The notes below the pieces were generated by a model. The model saw only the letters and a list, made by a program, of their open reading frames with translations, had not been told where the DNA came from and made no database searches. From positions 1 through 64,000 of the forward strand of contig JADZAQ010000051.1 of the NCBI GenBank assembly GCA_020852555.1: DNA of 64,000 nucleotides, in the 5' to 3' direction. Both the position numbers and the translations under genes were made by a program. This DNA is from Burkholderiales bacterium. Its GTDB lineage: Bacteria > Pseudomonadota > Gammaproteobacteria > Burkholderiales > Casimicrobiaceae. Of the stretch, positions 1 through 64,000 are shown piece by piece (positions within the stretch are counted from its first letter, which is position 1; each line of letters starts with the position of its first letter).

Positions 1-7
1 CCTGTAG

Positions 8-559
8 CAGGTGATGGACCACGGCACGCTCACCGACAACAACGGGCGCAAGGCCGACTTCCGCAACGTGATCGTCATCATGACCACCAATGCGGGCGCG
101 ACCGAGCTGTCGAAGACGACGATGGGCTTCACGCAGAGCAAGGGCTCGGGCGACGAGATGGGCGAGATCAAGCGCATGTTCACGCCGGAGTTCCGCAACC
201 GGCTCGATGCGACGATCTCCTTCGGGTCGCTCGACCACGACGTCATCCTGCGCGTCGTCGACAAGTTCCTGCTCGAGCTCGAGAACCAGCTCCACGAGAA
301 GAAGGTCGAGGCGTCGTTCTCGCCGGCGCTGCGCGAATTCCTGGCGAAGAAGGGGTTCGATCCGCAGATGGGCGCGCGCCCCATGGCGCGGCTCATCCAG
401 GACACGATCCGCAAGGCGCTCGCCGACGAACTCCTCTTCGGCCATCTCGTCGGCGGCGGCAAGGTCACCATCGCTCTCGATGCCGACGAGAAGGTGAAGC
501 TCGTCTTCGAGGAAACACCGCGCCAGCCGAACGCCTCGGAAGCAGAACCGGTGGCGTAG
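8..559 (+). CDS. clpA: ClpA, ATP-binding subunit of ClpAP protease (5' truncated by window edge)
   Basis: C-terminal part of the Hsp100/AAA+ unfoldase that feeds substrates into ClpP in the cytoplasm. The visible part is the end of the second AAA+ module: the VMDHGTLTDNNGRK stretch after Walker B, MTTNAG (sensor 1), FTPEFRNRLD (arginine-finger region), and GARPMARLIQD (sensor 2) in the C-terminal domain. The order and spacing match E. coli ClpA, with a short acidic tail. An in-frame TAG lies at 5-7, immediately upstream of CAG-GTG-ATG-GAC, where the family has a second Leu of LLQVMD. This is either an error at a sequence end or a real nonsense codon; the downstream reading frame is otherwise fully conserved. 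Confidence 0.9.
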   Translation, partial: QVMDHGTLTDNNGRKADFRNVIVIMTTNAGATELSKTTMGFTQSKGSGDEMGEIKRMFTPEFRNRLDATISFGSLDHDVILRVVDKFLLELENQLHEKKVEASFSPALREFLAKKGFDPQMGARPMARLIQDTIRKALADELLFGHLVGGGKVTIALDADEKVKLVFEETPRQPNASEAEPVA

Positions 560-970
560 TCGTCGCGCTGGCACGTTCCCCGGCGGCGCGCCGCGCCCCC
601 GGGGCCGCCTGCCGCCTGGAAATGGATTCCATCGCGCGTCCTGGCGGCGTGCGCCGGCCGGTCGCCGGCGCCCCGGGGCCCGGCGCCTTTCGATTCAGGC
701 CGTTGCACGGCGCGCGAGCGTCGGCGGCAGCTATCCTCTTATATAAGATACAAATGCCCCGCAGCACCGGTGAGGGCGAATTGCCGCCATTTTTTTCCGC
801 CACGTGGAATGTGTTTCTAAATACATGTTTTATGTGGGGAAATATTTCGCTGCGGTGCGCAAAAAAAGGTTGCGACGCCGCCCCCGGCTTGATATTTTGA
901 TGGGGCAGGGATCGTGCGCGGCATCGCGGGCGACGCCCGCATTCCCACTCGACGACCAGGAGCAACCGCA
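560..970. other. clpA-aceA intergenic region
   Basis: 411 bases without a convincing gene. The first 150 bases are very GC-rich and contain overlapping GC palindromes (GGCGCC at 667-672 and 682-687, followed by TTT) that could form a weak clpA terminator. Bases 725-900 are strikingly AT-rich against the rest of the window and hold a perfect 12-bp palindrome (TCTTATATAAGA, 737-748), a T7 run at 790-796 and an A7 run near 861. This AT island is the natural place for the aceA promoter, but I see no clean -35/-10 pair. Confidence 0.5.
737..748. promoter_or_regulatory. AT-rich perfect palindrome upstream of aceA, possible operator
   Basis: TCTTATATAAGA is identical to its reverse complement over 12 bases, in a genome where such AT stretches are rare. 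It lies 223 bases upstream of the isocitrate lyase start, within an AT-rich island. That it binds a regulator of aceA is inference. Confidence 0.3.
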
Positions 971-2278
<1,308 letters not shown>

Positions 2279-2373
2279 GGGATCTCCTGCCCGGCGCTGC
2301 GGCACGCGTGCCGCAGCGCCGCCGGCGCCCGCGAACGATGCAACTCGCGGGGCATTCGGGGGTCGGATCGAAC

Positions 2374-2952
2374 ATGACCCCCTTGAGCGAAACGCTCCCC
2401 GGCGGCACCGAGGCGGATGCCGCCACGCGCGTCCGGGCGTTCTTCGCGCTGATCCCCGACAGCGCCGTTCGCGAGCGCCTCCTGGCACTCGCCCGCGAGA
2501 TCGCCCGGCGTTCGCGCGGCCGGGTGGTTTCCGCCGAGCACCTCCACCTCACCCTCGCCTTCCTGGGTGACGTGTCGCTGGCTCGGGTGCCCGACCTGCG
2601 CGCCATCGGCGATCGCCTGCCGCACGTCGCGGCGACGCTGGCCTTCGACACGCTCGGCGCGTGGCGGGCGTCGGGGGTGGCCTGGATCGCGCCGTCGCAC
2701 GTGCCGGACGAGATCACCGCGTTGCACGCGGCGCTCAACACGGCGCTGCGTGCGGCCGGCTTCGCCATCGAGGACCGACCGTTCCGGCCGCACGTCACGC
2801 TGGCACGCCGCTGCGTGCAACCGCCACCGCGCGGGCCGACCGCGCCGATCGTCTGGAACGTGGGCGTGCTGTCGCTCGTTGGCTCGGAGTTGCGCCCCGA
2901 CGGGCCCCGCTACACGACGCTCGCGCAGTGGCCGCTCACGCCGGCGCGGTGA
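2374..2952 (+). CDS. thpR: RNA 2',3'-cyclic phosphodiesterase (2H family)
   Basis: LigT/ThpR-type 2H phosphoesterase of 192 residues that opens 2',3'-cyclic phosphates at RNA ends. Both hallmark HxT motifs are present: HLT at residues 58-60 (in SAEHLHLTLAFLG) and HVT at 140-142 (in FRPHVTLARR), each in its own half of the duplicated fold. The start is uncertain: the ATG at 2374 and an in-frame ATG at 2338 are both possible and neither has a good ribosome binding site. The conserved domain begins near TRVRAFFAL, so either start keeps it whole. It stands between aceA and a convergent sulfurtransferase gene 25 bases away. Confidence 0.88.
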   Translation: MTPLSETLPGGTEADAATRVRAFFALIPDSAVRERLLALAREIARRSRGRVVSAEHLHLTLAFLGDVSLARVPDLRAIGDRLPHVAATLAFDTLGAWRASGVAWIAPSHVPDEITALHAALNTALRAAGFAIEDRPFRPHVTLARRCVQPPPRGPTAPIVWNVGVLSLVGSELRPDGPRYTTLAQWPLTPAR

Positions 2953-2977
2953 CGGCGCAGGAACCGACCGACCCGGA

Positions 2978-3856
2978 TCACTCCGGCGCCGGTCGGCTGG
3001 CCACGGCCGCGGCAGGCCCCTTGGCCACCGGGCGATCCGGATTCGCGCACCACTCGCTCCACGAACCCGGATAAAGGCGGGTGCCGGCGAGCCCGGCAAT
3101 TTCCATCGCCAGGATGTTGTGGCACGCCGAGACGCCGGAACCGCACTGGTGGACGACCGTATCGACCTCGGCATCGTTCAGGATCGTCGCGAAGTCGCGG
3201 CGCAGTTCGGCCGCCGATTTGAAAGTCCCGTCCGGGGCGAGGTTGTCGGTACACGGCCGGTTGCGTGCGCCGGGGATGTGACCCGCCACCGGGTCCAGCG
3301 GCTCGCTGTCGCCGCGGAAGCGCTCCGCGCTGCGGGCGTCGACGATGACCAGTGCGCGCCGGGCGAGGCTGCCCATGATCCCGCTCGCATCGACGGTCGG
3401 CGTGACCGCGCGGACCGCGAAGCTGGCCGGCGCCGGTACGCTCGCCGTCGTGCTCACCGGCCGGCCTTCTCCAGCCCACTTCGCGTAACCCCCGTCGAGG
3501 ACGGCGACGTCGAAAAAGCCCAGCCAGCGCAGCATCCACCAGGCGCGCGAGGCGAATATCCCGCCGTCCTGGTCGTAGACCACGACGTCGCAGCCGCGAC
3601 CGATGCCGAGCCGACCGAACGTCGCTGCGGCATCCTCCGGCGTGGGCAGGGGATGCCGCCCGTTGCGTCCGGTCATCGGCCCGGACAGGTCGCGATCGAG
3701 GTGCACGAAGCACGCGCCGGGGATGTGCCCTGCCTGGTACCGCGCCGCGCCCCAGGTGTCGGGACGGGCGAGGTCGTGCCGCACGTCGAGCACGACGAGG
3801 CCCGGGTCGGCAAGTCTGGGCTCGAGGTCGCGGGTGTCGATGAGGGTGCGCAGCAT
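2978..3856 (-). CDS. sseA: Sulfurtransferase, 3-mercaptopyruvate type
   Basis: Two-domain rhodanese of 292 residues. The N-terminal domain (about 1-130) is inactive and the C-terminal domain carries Cys238 in the loop CGSGVSA. That loop matches 3-mercaptopyruvate sulfurtransferase (CGSGVTA) rather than thiosulfate sulfurtransferase (CRKGVTA), so transfer of sulfur from 3-mercaptopyruvate to thiols or cyanide is expected. Other rhodanese landmarks are YQAGHIPGA in the first half, AGHIPGARNRP in the second and a conserved C-terminal GSWSEW. It follows the Rieske oxygenase gene in the same direction with 34 bases between them, so the two may be co-transcribed. Physiological substrate not provable from sequence. 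Confidence 0.92.
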   Translation of the reverse strand: MLRTLIDTRDLEPRLADPGLVVLDVRHDLARPDTWGAARYQAGHIPGACFVHLDRDLSGPMTGRNGRHPLPTPEDAAATFGRLGIGRGCDVVVYDQDGGIFASRAWWMLRWLGFFDVAVLDGGYAKWAGEGRPVSTTASVPAPASFAVRAVTPTVDASGIMGSLARRALVIVDARSAERFRGDSEPLDPVAGHIPGARNRPCTDNLAPDGTFKSAAELRRDFATILNDAEVDTVVHQCGSGVSACHNILAMEIAGLAGTRLYPGSWSEWCANPDRPVAKGPAAAVASRPAPE

Positions 3857-3890
3857 TCGACGATTCTACCGGGCCGGGTCGCGCGCCGCG

Positions 3891-5000
3891 CTACCGATGG
3901 GCGAGGTGCGGCTCCATGATCCGCCGATAGAACTCGTGGAAATGCTGCATGCCGTCTTCCATCGGCGACTGGTAGGGGCCGACCTCGTTGCGGCCACGCG
4001 CGTGGAGTGCGCGGCGGCCCGCATCCATGCGCTCGGCGATCTCGTCGTCTTCGCGTGCCGTTTCCATGTACGCGGCCTGCTCCGCCTGCATGAATTCGGG
4101 CTCGAAGAGCGCGATGTCCTCGGGGTAGTAGAACTCGATCACGTTGCGCGTGCGGTCGACAGTCTCCGGGATCAGCGTGCTGATGACGAGCACGTGCGGA
4201 TACCATTCGACCATGATGTTGGGGTAGTAGGTGAGCCAGATCGCCCCGTGGCGGGGGAGCTCGCCGCGATAGTAGTCGAGCACCGCCTGGTGCCAGCGTT
4301 CGTACGTGGGTGAACCCGCCTTGGCGAGGCGGTTCTTGATGCCCACGGTCTGCACCGAGTACCACTCGCCAAACTCCCAGCGCAGGTCGTCGCAGGTGAC
4401 GAACTGACCAAGACCTGGGTGGAACGGAACCACGTGGTAGTCCTCGAGGTAGACCTCGATGAAGCTCTTCCAGTTGTAGTTGCACGGGTGCGTCTCGATG
4501 CGATCGAGCCGATAGCCCGTGAAGTCGAAGTCCTCGACGCCGAGTGCGGCGAGGTCGCGCGCGATGTCGCGCGGGCCGTCGAAGAGCAGCCCGTTCCAGT
4601 TCTGGAGCGGCGAGCGGGCGAGGTTGAGACAGGGTTTTTCCTCGAAATGCGGCGCGCCGAGGAGCGTGCCTTCGAGGTCGTACGTCCAGCGATGCACGGG
4701 GCACACGATGTTGCTCGCGTTGCCGCGGCCGCTCTTCATCAGCGCCTGGCGGTGGCGGCAGACGTTCGACAGCAGTTCGACGCCGCCGGCATTGCGCACC
4801 AGCAGCTGCGCATCGTGGCGTGTGGCGAGCACCTGGAAGTCGCCGATCTCGGGCACCATGAGCTCGTGGCCCACGTAGCCCGGCGCCTGGACGAGCAGGT
4901 GCTCGCGTTCCGCGGCGAGGACGTGCGGATCGCAATACCAGGAGACGGGGAGCTGTGTCGTCGACGCGCGCAAGCGCGCTGCGGCAGCGAGGTCGGACAT
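3891..5000 (-). CDS. Rieske-type non-heme iron oxygenase, alpha-subunit-like
   Basis: 369-residue aromatic-ring-hydroxylating-oxygenase-like protein. The N-terminal Rieske domain has both cluster halves, C81-R-H83 and C100-P-V-H103 in NVCRHRQ and VCPVHRWTY. The catalytic domain has NWKSFIEVYLEDYHVVPFH, with H189 and H194 as the mononuclear iron ligands and D187 as the bridging acid. No reductase, ferredoxin or beta subunit lies nearby, so electrons must come from proteins encoded elsewhere; in betaproteobacteria this gene commonly sits near xseB-ispA. I start at 5000 (MSDLAAAARL) because AAGGGTAAGG precedes it; an ATG at 5045 has no support. Substrate unknown; ring hydroxylation or demethylation are both typical of the family. 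Confidence 0.85.
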   Translation of the reverse strand: MSDLAAAARLRASTTQLPVSWYCDPHVLAAEREHLLVQAPGYVGHELMVPEIGDFQVLATRHDAQLLVRNAGGVELLSNVCRHRQALMKSGRGNASNIVCPVHRWTYDLEGTLLGAPHFEEKPCLNLARSPLQNWNGLLFDGPRDIARDLAALGVEDFDFTGYRLDRIETHPCNYNWKSFIEVYLEDYHVVPFHPGLGQFVTCDDLRWEFGEWYSVQTVGIKNRLAKAGSPTYERWHQAVLDYYRGELPRHGAIWLTYYPNIMVEWYPHVLVISTLIPETVDRTRNVIEFYYPEDIALFEPEFMQAEQAAYMETAREDDEIAERMDAGRRALHARGRNEVGPYQSPMEDGMQHFHEFYRRIMEPHLAHR

Positions 5001-5353
5001 CGGCCTTACCCTTTCATCGCAAATGGTTGCTCGCAACCAACCCAACCCAACAACCCGGGACGCCTACGGCGTGGCTCATGGGAGCGCGCGGATGAGCGAC
5101 ACGGATGCGAGACCACCCGTTCGCATGACATCACCCGCCCGCGAGCCTACTGCCGCCCCGGACCGCTTTGCCAAGTCGGCCGCACGAAAGGACTCGCTGC
5201 AGGCCGCGTCGTCAAACGTGTTAATATAATCAACTTTACGCCATCAGGTCAAGACCTTACGTGCGAATCCGGCGCGGCGACGAGGGGCCCGCGGCGCCTG
5301 GCTTACGCCGGGCCGCGTCAGCGGTCGACGATGTCTTCGCCTCGCTTCCCGCC
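5001..5353. other. Divergent intergenic region between Rieske oxygenase and xseB
   Basis: 353 bases between divergent genes. A short AT-rich patch at 5220-5237 contains a perfect TATAAT on the plus strand (5225-5230), which could drive xseB, but no good -35 lies 16-18 bases upstream. The plus-strand reading frame that extends xseB upstream to a GTG at 5261 is not conserved-looking (Arg/Ala-rich) and I treat it as non-coding. Confidence 0.45.
5225..5230 (+). promoter_or_regulatory. Candidate -10 box for xseB-ispA
   Basis: Perfect TATAAT in the only AT-rich patch of this intergenic region. The matching -35 position (about 5202-5207) reads AGGCCG, so the promoter would depend on an activator or an extended element, or may be weak. 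Confidence 0.3.
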
Positions 5354-5596
5354 ATGAACACGAACGCCAGTCCCCCCAAGGATTTCGAGTCGGCGCTAGC
5401 CGAACTGGAAGCCGTCGTCGCCGCCATGGAAGGCGGCCAGATGGCGTTGGCCGATTCGCTGGCCGCGTACCAGCGGGGCGCCGAACTCGTCGCCTACTGC
5501 CAGGCCGCGCTGAAGGACGCGCAGCAGCAGATCGAGATCCTGGAGAAGGGTGTGCTGAAGCCCTTCGTCCCCGGCAGCCCCGACGATGGAGTCTGA
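5354..5596 (+). CDS. xseB: Exodeoxyribonuclease VII small subunit
   Basis: 80-residue helical protein that binds several copies to XseA to make exonuclease VII, which degrades single-stranded DNA. Family features are FESALAELEAVVAAMEGG near the N-terminus, then SLAAYQRGAELVAYCQ and LKDAQQQIEILE. The start at ATG 5354 (MNTNASPPKDF) gives the usual family length. Its last 11 bases overlap the start of ispA, a coupling that recurs in many proteobacteria. xseA itself is not in the window. Confidence 0.93.
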   Translation: MNTNASPPKDFESALAELEAVVAAMEGGQMALADSLAAYQRGAELVAYCQAALKDAQQQIEILEKGVLKPFVPGSPDDGV

Positions 5597-6494
5597 GGCG
5601 CGCACCGCGGCCACCGCACCCCTGCCGTTCGCGACGTGGGCCGACGTGCGGCAGCGGCGCATCGAGGGCGTGCTCGATCGCACGCTCGCCTCCGTACCGG
5701 CGATCCCCGCCGAGCTCACCGGCGCGATGCGCTACGCCGTGCTGGGTGGCGGCAAGCGCATGCGACCGCTCCTTGCCTACGCCGCGGGCGAGCTCACCCA
5801 GGCGAGTCCCGAGGCGGTCGACGGCGTCGCCGCGGCGGTCGAGATGATCCACGCCTATTCGCTCGTACACGACGATCTGCCGTGCATGGACGACGACGTC
5901 CTGCGCCGCGGCAAGCCGACCTGCCACGTCGCCTACGGCGAGGCGATGGCCCTGCTCGCCGGCGACGCGCTGCAGGCGCAGGCGTTCGCGGTCCTCCAGT
6001 CGGCGCGTCTGGCCGATCCCGCGGCGGCTTGTCGCCTGCTCGCGCAGTCGGCGGGTGCCGCCGGCATGGCGGGAGGGCAGGCGATCGACCTGTTGCACGT
6101 CGGCAAGGCGCTCGCCCTCCCCGCTCTGGAGGTGATGCATCGGATGAAGACCGGCGCGCTCATTCGCGCCGCCATCCTGCTCGGCGCGCAATGCGGCCGT
6201 GCGGTCCACGGCACCGAAGCCGCGCTCGCGGGATTCGCGCGCAGCATCGGGCTCGCCTTCCAGGTCGTCGACGACGTCCTCGACGTGGAGGGTTCCGCCG
6301 CTTCGCTCGGCAAGACCGCCGGCAAGGACGCCGCGAGCCACAAGCCGACGTACGTGTCGTTGCTGGGCCTCGATGCCGCCAAGGCGCACGCACAGGCGCT
6401 GCGCGAGGAAGCGCAGGCGGCGCTGGCGCCCTTCGGGACGCGCGCGCGCCGGTTGCACGAGATCGCCGACTGGATCGTCCGCCGTGACCATTGA
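5586..6494 (+). CDS. ispA: Farnesyl diphosphate synthase (short-chain polyprenyl synthase)
   Basis: 302-residue trans-isoprenyl diphosphate synthase that condenses IPP with DMAPP and GPP to farnesyl diphosphate, the precursor of quinone side chains and undecaprenyl phosphate. The first Asp-rich motif is D96-D97-LPCM-D102-DD and the second is D229-D230-VLD-233; GGGKRMRP near residue 54 binds diphosphate. The extra two residues between the Asp pair in the first motif are typical of bacterial FPP synthases. The ATG at 5586 lies inside the end of xseB. In many betaproteobacteria dxs follows directly; here folE2 follows instead. Confidence 0.94.
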   Translation: MESEARTAATAPLPFATWADVRQRRIEGVLDRTLASVPAIPAELTGAMRYAVLGGGKRMRPLLAYAAGELTQASPEAVDGVAAAVEMIHAYSLVHDDLPCMDDDVLRRGKPTCHVAYGEAMALLAGDALQAQAFAVLQSARLADPAAACRLLAQSAGAAGMAGGQAIDLLHVGKALALPALEVMHRMKTGALIRAAILLGAQCGRAVHGTEAALAGFARSIGLAFQVVDDVLDVEGSAASLGKTAGKDAASHKPTYVSLLGLDAAKAHAQALREEAQAALAPFGTRARRLHEIADWIVRRDH

Positions 6495-6556
6495 CCATGG
6501 CCGGCGTCTTCGCAGCGTCGCGTCGAGTCGTGGATCGCGGCGGCGAGCCGATCCGC

Positions 6557-6562
6557 TAGAAT
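6557..6562 (+). promoter_or_regulatory. TAGAAT -10-like box just upstream of folE2
   Basis: TAGAAT ends 4 bases before the first folE2 ATG (6567) and 10 bases before the second in-frame ATG (6573). If used as a -10 element, transcription would begin at or within the first codons, giving a nearly leaderless mRNA starting at 6573. No clear -35 is visible. Confidence 0.35.
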
Positions 6563-6566
6563 TCGC

Positions 6567-7388
6567 ATGCCCATGAACCGTCCCGAGCATCCCGGCCAGC
6601 TCATTCCGATTCCCGATACCCAATCGGCCCGGGACGAGCGCCATCTCGCCATCGACCAGGTCGGTATCCGCGGCCTGCGCTATCCGCTCGTCTTCTGTGC
6701 CGCCGACGGCGTCGCGCAGCCGACGATCGCCACCGCCAACGTCTACGTGGCGTTGCCCGAGGATCGCAAGGGCACGCACATGTCGCGGCTCGTGACGCTC
6801 CTCGAGGAGCGCGCGGCGGCGGCCGTGCCGCTGTCGGTCGCCGGGCTCGATGCCTTGCTGCGCGAGCTCGTGGTGCGCCTGGACGCACCCGCGGGCCGCA
6901 TCGAGTTCGCGTTTCCGTTCTTCGTGCGCAAGTCGGCGCCGGTATCGGGAGTCGCGAGCCTGCTCGACTACGAGGTGCGCCTCGCCGGTGAGCTCGCGCA
7001 CGGACGCGTGATCAAGACGGTGACGGTGGCCGTGCCGGTCACGTCGCTGTGCCCGTGCTCGAAGGAGGTCGCCGAGTACGGTGCGCACAACCAGCGCTCG
7101 ACGGTCACCATCACGGTGCGTGCCGAAGGCACGGTCGACGTGCACGAGCTCCTGCGAATCGCCGAGGACGAGGCGTCGTCCGAGCTCTACGGGGTGCTGA
7201 AACGCGTCGACGAGAAATACGTCACCGAGCGCGCCTACGACAACCCTCGCTTCGTCGAGGACCTGGTGCGCGCCGTGGCCACCCGGCTCGGCACCGAGCC
7301 CCGCTTCGCCGCGTGGTGCGTGGAAGCCGAGAACTTCGAGTCGATCCACAATCACTCGGCATACGCGCGGATCGCGCGGGGGATGTAG
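6567..7388 (+). CDS. folE2: GTP cyclohydrolase FolE2 (type IB)
   Basis: 273-residue cyclohydrolase converting GTP to dihydroneopterin triphosphate, the first step of folate and queuosine precursor synthesis. FolE2 is the prokaryotic alternative to FolE and works with metals other than zinc. Diagnostic stretches are GIRGLRYP, KGTHMSRL, the TSLCPCSKEVAEYGAHNQRS block with C162, C164 and H174, and the C-terminal ENFESIHNHSAYA. The start could be 6567 or 6573 (MPMNRPEHPGQ); no Shine-Dalgarno is visible. It follows ispA at a short distance but has its own -10-like box. The place where relatives often carry dxs is empty. Confidence 0.93.
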   Translation: MPMNRPEHPGQLIPIPDTQSARDERHLAIDQVGIRGLRYPLVFCAADGVAQPTIATANVYVALPEDRKGTHMSRLVTLLEERAAAAVPLSVAGLDALLRELVVRLDAPAGRIEFAFPFFVRKSAPVSGVASLLDYEVRLAGELAHGRVIKTVTVAVPVTSLCPCSKEVAEYGAHNQRSTVTITVRAEGTVDVHELLRIAEDEASSELYGVLKRVDEKYVTERAYDNPRFVEDLVRAVATRLGTEPRFAAWCVEAENFESIHNHSAYARIARGM

Positions 7389-7449
7389 GACGCCCGCGCG
7401 GGCCGTGCGCCGCGACAGCGCGGCCCCGAGCCTTGCGTCCGCGCGCCGC

Positions 7450-8643
7450 ATGCTGTCCCCGCTCAAGCACCGCTACGACGCGCTGGCGCAGCGCGTGGTC
7501 GCCTCGCTCTCGGAAATCGAGCGCCGCGACGTGCGCGCGTTCGATCGCTGGTTCTACGCCCACGGCGGCTGGCGCTGGCTGATCGGCGTGGTGCTGGTGA
7601 CGACGTTCGTCGCCTGGGTCGCCTCGCAGTTGCCGTGGAACATGACGTTCGCCGAGGCGGCGATCCTGTTCAACCTCGTGGTGCTCACGCTCATCTGGTC
7701 GGGCCTGTCGGCGTGGTTCGGCTATCGCCGCTTTCAGGGTCGGATCTTCCGCTACATCGTCGCGGCGCCGATTCTGGCACTCGCCGCGGCGCTCGTCGGC
7801 GCCAGCATCGCGGGGTTCGTCAACGGGGTGGATCCGTTCGTGTTTTTCCGCGACAGCGCGAAGCTGCGCCACGTGGTGACCGCGGCGCTCGTCTTCGGCG
7901 TGATGTTCTCGTTGGTCACCGCGCTCATCGCCCACCTGCGCCACCGCGAGTATCGCGCGCTCACCGCGTCGCTCGAGGCCGAAGCGCGACAGAGCGAGAC
8001 CTCGCGCCAGCTCGCCGAGTCGAAGCTGAAGCTCCTGCAACTGCAGGTCGAGCCGCACTTCCTCTTCAACACGCTGGGCAGCGCGCAGCAACTGGCCGAG
8101 AAGGGGGCCCCGGAGGCGGCGCGCCTCATCGGTGAGCTCATCCATTTCCTGCGCGCGGCGGCACCGGCGCTACGCGACGAGATGACGACGGTGCGCGGAG
8201 AGGCGGCGATGATTCGCGCCTATCTCGGCATCATGCAGACGCGGCTCGGCCGACGTCTGGGCTGGTCGGTGCGCATCGACGGCGCAATCGCCGACTGCCC
8301 CATTCCGCCCGGCATGCTCATCACGCTCGTCGAGAATGCGATCAAGCACGGCATCGAGCCCACCCCCCGCGGTGGCCGCGTCGACGTCGTGGCCGAGCGC
8401 GTGGGTGACGCTGTCGTCCTCGCGGTGACCGATACCGGCGCGGGGCTCGCCGCGACGTCGGGTGCGGGCGGGATCGGTCTTGCCAACATCCGGGAGCGCC
8501 TCGAACTCGCGTACGGCGAGCGCGCGTCACTCGTCCTCGCGCAGCACGAGCCGACCGGCTTTCAGGCGCGCATCGCGCTCCCGTTCGAGCGCCTCCGCGC
8601 CGCGCCGGCGTTACCTTCCGTGCACGCCATCAGCGAACCATGA
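7450..8643 (+). CDS. LytS/YehU-type sensor histidine kinase
   Basis: Membrane-bound histidine kinase of 397 residues. The N-terminal part has four hydrophobic segments (roughly residues 40-60, 68-92, 100-125 and 140-160), followed by a linker helix and the His_kinase domain with QVEPHFLFNTL, phosphoacceptor H203. The ATPase part has LVENAIKHGI (N box), DTGAGL and GIGLANIRERL (G boxes). This is the short LytS-like class that partners LytTR regulators. No dedicated sensory domain is seen, so the stimulus is probably felt in the membrane. A GTG at 7405 would add 15 residues; neither start has a good ribosome binding site. ATGA overlap with the next gene. Confidence 0.88.
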   Translation: MLSPLKHRYDALAQRVVASLSEIERRDVRAFDRWFYAHGGWRWLIGVVLVTTFVAWVASQLPWNMTFAEAAILFNLVVLTLIWSGLSAWFGYRRFQGRIFRYIVAAPILALAAALVGASIAGFVNGVDPFVFFRDSAKLRHVVTAALVFGVMFSLVTALIAHLRHREYRALTASLEAEARQSETSRQLAESKLKLLQLQVEPHFLFNTLGSAQQLAEKGAPEAARLIGELIHFLRAAAPALRDEMTTVRGEAAMIRAYLGIMQTRLGRRLGWSVRIDGAIADCPIPPGMLITLVENAIKHGIEPTPRGGRVDVVAERVGDAVVLAVTDTGAGLAATSGAGGIGLANIRERLELAYGERASLVLAQHEPTGFQARIALPFERLRAAPALPSVHAISEP

Positions 8644-9392
8644 AGACACCGACTGCCATCATTGCCGAAGACGAGCCGCTGATGCGTGAACGCCTCGTCG
8701 AGAAGCTCGCGGAAGCCTGGCCCGCACTCGCCATCGTGGCGCAGGCGGAGGATGGTGACCAGGCGCTCGCGCTCTTCGAGGAGCATCGGCCCGACATCGC
8801 CTTCCTCGACATCCGCATGCCCGGCCGCAGCGGTCTCGACGTCGCCGCGGCGATCGGCACCCGCTGCCACGTGGTGTTCATCACCGCGTACGACCAGTAC
8901 GCGCTCAAGGCGTTCGAGGCGGGAGCGGCGGATTACCTGCTGAAGCCGATCGAGGCCGACCGGCTCGCGCTGATGGTCGAGCGCCTGACCCGCAAGCTCG
9001 CGACGCCGCCCGCGGACTTGGGTGACCTCGTGGCGCAGCTGCGCGCCACCCTGAACGCGGGCCCGGGCCATCTGAAGTGGGTGAAGGCGGCGGTCGGCAA
9101 GCAGGTCAAGCTCATCGCGGTCGCCGACATCGTCTACTTCCAGTCGGACACGAAGTACACGCGGGTGGTGCTCGCCGACGGCGAGGCACTCATTCGCACG
9201 CCGCTCAAGGACCTGCTCGCCGACCTCGATCCGAAGCAGTTCTGGCAGGTTCACCGCGGCACGATCGTCAACCTCGGCGCGGTCTCCGGCGTGCTGCGCG
9301 AGGACGCCGAGCGGCAGTTCATCCTCCTCAAGAATCGCCCCGAGCGGCTTCCCATCTCGCGCCAGTTCACGCACCGGTTCCGGCAGATGTAG
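8640..9392 (+). CDS. LytTR-family response regulator
   Basis: 250-residue regulator paired with the preceding kinase through a 4-base ATGA overlap. The receiver domain has acidic pocket E10-D11, phosphoacceptor D57 in FLDIRMPG, and the conserved K102 in YLLKPIEA. A LytTR DNA-binding domain follows (about 148-248), with the family pattern IVYFQSDTKYTRVVLADGE and FWQVHRGTIVNL. Proteins of this AlgR/LytR type bind paired direct repeats upstream of target promoters. The target genes cannot be read from the neighbourhood. Confidence 0.93.
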   Translation: MKTPTAIIAEDEPLMRERLVEKLAEAWPALAIVAQAEDGDQALALFEEHRPDIAFLDIRMPGRSGLDVAAAIGTRCHVVFITAYDQYALKAFEAGAADYLLKPIEADRLALMVERLTRKLATPPADLGDLVAQLRATLNAGPGHLKWVKAAVGKQVKLIAVADIVYFQSDTKYTRVVLADGEALIRTPLKDLLADLDPKQFWQVHRGTIVNLGAVSGVLREDAERQFILLKNRPERLPISRQFTHRFRQM

Positions 9393-9586
9393 CGCCGTCG
9401 CCGGCGCGCACAGGTTCTCGCCGCGCATCACACCACCGCGTCGAGGCGACGGTGGGGGCGCACGAAGCGCGCTCCTGCGCGCGGAGAGCGTCACCGCCGT
9501 CGCCCCCGGAGTCACGGACCTCGCCGCGCGCAATCGGATCGCACCACCACGCCGACGACGCGAGTCGCCGTCCGCGCCTCGGCTGC

Positions 9587-9592
9587 TAGAAT
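9587..9592 (+). promoter_or_regulatory. TAGAAT -10 box placing the transcription start at the ATG of the amidotransferase gene
   Basis: TAGAAT ends 7 bases before the ATG at 9600, so a sigma-70 start would fall on or next to the A of the start codon. No Shine-Dalgarno precedes the ATG, consistent with a leaderless mRNA. No strong -35 is visible. Confidence 0.45.
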
Positions 9593-9599
9593 TCAATGC

Positions 9600-10307
9600 A
9601 TGAAGCCCGTGGCCGTCTTTCGCTTCGCGCGGACCGAGCATCCAGGGCGCTTCGGCACCTGGCTCACCGGTCAACAAATCCCATGGCAGCTCATCGCCAT
9701 CGATGAAGGTGCCGACGTCCCGGCCAGCCCGGACGAGTTCTCCGGCATCGGCATGATGGGCGGACCGATGAGCGTCAACGATCCGCTGCCGTGGATCGCC
9801 CCGCTGTGCAGCCTCCTGCGCGACGCCATCTCCGACGGCACGCCCGTGATCGGTCATTGCCTCGGCGGCCAGCTCATGGCCAAGGCGCTCGGCGCCCGCG
9901 TCACCCGCCTGCCGGCACCCGAGATCGGCTGGTTCCACGTCGACGTCGCCGACCGCGATGCACGGCACGAATGGTTCGGTGACCGGCCGCGCTTCGCCGT
10001 CTTCCAGTGGCACCACGACGGCTTCGATCTGCCCGCGATGGCCACGCGCATCCTCACCAGTGATCTCGTCCCCAACCAGGGCTTCGTGATCGACGCGCGG
10101 CACGTCGGCTTCCAGTGCCACGTGGAAATGACGCGCGACCTCGTCGAGACGTGGTGCCGCATCGGCGCCGACGAGTTGCCCGCACGCAGCAGCGCGCATC
10201 GCCAGAGCGCCGCCGACATCATGAGCGATCTCGATGCGCGCCTCGACGCGCTCGGCGCCGTCGCCGACGGCATTTTTGCGCGCTGGGCCCGCAACCTGCC
10301 CGTGTGA
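9600..10307 (+). CDS. Class I glutamine amidotransferase-like protein
   Basis: 235-residue GuaA-N-like glutaminase domain standing alone. The triad is complete: C87 in VIGHCLGGQ, and H174 and E176 in FQCHVEMT. Stand-alone members of this family hydrolyse glutamine for an unknown partner or act on gamma-glutamyl compounds; the acceptor cannot be told here because no synthetase partner is adjacent. The gene runs into mutL with 13 bases between them and may be co-transcribed with it. The start is the ATG at 9600; the out-of-frame ATG at 9596 is not used. Confidence 0.85.
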   Translation: MKPVAVFRFARTEHPGRFGTWLTGQQIPWQLIAIDEGADVPASPDEFSGIGMMGGPMSVNDPLPWIAPLCSLLRDAISDGTPVIGHCLGGQLMAKALGARVTRLPAPEIGWFHVDVADRDARHEWFGDRPRFAVFQWHHDGFDLPAMATRILTSDLVPNQGFVIDARHVGFQCHVEMTRDLVETWCRIGADELPARSSAHRQSAADIMSDLDARLDALGAVADGIFARWARNLPV

Positions 10308-10320
10308 TGCGAACGTCCTG

Positions 10321-12171
10321 ATGGCGGCGATCCGGACGCTGCCCGATCTGCTCATCAGCCAGATTGCCGCCGGCGAGGTCGTCGAGCGCCCGGCGGCGGT
10401 ACTGAAGGAGCTGCTGGAGAACGCGCTCGACGCCGGCGCGACGCAGGTCGAGGTCGACATCACCGCCGGTGGAGTGAAGCGCATCCGGGTCGTCGACAAC
10501 GGCTGCGGCATCGCTCATGACGAGCTGCCGCTCGCGCTGGCGCGACACGCGACGTCGAAGATCAGATTGCCAGGCGACCTCGAAGCGATCGCCTCGTTGG
10601 GGTTTCGCGGCGAGGCGCTGGCATCGATCGCCTCGGTCGCCCGCGTCTCGCTCGTCTCGCGGGTGGCGGGCACGGCGCATGCGTCGCGTATCGAGGTCGA
10701 AGGCGGCAGCGCCACCTCCGTGGCGCCTGCGGCGCTCGCCGCGGGCACCAGCATCACCGTCGAGGAGCTCTTCTTCAACACGCCCGCACGGCGCAAGTTC
10801 CTGCGCACCGAGGCCACCGAGTGGGGCCATTGCGACGAGTCCTTCCGCCGCATCGCACTCGCGCATCCGCAGGTCGGCTTCACGCTGCAGCACAATGCCC
10901 GTACGGTCCACCGGCTGCCGCCGGGCGAGCGACAGGCACGCGTCGCGGCGATTGCGGGCGACGCCTTCATCGAGCAGGCGGTCGGGGTCGACGTCACGGC
11001 CGGCGATGCCGGACTCACCGGCTTCGCGGTACGGCCCGCGTACGCGGCGCGAGGCGGCGGGCAGTACGTCTTCGTCAACGGCCGCTTCGTGCGCGACCGG
11101 GTCCTCGCGCATGCGCTGCGCGAGGCGTACCGCGATGTTCTGCACCACGATCGCCAGCCCGCGTACGCGCTGTGGCTCACGCTCGATCCGCGGCGGGTCG
11201 ACGTCAACGTGCATCCGCAAAAGACCGAGGTCCGCTTTCGCGACTCGGGGGCGATCCACGAATTGGTACGTCGCGCGGTGGAACGGGCGCTCGCGGCCAC
11301 CGCTGCCGGGCAGGTTGCGGTATCGGCGGCGGACAGGCTCGGCGTCGGCACCGCTTCGGCGCTGCCGGCGGGTATGGTCGGTGATATCGCGGCGGCGTCG
11401 CCGCGCGGCGAGGGTCACGATCCGTCGGCTGCCGAGGGCGGACGCCTCGCTGCTCCGGGGTCGCCGTCGTTCGCTTCCCGGCAAGCGCGCCTCGCCATCG
11501 ATGCCACCGAGCCCTCCGCGTTCTATGCACGCCTGTTCGGTGCGCACGCGAACGGCGCCGCTCCGCCCGCGGTGGCCGACCCTGATGACGCGCATCCTCT
11601 GGGTTTCGCGCTCGCGCAATTGCACGGCGTGTACATCCTCGCGCAGAACCGGCACGGGCTCGTGCTGGTCGACATGCACGCCGCGCACGAGCGCATCGTG
11701 TACGAGCGCTTGAAGGCGGCCGCGGATACGCAACTGCCGGTGCAGCCCTTGCTTGTCCCGGTCACGCTTACCGCCGATCCACTGGAAGTCGCCACGGTGG
11801 AAGCGCACGGCGCCACCGTCGCGGCACTCGGCTTCGCCATCTCCGTGCTGGGGCCGCAGACGCTCGCCGTGCGTGGCGTCCCGGCGCCGTTGGCCGACGC
11901 CGATCCCGCCGTCCTCGCGCGCGCCGTGTTGCACGACATTCGGGAGTTCGGTGGCACGCGGGCGCTCGATGCCCATCGCGACGAACTGCTGGCGACGATC
12001 GCCTGTCACGGCGCCGTACGCGCGCATCGCGCGCTCACCGCGCCCGAGATGAATGCGCTGCTGCGGCAAATGGAAGCCACCGAGCGCAGCGGCCAGTGCA
12101 ATCACGGCCGCCCCACCTGGTACCAGCTCTCGCTCGCCGATCTCGATCGCCTCTTCCTGCGCGGGCGCTAG
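10321..12171 (+). CDS. mutL: DNA mismatch repair protein MutL, endonuclease-type
   Basis: 616-residue GHKL ATPase of mismatch repair. The N-terminal half has [19 protein letters not shown], the lid TSKI and GFRGEAL, plus [12 protein letters not shown] at the end of the transducer domain. The linker (about 340-420) is low in conservation. The C-terminal dimerisation domain carries D451[11 protein letters not shown], a match to the DQHA(x)2E(x)4E metal site, together with ACHGAVRAH and QCNHGRPT. That combination marks nicking MutL proteins, as in Neisseria, and not the E. coli type that relies on MutH. The ATG at 10321 gives the canonical start [20 protein letters not shown]. miaA follows with 34 bases between. 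Confidence 0.96.
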
Positions 12172-12205
12172 GCGAACGGGCGCTTTGCAGGACCGAGAAG
12201 GCGAC

Positions 12206-13141
12206 GTGCATCCCGCGATCCTGCTCATGGGCCCCACGGCGTCGGGCAAGAGCGCGCTCGCCCTCGCGCTGGCCACGGCGCTCGACGGCGAGATCGTCTC
12301 GGTGGATTCCGCGCAGGTCTATCGGGGCATGGACATCGGCACCGCAAAGCCGTCACCGGCTGAGCGGGAGGCGGTGCCGCACCATCTCGTCGACATCGTC
12401 GATCCCACCGAAGCCTATTCTGCGGCACGCTTCGTCACCGATGCGCTCGCCGCCGTCGGCGCGATCCGCGCCCGCGGACGCGTGCCGATCCTGGTCGGTG
12501 GCACCATGCTGTATTTCAAGGCGCTGACCACCGGGCTCTCCGCGTTGCCGCAGGCCGATCCGGCGGTACGTGCGGCACTCGACGCGCGGGCGGTGCGCGA
12601 TGGTTGGCCGACGCTGCACGCGGAACTCGCGCGGGTCGATCCCGCGACCGCGGCACGGGTGGCGCCAACGGATGCGCAGCGCATCCAGCGCGCGCTCGAG
12701 GTCCACGCGCTCGCAGGGATGCCGCTATCGGTCCTGCAGGGTCGACGTTCATCTTCGGCGCCCGCACTCGGTCCCACCGTCGCGCTGGCGATCGTTCCGC
12801 CCGATCGCGCCGCGCTGCACGCCGCCATCGCCGACCGTTTCGAGGCGATGCTCGCCGCCGGGCTCGTCGACGAGTTGCGCACGCTTCGAGTGCGCTTCGC
12901 GCTCGATCCCGGACTACCCGCGATGCGCTGCGTGGGCTATCGCCAGGCGTGGCGCTTCCTCGAAGGCGAGATCGGCGCATCGCAACTGATCGAGCAGGGT
13001 ATCGCCGCCACGCGTCAACTCGCCAAAAGGCAGTACACGTGGTTGCGGGCCACGCCCGCGCACCGCTTCACTCCCGCCGAGGCGCAGGACCTGCGGGCGG
13101 TGCTCGCCCATCTGGCCGCGAGCACGAACGCCGGCATCTGA
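12206..13141 (+). CDS. miaA: tRNA dimethylallyltransferase
   Basis: 311-residue enzyme that adds an isopentenyl group to A37 of tRNAs reading UNN codons. The P-loop GPTASGKS is at residues 9-16, followed by [34 protein letters not shown] and the late [11 protein letters not shown] and [12 protein letters not shown] motifs. I chose the GTG at 12206 because the protein then begins two residues before the conserved [13 protein letters not shown] and has family length; an in-frame TTG at 12185 is an alternative. mutL-miaA adjacency is common in proteobacteria and suggests one operon. Confidence 0.95.
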
Positions 13142-13166
13142 CGGCGGCCACGACGGGGCACTGTGC

Positions 13167-13172
13167 GATAAT
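13167..13172 (+). promoter_or_regulatory. Candidate -10 box upstream of leuC
   Basis: GATAAT in the short miaA-leuC spacer, 37 bases before the leuC ATG. No clear -35 partner. It would allow the leu operon to be transcribed independently of miaA. Confidence 0.35.
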
Positions 13173-13209
13173 CAGCATTCCGCCGGTATCTCGTTTCGGT
13201 ACCGGCGCG

Positions 13210-14622
13210 ATGACGATGGCACGCACCCTCTACGACAAGCTCTGGGACGCGCACGTGGTCCGCGAAGAACCGGATGGAACGGCGCTCCTCTACATCGATC
13301 GCCACCTCGTGCACGAGGTGACGAGTCCGCAGGCCTACGAAGGGCTGAAGCTCGCCGGCCGCAAGCCGTGGCGCGTGGCGTCGGTGGTGGCGACCGCCGA
13401 CCACAATACGCCGACCAAGGACTGGGACAAGGGGATCGCCGACCCGATCTCGCGCACGCAGGTGGAGACGCTCGACGCCAACATCCGCGAGTTCGGTGCC
13501 AAGGCGTACTTCCCCTTCCTCGACCGTCGCCAGGGCATCGTCCACGTGATCGGTCCCGAGCAGGGGGCGACACTGCCGGGCATGACCGTGGTGTGCGGCG
13601 ACTCGCACACCAGCACGCACGGTGCCTTCGCGGCACTCGCTTTCGGGATCGGCACCTCCGAGGTCGAGCACGTCCTCGCCACGCAGTGCCTCATGATGAA
13701 GAAGGCGAAGTCGATGCTCGTCCGCTGCGACGGCCGGCTGCCGGCGGGCGTCACCTCCAAGGATCTCGTGCTCGCGGTGATCGGCAAGATCGGCACCGCG
13801 GGCGGCACCGGCTACGCCATCGAGTTCGGCGGTGAAGCGGTGCGCGCGCTGTCGATGGAGGCGCGCATGACGATGTGCAACATGGCGATCGAGGCCGGCG
13901 CACGCTCGGGTCTCATCGGCGCCGACGAGCGCACGCTCGACTACGTGCGCGGCCGCACCTTCGCGCCCGCGGGCGAACTGTGGGATCGTGCGGTCGCGCA
14001 GTGGCGGACGCTGGTCACCGATCCCGACGCGGTGTTCGACACCGCCGTGGTCATCGACGCGTCGCGGTTGAGCCCGCAGGTCACCTGGGGGACCTCGCCC
14101 GAGATGGTGACGTCGATCGACGGGTCCGTTCCCGATCCGGATAAGGAGCGCGACGGCACGCGGCGCGAGGGCATCGAGCGGGCGCTCGTCTACATGGGCC
14201 TCGTCCCCAATACGCCGATGACGCAGATTCACATCGACAAGGTGTTCATCGGCTCGTGCACCAACTCGCGCATCGAGGATCTGCGCGCCGCGGCGGCGGT
14301 CGCGCGCGGTCGCCGCGTCGCCAAGAGCGTCAAGCTCGCGATGGTGGTGCCGGGCTCGGGGCTCGTGAAGAAGCAGGCCGAGGCCGAGGGGCTCGATCAG
14401 ATCTTTCGCGACGCCGGTTTCGAGTGGCGCGAGCCGGGGTGCTCGATGTGCCTCGCCATGAACGACGACCGGCTGGAGCCGGGTGAGCGCTGCGCATCGA
14501 CGTCGAATCGCAATTTCGAGGGCCGCCAGGGCACCGGCGGCCGCACGCACCTCGTGAGCCCCGCAATGGCCGCCGCAGCCGCCGTCGAGGGTCGCTTCGT
14601 CGACGTGCGTCGTCTTCATTAG
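13210..14622 (+). CDS. leuC: 3-isopropylmalate dehydratase large subunit
   Basis: 470-residue aconitase-family subunit that isomerises 2-isopropylmalate to 3-isopropylmalate with LeuD. The three [4Fe-4S] ligands are C350 ([12 protein letters not shown]), C411 and C414 ([10 protein letters not shown]). [25 protein letters not shown] and [13 protein letters not shown] are family signatures. A second ATG at 13216 ([15 protein letters not shown]) aligns exactly with the E. coli start, so the true start may be two codons later. leuD follows after 14 bases. leuA is not in the window. Confidence 0.96.
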
Positions 14623-14636
14623 ATCGCGAGCGCGTC

Positions 14637-15272
14637 ATGCAGCCTTTCCGCGTGCACACGGGTCTCGTCGCGCCGCTCGATCGCGCGAACGTCGACACCG
14701 ATGCCATCATTCCCAAGCAGTTCCTGAAGTCGATCAAGCGCTCGGGGTTCGGCCCCAATCTCTTCGACGAGTGGCGCTACCTCGATCACGGCGAGCCGGG
14801 CATGAACAACGCGAAGCGGCCGGTCAATCCGGAGTTCGTGCTGAACGTGCCGCGCTACCAGGGTGCCTCGATCCTCCTCGCCCGCCGCAACTTCGGTTGC
14901 GGCAGCTCGCGCGAGCACGCGCCGTGGGCGCTGCACGACTACGGCTTCCGGGCGCTGATCGCGCCGTCGTACGCCGACATCTTCCACAACAACTGCTACA
15001 AGAACGGCCTGCTGCCGATCGTGCTGCGCGAGGCCGAGGTCGACCGGCTCTTTGCCGACACCGCCGCATCCCCGGGGTTCAAACTCACGATCGACCTCGA
15101 ACGGCAGACGGTGGCCACCACCGACGGAGCGCTCGTGTACGGATTCGCGATCGACGCGTCGCGCAAGCACCGCTTGCTGAACGGTCTCGATGACATCGGC
15201 CTCACCTTGCAGCACGCCGACGCGATTCGCGCCTTCGAGGCGAAACGGCTCGCCGACAACCCCTGGCTTTGA
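14637..15272 (+). CDS. leuD: 3-isopropylmalate dehydratase small subunit
   Basis: 211-residue swivel-domain subunit of isopropylmalate isomerase. Signatures include [28 protein letters not shown] and [20 protein letters not shown]. The length is typical for the proteobacterial stand-alone LeuD. It lies between leuC and leuB in one transcription direction. Confidence 0.96.
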
Positions 15273-15339
15273 CCTTCCCGGCGATGGGAGGTGGCGCCAG
15301 TAACCGCCGGCGCTGCCGGTTCACTTTGGAGCATCGCAG

Positions 15340-16413
15340 ATGAAGATCGCAATCCTGCCGGGTGATGGCATCGGTCCGGAGATCGTGGCGCAGGCGTTGC
15401 GCGTGGTCGAGGTGCTGCGCGGCGAGGGGCTCGCGGTGACCACCGAGTCCGCGCCGATGGGCGGCGCGGGCCACGATGCGGCGGGTGATCCGCTGCCCGA
15501 GGCCACGCTCGCGCTCGCACGCTCGGCGGATGCGATCCTGATGGGCGCGGTCGGCGGTCCGAAGTACGACACCCTGCCACGCGAGAAGCGGCCTGAGCAG
15601 GGTCTCCTGCGGCTGCGCAAGGACCTCGCCCTCTTCGCCAACCTGCGCCCGGCGATCCTCTATCCCGAGCTCGCCGCCGCCTCGACGCTGAAGCCCGAGG
15701 TCGTGGCGGGGCTCGATATCGTCATCGTCCGCGAACTCACCGGCGACATCTACTTCGGCCAGCCGCGTGGCCGCCGGAAGAACGCGGCGGGCGACGACGA
15801 GGGCTTCGACACGATGCACTACAGCGTGCCGGAGATCGAGCGCATCGCCCGCGTGGGCTTCGAGGCGGCGCGCAAGCGCGGCAAGAAGCTCTGCTCGGTC
15901 GACAAGGCCAACGTGCTCGACACCAGTATCCTCTGGCGCGAGACGGTCACCCGGCTCGCCGCACAGTATCCCGAGGTCGCGCTGTCGCACATGTACGTGG
16001 ACAACGCGGCGATGCAGCTCGTGCGCAACCCGAAGCAGTTCGACGTGATCGTGACCGGCAACATGTTCGGCGACATCCTCTCCGACGAGGCGTCGATGCT
16101 CGCCGGATCGATAGGCATGCTGCCGTCGGCGTCGCTCGACGCGCGGCAGAAGGGGCTCTACGAGCCGATTCATGGCTCGGCGCCCGACCTCGCCGGACGG
16201 GACCAGGCCAATCCGCTGGCGACGATCCTGTCGCTCGCCATGCTCTTCCGCTACTCGCTCGCGCGCGCCGACGTCGGCGATCGCATCGAGGCCGCGGTGC
16301 GCAAGGTGCTGGCGCAGGGCCACCGCACGGGCGACATTGCGCTGCCGGGTGAGCAGGTGATCGGCACGCGCGCGATGGGCGACGCCGTGGTCGCGGCGCT
16401 GCGTGATTCGTGA
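15340..16413 (+). CDS. leuB: 3-isopropylmalate dehydrogenase
   Basis: 357-residue NAD-dependent oxidative decarboxylase forming 2-ketoisocaproate in leucine synthesis. Motifs: PGDGIGPEI at the N-terminus, ELTGDIYFG for the substrate-specific loop, SVDKANVL, and the metal-binding [14 protein letters not shown] stretch, then [17 protein letters not shown] at 15328-15331 precedes the ATG by 8 bases. asd follows after 80 bases. Confidence 0.97.
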
Positions 16414-16493
16414 CGAAGGCGCCGATCACGCGCGGCGGTCGACGGCGGACGGCGTAGCGAGAGCGTTGGAACATCTTCAATGGAGCAGATGAA

Positions 16494-17609
16494 ATGCGAG
16501 TAGGCATCGTAGGCTGGCGCGGCATGGTGGGCTCGGTCCTCATGCAGCGCATGCGCGAGGAGCGCGATTTCGATCACATCGAGCCGACCTTTTTCTCGAC
16601 GTCCGCCGCGGGCGGCAAGGGGCCCGATGTGGGCAAGGGCGCGGCGCCGCTGCAGGATGCGGGCGACGTCGGCGCGCTCGTGGGCAACGACGCGATCATC
16701 ACCTGCCAGGGCAGCGACTGGACGAGCGAGATGCACCCGAAGCTGCGCGCCGCCGGCTGGAAGGGCTACTTCATCGACGCCGCGAAGACGCTGCGCATGA
16801 AGGACGATGCGGTCATCATCCTCGATCCGGTCAACCGCAAGGTGATCGACGCGGCGCTCGCCAAGGGGGTGCGCGACTACGCCGGCGGCAACTGCACGGT
16901 GAGCCTCATGATGCTGGCGCTTGCCGGCCTCTTCGAGCGCGATCTCATCGAGTGGATGACGTGCATGACGTACCAGGCGGCGTCCGGCGCCGGCGCACAG
17001 AACATGCGCGAGCTCTTGCAGCAGATGGGCGAGACGCACCTCGCCGCGAAGACCCTCCTCGCCGATCCCAAGTCGGCGATTCTCGACATCGATCGCGAGG
17101 TCGCCGGCATCCTGCGCGACGAGCGGTTTCCGAAGCAGCACTTCGGCGTGCCGCTCGCCGGCTCGCTCATTCCGTGGATCGACAAGGACATGGGCACCGG
17201 CATGAGCCTCGAGGAGTGGAAGGGCGGCGCCGAGACCAACAAGATCCTGGGCCGCGACAGCCGCGAGATCATTCCGGTCGATTCGCTGTGCGTGCGCATC
17301 GGCGCGATGCGCTGCCACAGTCAGGCGCTCACCATCAAGCTGCGCCGCGACCTGCCGTTGACCGAGATCGAAGCGATCGTCGGCGGCGCCAATGCGTGGG
17401 TGAAGCTGGTGCCGAACACGCGCGAGGACAGCATGCGCGAGCTCACCCCCGCCGCGGTGACCGGCAAGCTGCACATTCCCGTGGGGCGCATCCGCAAGCT
17501 CGCCATGGGCCCGGAGTACATCAGCGCGTTCACCGTGGGCGACCAGTTGCTGTGGGGGGCGGCGGAGCCGCTGCGCCGGATGCTGCGCATCCTCCTCGAG
17601 CGCCGGTGA
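16494..17609 (+). CDS. asd: Aspartate-semialdehyde dehydrogenase
   Basis: 371-residue NADP-dependent enzyme converting aspartyl phosphate to aspartate semialdehyde, the branch point to lysine/diaminopimelate, threonine and methionine. Nucleotide binding is [14 protein letters not shown], the nucleophile is C134 in [10 protein letters not shown], and [14 protein letters not shown] is typical of the Gram-negative type. [11 protein letters not shown] near the C-terminus carries the active-site His. Its position between leuB and fimV is the usual betaproteobacterial one. Confidence 0.96.
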
Positions 17610-17970
17610 CGGCAGGCCGGCGGAGGGCGCACGGCGCAGGCGTGGCGGGCTTCTTGCTTGGCGATCGACGATTCGTGGCAATCGACCAGCTACGGCGGGG
17701 TTGCGGCACTCGCCGCTCCCGTACCGCCGGCGGCGTCGCAAGACGGGAACGCAACAGCGACGCAGGAATGCGGCAGCCTACTAGATATTGTGGGGTCGCG
17801 TGTGAGCCCACTCCATTGGTAGTGATGCGGTCAGCACGATGTCATGAAGCTGTTTGCAGCTCGCGCGGTAGCCGAGAGAAAAGCCGAGCTAATACGGGGG
17901 TTTAGCTTGCACCGCTAAATCCATGATGTTATGTTAGCTTGAGCTGAACGGCATTTCCGAAGGGGGCGGT
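17610..17970. other. asd-fimV intergenic region
   Basis: 361 bases. The first 150 are GC-rich and featureless. From about 17765 to 17960 base composition drops and a regulatory-looking region appears: four GCTAA/TTAGC pentamers in alternating orientation (17888-17892, 17902-17906, 17914-17918, 17934-17938) and a promoter candidate at 17907-17935. No small gene is evident. Confidence 0.5.
17907..17935 (+). promoter_or_regulatory. Candidate sigma-70 promoter of fimV
   Basis: TTGCAC (17907-17912) and TATGTT (17930-17935) are separated by 17 bases and lie 35 bases before the fimV ATG. The -35 and -10 overlap two of the TTAGC/GCTAA pentamers, which would suit control by a DNA-binding protein. Confidence 0.45.
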
Positions 17971-20814
17971 ATGCGCGTTAAACCCATCATCCAGGCGAGC
18001 CTTGTCGCCGGCGCGCTTGCGCTGCCGGCGGCTGCCTGGCCACTCGGGCTCGGTCGGCTGACGGTCGAGTCGTATGTGGGTCAGCCGCTGTCGGCGCGCA
18101 TCGAACTCCTCTCCGCCAGCAAGGAAGAACTCGACACGCTGTCGGCGCGCGTGGCCGATGCCTCCCTGTATCGACAGAACAACCTCCAGTATCAGGGGGC
18201 ACTGTCACGCGCTCGCGTGACCCTCGAGCGGGGTCCCGGCGACGCCGTGTACCTGCGCGTCACGTCGCCGGCGCCGATCACCGAGCCGTACCTCGATCTC
18301 CTCGTGGAGGCCAATTGGGCTGCGGGGCGCGTGGTGCGCGACTACACATTCCTGCTCGATCCGCCGGGCGCGCCGCTGACGAGCGTCGAGCCCGCGACCC
18401 CCGCTCGGGGCAGCACGGCGCCGGTCGCCCGTGCGCCAGCGCCCGGTGCGCCATCGACGCCATCCGCCGCGACCGCGCGCGCTCCCACCCCGGCGCCCGT
18501 CGCGCAGGGCGACACCTACGAGGTCAAGCGCGGCGATACGCTGTCGAAGATAGCCAAGGAGCGCAAGCCGGAGACCGCGACGCTCGACCAGATGCTGGTC
18601 GCGCTCTTCAGGAGCAATCCGGACGCTTTCGACGGCAACAACATGAATCGGCTGCGCAGCGGCGCGATCGTCACGATTCCGAGCGCGTCCGAGGTCACGA
18701 CCAGTGCGGGGACCGCGCAGGAAGCGACGCGGACCGTCCAAGTGCAGGCGACCGACTGGCGTGCGTATCGCGATCGTGTCGCCGCTGCCGCTCCAGCGGT
18801 GGCGGAAGGGGCGGCAACGCGCGCCGCGGAAGGTCGTATTGGCGCTGCGGTGCAGGAGCGGACTCCCGCTGCGCGCGCCGGCAGCGACGAGTTGCGCGTG
18901 TCGAAGGGGGGTGTCGCGCGCGGCGCAACGGCGGCGGCCGAGAACGGTGCGGCGCAATCCGCACAACTGCGCGAGGCGCAAAGCCGCATCGCCGATCTCG
19001 AAAAATCGCTGAAGGACATGCAGCAAGCGCTGGCGCTGCGCAACCCGACCATGGCGCAACTCCAGACGCAGGGCAAGGCGCAGGCGCCAGGTCCCGCGGC
19101 ACCGGTCGTCGCGGACGCTGCAAAGGCCGCCGGAGCGCCGAAGGCCGCCGAAGCGCCGAAGGTTGCCGGAGCGGCGAAGGCCGCCGAAGCGCCGAAGGCC
19201 GCCGGAGCGCCGACGGCGACGGAGGCACCGAAGACTGCCGAGGCCGCCAAGACGAGTGGGTCCGAGTCGCCGCCGACGGCTGCGGGTGATGCAGCCAAGG
19301 CCGCTGAGTTGCCGGCTAGTGCCGAGTCCGCCAAGGCGGCTGCGAGCGCGGCGGAGCCGCCCAAGCCGACCGAGGCGCCGAAGGCCGCCACGCCCAAAGC
19401 GCCTCCGAAGACGACGGCCAAGGCGCCCGCCAAGGAGCCGCCTGGATTCTTCGACGATTTCCTGGCGAGCACGCCGGGCTGGGCGATCGGGGCCGGTGTG
19501 CTGGTGCTCATCGCCGGCCTTGTGGCGCTCTTTGCCGCTCGCCGGCGCAAGACCACCAAATTCGAGGACAGCATCATTTCGGGGACCGACATCAAGTCCA
19601 ACACGGTCTTCGGTTCCACCGGCGGCGGGGTCGTGAATACCGGCGACAATTCGCTCGCCAGCGATTTCAGTCGGGAGGGGCTCGGCAACATCGATACCGA
19701 CGAGGTCGATCCCATTGCCGAAGCCGAGGTCTACCTCGCGTACGGCCGCGATGCGCAGGCCGAGGAGATCCTCAAGGAAGCGCTGAAGAAGGACGCACAG
19801 CGGCAGGAGATCCATCTCAAGCTCCTCGAGATCCACGCGCAGCACAACAAGCCCTCGGCCTTCGAGACCGTCGCCTCCGAGCTGTATGCGGTGAGCCACG
19901 GCCAGGGCGAGGTGTGGCAGAAGGCGGTGGTCCTGGGTCGGCAACTCGATCCGGCCAATCCGCTGTTTGCGGAGGGCTCGATCCCCGCGCCGTTGTCGCC
20001 GGCTCCGGTCGGCGGCATCGAGAGCGTGAGCATCGCCGCACCACGCGATCCCGCGCTCGAATTCAAGATGGACGAAGAGATCTCCATCTCGCCGACCTCG
20101 GGAGCGAAGCCCAAGTCGCCCGCCGACATCCTGGCCGGGGCGACGTCGGAACTCGAGAAGACGGCACGGCTGTCGGCGGGCAATTTCGATCCCGAGCGGA
20201 CGATGGAGCTATCGTCGACGGGTGCTGCGACCACGGTGCGCGCGATCGGCGCAGCCGGTGGCGGCACCGCCAGCGGTACCGCGCCGGCACTCGCTGCGGC
20301 CGGGGCGGCGTTGGGTGGGCAGGTGGACGCCGTGCGCGACACGCTCCACGAGAAGGTGCAATCGGTCGGCGAATCGATCGACGCCAAGGTGACCGCCGTC
20401 AAGGATTCGTTCGATCTCGAGTTCAAGCTCGACGACGACGACAAGCCGGCACCGCTTGCCAAGGTGCCGCGACCGGAGCCCGTGCTCGAAGCCGTGGGGA
20501 GCGCGGTGGGGCCGGCGCCGATCGCCTCGGGGACCGCCGCCGCTGCCCCCGCGCAACTCACGCGGCCCGCGGCGGCCCTGGAGCTCGACAAGCTCGATCT
20601 CGAATTCGATCCCGAGCGCTCGACCTTCGAGGATCCCACTCCGTCGATCCTGGACGGCCAGTGGCACGACGCGGCGACCAAGCTCGATCTCGCCAAGGCC
20701 TACCAGGAGATGGGCGACGCCGAGGGTGCGCGCGAGATCCTGCAAGAGGTGCTGCACGAGGGCGACGACCAGCAGAAGGCCGAAGCCAAGTCGCTCCTCG
20801 CCAAGATCGGCTGA
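17971..20814 (+). CDS. fimV: FimV/HubP-family cell-pole and pilus-assembly protein
   Basis: 947-residue bitopic inner-membrane protein of the FimV/HubP family, which organises the cell pole and supports type IV pili in other bacteria. Order of parts: signal peptide (about 1-22), FimV N-terminal domain with GRLTVESYVGQPLSARIEL, LysM domain (about 179-235, TYEVKRGDTLSKIAKE), a coiled coil (about 330-350), a long Ala/Pro/Lys-rich linker with imperfect repeats of APKAAEAPKVAGA type, a membrane span (about 503-524, followed by ARRRK), then an acidic cytoplasmic part ending in a TPR-like FimV C-terminal motif (LDLAKAYQEMGD). AAGGGGG sits before the ATG. truA begins right after the stop. Confidence 0.92.
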   Translation: MRVKPIIQASLVAGALALPAAAWPLGLGRLTVESYVGQPLSARIELLSASKEELDTLSARVADASLYRQNNLQYQGALSRARVTLERGPGDAVYLRVTSPAPITEPYLDLLVEANWAAGRVVRDYTFLLDPPGAPLTSVEPATPARGSTAPVARAPAPGAPSTPSAATARAPTPAPVAQGDTYEVKRGDTLSKIAKERKPETATLDQMLVALFRSNPDAFDGNNMNRLRSGAIVTIPSASEVTTSAGTAQEATRTVQVQATDWRAYRDRVAAAAPAVAEGAATRAAEGRIGAAVQERTPAARAGSDELRVSKGGVARGATAAAENGAAQSAQLREAQSRIADLEKSLKDMQQALALRNPTMAQLQTQGKAQAPGPAAPVVADAAKAAGAPKAAEAPKVAGAAKAAEAPKAAGAPTATEAPKTAEAAKTSGSESPPTAAGDAAKAAELPASAESAKAAASAAEPPKPTEAPKAATPKAPPKTTAKAPAKEPPGFFDDFLASTPGWAIGAGVLVLIAGLVALFAARRRKTTKFEDSIISGTDIKSNTVFGSTGGGVVNTGDNSLASDFSREGLGNIDTDEVDPIAEAEVYLAYGRDAQAEEILKEALKKDAQRQEIHLKLLEIHAQHNKPSAFETVASELYAVSHGQGEVWQKAVVLGRQLDPANPLFAEGSIPAPLSPAPVGGIESVSIAAPRDPALEFKMDEEISISPTSGAKPKSPADILAGATSELEKTARLSAGNFDPERTMELSSTGAATTVRAIGAAGGGTASGTAPALAAAGAALGGQVDAVRDTLHEKVQSVGESIDAKVTAVKDSFDLEFKLDDDDKPAPLAKVPRPEPVLEAVGSAVGPAPIASGTAAAAPAQLTRPAAALELDKLDLEFDPERSTFEDPTPSILDGQWHDAATKLDLAKAYQEMGDAEGAREILQEVLHEGDDQQKAEAKSLLAKIG
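19120..19260 (+). repeat. Low-complexity Ala/Pro/Lys repeat tract inside fimV
   Basis: Imperfect tandem repeats of about 12-15 bases coding for APKAAE/APKAAG units (GCCGCCGAAGCGCCGAAG and variants). They form the flexible periplasmic linker between the LysM domain and the membrane span and are a likely place for length variation between strains. Confidence 0.6.
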
Positions 20815-21594
20815 TTGCGTCTCGCCCTCGGCATCGAGTACGACGGCACGTCGTTCTGCGGCTTCCAGTCGCAGCCTTCGCGGTGCGGAGTCCAGGACGC
20901 GCTCGAGCGGGCGATCGGCGCGATCGCGGGGCACCCGCTCACGGTCGTGGCAGCGGGCCGCACCGATGCCGGGGTGCATGCGGCGTCGCAGGTCGTGCAC
21001 TTCGATTCCGAGGCAGTACGGCCCCTGACGGCCTGGGTGCGCGGTACCAACGCGCACTTGCCATCGTCGGTGGCGGTGCTCTTCGCGCAGTCGGTCCCCG
21101 CCGATTTCCACGCCCGCTTCTCGGCGACCGCACGGCACTACACGTACCTGCTCCTCAATCGCCCCGAGCGGCCCGCGCTGCTGGCGGGCCGGGTCGGCTG
21201 GTATCATCGGCCGCTCGACGCCATCGCCATGCATACCGCTGCGCAGTCGCTCGTCGGCACGCACGATTTCACCTCCTTCCGCGCTGCCGAATGCCAGGCG
21301 AAATCGCCGGTCAAGACCATCGAGCGTGCGGTCGTGGTCGCGCAGGGCGACCTGCTGCGGTTCGAATTCACCGCCAATGCCTTCCTGCACCATATGGTGC
21401 GCAACATCGTCGGGGCGCTGGTGGCGATCGGTGCGGGGAAGGCGCCCGTGGCGTGGCTCACCGCACTCATCGCGGCCCGGGATCGCACCCTCGCCGCACC
21501 GACCTTCGCCCCCGACGGGTTGTACTTCGCCGGCGCCGACTACCCATCCCGCTTCGGGTTGCCACCGACGGTACGCCTCGTCGGCGGCCGCTGA
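20815..21594 (+). CDS. truA: tRNA pseudouridine(38-40) synthase
   Basis: 259-residue enzyme making pseudouridine at positions 38-40 of the tRNA anticodon arm. Catalytic D51 lies in AGRTDAGVHA; ARHYTYLLLNR, HDFTSFRAAEC and FLHHMVRNIVG are family motifs. It begins with TTG at 20815 immediately after the fimV stop (20812-20814), so translation is probably coupled. The fimV-truA-trpF order is standard in betaproteobacteria. Confidence 0.95.
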   Translation: MRLALGIEYDGTSFCGFQSQPSRCGVQDALERAIGAIAGHPLTVVAAGRTDAGVHAASQVVHFDSEAVRPLTAWVRGTNAHLPSSVAVLFAQSVPADFHARFSATARHYTYLLLNRPERPALLAGRVGWYHRPLDAIAMHTAAQSLVGTHDFTSFRAAECQAKSPVKTIERAVVVAQGDLLRFEFTANAFLHHMVRNIVGALVAIGAGKAPVAWLTALIAARDRTLAAPTFAPDGLYFAGADYPSRFGLPPTVRLVGGR

Positions 21595-21637
21595 TGTCAG
21601 GGGACGCGCAGCGCCTCGGCTGCGACCGGGGGGAAGC

Positions 21638-22330
21638 ATGATCGCAGGCCGCCGCGTGACGCGTACCCGGATCAAGATCTGCGGCATCACGCGCGTCGCC
21701 GATGGCCTCGCCGCGGCGCAGGCCGGTGCCGATGCGATCGGCCTCGTCTTCTGGCCCGGCACCCCGCGCGTCGTCGACGTCGACCGCGCCCGTGCGATCG
21801 CTGCCGCGCTGCCGCCCTTCGTCACCAAGGTGGGTCTCTTCGTCGACCCGGTGCTCGGCGAAGTACAGGCCATCCTCGCCGCGGTCGCGCTCGACACGCT
21901 GCAGTTCCATGGTCGCGAGCCGCCGGACCTCTGTCGCGCCTTCGGCCGACCCTACCTCAAGGCCATTGCCATGAAGGACGGGGTCGATTTGCTAGAATGC
22001 GTGTCGCCTTATGGCGACGCGGCAGGCCTGGTCTTCGACACCCACGTGCCGGGCGATCTTCCCGGCGGTACCGGGCGGGCGTTCGACTGGTCGCGCCTGT
22101 CACCGACGGTGCAGGCGCAGTTGCCGGCGCCGGTGATCCTGTCCGGCGGCCTTACCGTCGACAATGTCGAGGCGGCGATACGGGCGGTGCGGCCATGGGC
22201 GGTGGATGTGTCGAGCGGGGTCGAGGAGCGCGACGCGACCGGCGCCGCGCGTCGGGGGTTGAAGGACGCCGCGCGCATCGCGGCGTTCGTCGATGGAGTG
22301 CGCAATGCGGATGACCGATCTTCCTTCTGA
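21638..22330 (+). CDS. trpF: Phosphoribosylanthranilate isomerase
   Basis: 230-residue TIM barrel catalysing the Amadori rearrangement of phosphoribosylanthranilate in tryptophan synthesis. Active-site C15 lies in IKICGITR and the acid in LVFDTHVPG; phosphate binding is by LSGGLTVDN and AVDVSSGVE. The ATG at 21638 follows a GGGGGGAAG Shine-Dalgarno. The 3' end overlaps the start of trpB, so the two are translationally coupled. Confidence 0.95.
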
Positions 22331-23528
22331 CCTCTCGCCTCAGCTGCCCGATGCCCATGGGCACTTCGGGCCCTACGGCGGCGTCTTCGTCGCCGAGACG
22401 CTCGTCGCGGCGCTCGACGACCTCACGACGCAGTACGCGAAATATCGCGACGATCCGGCGTTCCAGGCGGAGTTCGCCTATGAGCTCGCGCACTACGTCG
22501 GGCGACCGTCGCCCGTCTACCACGCGCAGCGCTGGTCGCGCGAGCTTGGCGGCGCGCAGATCTGGTTGAAGCGCGAGGACTTGAATCACACCGGCGCGCA
22601 CAAGATCAACAACGTGATCGGGCAGGCGCTGCTCGCGCGGCGCATGGGCAAGCAGCGCGTCATCGCCGAGACTGGCGCCGGGCAGCACGGTGTGGCGGCG
22701 GCGACCATCGCCGCCCGCTACGGCATGGAGTGCGTCGTCTACATGGGGTCCGAGGACGTGAAGCGCCAGGCGCAGAACGTCTACCGCATGAACCTGCTCG
22801 GCGCGCGCGTGGTGCCCGTCGAATCCGGCAGCAAGACGCTCAAGGACGCGTTGAACGAGGCGATGCGCGACTGGGTGACGAACGTCGAGACTACGTTCTA
22901 CATCATCGGCACCGTCGCCGGGCCGCATCCCTATCCGATGATGGTGCGCGATTTCCAGCGGGTGATCGGCGATGAGTGCCTCGTGCAGATGCCCGAGTCC
23001 GCCGGCCGCCAGCCCGATGCCGTGATCGCCGCCGTCGGCGGTGGCAGCAATGCGATGGGCATCTTCTATCCGTACATCGGTCATCGCGACGTGCAGTTGA
23101 TCGGCGTGGAAGCGGGCGGCGACGGCCTTGCCACCGGCCGGCACGCGGCGTCGCTGACCGGCGGGCGCCCCGGCGTGCTGCACGGCAATCGCACCTATCT
23201 GCTGCAGGACGCGAATGGCCAGATCAGCGAGACGCACTCGATCTCGGCCGGTCTCGATTACCCGGGCGTGGGCCCCGAGCACGCCTGGCTCAAGGACAGC
23301 GGCCGCGCGCGGTACGTGGTGATCGACGACGCGGAGGCGCTCGCCGCCTTCCACGACTGCTGCCGGATCGAAGGCATCATCCCGGCGCTTGAGTCGGCGC
23401 ACGCGTTGGCCTATGCGAAGAAGCTCGCGCCCACGCTCGCACCGAACCGGATCCTGCTCGTGAATCTCTCCGGCCGCGGCGACAAGGACATGGCGACCGT
23501 CGCCGAATGGGACGCCCGCAAGCGCTGA
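22305..23528 (+). CDS. trpB: Tryptophan synthase beta chain
   Basis: PLP enzyme of 407 residues joining indole and serine. Schiff-base K100 is in [23 protein letters not shown] binds the cofactor phosphate; [13 protein letters not shown] is the TrpB1 signature. Three in-frame ATGs (22293, 22305, 22311) precede the conserved region; 22305 has GGAG five bases upstream and is my choice, though 22311 is close behind. The start lies inside trpF. The trpB-trpA gap is only 37 bases; I see no methyltransferase gene between them, as some Burkholderia have. Confidence 0.96.
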
Positions 23529-23565
23529 ACGCGCCGCGAGCACCGCTACGAACGATCACCTCGAC

Positions 23566-24384
23566 GTGAACCGCATCGACACCACCCTCACGGCGCTGAA
23601 GGCGGGCAAGCGCACCGCGCTCATTCCCTACATTACGACCGGCGATCCGTCGCTCGCGGCGACGCTGTCGATCATGGAATCGCTGGTGCGCGCCGGCGCC
23701 GACGTGATCGAGCTCGGGGTGCCGTTCTCCGATCCGATGGCCGACGGGCCGGTGATCCAACGCGCCTCCGAGCGCGCGCTTGCGCAGCACGTGTCGCTCG
23801 CCGACGTGCTCGATGTCGTGGCGCGGTTCCGCCGCGGCAACGCGACGACGCCGGTCGTCCTCATGGGCTATGCCAACCCGATCGAGGCGATGGGTGTGGA
23901 AGCGTTCGTCGAGCGTGCCCAGGCGGCGGGGGTCGACGGCGTCCTCGTCGTCGACTATCCGCCGGAGGAAGCGCAGGCGTTCGCCGCGCTGCTTGCCGCC
24001 CGTGACATCGCGCCGATCTTCCTGGTGGCGCCGACCACGCCCGAGTCGCGGATCGCGGAGGTCGCGCGGCTCGCCCGCGGTTACGTCTACTACGTCTCGC
24101 TCAAGGGCGTGACCGGCGCGGGACATCTCGATACCGCCGAGGTCGCGCGCAAGCTCGCCGAGATCCGCCGGCACGTCCGACTGCCCGTCGGCGTGGGCTT
24201 TGGCATCCGCGATCCGCACAGCGCGCTGGCGATCGCCGCGCACGCTGACGCGGTGGTGATCGGCAGTCGCCTCATCCAGGAAATCGAGGCCGGACCGGCG
24301 AACGCCGCGGCGGCCCGCGCGGGGACGTGGCTCGCCACGATTCGCGCCGCGCTCGACGGACGCGGTGGAGGGGCTGCGGCATGA
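23566..24384 (+). CDS. trpA: Tryptophan synthase alpha chain
   Basis: 272-residue TIM barrel cleaving indole-3-glycerol phosphate. Catalytic E49 and D60 fall in [16 protein letters not shown]. Other hallmarks are [26 protein letters not shown] and VGFGIRD. It begins with GTG at 23566. It forms the alpha2beta2 complex with TrpB encoded upstream. Confidence 0.96.
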
Positions 24385-24466
24385 ATGACGCGGGCGGCAC
24401 GGTCGACGGGCGAACGCGTGCTGACGGCGGGCTCGCGGTTACGACGATCCCGGCGGGAGGGTACCG

Positions 24467-25330
24467 ATGACGTGGTTACAAAAGCTTCTCCCACCGCGCA
24501 TCCAGCGCGCGCCAGGCGAGCGCCACACGCCGGTCCCCGAGGGCCTGTGGGTCAAGTGCGCCGAATGCGAGGCGGTCCTGTATCGGACCGATCTCGAGAA
24601 GAACCTCAATGTGTGTCCGAAATGCGGCTACCACGCGCACGTCACGGCGCGTGAGCGCATCGAGCAGATCCTCGATCCCGAGGGCCGTTTCGAGATCGGC
24701 TCCGAGGTCGTGCCGGTCGACAGCCTGAAATTCAAGGACCAGAAGAAGTATCCGGAGCGTCTCGCCGCGGCGCTCGAGCACACCGGCGAGACCGATGCGC
24801 TGGTCGTGATGCAAGGCAGCGTCAAGAGCGTGCCGCTGGTGCTCGCCGCCTTCGAGTTCGAGTTCATGGGCGGCTCGATGGGGTCGGTGGTCGGCGAGCG
24901 TTTCGTGCGTGGCGTGCGTGTCGCCTGCGACAATCGCGTCCCCTTCGTGAGCGTTGCCGCTTCGGGCGGTGCGCGCATGCAGGAGGGCGTCAACTCGCTC
25001 CTGCAAATGGCCAAGACCACCGCGGCGCTGCAGGAGCTCAACCGCGCGCAGCTGCCGTACGTGTCGATCCTGACCGATCCCACGATGGGTGGCGTGTCGG
25101 CGTCGTTCGCCTTCGTCGCCGACATCGTGATCGCCGAGCCGGCCGCGCTCATCGGCTTCGCCGGACCGCGCGTCATCGAGCAGACGGTGCGCGAGAAGCT
25201 GCCGGAGGGGTTCCAGCGCGCGGAGTTCCTGCTCACCAAGGGTGCGCTCGATCTCATCGTCGATCGCCGGCAATTGCGCGACGAGCTCGCGTACCTCCTC
25301 GCGCTGCTCACCCGGCAGCCGGCGCCGTAG
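24467..25330 (+). CDS. accD: Acetyl-CoA carboxylase carboxyltransferase subunit beta
   Basis: 287-residue beta subunit of the carboxyltransferase that makes malonyl-CoA, the committed step of fatty acid synthesis. The N-terminal zinc ribbon is C31-x2-C34 ... C50-x2-C53. The crotonase-fold part has GGSMGSVVGE, VSVAASGGARMQEG and LTDPTMGGVSASF. GGAGG precedes the ATG. accD between trpA and folC is the usual betaproteobacterial arrangement. Confidence 0.96.
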   Translation: MTWLQKLLPPRIQRAPGERHTPVPEGLWVKCAECEAVLYRTDLEKNLNVCPKCGYHAHVTARERIEQILDPEGRFEIGSEVVPVDSLKFKDQKKYPERLAAALEHTGETDALVVMQGSVKSVPLVLAAFEFEFMGGSMGSVVGERFVRGVRVACDNRVPFVSVAASGGARMQEGVNSLLQMAKTTAALQELNRAQLPYVSILTDPTMGGVSASFAFVADIVIAEPAALIGFAGPRVIEQTVREKLPEGFQRAEFLLTKGALDLIVDRRQLRDELAYLLALLTRQPAP

Positions 25331-25353
25331 CGATCTTCCGGCCGTACCCTGCT

Positions 25354-26670
25354 TTGGCGCGACCGACCACGCTTGCCGGCTGGCTCGCGCATCTCGAGAC
25401 GCTGCATCCGAAGCCGATCGCGCTCGGCCTCGATCGTGTGCAGGTGGTTTACGCGCATCTCGGGGCGACGCTCGCCTGTCCGGTCATCACGGTGGGCGGC
25501 ACCAACGGCAAGGGCAGCATCTGCGCGATGCTGGAGTCGATCCTGCGCTGCGCGGGTTTCCACACTGCGCTCTACTCGTCGCCGCACCTCGTGCGCTATC
25601 ACGAGCGGGTGCGCACCGACGCCCGCGACGCCACCGAAGCGGAGCTGGTGTCGAGCTTCGACGCGGTGGAAACGGCGCGGCTCGCGGCGGGCGACGTCGC
25701 GCTCACCTACTTCGAGTTCGGCACGCTCGCCGCGCTGTGGCTCTTCGCCCGGGCCGCCCCCGACGTCGTCGTGCTCGAGGTCGGGCTGGGTGGGCGTCTC
25801 GACGCCGTCAACATCGTCGATGCCGACGTGGCGGTGCTCGCCAGCGTGGACATCGATCACGTCGATTACCTCGGACCCACGCGCGAGGCCATCGGTCGCG
25901 AGAAGGCCGGCATCTTTCGGCGCGCTCGCCCGGCGGTGTGCGGCGACCGCGACCCACCGTCCAGCGTCGGGGAAGCCGCGGCCGCACTTGACGCCCCGCT
26001 GTACGTGCTTGGTCGCGACTACGATTACGCGGACGAGCGCACGCAGTGGCGCTTCCGCGGCCTGCGCGGTGCGCGCTACGGTTTGCCGATACCGGCGCTG
26101 CGCGGCGCCTACCAGCTCGCCAACGCCGCCACCGCGCTCATGACGCTCGATCTCCTGCATGCGCGGCTGCCGGTGAGCGCGCAGGCGATCCGCGAAGGGC
26201 TCGTCAACGTGGCACTCGCCGGGCGCTTCGAGGTGTTGCCCGGGCGGCCCACCACCGTCCTCGACGTCGCCCACAATCCGCACGCCGCACGCGCGCTCGC
26301 TGCCACGCTCGGCAGCATGGGCTTCCATCCGACGACGATTGCGGTGTGCGCGATGCTCGGCGACAAGGACGTCGACGGCGTGGTGCGCGCCGTGCTGCCG
26401 CGCGTCGATCGCTGGTTCGTGGCGGCGCTCGCGGGTGCGCGCGGCGGTGCGGCCGAGCGCCTGCGCGCCGCAGTCCTCGCCGCCGGGGTCGATGCCACCG
26501 CGATCCGGACGTTTCCCACGGTCGCCGCCGCCTTCGCCGCGGCGCGCGAAGCCGCCGGGGAGGCTGATAGAATCGTCGTCTTCGGATCGTTCCGTACCGT
26601 GGCCGCCGCCAAGGAGTGCCTTGCCGGGACGCGCGCGGAGCGCGCCGCCAGCCGCCCGACTCCGCCATGA
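25354..26670 (+). CDS. folC: Dihydrofolate synthase / folylpolyglutamate synthase
   Basis: 438-residue Mur-ligase-like enzyme that adds glutamate to dihydropteroate and to folates. The P-loop is VGGTNGKGS (about 48-55), followed by SSPHLVRYHERV, EVGLGGRLDAVN, DHVDYLGPTREAIGREKAGI and VLDVAHNPHAA. The TTG at 25354 gives a normal N-terminus (MARPTTLAGWLAHLE). The stop overlaps the ATG of the next gene (ATGA). Confidence 0.95.
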   Translation: MARPTTLAGWLAHLETLHPKPIALGLDRVQVVYAHLGATLACPVITVGGTNGKGSICAMLESILRCAGFHTALYSSPHLVRYHERVRTDARDATEAELVSSFDAVETARLAAGDVALTYFEFGTLAALWLFARAAPDVVVLEVGLGGRLDAVNIVDADVAVLASVDIDHVDYLGPTREAIGREKAGIFRRARPAVCGDRDPPSSVGEAAAALDAPLYVLGRDYDYADERTQWRFRGLRGARYGLPIPALRGAYQLANAATALMTLDLLHARLPVSAQAIREGLVNVALAGRFEVLPGRPTTVLDVAHNPHAARALAATLGSMGFHPTTIAVCAMLGDKDVDGVVRAVLPRVDRWFVAALAGARGGAAERLRAAVLAAGVDATAIRTFPTVAAAFAAAREAAGEADRIVVFGSFRTVAAAKECLAGTRAERAASRPTPP

Positions 26671-27464
26671 CCGCCGCCGCCGACGTCAACCTCGACGACT
26701 TGAAGCGCCGCGCCAGACGCCGCCTCGTGGGTGCGATCGTGCTCGCGCTGCTGGTGGCGGTCGCCGTTCCGATGCTGCTCGAGAGCGATCCCAAACCGCT
26801 CGGCGAGGACGTTGCCGTGAAGATCCCGCCGGTGGGCGAAGGGAAATTCGTCAATCGACTCTCCGATCGTGGCAAGCAGGATGCACCAAAGGGCGACGGT
26901 GCGAAGTCCGGCGGCAAGACCGACACCAGGACCGAACCGCCCAAGCCGGCCGCCAAGCCCGAGGCGGGGACCGGATCGCCGTCGACCGAGAATGCGCGGC
27001 CCGACCGGGTGCCGGATGCTCGCAGCGAGCCGGGCAAGGCCGAGCCATCGCAAGCGGAGACGCCGGCCGCGTCGCCCTCCGCTGCCGTGCCGGCCCCCAC
27101 CGTAGCCACGCCCACAACCAGCCCGCCCGCCGCCAGCACTCCGGCCGCCAGTGCTCCGGCCGCCGACGTCCCGGCAGCCGCCAGCACCAAGACGGGCGCC
27201 AACGGTTCCGCCGCCATTCCCGCGGCCACGGCGAACGGTCTTTTCGCCGTGCAGGTCTACGCGTTCTCCGACGTCTACGGCGCGAACTCGCTCGTCAACA
27301 AGCTAAAGCGCGTCGGATACCCGGCGTATTCCGAGCCGACCACGACGAGCAAGGGCCAGTTGTGGCGCGTGCGCATCGGACCCTATCCCTCGCGCGAAGT
27401 GGCGGCGACCGCGCGCGACAAGCTCAAGGGCGAGGGATACAACGGGATCGTCACGACGCGCTGA
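26667..27464 (+). CDS. SPOR-domain cell-division protein, DedD-like
   Basis: 265-residue inner-membrane protein. It has a short cytoplasmic N-terminus, one membrane span (about residues 18-38), a long Pro/Ala/Lys-rich periplasmic linker and a C-terminal SPOR domain (about 190-265, beginning GLFAVQVYAFSDVYGA). SPOR domains bind denuded glycan strands at the division septum. The position between folC and cvpA is the same as dedD in many proteobacteria. ATGA overlap with folC. Confidence 0.9.
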   Translation: MTAAADVNLDDLKRRARRRLVGAIVLALLVAVAVPMLLESDPKPLGEDVAVKIPPVGEGKFVNRLSDRGKQDAPKGDGAKSGGKTDTRTEPPKPAAKPEAGTGSPSTENARPDRVPDARSEPGKAEPSQAETPAASPSAAVPAPTVATPTTSPPAASTPAASAPAADVPAAASTKTGANGSAAIPAATANGLFAVQVYAFSDVYGANSLVNKLKRVGYPAYSEPTTTSKGQLWRVRIGPYPSREVAATARDKLKGEGYNGIVTTR

Positions 27465-27507
27465 CCGGCGCTCGCGCCGTGCCTGCGCCGTCGACGTCTC
27501 GCCAAAC

Positions 27508-28038
27508 ATGACGGTCTTCGACTGGTCGGTGATTGGTGTCGTCGCGCTGTCGATCCTGCTCGCCTACGTCCGCGGCTTCACCCGGGAGTTGATCGCACTC
27601 GGTGCCTGGGTGCTGGGTTTCTTCGCGGCACTCGCGTTCTCGCCCATCGTCGGCGCCTGGCTGCCCGAGATCGGGGGCCACCCGGTACTGCGCTACATCG
27701 TCGCATTCATCGCCATCATGATTCTCGCCATCGTCGCCGGCGCGCTCATCTCCTGGCCGTTGTCGACCATCATCCGCAAGTCGGGCCTCGGCTTCGTCGA
27801 TCGCTTCCTGGGTGGCGTCTTCGGCAGTGCGCGCGGCATCGTCGTGGTGCTCGCCTTCATCCTGATCGCGGGGCTCACGACGCTCCCCCGCCAGGATTGG
27901 TGGCAGAATGCCGCCCTTGCGCGGCCGCTCGTGCTTGCCGCTCTCTCGTTCGCCCCCTGGCTGCCGGCGGAATGGGCGCAGAGTCTTGATTATTCCCGCG
28001 AAGGCCGCACCGTGGAAGAACGCGGTCGCAAGGCCTGA
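27508..28038 (+). CDS. cvpA: CvpA family membrane protein
   Basis: 176-residue protein with four membrane spans, matching CvpA, which is needed for colicin V export and envelope homeostasis in E. coli. The family motif VRGFTRELIALGAWVLGF lies after the first span, and GFVDRFLGGVFGSARG in the middle. The molecular role is not established. purF follows, as in E. coli and most proteobacteria. Confidence 0.92.
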   Translation: MTVFDWSVIGVVALSILLAYVRGFTRELIALGAWVLGFFAALAFSPIVGAWLPEIGGHPVLRYIVAFIAIMILAIVAGALISWPLSTIIRKSGLGFVDRFLGGVFGSARGIVVVLAFILIAGLTTLPRQDWWQNAALARPLVLAALSFAPWLPAEWAQSLDYSREGRTVEERGRKA

Positions 28039-28059
28039 CGAAGCACTGAAAGGGTCGTC

Positions 28060-29571
28060 ATGTGTGGCATCGTCGGTATCGTGGCGCACACGCCGGTCAA
28101 CCAACTCCTCTACGACGGACTCCTCCTGCTCCAGCACCGCGGGCAGGATGCCGCGGGCATCGTCACGAGCGAGGGCCCGGTCTTCCACATGTTCAAGGGG
28201 CCGGGACTCGTGCAAAACGTGTTCCGCACGCGGAACATGCGCGATCTCACCGGCCGCGCGGGCATCGGCCATTGTCGCTACCCCACCGCCGGATCGGCGT
28301 TCTCGGAACTCGAATCGCAGCCGTTCTACGTCAACTCGCCATTCGGGATCACACTTGCGCATAACGGCAACCTCACCAACAGCGAGGCGTTGAAGCGCGA
28401 GTTGTGGGAGGTCGATTTCCGCCACGTCAATACCAACTCGGACAGCGAGGTGCTGCTCAACGTGCTCGCCCTCGAACTGGAGCGCGCGGCGCAGCATCAT
28501 CGCCTGGATCCGGAGGCGATCTTCACGGCGGTGGCCGGAGTGCACCGGCGCTGCCGCGGTGCGTACGCGGTGGTGGCGATGATCGCGGGTTATGGACTGC
28601 TCGCATTTCGCGACCCCTTCGGCATCCGCCCGCTCATCGTCGGCCGCAACGAGCAGATGGGCGGCACCGAGTATCTCGTCGCTTCGGAGTCGGTGGCGAT
28701 CGAGCCGCTCGGTTTCCGCGTGGTGCGCGACGTGGCGCCGGGCGAAGCGATCTTCGTCGATGCCACCGGCGGGTTCCACGCGCGGCAGTGCGCCGAGCGG
28801 CCGTCGCTCAATCCGTGCATCTTCGAGTTCGTCTATCTCGCGCGACCCGATTCGGTGATCGACGGCACGTCGGTGTACGAGGCGCGCCTCAACATGGGCG
28901 ACGCGCTCGCCGAGAAGATCCGCCGCCTGCCCGCGGCGGCCGACATCGACGTCGTGATCCCGATCCCGGACTCGAGCCGGCCGTCGGCGCTGGCGCTCGC
29001 GACCCGGCTCGGACTCACGTACCGCGAGGGCTTCGTCAAGAACCGCTACATCGGCCGCACCTTCATCATGCCGGGGCAGGCGATGCGGCGGAAGAGCGTG
29101 CGCCAGAAACTGAATCCGGTGGGCATCGAGTTCAAGGGCAAGGTGGTGCTTCTCGTCGACGATTCGATCGTCCGCGGGACGACCTCGCGGGAGATCGTGA
29201 ACATGGCGCGCGAGGCGGGCGCGCGGAAGGTGTACTTCGCGTCGGCGGCACCGCCGGTACGCTTTCCCAACGTGTACGGTATCGACATGCCGAGCCAGGA
29301 AGAACTCGTGGCCACCGGCCGCACCGAGGCCGAGATCGCGCGGGAGATCGGCGCCGATCTCCTCATCTATCAGGATCTCACGGCACTGCAGGATGCGGTG
29401 CGCAAGGCCAACCCCCGTCTCGTGAACTTCGAGGCGTCGTGTTTCGACGGCAAGTACATCACGGGGGACATCACCGCCGACTACCTCTCGCACCTCGCGA
29501 GCGAGCGCAACGAGTCCCGTGGGCAGTACGCTGCGGCGGACCTGCTCGAAGAAGAGAGAGAACCCGGGTAG
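28060..29571 (+). CDS. purF: Amidophosphoribosyltransferase
   Basis: 503-residue enzyme committing PRPP to purine synthesis. The Ntn glutaminase nucleophile is Cys2 (MCGIVGIV), exposed after Met removal. [12 protein letters not shown] and NGNLTN belong to the glutaminase domain. The PRPP-binding loop [16 protein letters not shown] is near residues 365-378. The C-terminal half has no visible Fe-S cysteine cluster, as in E. coli PurF. Confidence 0.96.
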
Positions 29572-29669
29572 CTTCGCTGGCGCGCCGTGGAGCGCCGCGC
29601 CCGACCGCGGGGACTCGTTCGTGAAGCACCGCGATGGGGAAGCCGACGCGGCTGCGAATCGACTTGGCG

Positions 29670-29699
29670 TTGACGACGCGGTTCGCGACGACATAGAAT
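29670..29699 (+). promoter_or_regulatory. Sigma-70 promoter for the SAM-II-controlled transcript
   Basis: TTGACG (29670-29675) and TAGAAT (29694-29699) are separated by 18 bases. The expected transcription start, about 29706, falls exactly at the 5' end of the riboswitch aptamer, which supports both calls. Confidence 0.7.
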
Positions 29700-29704
29700 T
29701 GAAT

Positions 29705-29762
29705 TTCGCGCCGATTTGAAGCTTCAGCTTGCGGGCGCGTAACAAATGCCGCTAAAGCGAGG
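29705..29762 (+). promoter_or_regulatory. SAM-II riboswitch aptamer
   Basis: Compact pseudoknot aptamer for S-adenosylmethionine. P1 is CGCGCC (29707-29712) paired with GGCGCG (29734-29739). The loop after the 5' strand starts GATTT (29713-29717), and the 3' segment TAACAAATGCCGCTAAAG (29740-29757) matches the conserved core of known SAM-II RNAs (GATAAATGTAGCTAAA in the reference aptamer, from memory). It lies in the 5' leader of a Cys/Met-metabolism PLP enzyme, the expected regulon, and is followed by an intrinsic terminator, so SAM probably represses by premature termination. Covariance-model scoring would settle it. Confidence 0.85.
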
Positions 29763-29800
29763 TTCAGGCCCGGCCCGCGACGTTCGTGGAAGGGCACGCG

Positions 29801-29833
29801 AAACCCGTCAGGCGGTACTCGGCGGGTTTTTTT
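29801..29833 (+). terminator. Intrinsic terminator (attenuator) between SAM-II aptamer and start codon
   Basis: AAACCCGTC (29801-29809) pairs with GGCGGGTTT (29821-29829) over 9 base pairs including one G-U, with an 11-base loop, and the transcript continues into a run of seven T (29827-29833). It lies about 40 bases after the aptamer and 43 before the ATG, so it works as a leader terminator. GCGGGC (29731-29736) overlaps the 3' strand of P1 and can also pair with GCCCGC (29773-29778), a possible switch helix. Confidence 0.75.
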
Positions 29834-29876
29834 GCGCCTGTCGAGGCCTTCCCATGCCGACTTCGATGGATCGATC

Positions 29877-31118
29877 ATGAGTAACGATGCCAAGCGCGGC
29901 TTCACCACCGCCATCCTCCATGCCGATCGCGGCGCCCCCATCGAGCACGGCGCGCTGCACAAGCCGCTGCACGTCTCCGTCGCGTACGGCTATCGTGACG
30001 CCAACGAACTCGCCGCCGTGTTCCAGGGGAGGGCGAGCGGCTACGCGTACGGCCGCCAGGGCAATCCCACCTCGGCCGCACTGGAGGCCAAGCTCACCGC
30101 GATGGAAGGCGGCGTCGGCACGGTGACATTCGCCACCGGCATGGCCGCGATCGGCGCGATCATGATCGCGCTGTTGCGCCATGGCGATCATGTCGTGGCG
30201 AGCCAGTTCGTGTTCGGCAACACGTCGAGCCTGTTGCTTACCCTCGAGGCGCACGGGCAGGGGGTGACGTTCGTCGATGCCACCGATGCGGCGCAGGTCG
30301 AGGCGGCGCTTACGCCCGCCACGCGTCTCGTCTTCGTCGAGACCATCGCCAATCCACGCGTGCAGGTGGCCGACCTCGTACGCATCGGCGAGCTCTGCCG
30401 AGCGCGGGGGATCGTCTACGTGGTCGACAACACGATGACCTCACCGTGGCTCTTCCGACCGGTCACCGCCGGTGCGAGCCTCGTCGTCAACGCGCTCACC
30501 AAATACATCGGTGGACACGGCAACGCGCTTGGTGGCGCGGTCACCGACACCGGGCTCTTCGACTGGACGCGCTATCCCAACATCTACGATTCGTACAAGT
30601 CGCAGCCACCGCAGAACTGGGGCCTCCAGCAACTGCGCAAGAAGGCGCTGCGCGACTGGGGCGCCACCCTCGCGCCCGAGCAGGCGCACCACATCGCGAT
30701 CGGTGCGGAGACGCTCGCGCTGCGCATGGAGCGCATCTGCGCCAACGCGCTCGCCCTCGCGCGGTTCCTCGGCACGCATCGCATGGTGCGTGCCGTCCAC
30801 TACCCGGGCCTCGCGTCGCACGGGCAGCACGCACTTGCGCAGGAGCTCTTCGGTGGGCGTTTCGGCGGCCTCCTCGCGTTCGAGCTGGCCGACGGCGTCG
30901 ATCCGATGGCCTTCCTCAACCGCCTGCGGATCGTGGTGCTGTCGTCGAACCTGGGTGACAACCGCACGCTGGCGATTCCGGTCGCGCAGACGATCTTCTA
31001 CGAGATGGGGCCGCAGCGGCGGGCCGCGATGGGCATCGCCGAGTCGCTGATCCGCATCTCGGTGGGCATCGAGGATCGCGAAGATCTCATCGATGACTTC
31101 GACCAGGCGCTCGGGTAG
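29877..31118 (+). CDS. Cys/Met-metabolism PLP enzyme (MetZ / cystathionine gamma-synthase family)
   Basis: 413-residue gamma-family PLP enzyme. The Schiff-base lysine is K209 in NALTKYIGGHGN; YGRQGNPTSAALE, FATGMAA, VVDNTMTSPW and SLIRISVGIED are family landmarks. The product belongs to the group often annotated as cystathionine gamma-synthase family in betaproteobacteria and sits where O-succinylhomoserine sulfhydrylase (metZ) is found, after purF. Direct sulfhydrylation of an activated homoserine, cystathionine formation or methionine gamma-lyase activity are all possible by fold. The SAM-II leader argues for a methionine-synthesis role. Start at ATG 29877 (MSNDAKRGFTT); an ATG at 29832 lies next to the terminator T-run and is rejected. 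Confidence 0.88.
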   Translation: MSNDAKRGFTTAILHADRGAPIEHGALHKPLHVSVAYGYRDANELAAVFQGRASGYAYGRQGNPTSAALEAKLTAMEGGVGTVTFATGMAAIGAIMIALLRHGDHVVASQFVFGNTSSLLLTLEAHGQGVTFVDATDAAQVEAALTPATRLVFVETIANPRVQVADLVRIGELCRARGIVYVVDNTMTSPWLFRPVTAGASLVVNALTKYIGGHGNALGGAVTDTGLFDWTRYPNIYDSYKSQPPQNWGLQQLRKKALRDWGATLAPEQAHHIAIGAETLALRMERICANALALARFLGTHRMVRAVHYPGLASHGQHALAQELFGGRFGGLLAFELADGVDPMAFLNRLRIVVLSSNLGDNRTLAIPVAQTIFYEMGPQRRAAMGIAESLIRISVGIEDREDLIDDFDQALG

Positions 31119-31155
31119 ATGAACGACCCCCACGCTCGCTGCGCTCGCTGCCGCC
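31119..31155 (+). repeat. Dispersed GACCCCCAC repeat, copy 1
   Basis: Starts ATGAACGACCCCCAC directly after the stop of the preceding gene, followed by GCTCGCTGCGCTCGCTGCC. The copy at 31263 differs by one base over this stretch. Similar GAC-CCCCACGCTCGCTGCGCTCGCTGC elements are known to me as dispersed intergenic repeats in Burkholderiales genomes; here only two copies are in view. Confidence 0.65.
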
Positions 31156-31185
31156 ACCGGCGCCGCTGACGAAGGGCTTTACAAA

Positions 31186-31237
31186 GAGACGCCGAGACGC
31201 GGAGAAAAGGCATTCTTTCTCTGTGCCTCTGCGTCTC
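31186..31237. repeat. Imperfect inverted repeat of GAGACGC type
   Basis: Left arm 31186-31207 (GAGACGCCGAGACGCGGAGAAA) and right arm 31216-31237 are complementary at 18 of 22 positions, with three of the four differences compatible with G-U pairs in RNA. The loop is 8 bases. The sequence resembles the GCCGAGACGCAGAGA...TTTCTCTGCGTCTC repeats seen between genes in many environmental bacteria. Confidence 0.6.
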
Positions 31238-31262
31238 CTGTGAAGTGCACTTGGAGTCTGCG

Positions 31263-31352
31263 ATGAACGACCCCCACACTCGCTGCGCTCGCTGCCGCCG
31301 AAGGGGGCGCAGTCAGCGGCTTGGGGCGGCCCGGCGCCGATCCGCGACAGCA
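31263..31352 (+). repeat. Dispersed GACCCCCAC repeat, copy 2 (longer)
   Basis: Second copy, ATGAACGACCCCCACACTCG, 144 bases downstream of copy 1, with the same 3' continuation, then GAAGGGGGCGC and GGCTTGGGGCGGCCCGGCGCC, a longer version of the same element class. The ATG at its start is not a gene start. Confidence 0.6.
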
Positions 31353-31530
31353 GTTGACGCGTCACGGCAGGCGATCCGCCACGGCCGCGGCCAGTTGCCG
31401 ATCGCCGTGGGCATCGCCGGTGCCCGGGCACCGAACTTGCTCCCGATCGTGACTCGTGCCGAGCGTTCCGCGTGAATCGAGCGGGGTGGCGGTCACCATC
31501 GGCTCGGTGGCGCTCCCGGAGTTGGCGAAG

Positions 31531-32370
31531 ATGCACTACCGTGTCGTCTTGCAAGGCCGCGCCGTCGGCGGCGCGGACATCGAGCACGTCAAGCGCGAAT
31601 TCGTGCGCGTGACGGGATTGCCAGCCGCGGTCACCGACAGTTACTTCAACGACCGGCCGCAGCCGATCAAGCGAGGTCTCGGGCGCGCCGATGCCGAGCG
31701 GATTGCGGCGACGTTGCGGGCGATTGGCGCCGCGGCGTCGGTCGAGCGTGAGGTGGAGGAGCGCGACGACGACGGTGGCGAGATCCAGATCGCCGTCCAT
31801 CCCCTGAGCGTCGGGCCGCCGAGCGTCATCCCGGGCTCCGCCGGCGCGGCACTGGCGGCGGCCGTCGTGCAGCGACCGCGTTGGGTGCGTGGCCTTCGAG
31901 CGCAACTGCCGGCACTGGTCGGCGTGGCAGTACTGGCCATCGGTGCCGTTTACCTCGCGCCGAGCGTCGATGAGTTCGTGCAGACGCTGATCCCGGCACG
32001 AACGCCCGTCGTGGCGGCGCTGCCCAGGCATGCCCCCGCGCCCCCGCCGCCTGCTGCGATCCCGGGGCGCGATGCGACGCTGCTGCACGGACCCTGGCGG
32101 TGCACCGATCAGCGCACGGGTGTCGCCACGTACTGGACCTACCGGGACGACGGCACGGTGGTGTTCCACGGCGATGCGCTCATGGAGGGTCCGTCCCCAG
32201 CAGCGCCGGCGAAGGACGCGCCGCGCGCTTGGCGGCTGGCCGACGGGAACCTCGTGCTCACGACGGAGCAGGGCGTGGTGACCTCCCTCCCCGTCGAGGT
32301 CCTCACCCTCGCCAATCTTCGTTACGGCGACGCGGGCAGGGGCATCGCGGTCGACTGCCGGCGCCCGTAG
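31531..32370 (+). CDS. Uncharacterised single-span membrane protein
   Basis: 279-residue protein I do not recognise. The first 75 residues are a compact alpha/beta segment (MHYRVVLQGRAVGGADIEHV ... RADAERIAATLRAIGAAASVE) that resembles small regulatory domains built to sense neighbouring gene products but is unassigned. One membrane span follows (about 126-143), then a Pro-rich linker and a C-terminal 80-residue soluble part (WRCTDQRTGVATYWTYRDDGTVVF) with a beta-rich look. GGAG 9 bases before the ATG at 31531 supports this start over the upstream GTG. No neighbour gives a functional clue. Confidence 0.65.
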   Translation: MHYRVVLQGRAVGGADIEHVKREFVRVTGLPAAVTDSYFNDRPQPIKRGLGRADAERIAATLRAIGAAASVEREVEERDDDGGEIQIAVHPLSVGPPSVIPGSAGAALAAAVVQRPRWVRGLRAQLPALVGVAVLAIGAVYLAPSVDEFVQTLIPARTPVVAALPRHAPAPPPPAAIPGRDATLLHGPWRCTDQRTGVATYWTYRDDGTVVFHGDALMEGPSPAAPAKDAPRAWRLADGNLVLTTEQGVVTSLPVEVLTLANLRYGDAGRGIAVDCRRP

Positions 32371-32399
32371 GCTGCGCCCGCGCACCGCTGTCGCAGGAA

Positions 32400-32427
32400 T
32401 TGGGCGCCGCCGCCCGTGCGGGATAAT
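32400..32427 (+). promoter_or_regulatory. Candidate promoter of the radical SAM gene
   Basis: TTGGGC (32400-32405) and GATAAT (32422-32427) with 16 bases between, 24 bases before the start codon at 32452. Confidence 0.4.
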
Positions 32428-32451
32428 GGCGTTCATTCCGCACGGGTGCCG

Positions 32452-33804
32452 ATGATGGATTCCATGTTTCGGATCGATGACGAGCGCAACGAGCCGGGTG
32501 ACCGCCCCGAACCGCCGCTCGCGCTGCCGCCGCTGCCCGCCGGCGCGCAGTACCGCTTCCACGCGATGGTCAAGGCGGTCGGCTCGCTGTGCAACCTCGA
32601 CTGCACGTACTGCTACTACCTGCACAAGCAGGATCTCCTGCGGCAGCCGAAGCAGCCCCGGATGGCCGACGGGATGCTGGCGCGGCACATCCGCCAGTAC
32701 ATCGAGGCGCAGACCGGCGACGAGGTCGTCTTCAGCTGGCAAGGCGGCGAGCCGACGATCCTCGGCGTGGACTTCTTCCGCAGGGTCGTCGAGTTGCAGG
32801 CGCGCTACCGCAAGCCCGGCCAGCGCATCGAGAACGACTTGCAGACCAACGGCACGCTGCTCGACGACGAATGGGCGGCGTTCCTCAAGGAGCATCGCTT
32901 CCTGGTGGGGCTGAGCTGCGACGGCCCGAAGGACCTGCACGACCGCCATCGCGCGACGAAGGGCGGTGCGCCGACGCACGACAAGGTGGTCGCCGCCGCG
33001 CGCCTCCTGCGCCGGCACGACATCCCCTTCGCGGTCCTGTGCGTCGTCAATCGCGACAACGCGCAGCGCCCGCTCGATGTCTATCGCTTCCTCAGCCGCG
33101 AGCTCGGCACGTGGCGCGTGCAGTTCATCCCCTGCGTCGAGCCGAAGTCGTTCCACCGCGTGGCGCCGCAGCGCTGGGATCCCGCGGCGCTGCCCATCGT
33201 CGGTACGCCGGCGGCGCGGCCCGGCAATCCCGACTCGGTGGTCACCGACTGGTCGGTCGACCCCGACGATTGGGGTGCTTTCCTGTGCGCGATCTGGGAC
33301 GACTGGTACGCGCACGACTACGGGCGCGTCTACGTCGATCTCTTCGAAACCGCAGTGGCGCAGTCGCTGGGCTTGCCGGCGCAGCGCTGCGTGAGCGCGG
33401 AGTTCTGCGGCAAGGCGCTCGCGGTCGAGCACGACGGTGACGTCTTCGCCTGCGACCACTACGTCTATCCCGAGTACCGGCTCGGCAACATCGCGGACAC
33501 CCATCTCGGGACGCTCGCCTATTCCGATGCGCAGCAGAAATTCGGCTTCGCCAAGCGCGATGCGCTGCCGACCGATTGCCGGCGCTGCCCGCACCTTCGG
33601 CTGTGCTGGGGCGAGTGCCCGAAGACGCGCTTCGTGCGCACGCGCTCGGGCGAGGCCGGGTTGAACTATCTGTGTCCCGGGTTGAAGCGCTTCTACGCGC
33701 ACATCGCGCGCGACATGCCGACGATCGTCGCGCGCATCCGGGGCGCGGTGGCGGTACGGCCGCCGTCACGCAGCGCTCCGCCATTTCGCCGGCGGACGGG
33801 GTAG
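32452..33804 (+). CDS. Anaerobic sulfatase maturase-type radical SAM protein (SPASM)
   Basis: 450-residue radical SAM/SPASM enzyme. The SAM cluster motif is C47-NLD-C51-TY-C54, followed by FSWQGGEPTILG. The C-terminal part carries two auxiliary-cluster cysteine sets (CVSAEFCGKALAVEHDG and CRRCPHLRLCWGECPK ... YLCPGLKRFY). This matches anSME/AslB enzymes, which oxidise an active-site Cys or Ser of sulfatases to formylglycine without oxygen. No sulfatase gene is adjacent, so the target is elsewhere or the enzyme modifies another protein. The C-terminus is extended by a basic tail. Start chosen at the ATG 24 bases after a good -10; ATG 32464 is an alternative. Confidence 0.85.
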   Translation: MMDSMFRIDDERNEPGDRPEPPLALPPLPAGAQYRFHAMVKAVGSLCNLDCTYCYYLHKQDLLRQPKQPRMADGMLARHIRQYIEAQTGDEVVFSWQGGEPTILGVDFFRRVVELQARYRKPGQRIENDLQTNGTLLDDEWAAFLKEHRFLVGLSCDGPKDLHDRHRATKGGAPTHDKVVAAARLLRRHDIPFAVLCVVNRDNAQRPLDVYRFLSRELGTWRVQFIPCVEPKSFHRVAPQRWDPAALPIVGTPAARPGNPDSVVTDWSVDPDDWGAFLCAIWDDWYAHDYGRVYVDLFETAVAQSLGLPAQRCVSAEFCGKALAVEHDGDVFACDHYVYPEYRLGNIADTHLGTLAYSDAQQKFGFAKRDALPTDCRRCPHLRLCWGECPKTRFVRTRSGEAGLNYLCPGLKRFYAHIARDMPTIVARIRGAVAVRPPSRSAPPFRRRTG

Positions 33805-33890
33805 CGCACGCGCTCGGCCCCGGGACGTCTCCCGGACGGCGCGGTGATCGTGGGGCCATCGGGCGCGATTTTCGACGACGCGCACCAATC

Positions 33891-33909
33891 CCCCTGACCG
33901 TATCAGGGG
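33891..33909. promoter_or_regulatory. Perfect 7-bp inverted repeat upstream of lipoprotein gene
   Basis: CCCCTGA (33891-33897) and TCAGGGG (33903-33909) are separated by 5 bases. There is no T-run on either side, so it is not an intrinsic terminator. It sits about 70 bases before the lipoprotein ATG and could be an operator or a leader hairpin. Confidence 0.4.
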
Positions 33910-33979
33910 AAACTCCGGTACGATCCGTCGGCGGCCGGCCACGGCCGCATCGCCCCCACACCAACGAAAAGAGGCCTCC

Positions 33980-34855
33980 ATGAAGAAGCTTGCGTTCGGC
34001 GTCGCTGCGCTTGCGGTCGCGGCGAGCGGATTGACGGGATGCGCGACGAGCGGCGCGCCGGGCATCGACAACTCGTCGATCGGCCAGCCGGCGTTCCGCG
34101 AGCACAAGGCGACCTACGGGCTCGTCTACCGCCTGCCGAAGGACGTGACCGACGTCCTCGACAACAGGATCTATCCCCCGCTGCGCGAGCGGCTCATCGC
34201 GACCGGACTCGTCGCCGAGGCGCGTACCTTCAACCTCCAGCACGTGACCGTCGTGCACATCCACAACGCGGACCCGGGGACGCCGCGCCGGATGCTCGCC
34301 GCGCTGAAGAGCGTGCCGCCGGTGCTCAAGGTGACGCTCAAGAACTTCTATCTCACCGAGGCCGCCGCCGGCGCGGGCGCACCGTGGTGGTTCGACCTCG
34401 GGATCGTGAAGAGCGGCACGGGTTACGAGGATATGATGGCGTACAGCGTGGTGGCAACGGCGGCGCTCGCGCCGCTGCGCGACGGCCCGCTGCCGCGCGT
34501 CACCGGTCCCGTGTACGCGAAGATGGGCGAGGCGGCGCGCGAGCTCGTGCAGACCGTCGGTGTGAGCGGCGTCAACGTGATGAAGGACGGCAAGCCGACC
34601 TCCGCGCACAATCCGCACAACACGCTCGTCTACAGCATGACGCCGTTCGACGCGCGCATCCAGACGGCGATGAAGCCGGTGGCCGACGAGATGAACCGGG
34701 TCCTTCCCGACGGCATGACGACGGAGTTCCGCGACGTGTCGATCGTCGAGATCGGCTTCATGGGCAACGTGGTGCGCGAGTTCTACCGCATCAGCCTCGT
34801 CGATGGCTCGGCGTGGGACACGACGAGCGGCCAGGCGGTGAAGCTCGGCCAGTAG
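33980..34855 (+). CDS. Lipoprotein with 2H-phosphoesterase-like motifs
   Basis: 291-residue predicted lipoprotein: signal peptide MKKLAFGVAALAVAASGLTG with the lipobox cysteine C21. The mature part contains two HxT motifs, H88-V-T90 in FNLQHVTVVHIHN and H213-N-T215 in NPHNTLVYSM, about 125 residues apart. Two such motifs at this spacing are the hallmark of 2H phosphoesterases (RNA ligT/CPDase fold), but I have not seen this family described as exported, so function is inference. Good Shine-Dalgarno (AAAAGAGG) before the ATG. Convergent with lpxH 34 bases downstream. Confidence 0.65.
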   Translation: MKKLAFGVAALAVAASGLTGCATSGAPGIDNSSIGQPAFREHKATYGLVYRLPKDVTDVLDNRIYPPLRERLIATGLVAEARTFNLQHVTVVHIHNADPGTPRRMLAALKSVPPVLKVTLKNFYLTEAAAGAGAPWWFDLGIVKSGTGYEDMMAYSVVATAALAPLRDGPLPRVTGPVYAKMGEAARELVQTVGVSGVNVMKDGKPTSAHNPHNTLVYSMTPFDARIQTAMKPVADEMNRVLPDGMTTEFRDVSIVEIGFMGNVVREFYRISLVDGSAWDTTSGQAVKLGQ

Positions 34856-34888
34856 CGCGTCGACGGCCGTGGGCGGCGGCCGGTCCGG

Positions 34889-35716
34889 CTACCCGCCGGA
34901 CAGGCGCCGCTCGTGGACGCCGTCCGGCCCGACCTCGAGATAGCTCCCGGTGTGGTACCAATCGGCGAGCACGATGCGCTCGCACTCGACGCCATCGACC
35001 ACGTGCAGGTGCCGCGCCGGACGGTGCGTATGGCCGTGGATCATGCGCCGGACGCCGTGCGTCCGGAAGGCGGCCGCGACGGCAGCCGGCGTCACATCCA
35101 TGATCGCATCTGACTTGCCGGCCTTGCTGGCGGCGCTTTTCCTTTGCAGCCAGCGCGCGATCTGTCGGCGCACGACGTAGGGGAGCCGCAGCAGGCGCCG
35201 TTGGGTCACCGGGTTGCGGATGCGGGCGCGGTACGCCTGGTAGTCGACGTCGTCGGTACACAGCGCGTCGCCGTGGCACAGCAGCGTGGCCACTCCGTAG
35301 AGGTCGACCACCGCGTACTCGGGCAGCAGATGGGCGCCGGTCGCCTGCGCGAAGCGTTCCCCCAGAAGGAAGTCGCGATTCCCGTGCGCGATGAACAGCG
35401 GCACGCCGGCGTCGGTGACGCCGCGCAGCGCGCGCACCACGTCGCTCACGATCGGCTCGCGCAGCTGGTCGTCGCCGACCCAGAAATCGAAGAGGTCGCC
35501 CAGCATGTACACCGCGACAGCGGCGCGCGCCGGGCCGGCGCAGAAGGCGTGGAACGCGGCGAGCGCCCGCGGCCGCGCCGCGGCGAGGTGCTGATCGGAG
35601 AGGAAGAGCGTCGAACGCGTCGCGGAAGCCTCGGTCGCCGGCGTCGCGGCGGCCGCCACTGCCGGTGGCGCCCCCACGGATCCGGGTGCCGCACCCTCCG
35701 CTGCCGCGGGCATCAT
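34889..35716 (-). CDS. lpxH: UDP-2,3-diacylglucosamine diphosphatase
   Basis: 275-residue calcineurin-like hydrolase that makes lipid X during lipid A synthesis. Metal ligands: D41 and H43 in LFLSDQHL, D74 in LGDLFDFW, N113 in HGNRDF, and the late HGHTHRPARH; IVLADWYH is a family end motif. The N-terminus has an unusual Ala/Pro-rich stretch of about 35 residues before the conserved strand, with no closer ATG, so a later non-ATG start is possible. First gene in a minus-strand series only by position; ppiB lies upstream of it and is probably co-transcribed. Confidence 0.92.
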   Translation of the reverse strand: MMPAAAEGAAPGSVGAPPAVAAAATPATEASATRSTLFLSDQHLAAARPRALAAFHAFCAGPARAAVAVYMLGDLFDFWVGDDQLREPIVSDVVRALRGVTDAGVPLFIAHGNRDFLLGERFAQATGAHLLPEYAVVDLYGVATLLCHGDALCTDDVDYQAYRARIRNPVTQRRLLRLPYVVRRQIARWLQRKSAASKAGKSDAIMDVTPAAVAAAFRTHGVRRMIHGHTHRPARHLHVVDGVECERIVLADWYHTGSYLEVGPDGVHERRLSGG

Positions 35717-35755
35717 CTCGTCGCAATGCGCGCCGCGCGGCCGGGTCGCGGCGCG

Positions 35756-36256
35756 CTAGGAAATCTCCGCCGCCTTCACGATCAACACGTCCTCCTTGGG
35801 CACGTTCTGGTGGGCCCCGGCGTTGCCGGTGGGAACACCCTCGATCGCATCGACCACGTCCTGGCCGGCGACGACTTTGCCGAAGACGCAGTATCCCCAG
35901 CCGTTGGGCGACGGCGCCTTGTAATCGAGGAAGTCGTTGTCGGCGACGTTGATGAAGAACTGTGCGGTCGCGGAGTGCGGTTCGGAGGTGCGCGCCATCG
36001 CCACGCTGTACTTCCTGTTCTTGAGGCCGTTGGTCGCTTCGTTGGCGATCGGCGGCCGGGTGGGCTTTTGCGTGAGGCCGGGCGCCATGCCCCCACCCTG
36101 GATCATGAAGCCGCCGATCACGCGGTGGAACACGGTGTCGTCGTAGTGTCCGTCGCGCACGTAACGGAGGAAATTCTCGACCGTCGCGGGGGCGTTCTCG
36201 GCATCGAGCTCGAGCTGGATGTCACCCTTGCTCGTCTTCAGCAGTACCTTGCTCAT
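35756..36256 (-). CDS. ppiB: Peptidyl-prolyl cis-trans isomerase, cytoplasmic cyclophilin
   Basis: 166-residue cyclophilin without a signal peptide, accelerating cis-trans isomerisation of prolyl bonds in the cytoplasm. Active-site stretch [15 protein letters not shown], then [10 protein letters not shown] and [14 protein letters not shown]. Start at 36256 ([13 protein letters not shown]) with GGAAG upstream; the longer upstream frame is not conserved. It lies just downstream of a second, exported cyclophilin, so one copy serves each compartment. Confidence 0.94.
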
Positions 36257-36369
36257 GATGATGCGCTTCCTTTCGCTGCACTCACGTTTGGGCGCCGGGT
36301 GGCGCACGTGGATCGATGACGGGCGCGGCGCGCCGGGATCGCCAGCGGCGCCGTTCCGTCACCGTCTCG

Positions 36370-36957
36370 TCAGCCGCCGACGACCTTGGCAGCCTTGATC
36401 ACGACCAGCGTGCTCGGCACGTCGGCCGGGTTGATGCCCGGCGGCACCGGGGCGGCGGCGCCCTTCGGCGCCTTGGCGATCTTGGTGACGACGTCCATGC
36501 CGGCGACCACCTTGCCGAATACGGTGTATCCGGGATTGCCCGGCGCGTAGTCGAGGCGCTGATTGTTGCCGACGTTGATGAAGAACTGCGACGTGGCGGA
36601 ATTGGGGTCGCTCGTGCGCGCCATGGCGATGGTGCCGGGAACGTTCGACAGCCCCGCCTTGGCGGAACCTTCCGATTCGATCGGGATCGGCGGGCGGGTG
36701 GGTTTCTGGCTGAATTCCGGAGTGAAGCCGCCGCCCTGGATCATGAAGCCGTCGATCACCCGGTGGAACTGGGTGCCGACGTAATGTCCACTCTTCACGT
36801 AATCGAGGAAGTTGGCGACGGTCTTGGGCGCGGCCTCGGGGAAGAGCTCGACCTTGATCACGCCTGCCGTGGTGTCGAGCTCGACCACCGGGTTGGCGGC
36901 CGCGGCGGCTCCGGCGACCAATGCGAAGGCGAGCGCGGTGACGATTCTTTGCAGCAT
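36370..36957 (-). CDS. ppiA: Peptidyl-prolyl cis-trans isomerase, periplasmic cyclophilin
   Basis: 195-residue cyclophilin with a clear signal peptide (MLQRIVTALAFALVAGAAAA, cleavage before NPVVELDT). Active-site residues are in [15 protein letters not shown], with SATSQFFINV and FGKVVAGMDVV following. AGGAG before the ATG at 36957. Tandem with ppiB, consistent with duplication and separate targeting to periplasm and cytoplasm. Confidence 0.94.
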   Translation of the reverse strand: MLQRIVTALAFALVAGAAAAANPVVELDTTAGVIKVELFPEAAPKTVANFLDYVKSGHYVGTQFHRVIDGFMIQGGGFTPEFSQKPTRPPIPIESEGSAKAGLSNVPGTIAMARTSDPNSATSQFFINVGNNQRLDYAPGNPGYTVFGKVVAGMDVVTKIAKAPKGAAAPVPPGINPADVPSTLVVIKAAKVVGG

Positions 36958-36988
36958 GGGTTTCTCCTGGCGGGTGGACCGCAACGGA

Positions 36989-37651
36989 TCACTTCGAGGG
37001 GGCGGCCGGCGCCGCACTCGACGGTGGGGCCGCGACGATGGGCGGCGTGGTCGCCGACGGCGGGGCGAGCGCCTCGCGCACGAGCTTCAGCTTGACGGGC
37101 GCGGTCTTGTTGCGGACATCGTGCGCGATGGCCTTCTCGTAGGCGACCGCCGCGAGTTGCGCGTGGATGTCACCCAGGTTCTCGTACGCGACCGCGTAAT
37201 CGGGGGCGGCGGCGATCGCCGTCTCGAGCTCGGCGCGGGCGAGTTCGTATTCGCCCTTCTGCGCGAGGAGCACCGCGAGGTTGTTGTGCGGCTCGGGCAA
37301 CTCGGGGTACTCGGCGATGATGCCGCGGTACGTCGCGATCGCCTCGTCGGTCTTGCCCGAATCGGCGAGCGCCAGCCCCTTGAGGAAGCGTGCCTGCGGC
37401 TCACGCGGCCGCTCGGCGGTGAGCTGGTCCAGGATCTCGATCGCCGCTGCGTACTGCTTGTCGTCGATGCGGGCGCGCGCGACCTTCAGCGATTCGGCGT
37501 ATGCCTTGCGGCCTGCCTCGGTGAGCTCGCGGGGAATCGCGACGGCGGCATCCGGCGCCGCCGCGGGCGGCGCTGGCGGTGCGGACTGCGCGGCGGCGAT
37601 CGCCGCGACGAGGCACTGGAAGGCGAGGAAGAACGCAACGAGGCGGCGCAT
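36989..37651 (-). CDS. Exported tetratricopeptide-repeat protein
   Basis: 220-residue protein with an N-terminal signal peptide (MRRLVAFFLAFQCLVAAIAAAQ), then about three TPR units (around residues 60-165: YAAAIEILDQLTAERP, DEAIATYRGIIAEYPELPEPHNNLA, ELARAELETAIAAAPDYAVAYENLGD) and a Pro/Ala-rich end. A scaffold role in the periplasm is likely; no partner is identifiable. Upstream of ppiA in the same direction with 31 bases between. Confidence 0.85.
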   Translation of the reverse strand: MRRLVAFFLAFQCLVAAIAAAQSAPPAPPAAAPDAAVAIPRELTEAGRKAYAESLKVARARIDDKQYAAAIEILDQLTAERPREPQARFLKGLALADSGKTDEAIATYRGIIAEYPELPEPHNNLAVLLAQKGEYELARAELETAIAAAPDYAVAYENLGDIHAQLAAVAYEKAIAHDVRNKTAPVKLKLVREALAPPSATTPPIVAAPPSSAAPAAPSK

Positions 37652-37710
37652 GGAGCCCGCGATTCTAGCAGCCCGCCAGGTGACTGCCCGGACGACCATC
37701 CCCGGCGCGC

Positions 37711-38544
37711 TCAGGCGCTGCGCAGCCGCGTCGCGGTGGCGTCGATGAGGCGACGGGCAATCGACACGCTCATCGGGAGCTTGGGCAGCGCGTCGACGGG
37801 GAACCAGCGCGCCTCGGCGATCTCCTCGTCCTCGAGGTGGATGTCGCCACCTGCGTAGGTGGCGGTGAAGGCGATCATGAGCGAGTGCGGGAACGCCCAT
37901 GATTGGCTCGCGAAATAGGTGATGTCGGTCACGTCGAGACCGACCTCCTCGTGTACCTCGCGGCGAACGCAATCCTCGATCGTTTCGCCGGGCTCGACGA
38001 ATCCGGCGAGCGCGCTGAACATGCCGGGAGCGAAGCGGTGCGCCCGTGCGAGGAGGAGTTCCCGGCCACGGGTGACGAGGACCATCATCGCCGGCGAGAT
38101 GCGCGGGTATGCGACGAGGCCGCAGGCCGGGCACTCCTTCGCGCGCTCGTGGCCGCGGGGGTGTACCGGCGTGCCGCAGCGGCCGCAGTAGCGGTGATTG
38201 CGATCGAAGTCGACGATCTGGAAGGCCCGCGCGGCCAGCGCCAGGAGTTCCTCGGGTACCTTGAAGAAGAGCGCGCGCAAGCCGACGAAGCGCATGCCCG
38301 CGGGTTCCGGTGCGTCGTCGCGCAGGTCGAGCGCCACGCAGGCGCAACTGCCGAGCGAACCGAGAAAGTGGAGGTTTCCGGTCACCCCGACGGCGTCGAG
38401 TTCGCCGCGGCGCGGCAGGACGAGCGCCTGCGCGTCGGGTGTGCGCACCAGCACCTGGTCGCCGCGGAACGCGAAGGCGTAGGCATCGTCCGCCATCGAG
38501 ACGGGCAGATCGTGCGCGGCAGTGAAACCGGACGGGGTGAACAT
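37711..38544 (-). CDS. nudC: NAD+ diphosphatase / RNA decapping hydrolase NudC
   Basis: 277-residue Nudix enzyme that hydrolyses NAD(H) and can remove NAD caps from RNA. The zinc ribbon is C120-x2-C123 ... C138-x2-C141, and the Nudix box GFVEPGETIEDCVRREVHEEVG lies at 181-202. The NADH-pyrophosphatase hallmark SQPWPFPxS appears here as SQSWAFPHS (213-221), with both inner prolines changed but the specificity-bearing Q, W, F, P and S in place. TPR gene downstream after 59 bases. Confidence 0.88.
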   Translation of the reverse strand: MFTPSGFTAAHDLPVSMADDAYAFAFRGDQVLVRTPDAQALVLPRRGELDAVGVTGNLHFLGSLGSCACVALDLRDDAPEPAGMRFVGLRALFFKVPEELLALAARAFQIVDFDRNHRYCGRCGTPVHPRGHERAKECPACGLVAYPRISPAMMVLVTRGRELLLARAHRFAPGMFSALAGFVEPGETIEDCVRREVHEEVGLDVTDITYFASQSWAFPHSLMIAFTATYAGGDIHLEDEEIAEARWFPVDALPKLPMSVSIARRLIDATATRLRSA

Positions 38545-38704
38545 GACCGTGCATTATCGACCCGTCGCGGCAGCGGGCGGTGCTGCGGTGGCAACTTGCG
38601 GCGCCGTCGCCGTCGTCCGGGCGCCGCTACGCGACCGGGCACGCACGTGGCGATGGATGGACGCGGTGAGTGCCGACGCGGCCATCCGCCGCCGAGCCGC
38701 ACCG

Positions 38705-39613
38705 CTACGGTGCGGCAGCCTTGCCGCGCAGCCGGATCTGGTTGGGCAGCGGCATCGAGCGTTGCAGCACCTCCTGCGACAGCCAGATCGCCGAACGGCG
38801 CGCGCGCTCGCAGACGACGGGTGGCGGGAGCTGGGCGTAGTCGTCGTTGACGACCTCGAAACTGTAGTCGCCGCGATAGCCGATGGCGTCGAGGCGGGTC
38901 ACGAGCTCGGCGAGCGCGTCGCTGTGCACCCCCTCGCCGGGAAAGACGCTGTAGTGTCGCGCGGTATCGATGCGCTCTTCCACGCTGCGCGCCTCCGGCC
39001 ACATGAAGTCGGCGAGGCGCACGAGGAAGACCTTGTCGGCCGCGAGCAGGTCGAGGTCGTCGAGCGACGACTCGGCAGCAAAGGCGTGGAACGAATCGAT
39101 GCCGATACCGAGGTTGGGTGCGTTCGCGCCGCAGACGATGTCCCAGGCGTCGGGGAACTCGCGTACCGTGCGGCCCCAGGAGAGCGCCTCGTAGACGATG
39201 CGGATGCCGAACGGCACGGCCAGCATCGCGAGCTTGCGCAGGTCGCGGGCGAGAGCGTCGGGATCGGTGGTGGTGTGCGTCGACGTCGACGACGCCACGA
39301 CGAGCACGCGCGAGCCGATCGCGTTGCACATGTCGAGCATCGCCTTCGCGATGTCGATCTTGTAGGTGTGCAGGCGGCCGGACAGGCCCTCGAAGTCGCG
39401 CAGCACCTGGAACCCGGTCACGCGCAAGCCACTGGCGCGGATGAGCCGGGCGGCGGCATCGACCCCGCCGGGGTGCCCCGCGATGTCGCTTGCCGAGACC
39501 ATGACCTGCGCGAATCCGGCGTCGCGAATCGCCGCGAGCTTCGCCGCGAGCGGACCGGCGAGCGACACCGTGTCCATCCCGAAGTCGTCGAAGTTGATGG
39601 GCGCGGCATCCAT
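38705..39613 (-). CDS. Sugar-phosphate isomerase/epimerase-like TIM barrel, resembling 3-dehydroshikimate dehydratase
   Basis: 302-residue AP-endonuclease-2-like TIM barrel. Likely metal ligands are E142 (IVYEALSWGR), D173 and H176 (GIDSFHAF) and E253 (YSFEVVNDD). The overall pattern (TVSLAGPLAAKLAAIRDAGF, FQVLRDFEG, FPGEG) is that of the N-terminal half of QuiC1-type 3-dehydroshikimate dehydratases, which make protocatechuate. However, the position where those enzymes have a metal-binding Gln (FVQLAD) is Arg here (R199, FLVRLAD). The upstream neighbour encodes a VOC protein like the other half of QuiC1, so this may be a split version. Exact reaction unproven. Confidence 0.7.
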   Translation of the reverse strand: MDAAPINFDDFGMDTVSLAGPLAAKLAAIRDAGFAQVMVSASDIAGHPGGVDAAARLIRASGLRVTGFQVLRDFEGLSGRLHTYKIDIAKAMLDMCNAIGSRVLVVASSTSTHTTTDPDALARDLRKLAMLAVPFGIRIVYEALSWGRTVREFPDAWDIVCGANAPNLGIGIDSFHAFAAESSLDDLDLLAADKVFLVRLADFMWPEARSVEERIDTARHYSVFPGEGVHSDALAELVTRLDAIGYRGDYSFEVVNDDYAQLPPPVVCERARRSAIWLSQEVLQRSMPLPNQIRLRGKAAAP

Positions 39614-39621
39614 GGCGCTGC

Positions 39622-40542
39622 CTACGCCGTGCGCTCGTCGTGCACGAGCTCGAACATCACGCCACCCAGCCGGCTCTCGGTGAGCGCGCCGCGCGCGTTG
39701 GAATGGACGTCCCCGGATTCGATGAAGCTCACTCCCCGGGCGCGCAGGAGCGCCACGGCCTCGAGCACGTCGGGAACGCCGAATCCCACCCGGTGCAGCG
39801 TCTCCTCGGGCTCGACGTCGAGGATCCCGGGCTTGGGCTCGATCAGTTGCAGGAAGAAGCTGCCGTCGGGACTCTTCAGGATGCGTCCCTTCGGCAGGAT
39901 GCCGTAGCGCTCGTCGTCGGGCAGGGCGCGAAAGCCGAAGAGCTCGCCGTAGAACTCGGTCCAGTCCTCCATGCGCTCGGCGCCGATGTACTGCACGATG
40001 CCGAACCAGCGCATGCCGGCGAGCGCGGGAGGGTGCGGGTCGACCGTGGGGATCAGCGTGAAATCGACGTCGTAGATCGAGAACTCGCGATAGCGGTCGA
40101 CGAAGTAGATCCGCGATGCGCCCACGCCGTGGATCGCCGGGATGTTGAGCTCCATGACTTCCACGTGCGTGGGCACCGCCCACGCCCCGGCCTCGACGAC
40201 GTGGCGGTACGCCGCGGCGGCGTCGCGCACGCGCAGCGCGACGGCCGCGATGACCGGCGTCTCGCGCGGCTGCACCGCGCGCGGCCGCGGGGTCGCGTGC
40301 GCATTGACGATCACGTTCATGCCACCCTGCCGGTACAGCAGCACTTCGCGCGAGCGATGGCGCGCGATCGGATGGAAGCCCATCGTCTCCAGCACCTGGC
40401 CCAGCGCCTGCGGCTTGCTGGTCGCGTACTCGATGAACTCGATGCCGTCGATGCCGAGCGGATTGCTGGCATCGACGATCTGCTCGCGGTCGGAAGCGAC
40501 CGTCGCGGGCGCGGTGGTGGCTGAAGACGTCATTGCGGACAA
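39622..40542 (-). CDS. VOC-superfamily protein like 4-hydroxyphenylpyruvate dioxygenase
   Basis: 306-residue protein made of two vicinal-oxygen-chelate modules, with the C-terminal module related to 4-hydroxyphenylpyruvate dioxygenase. Of the 2-His-1-Glu iron site, H250 (LHRVGFG) and E298 (VMFELVHD) are present, but the first His is replaced by G181 (RWFGIVQYIG) in my by-eye alignment. The gene ends 8 bases before the TIM-barrel gene, so they form an operon. Iron-dependent dioxygenase activity is therefore doubtful; a structural or altered catalytic role next to the dehydratase-like protein is possible. Confidence 0.7.
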   Translation of the reverse strand: MSAMTSSATTAPATVASDREQIVDASNPLGIDGIEFIEYATSKPQALGQVLETMGFHPIARHRSREVLLYRQGGMNVIVNAHATPRPRAVQPRETPVIAAVALRVRDAAAAYRHVVEAGAWAVPTHVEVMELNIPAIHGVGASRIYFVDRYREFSIYDVDFTLIPTVDPHPPALAGMRWFGIVQYIGAERMEDWTEFYGELFGFRALPDDERYGILPKGRILKSPDGSFFLQLIEPKPGILDVEPEETLHRVGFGVPDVLEAVALLRARGVSFIESGDVHSNARGALTESRLGGVMFELVHDERTA

Positions 40543-40575
40543 CCTCCTCGCGCTATTGTGGCACGGTGGCCCCGT

Positions 40576-41067
40576 TCAGCGGGCGAACACGCCCGGAAAC
40601 ACCCAGAGCAGCGCGCTCGTCATGACCACGTAGCGCGCGAGCTTGCCGATCGCCATGTAGCCGACGCAGGGCCAGAACGCGAGGTGGAGCCAGCCGGCCA
40701 CCGCGCACAACGGATCGCCGACCAGCGGCAGCCAGGACAGCAGGCAGGCCTTGGGACCGAAGCGCTCGAGCCAGCGCAGCGCGTGCGCGTGCATCGTGGT
40801 GCGCTCCTGACGCACGAGGCGCACGTACGCGCGCTCCGCGCCGTAGCCCATCGCGTAGGTCACCACGCCCCCCAACGTGTTGCCGGCGGTGGCGACGAGG
40901 ATCGCCGGCCAGAAGAGGTCGGGATTGAGCTTGACGAGGCCGAACACGGCGGGCTCCGAGCCGAGCGGCAGGAGCGTCGCCGAGACGAAGGCGACGACGA
41001 AGACCGTCGACAGCCCGAACTTGGGCAGCGCCAGCGCATCGAGCAGCGTGCCGAGCCAAGCTTCCAT
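40576..41067 (-). CDS. YqaA-family (DedA-like) membrane protein
   Basis: 163-residue integral membrane protein with four to five hydrophobic segments and the SNARE-associated/DedA-type pattern TLLPLGSEPAVFGLVKL near the N-terminus and WLPLVGDPLCAVAGWLHL later. Related DedA proteins recycle undecaprenyl phosphate or phospholipids, but YqaA itself has no proven role. It is divergent from prfB; the 99-base gap holds the prfB promoter. Confidence 0.82.
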   Translation of the reverse strand: MEAWLGTLLDALALPKFGLSTVFVVAFVSATLLPLGSEPAVFGLVKLNPDLFWPAILVATAGNTLGGVVTYAMGYGAERAYVRLVRQERTTMHAHALRWLERFGPKACLLSWLPLVGDPLCAVAGWLHLAFWPCVGYMAIGKLARYVVMTSALLWVFPGVFAR

Positions 41068-41123
41068 GGCCGCGATGATAGCGGCGGCGGCGGCGACGGC
41101 CGTGGCGGATCCCGCGCATCACG

Positions 41124-41129
41124 TATAAT
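41124..41129 (+). promoter_or_regulatory. TATAAT -10 box upstream of prfB
   Basis: Perfect TATAAT, 37 bases before the prfB ATG, in the short intergenic space divergent to the YqaA gene. No good -35 at 16-18 bases. Confidence 0.45.
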
Positions 41130-41166
41130 TCCTTGATTCGACGCGAGGAAATGCAGGACACCGACC

Positions 41167-42271
41167 ATGGAAGCCGACCGGATCAACCTCATCTCCAACA
41201 CGCTCGCCGACCTCATGCAGAGGGCGGCCGAGTTGCGGAGGTATCTTTGACTTCGATGTGAAATCGGAGCGGCTCGCCGTCGTCTCGCGCGAGCTCGAGG
41301 ATCCCACGGTCTGGGACGATCCCGAGCGTGCGCAGGCGCTCGGCAAGGAGAAGAAGGAACTCGACGGCATCGTCGGCACGATCGTCGAACTGGAAGCGGG
41401 TCTGGGCGACAGTCGCGACCTCTTCGACCTCGCGAGGTCCGAGGCCGACGACGACACCATGCTCGCGATCGAGGAAGACGCCGCGCGACTGGCCGGCATC
41501 GTGGAGAACCTCGAATTCCGTCGGATGTTCGACGACCCGATGGATCCGGCGAATTGCTTCATCGACATCCAGGCGGGCAGCGGCGGCACCGAGGCGCAGG
41601 ACTGGGCGGCGATGCTGCTGCGCATGTATCTGAAGTACTGCGAGCGCAAGGGCTACCGGACCGAGCTCCTCGAGGAGTCGCCCGGCGACGTCGCCGGCAT
41701 CAAGAGCGCATCGATCAAGGTCGAAGGCGAGTACGCGTACGGCTACCTGCGCACCGAGGTCGGCGTGCACCGTCTCGTGCGCAAGAGCCCGTTCGACTCG
41801 AACGCGCGGCGGCATACGTCGTTCGCGAGCGTGTTCGTCTATCCCGAGGTCGACGATTCGATCGAGATCGACATCAATCCGGCGGACCTGCGCATCGACA
41901 CCTTTCGCGCCTCGGGCGCGGGCGGCCAGCACATCAACAAGACCGACTCCGCGGTGCGCATCACGCACCTGCCCACCGACATCGTGGTGCAGTGCCAGAA
42001 CGACCGCTCGCAGCATCGCAACCGCGCCGAGGCGATGCAGATGCTGAAGTCGAAGCTCTACGAGCTCGAGATGCGCAAGCGCCGCGAAGCGCAGCAGAAG
42101 CTCGAGGACAGCAAGACCGATATCGGCTGGGGGCACCAGATCAGGAGTTACGTGCTCGACCAGTCGCGGATCAAGGACCTGCGCACCAACTACGAGGTCG
42201 GCGACACGCAGCGCGTGCTCGACGGCGATCTCGAGCCGTTCATCGCGGCGAGCCTGAAGCAGGGCGTGTAG
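41167..42271 (+). CDS. prfB: Peptide chain release factor 2 (programmed +1 frameshift)
   Basis: Release factor for UGA and UAA codons. Translation starts at ATG 41167 and runs 27 codons to TGA at 41248-41250; a +1 shift at CTT-T continues the frame from 41249 to 42271, giving 367 residues. SPF at 207-209 (RKSPFDSN) is the RF2 stop-codon-reading tripeptide, and GGQ at 252-254 (GAGGQHIN) is the hydrolysis motif. Low RF2 makes the UGA persist and favours the shift, so the factor regulates itself. lysS follows, a widespread pair. The reading frame from 41258 alone lacks the first domain. Confidence 0.95.
41236..41251 (+). promoter_or_regulatory. RF2 programmed +1 frameshift site
   Basis: CGGAGGTATCTTTGAC: a Shine-Dalgarno-like GGAGG, three bases, then CTT-TGA-C, the classic slippery site of prfB. 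The internal Shine-Dalgarno pairs with the 16S anti-SD and pushes the ribosome one base forward at the UGA. Confidence 0.92.
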
Positions 42272-42349
42272 CGCGGCGCACGCGCGGGCAGGCTTTCCGC
42301 GCGCGCTTCGCGGCGCGACCTATCCTCCATTCCCCATCCCTCATTGCCC

Positions 42350-43846
42350 ATGTCCGACTCCGTTCCCCAGGACGAGAACCAGATCATCGCCGAGCGCCGC
42401 GGGAAGCTCGCGGCGCTGCGCGCCGCCGGCCAGGCGTATCCCAACGACTTTCGCCGGGACGCGCTCGCCGCCGAGCTCCACGCGAAGTACGGCGACGAGC
42501 CCAACGAAACACTCGAGCCGCGGGCGATCGTCGTCAAGGTCGCCGGGCGCATGCTGCTGAAGCGCGTGATGGGCAAGGCATGCTTCGCCACGTTGCAGGA
42601 CATGTCGGGCCGCATCCAGCTCTACGTCACCGTCGATGGCGTCGGTCAGGCCGCGCTCGACGACTTCAAGCATTGGGACCTGGGCGACATCGTCGGCGCC
42701 ACCGGGACGCTCTTCCGGACCCGCACCGGCGAACTGTCGATCCGCTGCAGCGAGGTGCGCCTCCTCGCCAAGGGACTGCGGCCGTTGCCCGAGAAATTTC
42801 ACGGGATGACCGATCAGGAGCAGCGCTACCGCCAGCGCTACGTCGATCTCATCACCAATCCGGCGACGCGCGACGTGTTCGTCAAGCGCTCGCAGATCGT
42901 GCAGGCGATCCGTGGGTTCTTCGTCGCCCGCGGCTATCTCGAAGTCGAGACGCCGATGATGCACCCGATCCCCGGCGGCGCGGCGGCGCGTCCCTTCGTG
43001 ACCCACCACAACGCGCTCGACATGCAACTCTTCCTGCGCATCGCTCCGGAGCTGTATCTCAAGCGACTCGTCGTCGGTGGGCTCGAGAAGGTCTTCGAGA
43101 TCAATCGCAGCTTTCGCAACGAAGGCATCAGCACCCGGCACAATCCCGAGTTCACGATGCTCGAGTTCTACGAGGGGTACCAGGATTATCACTACCTCAT
43201 GGATCTCACCGAGGCGCTGATGCGCGAGGTCGCGGAGCAGGTGCTCGGGACGACGACGATCCGCTATCAGGGCACGCCGATCGACCTCGGCGGGCCGTAC
43301 GATCGGCTGACGATGGCGCAGGCGATCGCGAAGTACAACCCGGAGCACACGGCCGACAACCTCTCGCGCGTCGACTACCTCGTGGCCGCGCTCACCAGCG
43401 CCGGAGTCGACGTGCTGCCCACCGACGGCCTCGGCGTGCTGCAACTCAAGCTCTTCGAGGAGAACACGGAGAGCAAACTCATCCAGCCGACGTTCATCGT
43501 CGCGCATCCGACCGACGTGTCGCCGCTCGCGCGCGCGAACGAGGCGAACCCGGCGGTCACCGATCGCTTCGAGCTCTTCATCACCGGCCGCGAGATGGCC
43601 AACGGGTTCTCCGAGCTCAACGATCCCGAGGACCAGGCCGCGCGCTTCCAGGCGCAGGCGGCGGCGCGCGAGGCGGGCGACGAGGAGGCGATGTACTACG
43701 ACGCCGACTACATTCGCGCGATGGAATATGGCCTGCCGCCGACGGCGGGGGAGGGGATCGGCATCGATCGCCTGGTGATGCTCCTCACCGACGTCGCGTC
43801 GATCCGCGACGTGATCCTCTTTCCACAGCTCAAGCACGAGGGTTGA
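42350..43846 (+). CDS. lysS: Lysyl-tRNA synthetase (class II)
   Basis: 498-residue class II synthetase. The N-terminal OB fold binds the anticodon (about 55-150); motif 2 is [23 protein letters not shown], and motif 3 is [14 protein letters not shown] near the C-terminus. The ATG at 42350 ([11 protein letters not shown]) is preferred to the TTG six bases upstream. The prfB-lysS order is conserved from E. coli onward. Confidence 0.96.
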
Positions 43847-43874
43847 CGCAGCCAGCCCCGCGCGGACGTAGAAT
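43843..43874 (+). promoter_or_regulatory. Weak promoter candidate for the secreted-protein gene
   Basis: TTGACG (43843-43848), overlapping the lysS stop codon, and TAGAAT (43869-43874) are 20 bases apart, longer than the usual 16-19. The -10 box on its own is good. Confidence 0.3.
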
Positions 43875-43905
43875 GCGCCCTTTCCTCACCACGGCGAATC
43901 CACCG

Positions 43906-44727
43906 ATGACCTCCTTTGCGCGCCGCATCCGATCCTTGCTTCCGGCCTTCGCGCTGGGTTTCGCGTTGAGCCTCGCGGCGGTACCGCCGGCCGCGGCGGC
44001 CACCGACTACACCGACATCTGGTGGAATGCCGCCGAGAGCGGCTGGGGTGTCAATTTCGTGCAGTCGGACCAGTTCATGTTCGCCACGTTCTTCATCTAC
44101 GGCCCGACCAAGCAGCCGACGTGGGTCACCGCGAATCTCGTCAAGGATGCCGGCGGCGCCTTCACCGGCGGGGTGTATCTCACGACCGGGACGTACTACG
44201 GAGCGCCGTGGAATCCGGCCGACGTCACGGTCACCCAGGTCGGCACCGCGACGTTCACGCCGACCTCGCCCGTCGCCGGCACGTTTGCCTACAGCATCAA
44301 CGGCGTCAACGTCAGCAAGACGATCACGCGCCAGACGCTCACCGCGATCTCGCTCGCCGGCAAGTATTACGGGGGGCTCGTCGTGACGCAGGCGAACTGC
44401 AAGGATCCCGCCAGCAATGGCACGCTCAGCGTGCCGGCGACGATCACCGTGTCGCAGGTGCCCAACGTGTCGCTGCAGTTCGTGTTCGACATCGTGTACA
44501 GCGGCATCACCGTGCAGACGACGCTCGGCGGCGCGACGGTGCAGCAGGGCAGTCTGTATGGCATCCCGGCGGCCACGCTGGCCGTGACGGCGCCGCCGAC
44601 GCAGCTCACCGCGGTCGCCACCCGGATCAAGCGTACGGCGCTCGGCGTCGAGGGTCGTTGGGATGCGGTGACCGCCGGCGGCTGTGACCAGACCGCGACG
44701 TTCTCGGCGGCCTACACCGGCCCGTAG
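43906..44727 (+). CDS. Secreted protein of unknown function
   Basis: 273-residue exported protein with a signal peptide ending near AAAAT (about residue 32). The mature N-terminus reads DIWWNAAESGWGVNFVQSDQFMFATFFIYG, a motif I know from many secreted betaproteobacterial and xanthomonad proteins of unassigned function, often with polysaccharide- or surface-linked contexts. The rest is Thr/Ser/Val-rich, beta-strand-like and contains two cysteines (NCKDPAS, GGCDQT) that could form one disulfide. I start at ATG 43906 because a TAGAAT box at 43869-43874 leaves the ATG 43873 inside the promoter. Confidence 0.65.
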   Translation: MTSFARRIRSLLPAFALGFALSLAAVPPAAAATDYTDIWWNAAESGWGVNFVQSDQFMFATFFIYGPTKQPTWVTANLVKDAGGAFTGGVYLTTGTYYGAPWNPADVTVTQVGTATFTPTSPVAGTFAYSINGVNVSKTITRQTLTAISLAGKYYGGLVVTQANCKDPASNGTLSVPATITVSQVPNVSLQFVFDIVYSGITVQTTLGGATVQQGSLYGIPAATLAVTAPPTQLTAVATRIKRTALGVEGRWDAVTAGGCDQTATFSAAYTGP

Positions 44728-44774
44728 GCGAGGTTCGGCTCCCGCCGCCGCCCGGCGGAGCGCGCGTACCGGGG

Positions 44775-44803
44775 TTGCCATATACCCTTATGGGGTATAT
44801 AGT
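44775..44803 (+). promoter_or_regulatory. copA promoter with CsoR-type operator in the spacer
   Basis: TTGCCA (44775-44780) and TATAGT (44798-44803) are exactly 17 bases apart. The spacer is occupied by the palindrome TATACCC-N5-GGGTATA (44781-44799), the layout of CsoR copper operators, so apo-CsoR would block RNA polymerase and copper would relieve it. The -10 ends 6 bases before the copA ATG, so the mRNA is probably leaderless. The csoR gene is the last gene of the same cluster. Confidence 0.8.
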
Positions 44804-44809
44804 GCGGCA

Positions 44810-47035
44810 ATGGATGCTATCGCCACGACGTCGACCCGAGACAAGGTCGACCTTGGTCTCACCGGCATGACCTGCGCGGCGTGCGCCGCCCGCATCGAGA
44901 AGTCGCTCAATCGCCTGCCGGGCGTGCATGCGGCGGTGAATTTTGCGACCGAGACCGCGACGATCGGCTTCGATCCGGCGCAAGCCGGCGTCGACGCGCT
45001 GCTCGCGCAAGTCGCCAAGGCCGGCTACGGCGCGGCGGTGCGTACCGATCCGGCGAAGGATCGGGCCGCCGACCAGGCGCGCAAGGCGACCGAGCTCGCG
45101 GCGCTGCGCCGCGAATTCATCGTCGCGGCGATCCTCACGCTGCCGTTCCTCGTGCAAATGGTCCCGATGCTCTTGTCCGGAAGCCTCTTCGGTGGTGCGC
45201 ACGAGGATTTCATTCCACGGTCCTGGCAGTTGGCACTCGCGACCCCGATCCAGTTCTGGATCGGTCGGCGCTTCTACATCGGTGCGTGGCACGCGCTGCG
45301 CGGCGGTGGGGCCAACATGGACGTGCTCGTGGTGCTCGGCACGTCGATGGCGTATCTGTGGAGCGTGGTGGTGACGCTCTTCGGCTGGCACCACGAGCAC
45401 GTCTACTTCGAGGCGAGCGCCGCGGTGATCACGCTCGTGCTCCTGGGCAAGCTCCTCGAGGCGCGCGCCAAGGCGGGTACCTCCGCTGCGCTCGAAGGTC
45501 TCCTGCGGCTGCAGCCCGCCGTCGCGCACGTGCTGCGCGACGGCGTCGTCGCCGACGTTCCGCTCGCCTCGGTCGTCGCCGGTGATCGCTTCGTGGTGCG
45601 TGCCGGCGAGCGCGTTCCGGTTGACGGGATCGTGCGCGACGGCGCATCGAGCGTCGACGAGAGCATGCTGACCGGCGAATCGGCGATGATCGCGAAGCTC
45701 GCCGGCGCCAAGGTGTTCGCCGGCACGCTCAATCAGGATGGCGCGCTCACCTGCGAGGCGACCGGCGTCGGCGGCGCGACGCTGCTCGCCGGAATCGTCC
45801 GCCTCGTCGCCGAGGCGCAAGGCTCGAAGGCGCCGATCCAGCGGCTCGCCGATCGCGTCTCGGGCATCTTCGTGCCGGTGGTGGTGATCGTCGCCGTCGT
45901 CACGCTCGCCGCGACCTGGGCCGTGACCGGCGAGGCGGCGCGGGCGCTCGTCAACGCGGTTGCCGTGCTGGTGATCGCGTGCCCGTGTGCGCTCGGTCTC
46001 GCCACACCGACCGCGATCATGGTCGGCACCGGGCGTGGCGCGCAGTCCGGCATCCTCATCCGCAACGCCTCGGCGCTCGAACTCGCCGGCCGCCTGCGCG
46101 CGCTCGTCGTCGACAAGACCGGTACGCTCACCGAGGGCAAGCCCGCGGTCCACGACATCGTTCCGGTCGACGGCGTGTCGCGCGCTGCGGTACTCGCCAC
46201 CGCAGCGAGCCTGGAGCACGGTGCGACGCACCCGCTCGCCCGCGCCATCGTGACGGCCGCGACGCGCGAATCGATCGCCCCCGAGCGCCTGCGCGATTTC
46301 GTCGCCGTCGGCGGCCGGGGCGTGCGGGGGATCGTCGGTGACGACACCGTGGCTTCCTGCCTGGGGTCACCCGAGTTCCTAGCCAGCGAAGGTGCGCCGT
46401 TGGCGCCGGCCATCGTCGACCGGCTGCGCGCGCAGGGGGCGACCGTGGTCGGTGTGGCGCGTGCGGGGAAGGCGCTCGGTGCCATTGCCTTGCGCGACGA
46501 GGTGCGTGCCACCTCGGCCGAGGCCGTGCGCCGGCTGCACGCCGCCGGGATCCGGGTGACGATGCTCACCGGCGACAACGCGGCGGCAGCGGAAGCGGTC
46601 GCCCGCGTCGTCGGCATCGACGACTACGCGGCCGGGGTGTTGCCCGACGGCAAGGCGGCGGCGGTTCACGCCTTGAAGGAGCGAGGGTCGATCACCGGCA
46701 TGATCGGCGACGGTGTGAACGACGCGCCCGCGCTCGCCGCCGCCGACGTGAGCTTCGCCATCGGCGCCGGTGCGGACATCGCCGTCGAAGCCGCCGACGT
46801 GACGCTGATCCGCAACGACCTCAACGCGGTGGTCGATGCGATCGACCTCTCGCACGCGACGCTGGTGAAGATCAAGCAGAACCTCTTCTTCGCCTTCGCC
46901 TACAACGTGCTCGGCATCCCGCTCGCTGCGTTCGGCCTCCTCAATCCGGTGATCGCCGGCGCCGCCATGGCGGCAAGCTCGGTATCGGTGGTGGGCAACG
47001 CACTGCTGTTGCGGCGCTGGCGTCCGCGGCCCTGA
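44810..47035 (+). CDS. copA: Copper-exporting P1B-type ATPase
   Basis: 741-residue Cu(I) pump of the inner membrane. An N-terminal HMA metal-binding domain has C22-AA-C25 (GMTCAAC). The P-type core shows the membrane CPC motif C391-P-C393, the phosphorylation site D435 in DKTGTLTEG, GDGVND at 633-638, and the HP signature GATHPLA. The CPC motif and CsoR partner place it with Cu(I)/Ag(I) exporters. No Shine-Dalgarno precedes the ATG at 44810, in line with a leaderless transcript. Confidence 0.94.
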   Translation: MDAIATTSTRDKVDLGLTGMTCAACAARIEKSLNRLPGVHAAVNFATETATIGFDPAQAGVDALLAQVAKAGYGAAVRTDPAKDRAADQARKATELAALRREFIVAAILTLPFLVQMVPMLLSGSLFGGAHEDFIPRSWQLALATPIQFWIGRRFYIGAWHALRGGGANMDVLVVLGTSMAYLWSVVVTLFGWHHEHVYFEASAAVITLVLLGKLLEARAKAGTSAALEGLLRLQPAVAHVLRDGVVADVPLASVVAGDRFVVRAGERVPVDGIVRDGASSVDESMLTGESAMIAKLAGAKVFAGTLNQDGALTCEATGVGGATLLAGIVRLVAEAQGSKAPIQRLADRVSGIFVPVVVIVAVVTLAATWAVTGEAARALVNAVAVLVIACPCALGLATPTAIMVGTGRGAQSGILIRNASALELAGRLRALVVDKTGTLTEGKPAVHDIVPVDGVSRAAVLATAASLEHGATHPLARAIVTAATRESIAPERLRDFVAVGGRGVRGIVGDDTVASCLGSPEFLASEGAPLAPAIVDRLRAQGATVVGVARAGKALGAIALRDEVRATSAEAVRRLHAAGIRVTMLTGDNAAAAEAVARVVGIDDYAAGVLPDGKAAAVHALKERGSITGMIGDGVNDAPALAAADVSFAIGAGADIAVEAADVTLIRNDLNAVVDAIDLSHATLVKIKQNLFFAFAYNVLGIPLAAFGLLNPVIAGAAMAASSVSVVGNALLLRRWRPRP

Positions 47036-47061
47036 CGCCGATCTCCAGGAAGGAATCAACG

Positions 47062-47271
47062 ATGGAAACGATCACGATGAACGTGCAGGGCATGACCTGC
47101 GGTGGCTGCGTGGCGAGCGTGACGCGCGTGCTGAAGGCGCTGCCCGGTGTCGTCGATGTGACGGTGACGCTCACGCCGGGCACGGCGAACGTCAGCTTCG
47201 ACCCGGCGCAAACCGGTGTTTCGGCGCTGCGCACGGCGGTGGAAGACGCGGGCTATGACGTCGCGGATTGA
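47062..47271 (+). CDS. copZ: Copper chaperone, CopZ-like HMA domain
   Basis: 69-residue single HMA domain with C13-GG-C16 in GMTCGGC. It carries cytosolic Cu(I) to the CopA N-terminal domain and to the CsoR sensor. AGGAAGGA Shine-Dalgarno before the ATG. Its 3' end overlaps csoR by 17 bases. Confidence 0.92.
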
Positions 47272-47578
47272 GTCCGGCGAGGCGGCTGCCGGCGCGCACG
47301 CGCATCCGCTCGCGCCGCGTCCCGATGGCGCGACCCTCCTCAAGCGGTTGAACCGCATCGAGGGTCAGGTGCGCGGCATCGGCAAGATGATTGCCGACGA
47401 TCGCTACTGCATCGACGTGCTCACGCAGGTCTCCGCGGTCCAGGCGGCACTCGACGCCGTGGCGCTGCAGCTCCTCGAGCATCACCTGCACGGCTGCGTG
47501 CAGCACGCGGTGAAATCCGGGCGCGGCGATCATGCGATCGACGAAGCGATGGTGGTGATCCGCAAGTTCGCGCGGTAG
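47255..47578 (+). CDS. csoR: CsoR-family copper-sensing repressor
   Basis: 107-residue CsoR/RcnR-type repressor that releases DNA when it binds Cu(I). The ligand set is C52 (DRYCIDVL), H77 and C81 (HHLHGC), with spacings of 25 and 4 residues that match the Cys-His-Cys site of Mycobacterium Cso[19 protein letters not shown] is the family helix. It overlaps the end of copZ, so copA-copZ-csoR is one autoregulated operon behind the palindrome at 44781-44799. Confidence 0.93.
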
Positions 47579-47725
47579 GTCGACGGGCGCCGGCACCGTG
47601 CACGGCGTGATCCTGGCCCACACCCAGGCGCCGACGTGCGACGGCCCGCCACGCCGCCGGCAGGATGCGCTGCTGTTGTACGTATCGCGAGCGTTGCCGC
47701 GCCGGCGGTGGCAAAATGCCAGCTT

Positions 47726-47802
47726 CGGGGTGTGGCGCAGTCCGGTAGCGCAGAGCGTTTGGGACGCTAAGGTCGCAGGTTCGAATCCTGTCACCCCGAC
47801 CA
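47726..47802 (+). tRNA. tRNA-Pro, anticodon TGG
   Basis: 77-base tRNA with encoded CCA. Acceptor CGGGGTG pairs with CACCCCG; the D arm reads GCGCAGTCCGGTAGCGC; the T arm CGCAGGTTCGAATCCTGT carries GTTCGAATC. The anticodon loop TTTGGGA gives anticodon TGG, reading CCN codons for Pro. Position 27-43 would be a G-A mismatch, leaving a 4-bp anticodon stem. The overall sequence is close to the known E. coli tRNA-Pro(TGG). Confidence 0.95.
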
Positions 47803-47845
47803 GAGTTCATCGGTGCGAACGGATTCCCGGATCGCGGCCGCGTGG

Positions 47846-49129
47846 CTATCGATGGCCGTATTCGCGAATATCGTCGATCGCCTTGCCGTCGGCAGGCAGG
47901 TCGCCGGGTGCGCGGACGACGACATCGCCGCGCAGCTTGGTGATTTCCCGGATGGTCGTCGATATCGCCGCGACATCGATGCCCTCATCCGCTCCGAGTT
48001 CGACGTGCAGCGACATCCGGTCGAGTCCGCCCTCGCTGCCCACGATCAGTCGCGCCCTTCGGATCTGCGGGTGACGCTCGACGATCGCCGCGACCTGTGC
48101 CGGATGGACGAACATGCCGCGCACCTTGGTCGCCTGGTCAGCACGGCCCAGCCAGCCCTTGATGCGCGTGTTCGTCCGCCCGCAGGCGCTGGCACCCGGG
48201 AGGACCGCGGACAGGTCGCCGGTGCCGAACCGGATCAGCGGGTACTCCTCGTTGTGGAGCGTGGTGACGACAACCTCGCCGATTTCCCCGGGGTCCGCGG
48301 GGTCTGGCGTCCCCGGGCGCAGGATTTCCAGGAGGATGCCTTCGTCGACGATGAATCCCTCGCGTGCGTCGCTCTCGTAGGCGATGGCGCCGATATCGGC
48401 GGTGCCGTACGCCTGGAAGGCATCGATACCACGCTCGCGAAACTCTTTGGCCAGTATCTCCGGCAGCGCCTCCCCCGAGACGAGCGCCTTGCGCAGGTGC
48501 CGCAGGTCGATCCCCAGCGCATCGGCACGATCGACGATGATCTTCAGGAACGACGGGGTCCCGATGTAGCCGTTGGGCTTGAGCAGCGCCATCGCCTGCA
48601 ACTGCTGTTCCGTCTGCCCGACGCCGCCGGGAAACACGGTGCAGCCGAGCGCGATTGCTCCACCCTCGAACATCGATCCGGCGGGAGTGAAGTGGTACGA
48701 GAAGCAGTTGTGCGCGAGGTCGCCCGCACGAAAGCCGGCCGCGAAGAGAGTGCGGGCGAACCGCCAGTAATCGACCCGCCGACCCTCCGGCTCGAAGATC
48801 GGGCCGGGGGACGCGAAGACGCGCGCGGCCTCGCCCCAGCGCACGGTGGCGTATCCGCCGAATGGGGGCGCAGACTTCTGCAGCGCGATCAGGTCGGACT
48901 TGCGCGTGACGGGGATCGCGGCAAGGGCCTGACGATTCGTGATTGTGCGAGGATCGACTTCGGCGAGGAGGCGTGCGTACGCCGGCGCGCGTGCCTTCGC
49001 GTGCGCGATCTGTCGAGGCAGGCGCGCCAGATGCTCGTGCTCCCGGATCTCGGGGTCTCGCGTCTCCAGGGCGTCAAGGTACTCGGGCATGGCACGTGGT
49101 ATTCGTTTCCGGGAAGCAGTGGACAGCAT
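47846..49129 (-). CDS. Phenylacetate-CoA ligase-like adenylate-forming enzyme
   Basis: 427-residue ANL-superfamily ligase of the PaaK type, shorter than typical acyl-CoA ligases. Recognisable parts are the AYGTADIGAIAYES adenylate motif, LIRFGTGDLS, and a basic hinge (KGWLGRADQATKVRGMFV). These enzymes activate aryl or branched carboxylic acids as CoA thioesters. The start at 49129 gives a TGATG overlap with livF, showing translational coupling; the ATG at 49090 is an alternative. It is the most distal gene of the acyl-CoA operon. Substrate unknown. Confidence 0.85.
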   Translation of the reverse strand: MLSTASRKRIPRAMPEYLDALETRDPEIREHEHLARLPRQIAHAKARAPAYARLLAEVDPRTITNRQALAAIPVTRKSDLIALQKSAPPFGGYATVRWGEAARVFASPGPIFEPEGRRVDYWRFARTLFAAGFRAGDLAHNCFSYHFTPAGSMFEGGAIALGCTVFPGGVGQTEQQLQAMALLKPNGYIGTPSFLKIIVDRADALGIDLRHLRKALVSGEALPEILAKEFRERGIDAFQAYGTADIGAIAYESDAREGFIVDEGILLEILRPGTPDPADPGEIGEVVVTTLHNEEYPLIRFGTGDLSAVLPGASACGRTNTRIKGWLGRADQATKVRGMFVHPAQVAAIVERHPQIRRARLIVGSEGGLDRMSLHVELGADEGIDVAAISTTIREITKLRGDVVVRAPGDLPADGKAIDDIREYGHR

Positions 49130-49986
49130 CAGGTGAGCCAGCGCTTGCGTCGTCGATAGTGCTTGACGTCGCGAAATGACTTGCGGCCGGCCGCCGACAG
49201 CCCGAGGTAGAACTCCTTGACATCTTCGTTGCCGGCAAGGGCATTCGCCTCGCCATCCATGACGACGCGACCGTTCTCGAGGATGTAGCCGTAGTCGGAT
49301 ACGCGCAGCGCCGCCATCGTGTTCTGCTCGGCGATCAAGAACGAGACACGTTCCCTCGCGTTGAGATCGCGGACGATCTCGAAGATCTCCTCGACGACCT
49401 GGGGGGCGAGCCCCATCGACGGCTCGTCGAGCAGGACCAGCGACGGCGCTGCCATCAGCGCCCGACCGACGGCGATCATCTGCTGCTCTCCGCCGGAGGT
49501 GTATCCGGCCTGGCTGCTGCGGCGCTGCTTGAGCCGCGGGAAGTAGTGGTAAACCTTGTTGAGGTCGTCCTTGAGGCCCTTCCCCGATGCGCGACGCGCG
49601 AACGCGCCGGTCAGCAGGTTCTCCTCGACGGTGAGGTGGGGAAAGCAGTGCCGTCCTTCCATCACCTGGCACACGCCCAATCCCACCAGGTCGTCCGTAC
49701 CGAGCCGATCGACCCGCTGACCCCTGTATTCGATCGTGCCCTTCGTCACCGCGCCGCGCTCGGCCTTGAGCAGATTCGATATCGCCTTCAGTGTCGTGCT
49801 TTTTCCGGCGCCGTTGGCGCCGAGCAGCGCCACCATCTTTCCGGTGGGCACTTCGAGTGATACCCCCTTCAGGACAAGGATCACGTGGTCGTAGACGACC
49901 TCGATGTTGTTGACCAGGAGATGCGGCACCACGTCGGTGCGCGAGGGCGTGGCCGGCGGCGTCGTCATGGCAGGTGTCGAACTCAT
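49129..49986 (-). CDS. livF: Branched-chain amino acid-type ABC transporter ATPase LivF
   Basis: 285-residue ATPase of a Liv-type importer. Walker A is GANGAGKST, signature TSGGEQQM, Walker B LVLLDEPSMGLAP. It pairs with LivG from the next gene upstream and with the LivH/LivM permeases encoded on the other strand at 60-62 kb. The linker after the ATPase is extended at the N-terminus (MSSTPAMTTPPATP). The start at 49986 is the first ATG after which conservation begins. Confidence 0.9.
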   Translation of the reverse strand: MSSTPAMTTPPATPSRTDVVPHLLVNNIEVVYDHVILVLKGVSLEVPTGKMVALLGANGAGKSTTLKAISNLLKAERGAVTKGTIEYRGQRVDRLGTDDLVGLGVCQVMEGRHCFPHLTVEENLLTGAFARRASGKGLKDDLNKVYHYFPRLKQRRSSQAGYTSGGEQQMIAVGRALMAAPSLVLLDEPSMGLAPQVVEEIFEIVRDLNARERVSFLIAEQNTMAALRVSDYGYILENGRVVMDGEANALAGNEDVKEFYLGLSAAGRKSFRDVKHYRRRKRWLT

Positions 49987-50003
49987 GTGCGCCGATCGAA
50001 TGG

Positions 50004-50795
50004 CTAGTGCGAGACACCCAGGTAGGCATCGATCACCGCCGGATTCGAGCGGACTTCGTCGGGAGTGCCGTCGCCGATCTTCTTGCCATAGTCGAGGACA
50101 ACGACGCGGTCGGAGATGTCCATGACGACCCCCATGTCGTGTTCGATCAGCACGATCGTGGTGCCGTACTGCTCGTTCACGTCGAGCACGAATCGGCACA
50201 TGTCCTGCTTCTCCTCGACGTTCATCCCAGCCATCGGCTCGTCGAGGAGCAGCATCGACGGCTCGGCGGCGAGCGCCCGGGCGAGTTCGACGCGCTTCTG
50301 CAGGCCGTACGGCAGACGTCCAACCGGCGTCTTGCGTATGTGCTGTATCTCGAGGAAGTCGATCACCTCTTCGACCTTGCGCCGGTTGCTGAGCTCCTCG
50401 CGGCGGGCACGGCCAATGTGGATCGCCTGCTCGAGGATCGTCGCCCGCATCGTGAGGTTGCGCCCGGTCATGATGTTGTCGAGCACCGTCATCCCCTTGA
50501 ACAGCGCGATGTTCTGGAACGTCCGCGCGATCCCGTACGCGGCGGCCTGATGGGGAACCATGTCGCGTCGCATCTGGCCGCGGAAGGTGATCGTCCCTTG
50601 CTGGGGCTGGTAGACGCCGTTGATCACATTGAGCATCGAGCTCTTGCCCGCGCCGTTGGGTCCAATGATCGCCCGGATCTCGTGTTCGCGGACGTCGAAG
50701 CTTATCTCGGTGAGCGCCTTGACTCCGCCGAAGGCCAGCGAAATTCGCTCGAGCGCGAGGATCACGCCGCCGATGGTGCGCGCGTCGTTTGCCAT
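50004..50795 (-). CDS. livG: Branched-chain amino acid-type ABC transporter ATPase LivG
   Basis: 263-residue ATPase with Walker A GPNGAGKSS, the LivG insertion ARTFQNIALF, signature LPYGLQKR and Walker B MLLLDEPMAG. The start at 50795 (MANDARTIGG) is 4 bases after the upstream ligase gene stop. It forms a heterodimer with LivF. Location inside an acyl-CoA catabolic operon suggests that the transported molecule is the acid degraded here and not an amino acid. Confidence 0.92.
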   Translation of the reverse strand: MANDARTIGGVILALERISLAFGGVKALTEISFDVREHEIRAIIGPNGAGKSSMLNVINGVYQPQQGTITFRGQMRRDMVPHQAAAYGIARTFQNIALFKGMTVLDNIMTGRNLTMRATILEQAIHIGRARREELSNRRKVEEVIDFLEIQHIRKTPVGRLPYGLQKRVELARALAAEPSMLLLDEPMAGMNVEEKQDMCRFVLDVNEQYGTTIVLIEHDMGVVMDISDRVVVLDYGKKIGDGTPDEVRSNPAVIDAYLGVSH

Positions 50796-50799
50796 GACG

Positions 50800-52743
50800 T
50801 CAGGCTGCCTTGCGCATGGCCGTCGCCGGAAACGTCCTGGCCGTCTCGATCCGCAGGTCGGCCGCGACCATCCCGGTGCGGCCATCCTCGAACTTGACCT
50901 GGGTCTCGATGTGCTGGCTCGTGCGTCCGGCATAGAGCGCGTCGATCAGCACCCGGTACTTTTCGGCGATGAATCCGCGACGCACCTTGCGGGTGCGCGT
51001 CAGCTCGTCGTCATCGGGATCGAGCTCCTTGTGCAGGATCAGGAAGCGGTGCACCTGGGAGGAGGCGAGCGCAGGGTCCTGCGCGAGCTCGGCGTTCACG
51101 CCATCGATGTATTCCCTGACCAGGTCGTAGACGTCGGGCTTTTGCGCGAGGTCGGTGTACCCGGCATAGGCAAGGCCGCGCCGCTCGGCCCAGTTGCCCA
51201 CCGAGTCGATATCGATGTTGATGAATGCGCAGACCTCGTCACGGTCGTGACCGAACGCCACGGTCTCCTTGACGTGAGGCGAGAACTTGAGCTTGTTCTC
51301 GATGTAGTTCGGCGCGAACAGCGCGCCGTTGGCGAGCTTACCGACGTCCTTCGCGCGATCGACGATCTTCAGGTGGCCGTCGCCGTCGAAGTATCCGGCG
51401 TCGCCGGTGTGGAAGAAACCCTCCGCATCGATAGCCTCCGCGGTCGCGTCCGGCCGTTTGTAGTATCCCTGCAGCAGCATCGGCCCGCGGACGAGGACCT
51501 CGGAGTTGCTCGCGATCTTGAGCTCGACGCCGGGGGCCGGCTTGCCGACGGAATCGAGCTTGACGTCGCCGTCGCTCTGGAGGCAGGTGTAGCCGCAGGT
51601 CTCGGTCGAGCCGTAGAACTGCTTGATATTGATTCCAATCGAGCGGTAGAAGCGGAAGAGGTCGGGGCTGATCGCGGCGCCGGCCGTGTACGCGACGCGG
51701 ATTCGACTCAGCCCGAGGACGTCGCGCAGTGGCGCATACACCAGCAGATTTCCGAGCCAGTACTTGACCCGGTCGACGAGGCGAACTTTCTTGCCGTCGA
51801 GCAACTCGGCGCCGTACCGCCTGGCGATCGACATGCAGCTGCGAAACATCCACTTCTTGAGGGCGCACGCGTCGTCCATGCGGATCATGACCTGGGTGAG
51901 GAGATTCTCGAAGACCCGCGGCGGCGCGAAGTAATACGTGGGTCCGATCTCCCGCAGGTCGGTCGTGACCGTGGCGCCGGATTCCGGGCAGTTGATGCTG
52001 AAGCCGGCGACCAGCCACTGCGTGTACGAGAACAGAAAATCACCCACCCACGCCATGGGCAGGTAGCAGAGCACGCGATCGCGCGCCTGGAGGCCGTCGA
52101 ATTCGCACCCCGCGCGCCCGACCATCATGAACGAGCCGTGCGTCTGCAATACGCCCTTCGGCTTTCCGGTCGTTCCGGAGGTGTAGAGGATGATCGCGAT
52201 GTCGTCCGCCTTCCCGGCGGCGAGCTCACGCTCGTAGAACCCCGGATTCGCACGGTCGAAGGTCCGTCCCTGCTTCTGAATGGTATCGAGAGCCACGAGC
52301 CCCTGGTAATTGCGAAGGCCGCGAGGATCGTCGTAGAAGATGTGCTTGAGCGAGGGGACCTGGTCGAGCGATTCGACGAGCTTGTCCACCTGCTCCTGAT
52401 CCTCCGCGATGGCGTACGCGATGGCGCCGTCGTTGAGCACGTACGCGAGCTCGGCCATCGGCGCATCCTGGTACATCGGCACGGGGATCCCACCCAACGC
52501 CTGGACGGCAAGCATCGTCCAGTACAGCCGCGGTCGGTTGTCGCCGATGATCGCGAGGTGCATGCCTCGCTGGAACCCGTTGGCGGCGAGCCCGCATGCG
52601 AGTGCGCGCACTTCGTCGGCGACCTGGCGCCACGTCCACACCTGCCAAATGCCGAGATCTTTCTCGCGAATGGCCGGTTGCTCGCCTCGCGTCTTCGCCT
52701 GGTGCAGCAGGAGGCGCGGCAACGTTTCGATCGCTTCGCTCAT
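50800..52743 (-). CDS. Acyl-CoA ligase (AMP-forming), long-chain/FadD15-like
   Basis: 647-residue ANL-superfamily ligase. P-loop YTSGTTGKPKGV, adenylate motif YGSTETCGYT, and hinge motif GDAGYFDGDGHLKIVDRAKDV. Size and C-terminal segment (TRTRKVRRGFIAEKY) resemble FadD15-type long-chain acyl-CoA synthetases. It is probably the main activating enzyme for the imported acid. livG follows by 4 bases. The two different ligases in one operon could serve the parent acid and a pathway intermediate. Confidence 0.88.
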   Translation of the reverse strand: MSEAIETLPRLLLHQAKTRGEQPAIREKDLGIWQVWTWRQVADEVRALACGLAANGFQRGMHLAIIGDNRPRLYWTMLAVQALGGIPVPMYQDAPMAELAYVLNDGAIAYAIAEDQEQVDKLVESLDQVPSLKHIFYDDPRGLRNYQGLVALDTIQKQGRTFDRANPGFYERELAAGKADDIAIILYTSGTTGKPKGVLQTHGSFMMVGRAGCEFDGLQARDRVLCYLPMAWVGDFLFSYTQWLVAGFSINCPESGATVTTDLREIGPTYYFAPPRVFENLLTQVMIRMDDACALKKWMFRSCMSIARRYGAELLDGKKVRLVDRVKYWLGNLLVYAPLRDVLGLSRIRVAYTAGAAISPDLFRFYRSIGINIKQFYGSTETCGYTCLQSDGDVKLDSVGKPAPGVELKIASNSEVLVRGPMLLQGYYKRPDATAEAIDAEGFFHTGDAGYFDGDGHLKIVDRAKDVGKLANGALFAPNYIENKLKFSPHVKETVAFGHDRDEVCAFINIDIDSVGNWAERRGLAYAGYTDLAQKPDVYDLVREYIDGVNAELAQDPALASSQVHRFLILHKELDPDDDELTRTRKVRRGFIAEKYRVLIDALYAGRTSQHIETQVKFEDGRTGMVAADLRIETARTFPATAMRKAA

Positions 52744-52818
52744 TGCTTTTTCGCTGGAAAATCGAACGTTACTTCCATCATCTTCGTCCCGATGCCCGGC
52801 TGCGTCCGGCGGTTCCCG

Positions 52819-53607
52819 CTACGCGAAGCGTGAGAAATCCGGCGCCCGCTTGGCGAGGAACGCGGCGAACGCCTCCTTCGCCTCGGGTGACTGCAGCCGG
52901 CGCTGGAACTCGTGTGATTCCGTTCGGATCGCCTCCTCGACCTGGCTAGCGATCCCGCCGCGCATCAGCGCCTTCGACGCCCGCAGGGCCGCGGGCGGCT
53001 TGGCCGCGAGCTTGCGAGCCTGCGCGTGCGCATGGGGTAGCACGTCGCCGTCGGGCAATACCGCACTGATCATCCCGCAAGCCTCGGCCCGGGCGGCGGA
53101 GAACGGCTCGCCGAGGAGAAGCAGCTCGGCGGCCCGGGCGCGGCCCGCGACGAGCGGCAGGAGGAGGCTGGAACCCGCTTCCGGGCAGAGGCCGAGATTC
53201 ACGAAGGGGAGCGCGAACGTCGCTCCCTGCCCCGCATAGACGAGATCGCAATGCAGGAGCAGCGTCGCACCCACGCCGACGCAGGCGCCATTCACGGCCG
53301 CCACGATGGGCTTCGTCGCGCGGCTGATCGCGCGCACGAAACGGTACGCGACGTGCTCGTCATCGAGCGCCGGATCCTGCAGGAAGTCCTTGAGGTCGTT
53401 CCCGCTCGTGAAGACGTCGGGCTGGCCGTGCAGGAGGATCACCCGGATCTGCGCGCTTTGCGCGGCGAGGTCGATCGCGTCCGCGAGCGCCTGGTACATG
53501 GCACCGGTGAGGGCATTCTTCTTCTCGGGGCGCTTGATCTCGACGTGCAGGATGCCATCGTCGACTGCGGTCAGGATGTTGCCCGGGCCTTGCTCGTTCG
53601 AAGCCAT
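52819..53607 (-). CDS. Crotonase-family enoyl-CoA isomerase/hydratase
   Basis: 262-residue crotonase. The oxyanion-hole loop FTSGNDLKDF (about 66-75) is present. In the classical hydratase, Glu144 and Glu164 (rat numbering) are catalytic; here the equivalent positions read T115 (GVGATLLL) and F135 (ALPFVNLG). Instead E143 lies in GLCPEAGSS, the site used by delta3,delta2-enoyl-CoA isomerases of the ECI2/PECI type. So double-bond migration is more likely than hydration. Start at 53607 (MASNEQGPGN). It lies between the mutase small subunit and the acyl-CoA ligase. Confidence 0.82.
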   Translation of the reverse strand: MASNEQGPGNILTAVDDGILHVEIKRPEKKNALTGAMYQALADAIDLAAQSAQIRVILLHGQPDVFTSGNDLKDFLQDPALDDEHVAYRFVRAISRATKPIVAAVNGACVGVGATLLLHCDLVYAGQGATFALPFVNLGLCPEAGSSLLLPLVAGRARAAELLLLGEPFSAARAEACGMISAVLPDGDVLPHAHAQARKLAAKPPAALRASKALMRGGIASQVEEAIRTESHEFQRRLQSPEAKEAFAAFLAKRAPDFSRFA

Positions 53608-53626
53608 CGGCGGCACCCGCGCGCGG

Positions 53627-54040
53627 TCAGCCCGCGACCACGCGCGGATGACGCGCATGGTCGCGAATGAACCCGACGATCGACTCCGCGGCCGATCCCG
53701 GGCCGAAGATCTCGCTGACACCCAGCTCCTTCATCGGCCCGAAATCGCGCTCGGGGATCACGCCGCCGAACATGACGAGGACATTCCCCTTGCCGAGCTC
53801 CTTCAGTCGCCGGGTGACCTCCCGCGCCACGGGCAGGTGCCCCTCGACGGAACTCGAGACTCCGATGACATCGACATCCTCCTGGATCGCGGCATCGAGG
53901 ATCTCCCGTGGTTCGAGGAAGTTCATGAAGATGACCTCCATGCCTGCTTCGCGCAGCTTGGTCGCGAGGTAGCGGACCCCCCGGTCGTGGGCGTCCATCG
54001 TCGTCTTACCAAGCAGCACACGAATGATGCGTTCTTCCAT
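53627..54040 (-). CDS. Adenosylcobalamin-dependent mutase, small (B12-binding) subunit
   Basis: 137-residue Rossmann-like B12 domain. The base-off/His-on motif DxHxxG is present as DAHDRG (about 16-21), with SVEGHLPV and FGGVIPERD completing the cofactor pocket. The protein is the separate small subunit of a two-part mutase, like IcmB or HcmB, and works with the large subunit encoded 71 bases upstream. Confidence 0.92.
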   Translation of the reverse strand: MEERIIRVLLGKTTMDAHDRGVRYLATKLREAGMEVIFMNFLEPREILDAAIQEDVDVIGVSSSVEGHLPVAREVTRRLKELGKGNVLVMFGGVIPERDFGPMKELGVSEIFGPGSAAESIVGFIRDHARHPRVVAG

Positions 54041-54111
54041 GTTAGCGTTCTCCGCCTCGGGTTACGTATGGAACCGGCCGGCCGTCGTCATGACGGCGCG
54101 AGCGCGCGCCT

Positions 54112-55866
54112 TCAATGGGGTGGCATCCATCCCAGGTGTTTCTTGAGGACGCCCATCAGTTCGCCGGTCGTCGCATCCGCGTCCGAGGCATCGATCATCG
54201 CCGGCAGCAGGACGCCGATCTCGCCCGTGTTGAAGCGAATTGTTGCCTCCTCGAGCTGGGCCATCGCCGCCTCCCACCTGGCGCGATCGCGGGTCGCGCG
54301 CAGCGCCTGGATGCGCTCGATCGCAATGCGCTCCGAATCGGGATTCACCTTGAAGACCTCGACGTCCTGGACGTCATCCGACTGGTACTTGTTGACACCG
54401 ACGAGCATGCGCTCCTTCATGTCGACTTGGTCGCGCCAGCGCACGGCTGACGCCTCTATCTGCTCGCGCACGTAGTCGTGACACTTGTGGTACCCGCCAC
54501 GCTTCTCGACGGCGTCGATAATGGCGATGGCGGCCGCCTCGATCTGGTTGGTCAGCGCCTCGACGTAGTACGAACCGCCGAGCGGGTCCGCCACGCGCGT
54601 GATGCCGCTCTCCTCCTGGATGATCTGCTGGACCCGCAGCGCCATCGTTGCCGAGTGCTCGGTGGGGATCGCGAGCGCTTCGTCGAACGTGCTGACTTCC
54701 ATGGCCTGCACGCCGGCGAGCGCGGCGCCGAACGCGTGCAACGTGGTGCGGATGAGGTTGTTGACCGGCTGCTGCGCGGTCAGCACGGCGCCGGAGGTGT
54801 GTGTGTGGATCCGCACGTGCATGCTGCGGGGATCGCGGGCACCGAGTTCGTGGCACTTCCTCGCCCAGATCCGGCGCAGCGCCCGAATCTTGCAGACTTC
54901 CTCGAAGAAGTCGTTCGCCTGCGAGATCTGGAAGCCGAAGCGATGCAGGAATTCGTCGGGCTCGAGGCCCTTCGCGATGCAGTTGCGCGCGTAATCGATG
55001 CCGGCCGCGACCGAGAAGGCGACCTCCTGCACGGCGGTCGATCCGGCTTCTTCCATCCCGTAGCCGAAGATGTTGACCGTGTTCCACTTGGGCATGCGCT
55101 TGGCGCAGAACGACACGATCTCGGCAGCGAGGTCCATGCCGGCTTTCGGAGGGAAGCACGTCATCCCCGTATATGCGCTCTGGTAATACCAGTTCATCGA
55201 GTTGCCGCCGAGCTTCTCCCACGGCACGCCGCGCCGCCGGGCGTACGCGAGATAGTGCGCGAGCACGGGGAGGTTTTCGTAGTACGAGATGTGCACGACG
55301 TTCATCTTGTCGAGCGGCAACCCGTCGAACAGCCGAGCGTTGTCCTCGCGCGTGTACACCGCCATGCCGCATTGGCCGACGCGGCCTTCCGCAGCGGGGT
55401 GGTCGGGGTCGATCCCCTCGTGCGAGACGAGGTCGTAGACGAGGTTGTAGAACGTGTTGCCAAAGTACCCGGTCATTCCCTGGCTTTGCAGGTAATCCAT
55501 GCGCCGGCGGGTCTCTTCGGGCAACCCGTATCCAATCACGGGCTGGTTCGCCCAGGGCATGAACTGGTATTGGGCCGCGTAAAGCCCGCGCGTGAATGGA
55601 AAGATCCCGGGCGCGCCTATCGACTGGAAGTCGAGCGCGGCGACGTCATGAGGAAAGTAAGCCGGCTTCAGCGGAAGGCCGGAGTCCGTGTGCCGCTTAT
55701 AGGCCGACGCGTCCACGCCGAACTTCTTCGCGATGGCGTCGAATTTATGGCGCCATTCGCGTTCCAGTTGCCGCGTCGCTTCGATAAACTCGGCGGTGAA
55801 TTGCGCAGGCTGTTCGGCTGCCGCACTTGCCGGTACGTTGGTTGCCTCTGCAACAGGGGTCGCCAT
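54112..55866 (-). CDS. Adenosylcobalamin-dependent acyl-CoA mutase, large subunit (atypical)
   Basis: 584-residue catalytic TIM-barrel subunit of the methylmalonyl-CoA mutase superfamily. Landmarks: PGIFPFTRGLYAAQY, GIDPDHPAAEGRVG, EAGSTAVQEVAFSVAAGIDY, RIHTHTSGAVLTAQQPVNN, and VADPLGGSYYVEALT. Methylmalonyl-CoA mutase holds the substrate carboxylate with Tyr89 and Arg207 (Propionibacterium numbering); by eye these align with V110 (ANQPVIGYG) and about T233 (AYTGMTCFPP). Isobutyryl-CoA mutase (Phe80/Gln198) and 2-hydroxyisobutyryl-CoA mutase (Ile90/Gln208) do not fit either. The substrate is thus a different acyl-CoA, unknown. The two-subunit architecture agrees with non-methylmalonyl mutases. 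Confidence 0.85.
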   Translation of the reverse strand: MATPVAEATNVPASAAAEQPAQFTAEFIEATRQLEREWRHKFDAIAKKFGVDASAYKRHTDSGLPLKPAYFPHDVAALDFQSIGAPGIFPFTRGLYAAQYQFMPWANQPVIGYGLPEETRRRMDYLQSQGMTGYFGNTFYNLVYDLVSHEGIDPDHPAAEGRVGQCGMAVYTREDNARLFDGLPLDKMNVVHISYYENLPVLAHYLAYARRRGVPWEKLGGNSMNWYYQSAYTGMTCFPPKAGMDLAAEIVSFCAKRMPKWNTVNIFGYGMEEAGSTAVQEVAFSVAAGIDYARNCIAKGLEPDEFLHRFGFQISQANDFFEEVCKIRALRRIWARKCHELGARDPRSMHVRIHTHTSGAVLTAQQPVNNLIRTTLHAFGAALAGVQAMEVSTFDEALAIPTEHSATMALRVQQIIQEESGITRVADPLGGSYYVEALTNQIEAAAIAIIDAVEKRGGYHKCHDYVREQIEASAVRWRDQVDMKERMLVGVNKYQSDDVQDVEVFKVNPDSERIAIERIQALRATRDRARWEAAMAQLEEATIRFNTGEIGVLLPAMIDASDADATTGELMGVLKKHLGWMPPH

Positions 55867-55908
55867 GGACTCTTTCCTTCCATCTTGTGAATGTCGTGGT
55901 GCCGCCTT

Positions 55909-57102
55909 TCAGGCGACCAATTCCAGGACTGCCGCCGTACCGATGCCGCCGCCGCCGCCGATCGTCGCGACGCCGAGGCGCGTCTCCGTGCGCTGCATCG
56001 CGTGCATCATCGTCACGATCGTGCGGACGCCGCTGCAGCCCACCGGATGACCGAGCGCGATGCCGCCACCGAGCGGATTCACGTGATCGAGGCCGATGTC
56101 GAGTTCGCGGCACGAGGAGAGCACGACCGACGCGAACGCTTCGTTGATCTCCCACCAGCCGATGTCGGTTGGCTTGAGGCCGGCGCGCTCGAGCGCACGC
56201 CTGGCCGCCGGTCCGGGGCTCATGCAGATGAGCCGGGGATCGACCCCGGCGCGCGCGGTCGAGCGCACGCGCAACACGGGCTTCACGCCCAGTTCGGCCG
56301 CCTTCTCGCGCGTCATCAGGAGCACCGCCGCCGCCCCATCGCTCACTCCCGACGCGTTGCCCGCCGTCACGGTGCCGTCGTCGCCGAATACCGGGTGCAG
56401 CTGCGAGAGCGTGGCGAGGCTGGTGTCGCGTCGCGGGTGCTCGTCCTGGGTGAAGTCGACCGCGCCCTTGCGGCCTTTGACCGTGAGCGGGACGATCTCG
56501 TCGCGGAAACGCCCCTGGTCGATGGCGGCGATCGCCAACTGGTGCGATCGCAGTGCGTACTCGTCCTGCTCGGCACGCGAGAGTCCGTAGACCTTGGCGA
56601 CGTGGTCGGCGGCCATGCCCATGCTGAATCGCCCGAACCGGTACGTGGAGGCCGACCAGGTCGATTCGTCGAACTGGTCGACGACTTCGCTGTTCCCCCG
56701 GCGGGTGCCCCAGCGGTGGCCGTGCAGAAGGAACGGCACGCCGCTCATGCTCTCCGTGCCGGCGGCGATGGCGACATCCGAGTCACCGTGCGCGATCTCC
56801 CGGACGACCGAGTTGAATGCCTCCAGCGAGGAGCAGCAGGCGACGTTGATCGCGGCGCCCGTGACGGAGAACGGGAATCCGCTCTCGAGGGCGCAGAAGC
56901 GCCCGATGTTGAGCGCCTGCGACGTCTGATAGACCTGGCCGACGACGACGGTATCCACCATCGCGGGGTCGATGTTCGCCCGGCGCACGACCTCGCGCAC
57001 CGGAGTGCGCACCAGCTCGTGCGCCGGAACGTCGCGAAGCGTTCCGCCGAAGGAACCTTGTGCCGTCCGACAGCCGGCGACCACCACCACTTCTCGTGTC
57101 AT
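55909..57102 (-). CDS. Thiolase-family acetyl-CoA acyltransferase (lacks second catalytic Cys)
   Basis: 397-residue thiolase. The nucleophile is C89 in NVACCSSLEAF (usual NxxCxSG), with NEAFA and GHPVGCSG also present. The second catalytic Cys, normally in LCIGGGMG, is replaced by T380 in VATIGGGGGIG. Without that base the enzyme may still make or cleave C-C bonds slowly, or may use another substrate class. ATG overlaps the stop of the upstream dehydrogenase gene (ATGA). 42 bases separate it from the mutase gene. Confidence 0.85.
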   Translation of the reverse strand: MTREVVVVAGCRTAQGSFGGTLRDVPAHELVRTPVREVVRRANIDPAMVDTVVVGQVYQTSQALNIGRFCALESGFPFSVTGAAINVACCSSLEAFNSVVREIAHGDSDVAIAAGTESMSGVPFLLHGHRWGTRRGNSEVVDQFDESTWSASTYRFGRFSMGMAADHVAKVYGLSRAEQDEYALRSHQLAIAAIDQGRFRDEIVPLTVKGRKGAVDFTQDEHPRRDTSLATLSQLHPVFGDDGTVTAGNASGVSDGAAAVLLMTREKAAELGVKPVLRVRSTARAGVDPRLICMSPGPAARRALERAGLKPTDIGWWEINEAFASVVLSSCRELDIGLDHVNPLGGGIALGHPVGCSGVRTIVTMMHAMQRTETRLGVATIGGGGGIGTAAVLELVA

Positions 57103-58043
57103 TTCTTGCCTCCGTGCGGCTCGATTCCGAAGTAGTCATACCAGCCCCCCTTGCTGCCCGGCTTGAGTTCCGGCGCGCCGCGGAAGCCTGCCATGAAGAC
57201 TTTGCGTGCGATGGGGGGAATCGCATACCGCTCGCCGAGCGTCTCGTGCAGGTAGTCTTGCGCGTGGTACCAGGCATCGAACGATGCTGTCTTGTCGAGG
57301 AGTTCGAACACGCCCATCGGCCATCCGAGTCCGGTCTTGACCATCTGGTCGACCTCGTGGATCCCACAAAGCCCCTCCTGCACCGCGCGCATCGCCTCAG
57401 CGGCGAAGATGTTGACGAAGCGGGTCATGAAGAATCCCGGGGCGTCGCGTACGATTACCGGCGTCTTTCCGATGCTCGCCAGGAAATCGACGCATCGGGC
57501 CGCGACCCAATCGTGGGTGCGATCGGCCCGGACGACCTCGATCAGCGGCATTACGTTGGAGGGATAGAACCAATGCGTCCCGATCATGCGTCCTGGCTGT
57601 TCGAGCGCGCCACTGAGCTCGGCGATCATGATCGACGACGTGTTGCTGGCGATCACGGCGTCAACGGGCGCAGCCGCCTCGATTTCCCGGAGGACGGCGT
57701 GCTTCAACGTCACGACCTCCGGTACCGTTTCGAAGACGATCTGCGCATCGCGAACACCTTCGCCGATGTCGAGGGTCGAGTGAATCCGCGCGATCGTTGA
57801 CTCGACGGCGCCGGCATCGAGGCGTCCTTTACGGACGGCGGCCTCCAGGCCGAAGGGTCCCTTGCGAATCAGCTCGAGCCCGTGGTCGAGCGTCTCCTGC
57901 CGGCGCGCGATTAACCGGACCTGCGCGTGCGGCGCGCCGAGCAGACAGGCGAGCACGATGCCGTGTCCCATCGATCCGCCGCCACCGACGACGGCGATGC
58001 GCGCGACCGGCGCGGACGCCGTGGACCGTGTGTTGCCGCTCAT
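57099..58043 (-). CDS. 3-hydroxyacyl-CoA dehydrogenase
   Basis: 314-residue NAD-dependent dehydrogenase of the short, free-standing kind. NAD binding is VGGGGSMGHGIVLACLL, the catalytic His is in THWFYPSNVMPLIEVV, and SNTSSI lies between. KGLGWPMGVF-like TGLGWPMGVFELLDK supports the C-terminal domain. The start at 58043 overlaps the meaB stop by 4 bases (ATGA) and its stop overlaps the thiolase start, so all three are tightly coupled. Confidence 0.92.
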   Translation of the reverse strand: MSGNTRSTASAPVARIAVVGGGGSMGHGIVLACLLGAPHAQVRLIARRQETLDHGLELIRKGPFGLEAAVRKGRLDAGAVESTIARIHSTLDIGEGVRDAQIVFETVPEVVTLKHAVLREIEAAAPVDAVIASNTSSIMIAELSGALEQPGRMIGTHWFYPSNVMPLIEVVRADRTHDWVAARCVDFLASIGKTPVIVRDAPGFFMTRFVNIFAAEAMRAVQEGLCGIHEVDQMVKTGLGWPMGVFELLDKTASFDAWYHAQDYLHETLGERYAIPPIARKVFMAGFRGAPELKPGSKGGWYDYFGIEPHGGKK

Positions 58044-59059
58044 GCGCCGCTCTCCCCGATGCGGCCATCGGTCGGAACGTGCCGGGTCAGCGCACTCGCC
58101 GCGTCGGCGGCATTCATCTCGCGGCTGGCCACCGCATCGGCGAGGCGACGGAGCATGCCGGAGCGTGCGGCTCTCGCCAGCGGAACGTCGACGAATGTCG
58201 TTTGAAGCGACGCGCGTATCTCGGCGATCGCCCGCTCGTGCTCGAGTGCGTGTAGTCGATTGGTCTCGCGCAGGTAGCGAGCGTGCGCCCCGATCGCCTC
58301 GGCGAGCTCGCCGATGCCTTCGCCTCGGTCCGCGATGGTCGTGACGACGGGAATCTTCCAACCCGGGGTGCGATCTTCGGCGCGCGTCGACAGCTCCCGC
58401 AGATACCTCCGCTTCGCGTCTGCGTCGGGCAGGTCGCCCTTGTTGATGCAGAAGATAGCGGCGATCTCGAGCACACCCGCCTTCATCGCTTGGATCGAAT
58501 CCCCGAGGCCCGGGGCCTCCACGACCACGGGCGTGTGTGCGACCTGCCAGACATCGACTTCGCTCTGTCCGATTCCCACCGTCTCCACGATGATGGGGTC
58601 GTAGCCGACGGCATCGAGGACGCGTACGAAATCGTGCGTGGTGCGGGCGAGTCCGCCGAGGAAGCCGCGGCTCGCCGCGCTGCGGATAAAGACGCCTTCG
58701 TGCGCGCTCGCACGGCTCATGCGCACGCGGTCGCCGAGCACCGCGCCGCCGGTGAACGGGCTGCTCGGATCGACGGCCACGACACCGACGCGCCGTCCCT
58801 GGTTCGCGAAGTGGATCGCGAGCTCGTTCACGAGGGTCGACTTTCCCGAGCCCGGCGGGCCGGTGATGCCGATGATGTGGGCGACACCACTGCGCGAGTG
58901 CAGCCGGCCGAGCAGGGCGCGCGCCGTCTCCCCTCCTCTTTCGGCGATGGTCAGCGCCTCGCCCAGCGGTACCTTCGCGCCGGAGACGAGCGCCTCGAAC
59001 CATGCGGAAGGTAGATCGACCTCGTGCGTCACACCTGGCTCCTCGTCAGTTACAGCCAT
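58040..59059 (-). CDS. meaB: MeaB-type G-protein chaperone for B12-dependent mutase
   Basis: 339-residue SIMIBI GTPase that protects and reloads adenosylcobalamin mutases. P-loop GPPGSGKST, DPSSPFTGGAVLGDR switch region, VETVGIGQSEVDV (G3-type motif) and INKGD (NKxD). It is the first gene of the minus-strand operon, behind the operator at 59139-59158. Its presence is independent evidence that the downstream mutase is a working B12 enzyme. Confidence 0.94.
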   Translation of the reverse strand: MAVTDEEPGVTHEVDLPSAWFEALVSGAKVPLGEALTIAERGGETARALLGRLHSRSGVAHIIGITGPPGSGKSTLVNELAIHFANQGRRVGVVAVDPSSPFTGGAVLGDRVRMSRASAHEGVFIRSAASRGFLGGLARTTHDFVRVLDAVGYDPIIVETVGIGQSEVDVWQVAHTPVVVEAPGLGDSIQAMKAGVLEIAAIFCINKGDLPDADAKRRYLRELSTRAEDRTPGWKIPVVTTIADRGEGIGELAEAIGAHARYLRETNRLHALEHERAIAEIRASLQTTFVDVPLARAARSGMLRRLADAVASREMNAADAASALTRHVPTDGRIGESGA

Positions 59060-59115
59060 TGTCGCGATGGCACGCGGAACGCGCGGATCGGCAAGTCTCG
59101 GCGGGGATCGGCCGC

Positions 59116-59158
59116 AGTATGAATCGCGCCCGTAAATAAATCAAGCGCTCGCTCGAAT
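59116..59158 (-). promoter_or_regulatory. meaB operon promoter with TetR-type operator
   Basis: On the minus strand TTGATT (59144-59139) and CATACT (59121-59116) are 17 bases apart. The -35 lies inside the palindrome TCAAGCG-CT-CGCTCGA (59141-59156, 6 of 7 positions symmetric). The same CAAGCGCT core followed by GAAT recurs at 59901-59917. tetR begins 51 bases to the right, so this is a divergent operator of the kind TetR repressors use. Confidence 0.6.
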
Positions 59159-59209
59159 TCTCGACCGGCGTTCGCCGCGGACCCGCCGTCGCGGTATGAT
59201 GCAGCCGCG

Positions 59210-59797
59210 ATGAACACGCTCGACGACTCGACCAGACGGCGGGAACTGCGAACCGCAGCGGCGCGGCTGTTTCGCAAGGTCGGGTATCCGCAGGCGACGG
59301 TTCGGGACATCGCCAAGGCCGTCGGCATGCAGTCGGGCAGCATCTTCTATTACTTCAAGACCAAGGAGGACATCCTGGTCGAGGTGATGAACGAGGGGAT
59401 GCGCCAGTTCATCGAGGCGGCGTGCGTCGCGATGGACGAGGCGACGCCGCCGCGGATGAAGCTGCGTACGCTGCTCGTCCGCCACCTCATGACGCTGCAC
59501 AGTCGGAACAACGACGAGTTGGCGGTGGTTCTCTCCGAATGGCGGTCGCTGTCGGCGCGGTCGCGCCGGCACGTCGTCGCGCAGCGCGACGAGGTCGAGG
59601 CCGCGTGGAACCGGGTTCTGCAGGAACTGGCCCAAGCGCATCTCATCAGCGGCGATATCGCCATCCTTCGTCTGGCGATCCTCGGCGCCGCCAACTGGTC
59701 TTTGCAGTGGTACGACAAGAAGGGCAAGCTCAGCATCGATGAGCTGGCCGACCAGTTGCTCGATCTGTTCGTCCCTACGCCGGCGCGACGAACGTAG
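59210..59797 (+). CDS. TetR-family transcriptional regulator
   Basis: 195-residue one-component repressor. The helix-turn-helix is in the first 50 residues (AARLFRKVGYPQATVRDIAKAVGMQSGSIFYYFKTKEDILVEV). The C-terminal ligand domain is of the size that binds acyl-CoAs in many catabolic clusters. It lies between the divergent mutase operon and the livHMK genes and probably controls both. TATGAT at 59195-59200 with TTCGCC 18 bases upstream may be its promoter; the mRNA leader would be only a few bases. Confidence 0.9.
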   Translation: MNTLDDSTRRRELRTAAARLFRKVGYPQATVRDIAKAVGMQSGSIFYYFKTKEDILVEVMNEGMRQFIEAACVAMDEATPPRMKLRTLLVRHLMTLHSRNNDELAVVLSEWRSLSARSRRHVVAQRDEVEAAWNRVLQELAQAHLISGDIAILRLAILGAANWSLQWYDKKGKLSIDELADQLLDLFVPTPARRT

Positions 59798-59900
59798 GCC
59801 GCGCCGGATCGGCGCGCCTGCCTTCGCTCCGCGGCATCCCCGTTCTTCCGATGCGCGGCCAGCGCGCCCGGCCGCGCCCGTGACCGCACCGGGATTCGAG

Positions 59901-59937
59901 CAAGCGCTTGACTGAATCGCTCGGCCGGTGCTAGTGT
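59901..59937 (+). promoter_or_regulatory. livHMK promoter with TetR-type operator
   Basis: CAAGCGCTTG (59901-59910) is a perfect 10-bp palindrome. It overlaps TTGACT (59908-59913), and TAGTGT (59932-59937) lies 18 bases further on, a reasonable sigma-70 promoter. The motif CAAGCGCT-N-G-N3-GAAT at 59901-59917 repeats the one in front of the meaB operon. Confidence 0.6.
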
Positions 59938-60034
59938 CGCCCAAATCGCCCCGCGCGCTTGTGCGGCAAATCGCGAGGTCGTGGGTGGAGTTATCTGCAG
60001 CCATCGGATCGAGTATCGTGGTTGGAAGGAGTCC

Positions 60035-60916
60035 ATGACATTCTTCGTCGAAGTCCTGGTGGCAGGCCTGCTCGCCGGCGTGATGTACTCGCTGGTCGCG
60101 CTCGGCTTCGTGCTCATCTACAAGGCGTCGGGTGTCTTCAATTTCGCGCAGGGTGCGATGGTGCTGTTCGCGGCGCTGTCGTTCGTCAATTTCCGCGCCT
60201 GGGGCGCTCCGTTCTGGCTCGCGCTGGTGCTGGCGATGGCGGTGATGGTGGTGCTCGCCTTGCTGGTCGAGCGGCTCGTCCTGCGCCCGCTCGCCAACCA
60301 GCCGCCGATGTCGCTGTTCATGGCCACCATCGGATTGACGATCGTGATCGAGGGGGTCGGCCAGTTGGTGTTCGGATCCAGGACGCACCGGCTCGATCTC
60401 GGGATCAAGGATGTCCCGATCGAGATGCTCGGCATCGGGATCAGCAAGTTCGACCTGTTCGCCGCGGCGGTGGCGGGCTCGCTGGTCCTCGCCCTCGTCC
60501 TGTTCTTCAATCGCACCGCCACCGGGCGCGCGCTGCGCGCCGTCGCCGACGATCACCAGGCCGCGATGTCGATCGGCATACCGCTGACCCGGATGTGGCG
60601 CTACGTCTGGGCCCTGTCGGGCGGCGTCGCGTTGATCGCCGGACTGCTGTGGGGTTCGCGCCTGGGCGTGCAGTTCGGGCTCGTCGTGGTCGCGCTGAAG
60701 GCACTGCCGGTGTTGATCCTCGGGGGTTTCACCTCCATCGCCGGAGCCATCGTCGGCGGGCTGATCATCGGCGCGGCGGAGAAGCTCGCGGAGATCTACC
60801 TGGGCGGCGCCATCGGCGGAGGGATCGAGAACTGGTTTCCGTATGTCCTGGCGATGCTCTTCCTCATCGTGCGGCCGAACGGATTGTTCGGCGAGCGCCG
60901 AATCGAGCGGGTCTGA
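60035..60916 (+). CDS. livH: Branched-chain amino acid-type ABC transporter permease LivH
   Basis: 293-residue polytopic permease of the LivH family with eight to nine spans. VLIYKASGVFNFAQGAMV is the family start motif and VVALKALPVLILGGFTSIAGAIVGG the conserved late loop (EAA-like). GGAAGGAG precedes the ATG at 60035, so I use it rather than upstream starts. livM follows after 3 bases. Confidence 0.93.
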   Translation: MTFFVEVLVAGLLAGVMYSLVALGFVLIYKASGVFNFAQGAMVLFAALSFVNFRAWGAPFWLALVLAMAVMVVLALLVERLVLRPLANQPPMSLFMATIGLTIVIEGVGQLVFGSRTHRLDLGIKDVPIEMLGIGISKFDLFAAAVAGSLVLALVLFFNRTATGRALRAVADDHQAAMSIGIPLTRMWRYVWALSGGVALIAGLLWGSRLGVQFGLVVVALKALPVLILGGFTSIAGAIVGGLIIGAAEKLAEIYLGGAIGGGIENWFPYVLAMLFLIVRPNGLFGERRIERV

Positions 60917-60919
60917 GCC

Positions 60920-61987
60920 ATGTTCTATCGCGAAGCGAGTCAGTACAAGACGAGCTACGGCACCGACCAGCAGGTGTTTCCGATCCTGCAGGACCGGGTC
61001 GGTTTCCTGGGGCTGATGGCGATCGCGTTCGTCGTGATTCCGGTGGTGGGCAACGACTACTGGTTCAACGGTCTCCTCATCCCCTTCCTCATCCTCGCCC
61101 TCGCAACACTCGGCCTCAACATCCTCACGGGGTTCGCCGGGCAGATCTCGCTGGGATCGGCCGGCTTCATGGGCGTGGGAGCCTTCGCGGCGTACAACTT
61201 CGCGCTGCGCATCGACGGCCTGCCCATCCTCGCGAGCTTCGTGCTCGGGTCGATGTGCGCGGCGGTGATCGGCGCGTTGTTCGGGCTGGCCTGCCTGCGG
61301 ATCAAGGACTTCTACCTGATCGTCGCCACGCTCGGCTCGCAGTTCTTCATCGAGTGGGCGCTCACCAAGTTCGGGTGGCTCACCAACTACAGCTCCTCCG
61401 GCGTGATCAGCGCGCAGAAGATCGTGATCCTCGGGGTGACGTTCGACTCCCCGCTGCGCCGGTACCTGCTCGTCCTCGCCATCGTCACCGTGATGGCGCT
61501 CGCGGCGAAGAACATGATGCGCGGGGCGTTCGGCCGAAGCTGTATGGCGGTCCGCGACATGGACGTCGCGGCGGCGGTCATCGGGATCCGGATCTTTCGC
61601 GTCAAGCTTGCCGCATTCGTGGTCAGTTCGTTCTACTGCGGCATGGCGGGAGCGCTGTGGGCGTTCGCGTACGTCGGGACGGTCGATCCCGAGGCCTTCG
61701 GCCTCGAGCGGTCGCTGCAGATCTTGTTCATGGCGATCATCGGCGGCCTGGGCAGCATCATGGGCAGTTTCCTGGGGGCGGCGTTCATCATGCTCCTGCC
61801 GATCTTCATGAACCTGGTCGGCTCGACGGTGTCGGGTAAGGCGATCGATACCAGCGTGGTCGCGAATGTCGAGCAGGTCGTGTATGGCGTACTGATCATC
61901 TGGCTGCTGGTGGTCGAGCCGGGAGGACTGGTCCGGCTCTGGCAGATCGGCAAGGAGAAGCTCCGGCTGTGGCCGTTCCCCCGGTAA
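60920..61987 (+). CDS. livM: Branched-chain amino acid-type ABC transporter permease LivM
   Basis: 355-residue permease with about ten spans, the usual partner of LivH. NILTGFAGQISLGSAGFMGVGAF and GIRIFRVKLAAFVVSSF are family motifs, with LFMAIIGGLGSIMGSFLGAAF near the end. Together with LivH, LivG, LivF and the LivK binding protein, it makes a complete five-part importer, split over two operons. Confidence 0.93.
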   Translation: MFYREASQYKTSYGTDQQVFPILQDRVGFLGLMAIAFVVIPVVGNDYWFNGLLIPFLILALATLGLNILTGFAGQISLGSAGFMGVGAFAAYNFALRIDGLPILASFVLGSMCAAVIGALFGLACLRIKDFYLIVATLGSQFFIEWALTKFGWLTNYSSSGVISAQKIVILGVTFDSPLRRYLLVLAIVTVMALAAKNMMRGAFGRSCMAVRDMDVAAAVIGIRIFRVKLAAFVVSSFYCGMAGALWAFAYVGTVDPEAFGLERSLQILFMAIIGGLGSIMGSFLGAAFIMLLPIFMNLVGSTVSGKAIDTSVVANVEQVVYGVLIIWLLVVEPGGLVRLWQIGKEKLRLWPFPR

Positions 61988-62113
61988 GGGGTCGTCCGTG
62001 GCTGCGAGAAGGGTTGTGGAGCTTGGAGCGGGATCGCCCGCCCGCGGCGTTGTCGGTGTCCGGGCCTGGATGCAGCGGATCCGCGATGGGTCAATCTTCT
62101 GGAGGAGATCACG

Positions 62114-63451
62114 ATGAACATGGGACGTTCCACCAAACGCGTGCTGGCGCTGGTTGCATTTAGCGTCGGCGCCGCAGCTTCGACGGCGACGCTCGCCGCC
62201 GCCAACGAGCAGTTCTTTCCGATGATCGGATGGCGCACCGGGCCGCTGACGCCGCTCGGTGTGAATCTGGCCGGTGGCTGGATCGATTACATGGACCTGC
62301 TCAACAAGCGGGACGGCGGCATCAATGGCGTCAAGCTGACCTGGGAAGAATGCGAGACCGCGTACAAGGTCGACCGCGGCGTCGAATGCTACGAGCGCCT
62401 CAAGAAAGGCGGACCCAGCGGAGCGTCGGCATTCAACCCGATCAGCACTCAGGTCACGTACGCACTGCTCGACCGGACCAACACCGATCACATACCGATC
62501 GTCACCATCGGGTCCGGCCGGACCGACGCGACCGACGGCCGAGTGTTTCCGTACATCTTTCCGCTTGGTACGAACTACCTCTCGACGAACACGGTGAAGA
62601 TCAAATTCATCGGTTCGAAAGAGGGAGGGATGGACAAGCTGAAGGGGAAGAAGATCGTCAACCTGCACATGGACTCGGCGGCGGGCAAGGAGACGATCCC
62701 GATCCTCGAGGCGCAGGCCAAGAAATATGGCTTCGAGCTCGTCAACATCGCGGTTCCGATGCCCGGCAGCGAGCAGCAGGCGGCGTGGCTGGAAATCCGT
62801 CGCCTGAAGCCCGACTGGGTGATCCTGCGCGAGTGGGGCGTCGCTCCCGCGGTCGCGCTGAAGACGGCGGAGAAGGTGGGCTTTCCGGCCAACCGCATCG
62901 TCGCGGTTCCGTTCGCGGGCAGTGAAGACGACCTCACGGCTGCCGGCGACGCCGCGAAGGGCGTCTACGTCGTGCACCCGATGCCGCCCGGCGAGTTTCC
63001 CGTCACGCAGGAAATCAAGAAGTACCTCTACGGCGGAGGCAAGCGCGGCAACCTCGACGACGTCTCCCGCATGGGCACCGTGTTCTACAACATGGGATTG
63101 ACCTACGGCGTGGTGAACACCGAGGCGGTTCGAGTCGCCCAGCAGAAGTTCGGCAAGAAGCCGCTGACCGGCGAGCAGATCCAGTGGGGCCTGGAGCACC
63201 TCAATCTCGACGAGAAGAGGTTGAAGGAGCTCGGCGTCTGGGGGCTCGTGCAGCCGATCAAGTCGAGCTGCTCGGACCACGAGGGCGGCGGCAGCGCCAA
63301 GGTGTTCCAGTGGGACGGCGCCAAGCTCGTGCCCGCTTCGGACTGGATCCAGGGAGATCGTGCGCTCACCCGCGCGCTGGTGGAGGAGTCCTCCATGAAG
63401 TACGCGAAGGAGAAGGGAATCACCCCGCGCGATTGCTCGAAGGAGAACTGA
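62114..63451 (+). CDS. Periplasmic substrate-binding protein of a Liv-type ABC transporter
   Basis: 445-residue type I periplasmic binding protein. Signal peptide about 1-29 (MNMGRSTKRVLALVAFSVGAAASTATLAA). The mature part has the two-lobe pattern of LivK-like proteins (GWRTGPLTPLGVNLAGGWIDYMDLLNKRDGGINGVKL). Relatives often bind aromatic or branched carboxylates instead of amino acids. GGAGGAG (62101-62107) is a strong Shine-Dalgarno. C-terminal KEN end. Confidence 0.9.
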   Translation: MNMGRSTKRVLALVAFSVGAAASTATLAAANEQFFPMIGWRTGPLTPLGVNLAGGWIDYMDLLNKRDGGINGVKLTWEECETAYKVDRGVECYERLKKGGPSGASAFNPISTQVTYALLDRTNTDHIPIVTIGSGRTDATDGRVFPYIFPLGTNYLSTNTVKIKFIGSKEGGMDKLKGKKIVNLHMDSAAGKETIPILEAQAKKYGFELVNIAVPMPGSEQQAAWLEIRRLKPDWVILREWGVAPAVALKTAEKVGFPANRIVAVPFAGSEDDLTAAGDAAKGVYVVHPMPPGEFPVTQEIKKYLYGGGKRGNLDDVSRMGTVFYNMGLTYGVVNTEAVRVAQQKFGKKPLTGEQIQWGLEHLNLDEKRLKELGVWGLVQPIKSSCSDHEGGGSAKVFQWDGAKLVPASDWIQGDRALTRALVEESSMKYAKEKGITPRDCSKEN

Positions 63452-63609
63452 AGCGCGTTCCATCGTGCGACCGGCGCGCCGCCGACGCGGCTCGCCCGGT
63501 CGTCGTCGTTCGCTGTGTCGTTGTCGCACGTCGACTCGGCCCGGCGGCCTGTGACTATGACCACGACGCCATCAGCCTGCTGCGGCCGGGCGACGACTTT
63601 GGGTAGCGA

Positions 63610-64000
63610 GTGCTGATCGAGACCATACGGATCGAGGACGATCTCATCCAGTTCCGCACCAACCGGCGCGGGTGGCCGTCGTCGTGCAACGTGTACCTCG
63701 TGCGCGACGGATCGCGAGCCGTGCTCGTCGATGCGGGCCTGGGGGTCGATCCGGACCTCCACGCCCTGTTCGATGCGGTGGTCGCAGCGTTGGGTACGTG
63801 GAACCAGGGGCCGGGTGACCTCCACACCATCCTTCTCACGCACACGCATACCGACCATGCCGGCGGAGCCATTCAGCTCGCGCGGAAGACCGGTGCGCGG
63901 GTGCTGCTGCCCAGGCTGGGCTGGTCGCAGGCATCCGATCGCGGCTGGCAGGTGCACCACATCCTCCCCGACGAGGTCGCGCGCGAGATCGAGCTCGCTC
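63610..64000 (+). CDS. Metallo-beta-lactamase-fold hydrolase (3' truncated by window edge)
   Basis: The first 130 residues of an MBL-fold protein read from the GTG at 63610, which follows an in-frame TAG at 63604-63606. The metal site HTHTDH is present (H78, H80, D82, H83). The preceding LVDAGLGVDPDL is typical. The rest of the gene lies outside the window. A thioesterase-like or lactone-hydrolase role in the nearby catabolic locus is possible but unproven. Confidence 0.8.
   Translation, partial: MLIETIRIEDDLIQFRTNRRGWPSSCNVYLVRDGSRAVLVDAGLGVDPDLHALFDAVVAALGTWNQGPGDLHTILLTHTHTDHAGGAIQLARKTGARVLLPRLGWSQASDRGWQVHHILPDEVAREIELA

Follow-up and report, generated by a model that had tools for sequence, protein, structure and literature searches.

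In the window (the whole 64,000-nt stretch of DNA that was analysed), a tetR gene lies between the two arms of a gene cluster for carboxylic-acid breakdown: a minus-strand arm, which starts with a meaB-type GTPase gene and runs through acyl-CoA genes and both subunits of a B12-dependent mutase to livG, livF and a PaaK-like CoA ligase, and a plus-strand arm of livH, livM and livK (Table 1). Gaps within the minus arm are at most 75 bp, and a tRNA-Pro gene (47726-47802) is found 43 bp from its probable end. The livH-livM-livK order is kept in two relatives (G006 and G019). The plus arm possibly extends, judging from translations, to a metallo-beta-lactamase-fold gene and, past the window, to the large biotin-carboxylase-like gene that follows it.

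Table 1. Features of the tetR locus, with positions in the window.
Feature	Positions	Strand	Basis
livG, livF, PaaK-like CoA ligase; probable minus-operon end	47846..50783	-	translations
AMP-forming acyl-CoA ligase	50800..52743	-	Pfam AMP-binding
enoyl-CoA hydratase-like	52819..53604	-	translation; homologues in ortholog loci
acyl-CoA mutase small (B12-binding) subunit	53627..54040	-	
acyl-CoA mutase large subunit, divergent, Gly at catalytic His position	54112..55866	-	
thiolase	55909..57102	-	Pfam, NCBIfam
3-hydroxyacyl-CoA dehydrogenase-like	57099..58043	-	translation; 4-bp overlap with neighbours
meaB-type GTPase, first minus-arm gene	58040..59059	-	Pfam MeaB, TIGR00750
probable meaB-operon promoter: TTGATT 59144-59139, 17-nt spacer, CATACT 59121-59116	59116..59144	-	sequence reading; conserved in G006
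Operator 1 (predicted), AAATAAATCAAGCGCTCGCTCGAATT	59134..59159		meaB-tetR gap, over meaB -35; motif scans
tetR, TetR_N + TetR_C_24, 195 aa, proposed repressor of both arms	59210..59797	+	Pfam
Operator 2 (predicted), GATTCGAGCAAGCGCTTGACTGAATC	59893..59918		5' of livH, over livH -35; motif scans
probable livH-operon promoter: TTGACT 59908-59913, 18-nt spacer, TAGTGT 59932-59937	59908..59937	+	sequence reading
livH, livM, livK (ABC permeases, binding protein), plus arm	60035..63451	+	livH/livK Pfam; livM translation
metallo-beta-lactamase-fold gene, possible plus-arm continuation	63610..64000	+	translation

Related sequences flank tetR on both sides, CAAGCGCTCGCTCGAAT at positions 59142-59158 and CAAGCGCTTGACTGAAT at 59901-59917. 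A sequence-only reading of this DNA had described them as copies of a shared palindrome, with tetR between them and each over a plausible -35 element, of meaB on the minus strand and of the liv genes on the plus strand. The positions, the placing of tetR and the promoter elements were all borne out, but the shared CAAGCGCT is not itself palindromic. The distinctive unit is a longer, imperfect palindrome of 24-26 bp, roughly ATTCRAGCRAGCGCTTGATTSAAT, present in two copies, with extended outer arms ATTCR...YGAAT; 8 of 13 dyad pairs are matched in the copy centred at 59146/59147 and 10 of 13 in that centred at 59905/59906. Because CAAGCGCT occurs nine times in the window (2.75 expected; none of 100 shuffles reached nine), the 8-mer alone is weak evidence.

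The -10 boxes of both arms are weak by consensus, yet they are conserved in close relatives. That of livH is of the extended type, TGC preceding TAGTGT, and its TTGA and TGCTA are conserved in G006 and G019. A strict sigma-70 scan called neither the meaB nor the livH promoter, so that both rest on reading and conservation. The divergent gap between tetR and meaB is 150 bp, with the candidate operator on the -35. A divergent neighbour less than 200 bp from a regulator predicts regulation (PMC3511530), and a local TetR repressor would be expected to have such a neighbour and an operator at its promoter; here the divergent gene is within 200 bp and the predicted operator overlaps its promoter. 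The tetR gene has a -10-like TATGAT at 59195-59200 on the plus strand, some 50 bp away from the centre of the operator and 9 bp before the ATG, which suggests that the tetR mRNA may be leaderless or nearly so. This element is kept as TATGAT or TATACT in G006, G019 and G003.

A pattern scan flagged 59141-59156 on the minus strand, with a 6-pair stem and a T-rich tail, as a possible transcription terminator hairpin. We give this explanation hardly any credence and rejected it, as the palindrome lies upstream of meaB, over its -35; moreover, the stem is short, the livH copy was not flagged, and in G003 (GATCGAGGTG) the T-rich tail is absent.

That the two sites are operators is consistent with how they stand out in sequence scans. 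With a matrix built from orthologous loci only, leaving out the window's own sites and the close relative G006, they scored 36.1 and 33.2 bits. The runner-up among distinct window sites reached 11.5, and 12 Mb of second-order Markov sequence gave nothing above 23.8. The 3.83-Mb genome (assembly 94% complete) was scanned with a sequence-only covariance model made from other genomes' sites, the two under study being excluded. In this motif search, which the sequence-only reading had proposed as a check, both sites came out on top (20.9 and 20.5 bits) among the 150 candidates that were scored out of 5,486 from a first look. The others formed a plateau beginning at 12.9 bits, and no second regulated locus was found among these candidates. 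The pair at the head of this plateau (12.9 and 12.7 bits, in C67) was taken for background; it is in a region of translation genes, read from their translations as infC, rplT and pheS. Four copies of the perfect core CAAGCGCTTG are present in the 3.83 Mb, versus 18 for the reversed control. The three copies outside the locus were rejected as operators because of poor full-matrix scores: one inside dnaK (C113), one inside a mutase-homologous stretch (C22) and one in C272.

Might the two sites nevertheless owe their likeness to chance, through a common -35 element TTGA within GC-rich sequence? CTTGA in each site does belong to the -35, and the 8-mer recurs within the window. However, the score gap to the genome background argues against chance, as do conserved blocks of 18-20 columns among diverged flanks; already contradicted by conservation, this explanation is in our judgement extremely improbable.

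Conservation of the predicted operators follows the regulator. All six genomes with a tetR identity of at least 51%, our own included, have CAAGCGCT[T/C]G upstream of this gene (G006, 89%; G019 and G003, about 61%; G034, 56%; G035, 51%); in G034 the site is close to the tetR start. On the meaB side, four aligned genomes have the block AATTC(G/A)AGCGAGCGCTTGAT in common amid diverged flanks. On the livH side, three aligned regions share ATTCGAGCAAGCGCTTGA and the GGTGCTA of the extended -10, with 18 consecutive identical columns in the three genomes. The site before livH is kept in G006 and G019, even though some 6 kb separate livH from tetR in G019. The best-scoring sites of G006, G019 and G003 also fall within the orthologous cluster, and in G019 they precede tetR/meaB, a biotin carboxylase, a thiolase/acyl-CoA dehydrogenase pair and livH. 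The top site of G035 directly precedes a livK-like gene; G037 (48% ortholog) has sites ahead of an acyl-CoA dehydrogenase gene and between its etfB and maoC-type genes. A lack of enrichment upstream of acyl-CoA genes had been named beforehand as telling against the proposed regulon, and in these relatives the sites do precede acyl-CoA genes. Among about 25 more distant tetR homologues (42-48%), only a few have a close upstream match, so the linkage of motif and tetR is clear only for near orthologs.

The relatives also show variations on this arrangement. The G019 block between tetR and livH (L074 7858-13380) has two extra candidate operators and, from translations, genes for biotin carboxylase, SCP-x-type thiolase, acyl-CoA dehydrogenase, enoyl-CoA hydratase and a biotin carrier; this inserted block may show missing steps of the pathway. 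G003 has two operator copies, 21 bp apart, between meaB and tetR (L073 11478-11525). Near the tetR ortholog of G035, four livK-like genes lie in one 8-kb stretch (L076 3574-11857), with 57-60% identity to the window livK.

The regulator itself scored 55.8 bits for the HTH domain, Pfam TetR_N (cut-off 24), and 88.5 bits for the ligand domain, TetR_C_24 (cut-off 26.4), which places it in this branch of the family. Its closest solved structure is 4mxm/4mo7, and other structural relatives are KstR2 (4w97), FadR (3whb) and Mce3R. It is not called a Bacillus FadR equivalog, NF053878 giving 69 bits where the NCBIfam cut-off is 200.

It could be argued that the sites are real operators of another regulator of the same specificity, such as a FadP- or AtuR-like TetR, and that the local TetR binds elsewhere, as the CAAGCGCTTG class is common to several TetR proteins (KstR2 and RdmA/AtuR). 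L061, a paralog of LPGS type with 28% identity, carries CAAGCGCTTG upstream too, and the motif is therefore not unique to the clade of tetR orthologs. However, strong sites are found together with tetR orthologs, and the four congeners that lack a close one (G014, G005, G007 and G009) have nothing scoring above 15.0 bits; their best match, in G007, is inside coding sequence. A common recognition helix, A(V/F)G-x-QSGS-(I/L)-F-Y, is seen in the orthologs that have a CAAGCGCTTG site, whereas L057, the only other homologue in its own genome at E<=1e-15, has an LPGS helix (GMLPGSLYY) and a different upstream palindrome, TACCAAACAACTGTTTGTTT; the local TetR is for these reasons the best candidate, and we consider control by another regulator improbable. 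L057 (G000 contig C68) belongs with L043, L045, L056 and L058 to a paralogous subgroup of about 35% identity with the LPGS helix, in which the upstream palindrome TACCAAACAACTGTTTGTTTTGG is conserved.

Our results thus show a motif that is conserved, is unique to these two sites in the genome-wide scan and occurs together with tetR orthologs. We consider it very likely that the two sites are operators of the TetR encoded between them, as the sequence-only reading had proposed; genome rank, conservation and co-occurrence with the orthologs support that proposal. From sequence we infer binding and repression of both arms, with an acyl-CoA or acid inducer. A TetR dimer, or a pair of dimers, would sit on each palindrome of about 26 bp over the -35 box. 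There it would keep RNA polymerase from transcribing the two divergent arms, meaB-hcdh-thiolase-mutase-ech-ligase-livGF-paaK and livHMK, and it would perhaps repress tetR as well. The likely inducer, which would release TetR, is a CoA thioester or acid of the pathway, taken up through the Liv-type transporter and activated by the ligases of the cluster. With operon lengths as predicted, the regulon is one of two arms, of ten and at least three genes, and perhaps includes tetR. The earlier figure of at least 13 genes is thereby reached, but the regulon looks local, with two sites, not genome-wide.

The mutase is a more unusual part of the locus than the operators. In its large subunit, the catalytic His of human MCM and 2-hydroxyisobutyryl-CoA mutase (GYHMQEAG/GYHISEAG) is replaced by Gly at residue 270 (GYGMEEAG). 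There is a gap or Gly at the position of the carboxylate-binding Arg, and a short insertion, YFGNTF, comes before FYNLVYDL. Both the Gly and the insertion are identical in the G006, G019 and G034 orthologs. The large subunit is rare, with one other among 399 genomes of the order at E<=1e-200, and no further orthologs were found in the phylum at E<=1e-170 beyond its own one. Tentatively, and with some doubt, we suggest that the circuit could be a dedicated sensor of an undescribed pathway built around a mutase lacking the catalytic His and the carboxylate-binding Arg, with an insertion near the pocket. If this were true, TetR would be induced by a CoA thioester with no known role in signalling.

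We believe that these predictions are useful in several respects. They provide an uncharacterised TetR_C_24 regulator with operators and so with a regulon that can be tested, and the proposed two-site circuit would link a Liv-type importer with a B12-mutase acyl-CoA pathway. Furthermore, the predicted operators are ready probes for the inducer, which in turn would point to the substrate of the mutase.

Several known systems resemble this one, and the proposed mechanism comes close to those of KstR2 and RdmA. FadP is mainly betaproteobacterial, and we regard kinship of the window TetR with it as a lead only; the FadP motif was not found in our literature search. Both are of the TetR family and connected with acyl-CoA catabolism, but FadP controls about 18 genes per genome through many sites (PMC5343134), in contrast to the local two-site regulon proposed here. 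The KstR2 repressor of Mycobacterium and Rhodococcus is likewise of the TetR family, with a small local regulon of acyl-CoA genes adjoining the regulator and an operator, AnCAAGnnCTTGnT, verified by gel shift (EMSA) (PMC3068626). Each window site is a palindrome of this operator class, one mismatch from AnCAAGnnCTTGnT. However, the window motif has its extended outer arms, the cluster comprises a B12 mutase and a Liv transporter and not cholesterol genes, and sequence similarity is low: KstR2 (4w97) matches the window TetR at E 1.7e-11 and 47 bits, significant but below many others. Since published orthologues have >50% identity and cholesterol genes, this weak match and other gene content do not make the window TetR a KstR2 ortholog. 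In Pseudomonas, RdmA/AtuR has EMSA-verified operators, AGCAAGCGCTTGG and CCAAGCGCTTGCT, close to the -35/-10 of an acyl-CoA operon that runs divergently, and RdmA is released by the fatty acid DSF (PMC9973270). The likeness extends to a TetR repressor, a divergent acyl-CoA operon and a window motif that matches AGCAAGCGCTTGG; the differences are that RdmA/AtuR has its two operators in a single intergenic region and governs the dmg/atu gene set. By analogy with these systems, the window regulator is, on our prediction, a local acyl-CoA-type repressor of a known kind: the operator class, the regulator family and the architecture are already known, and the gene set is new.
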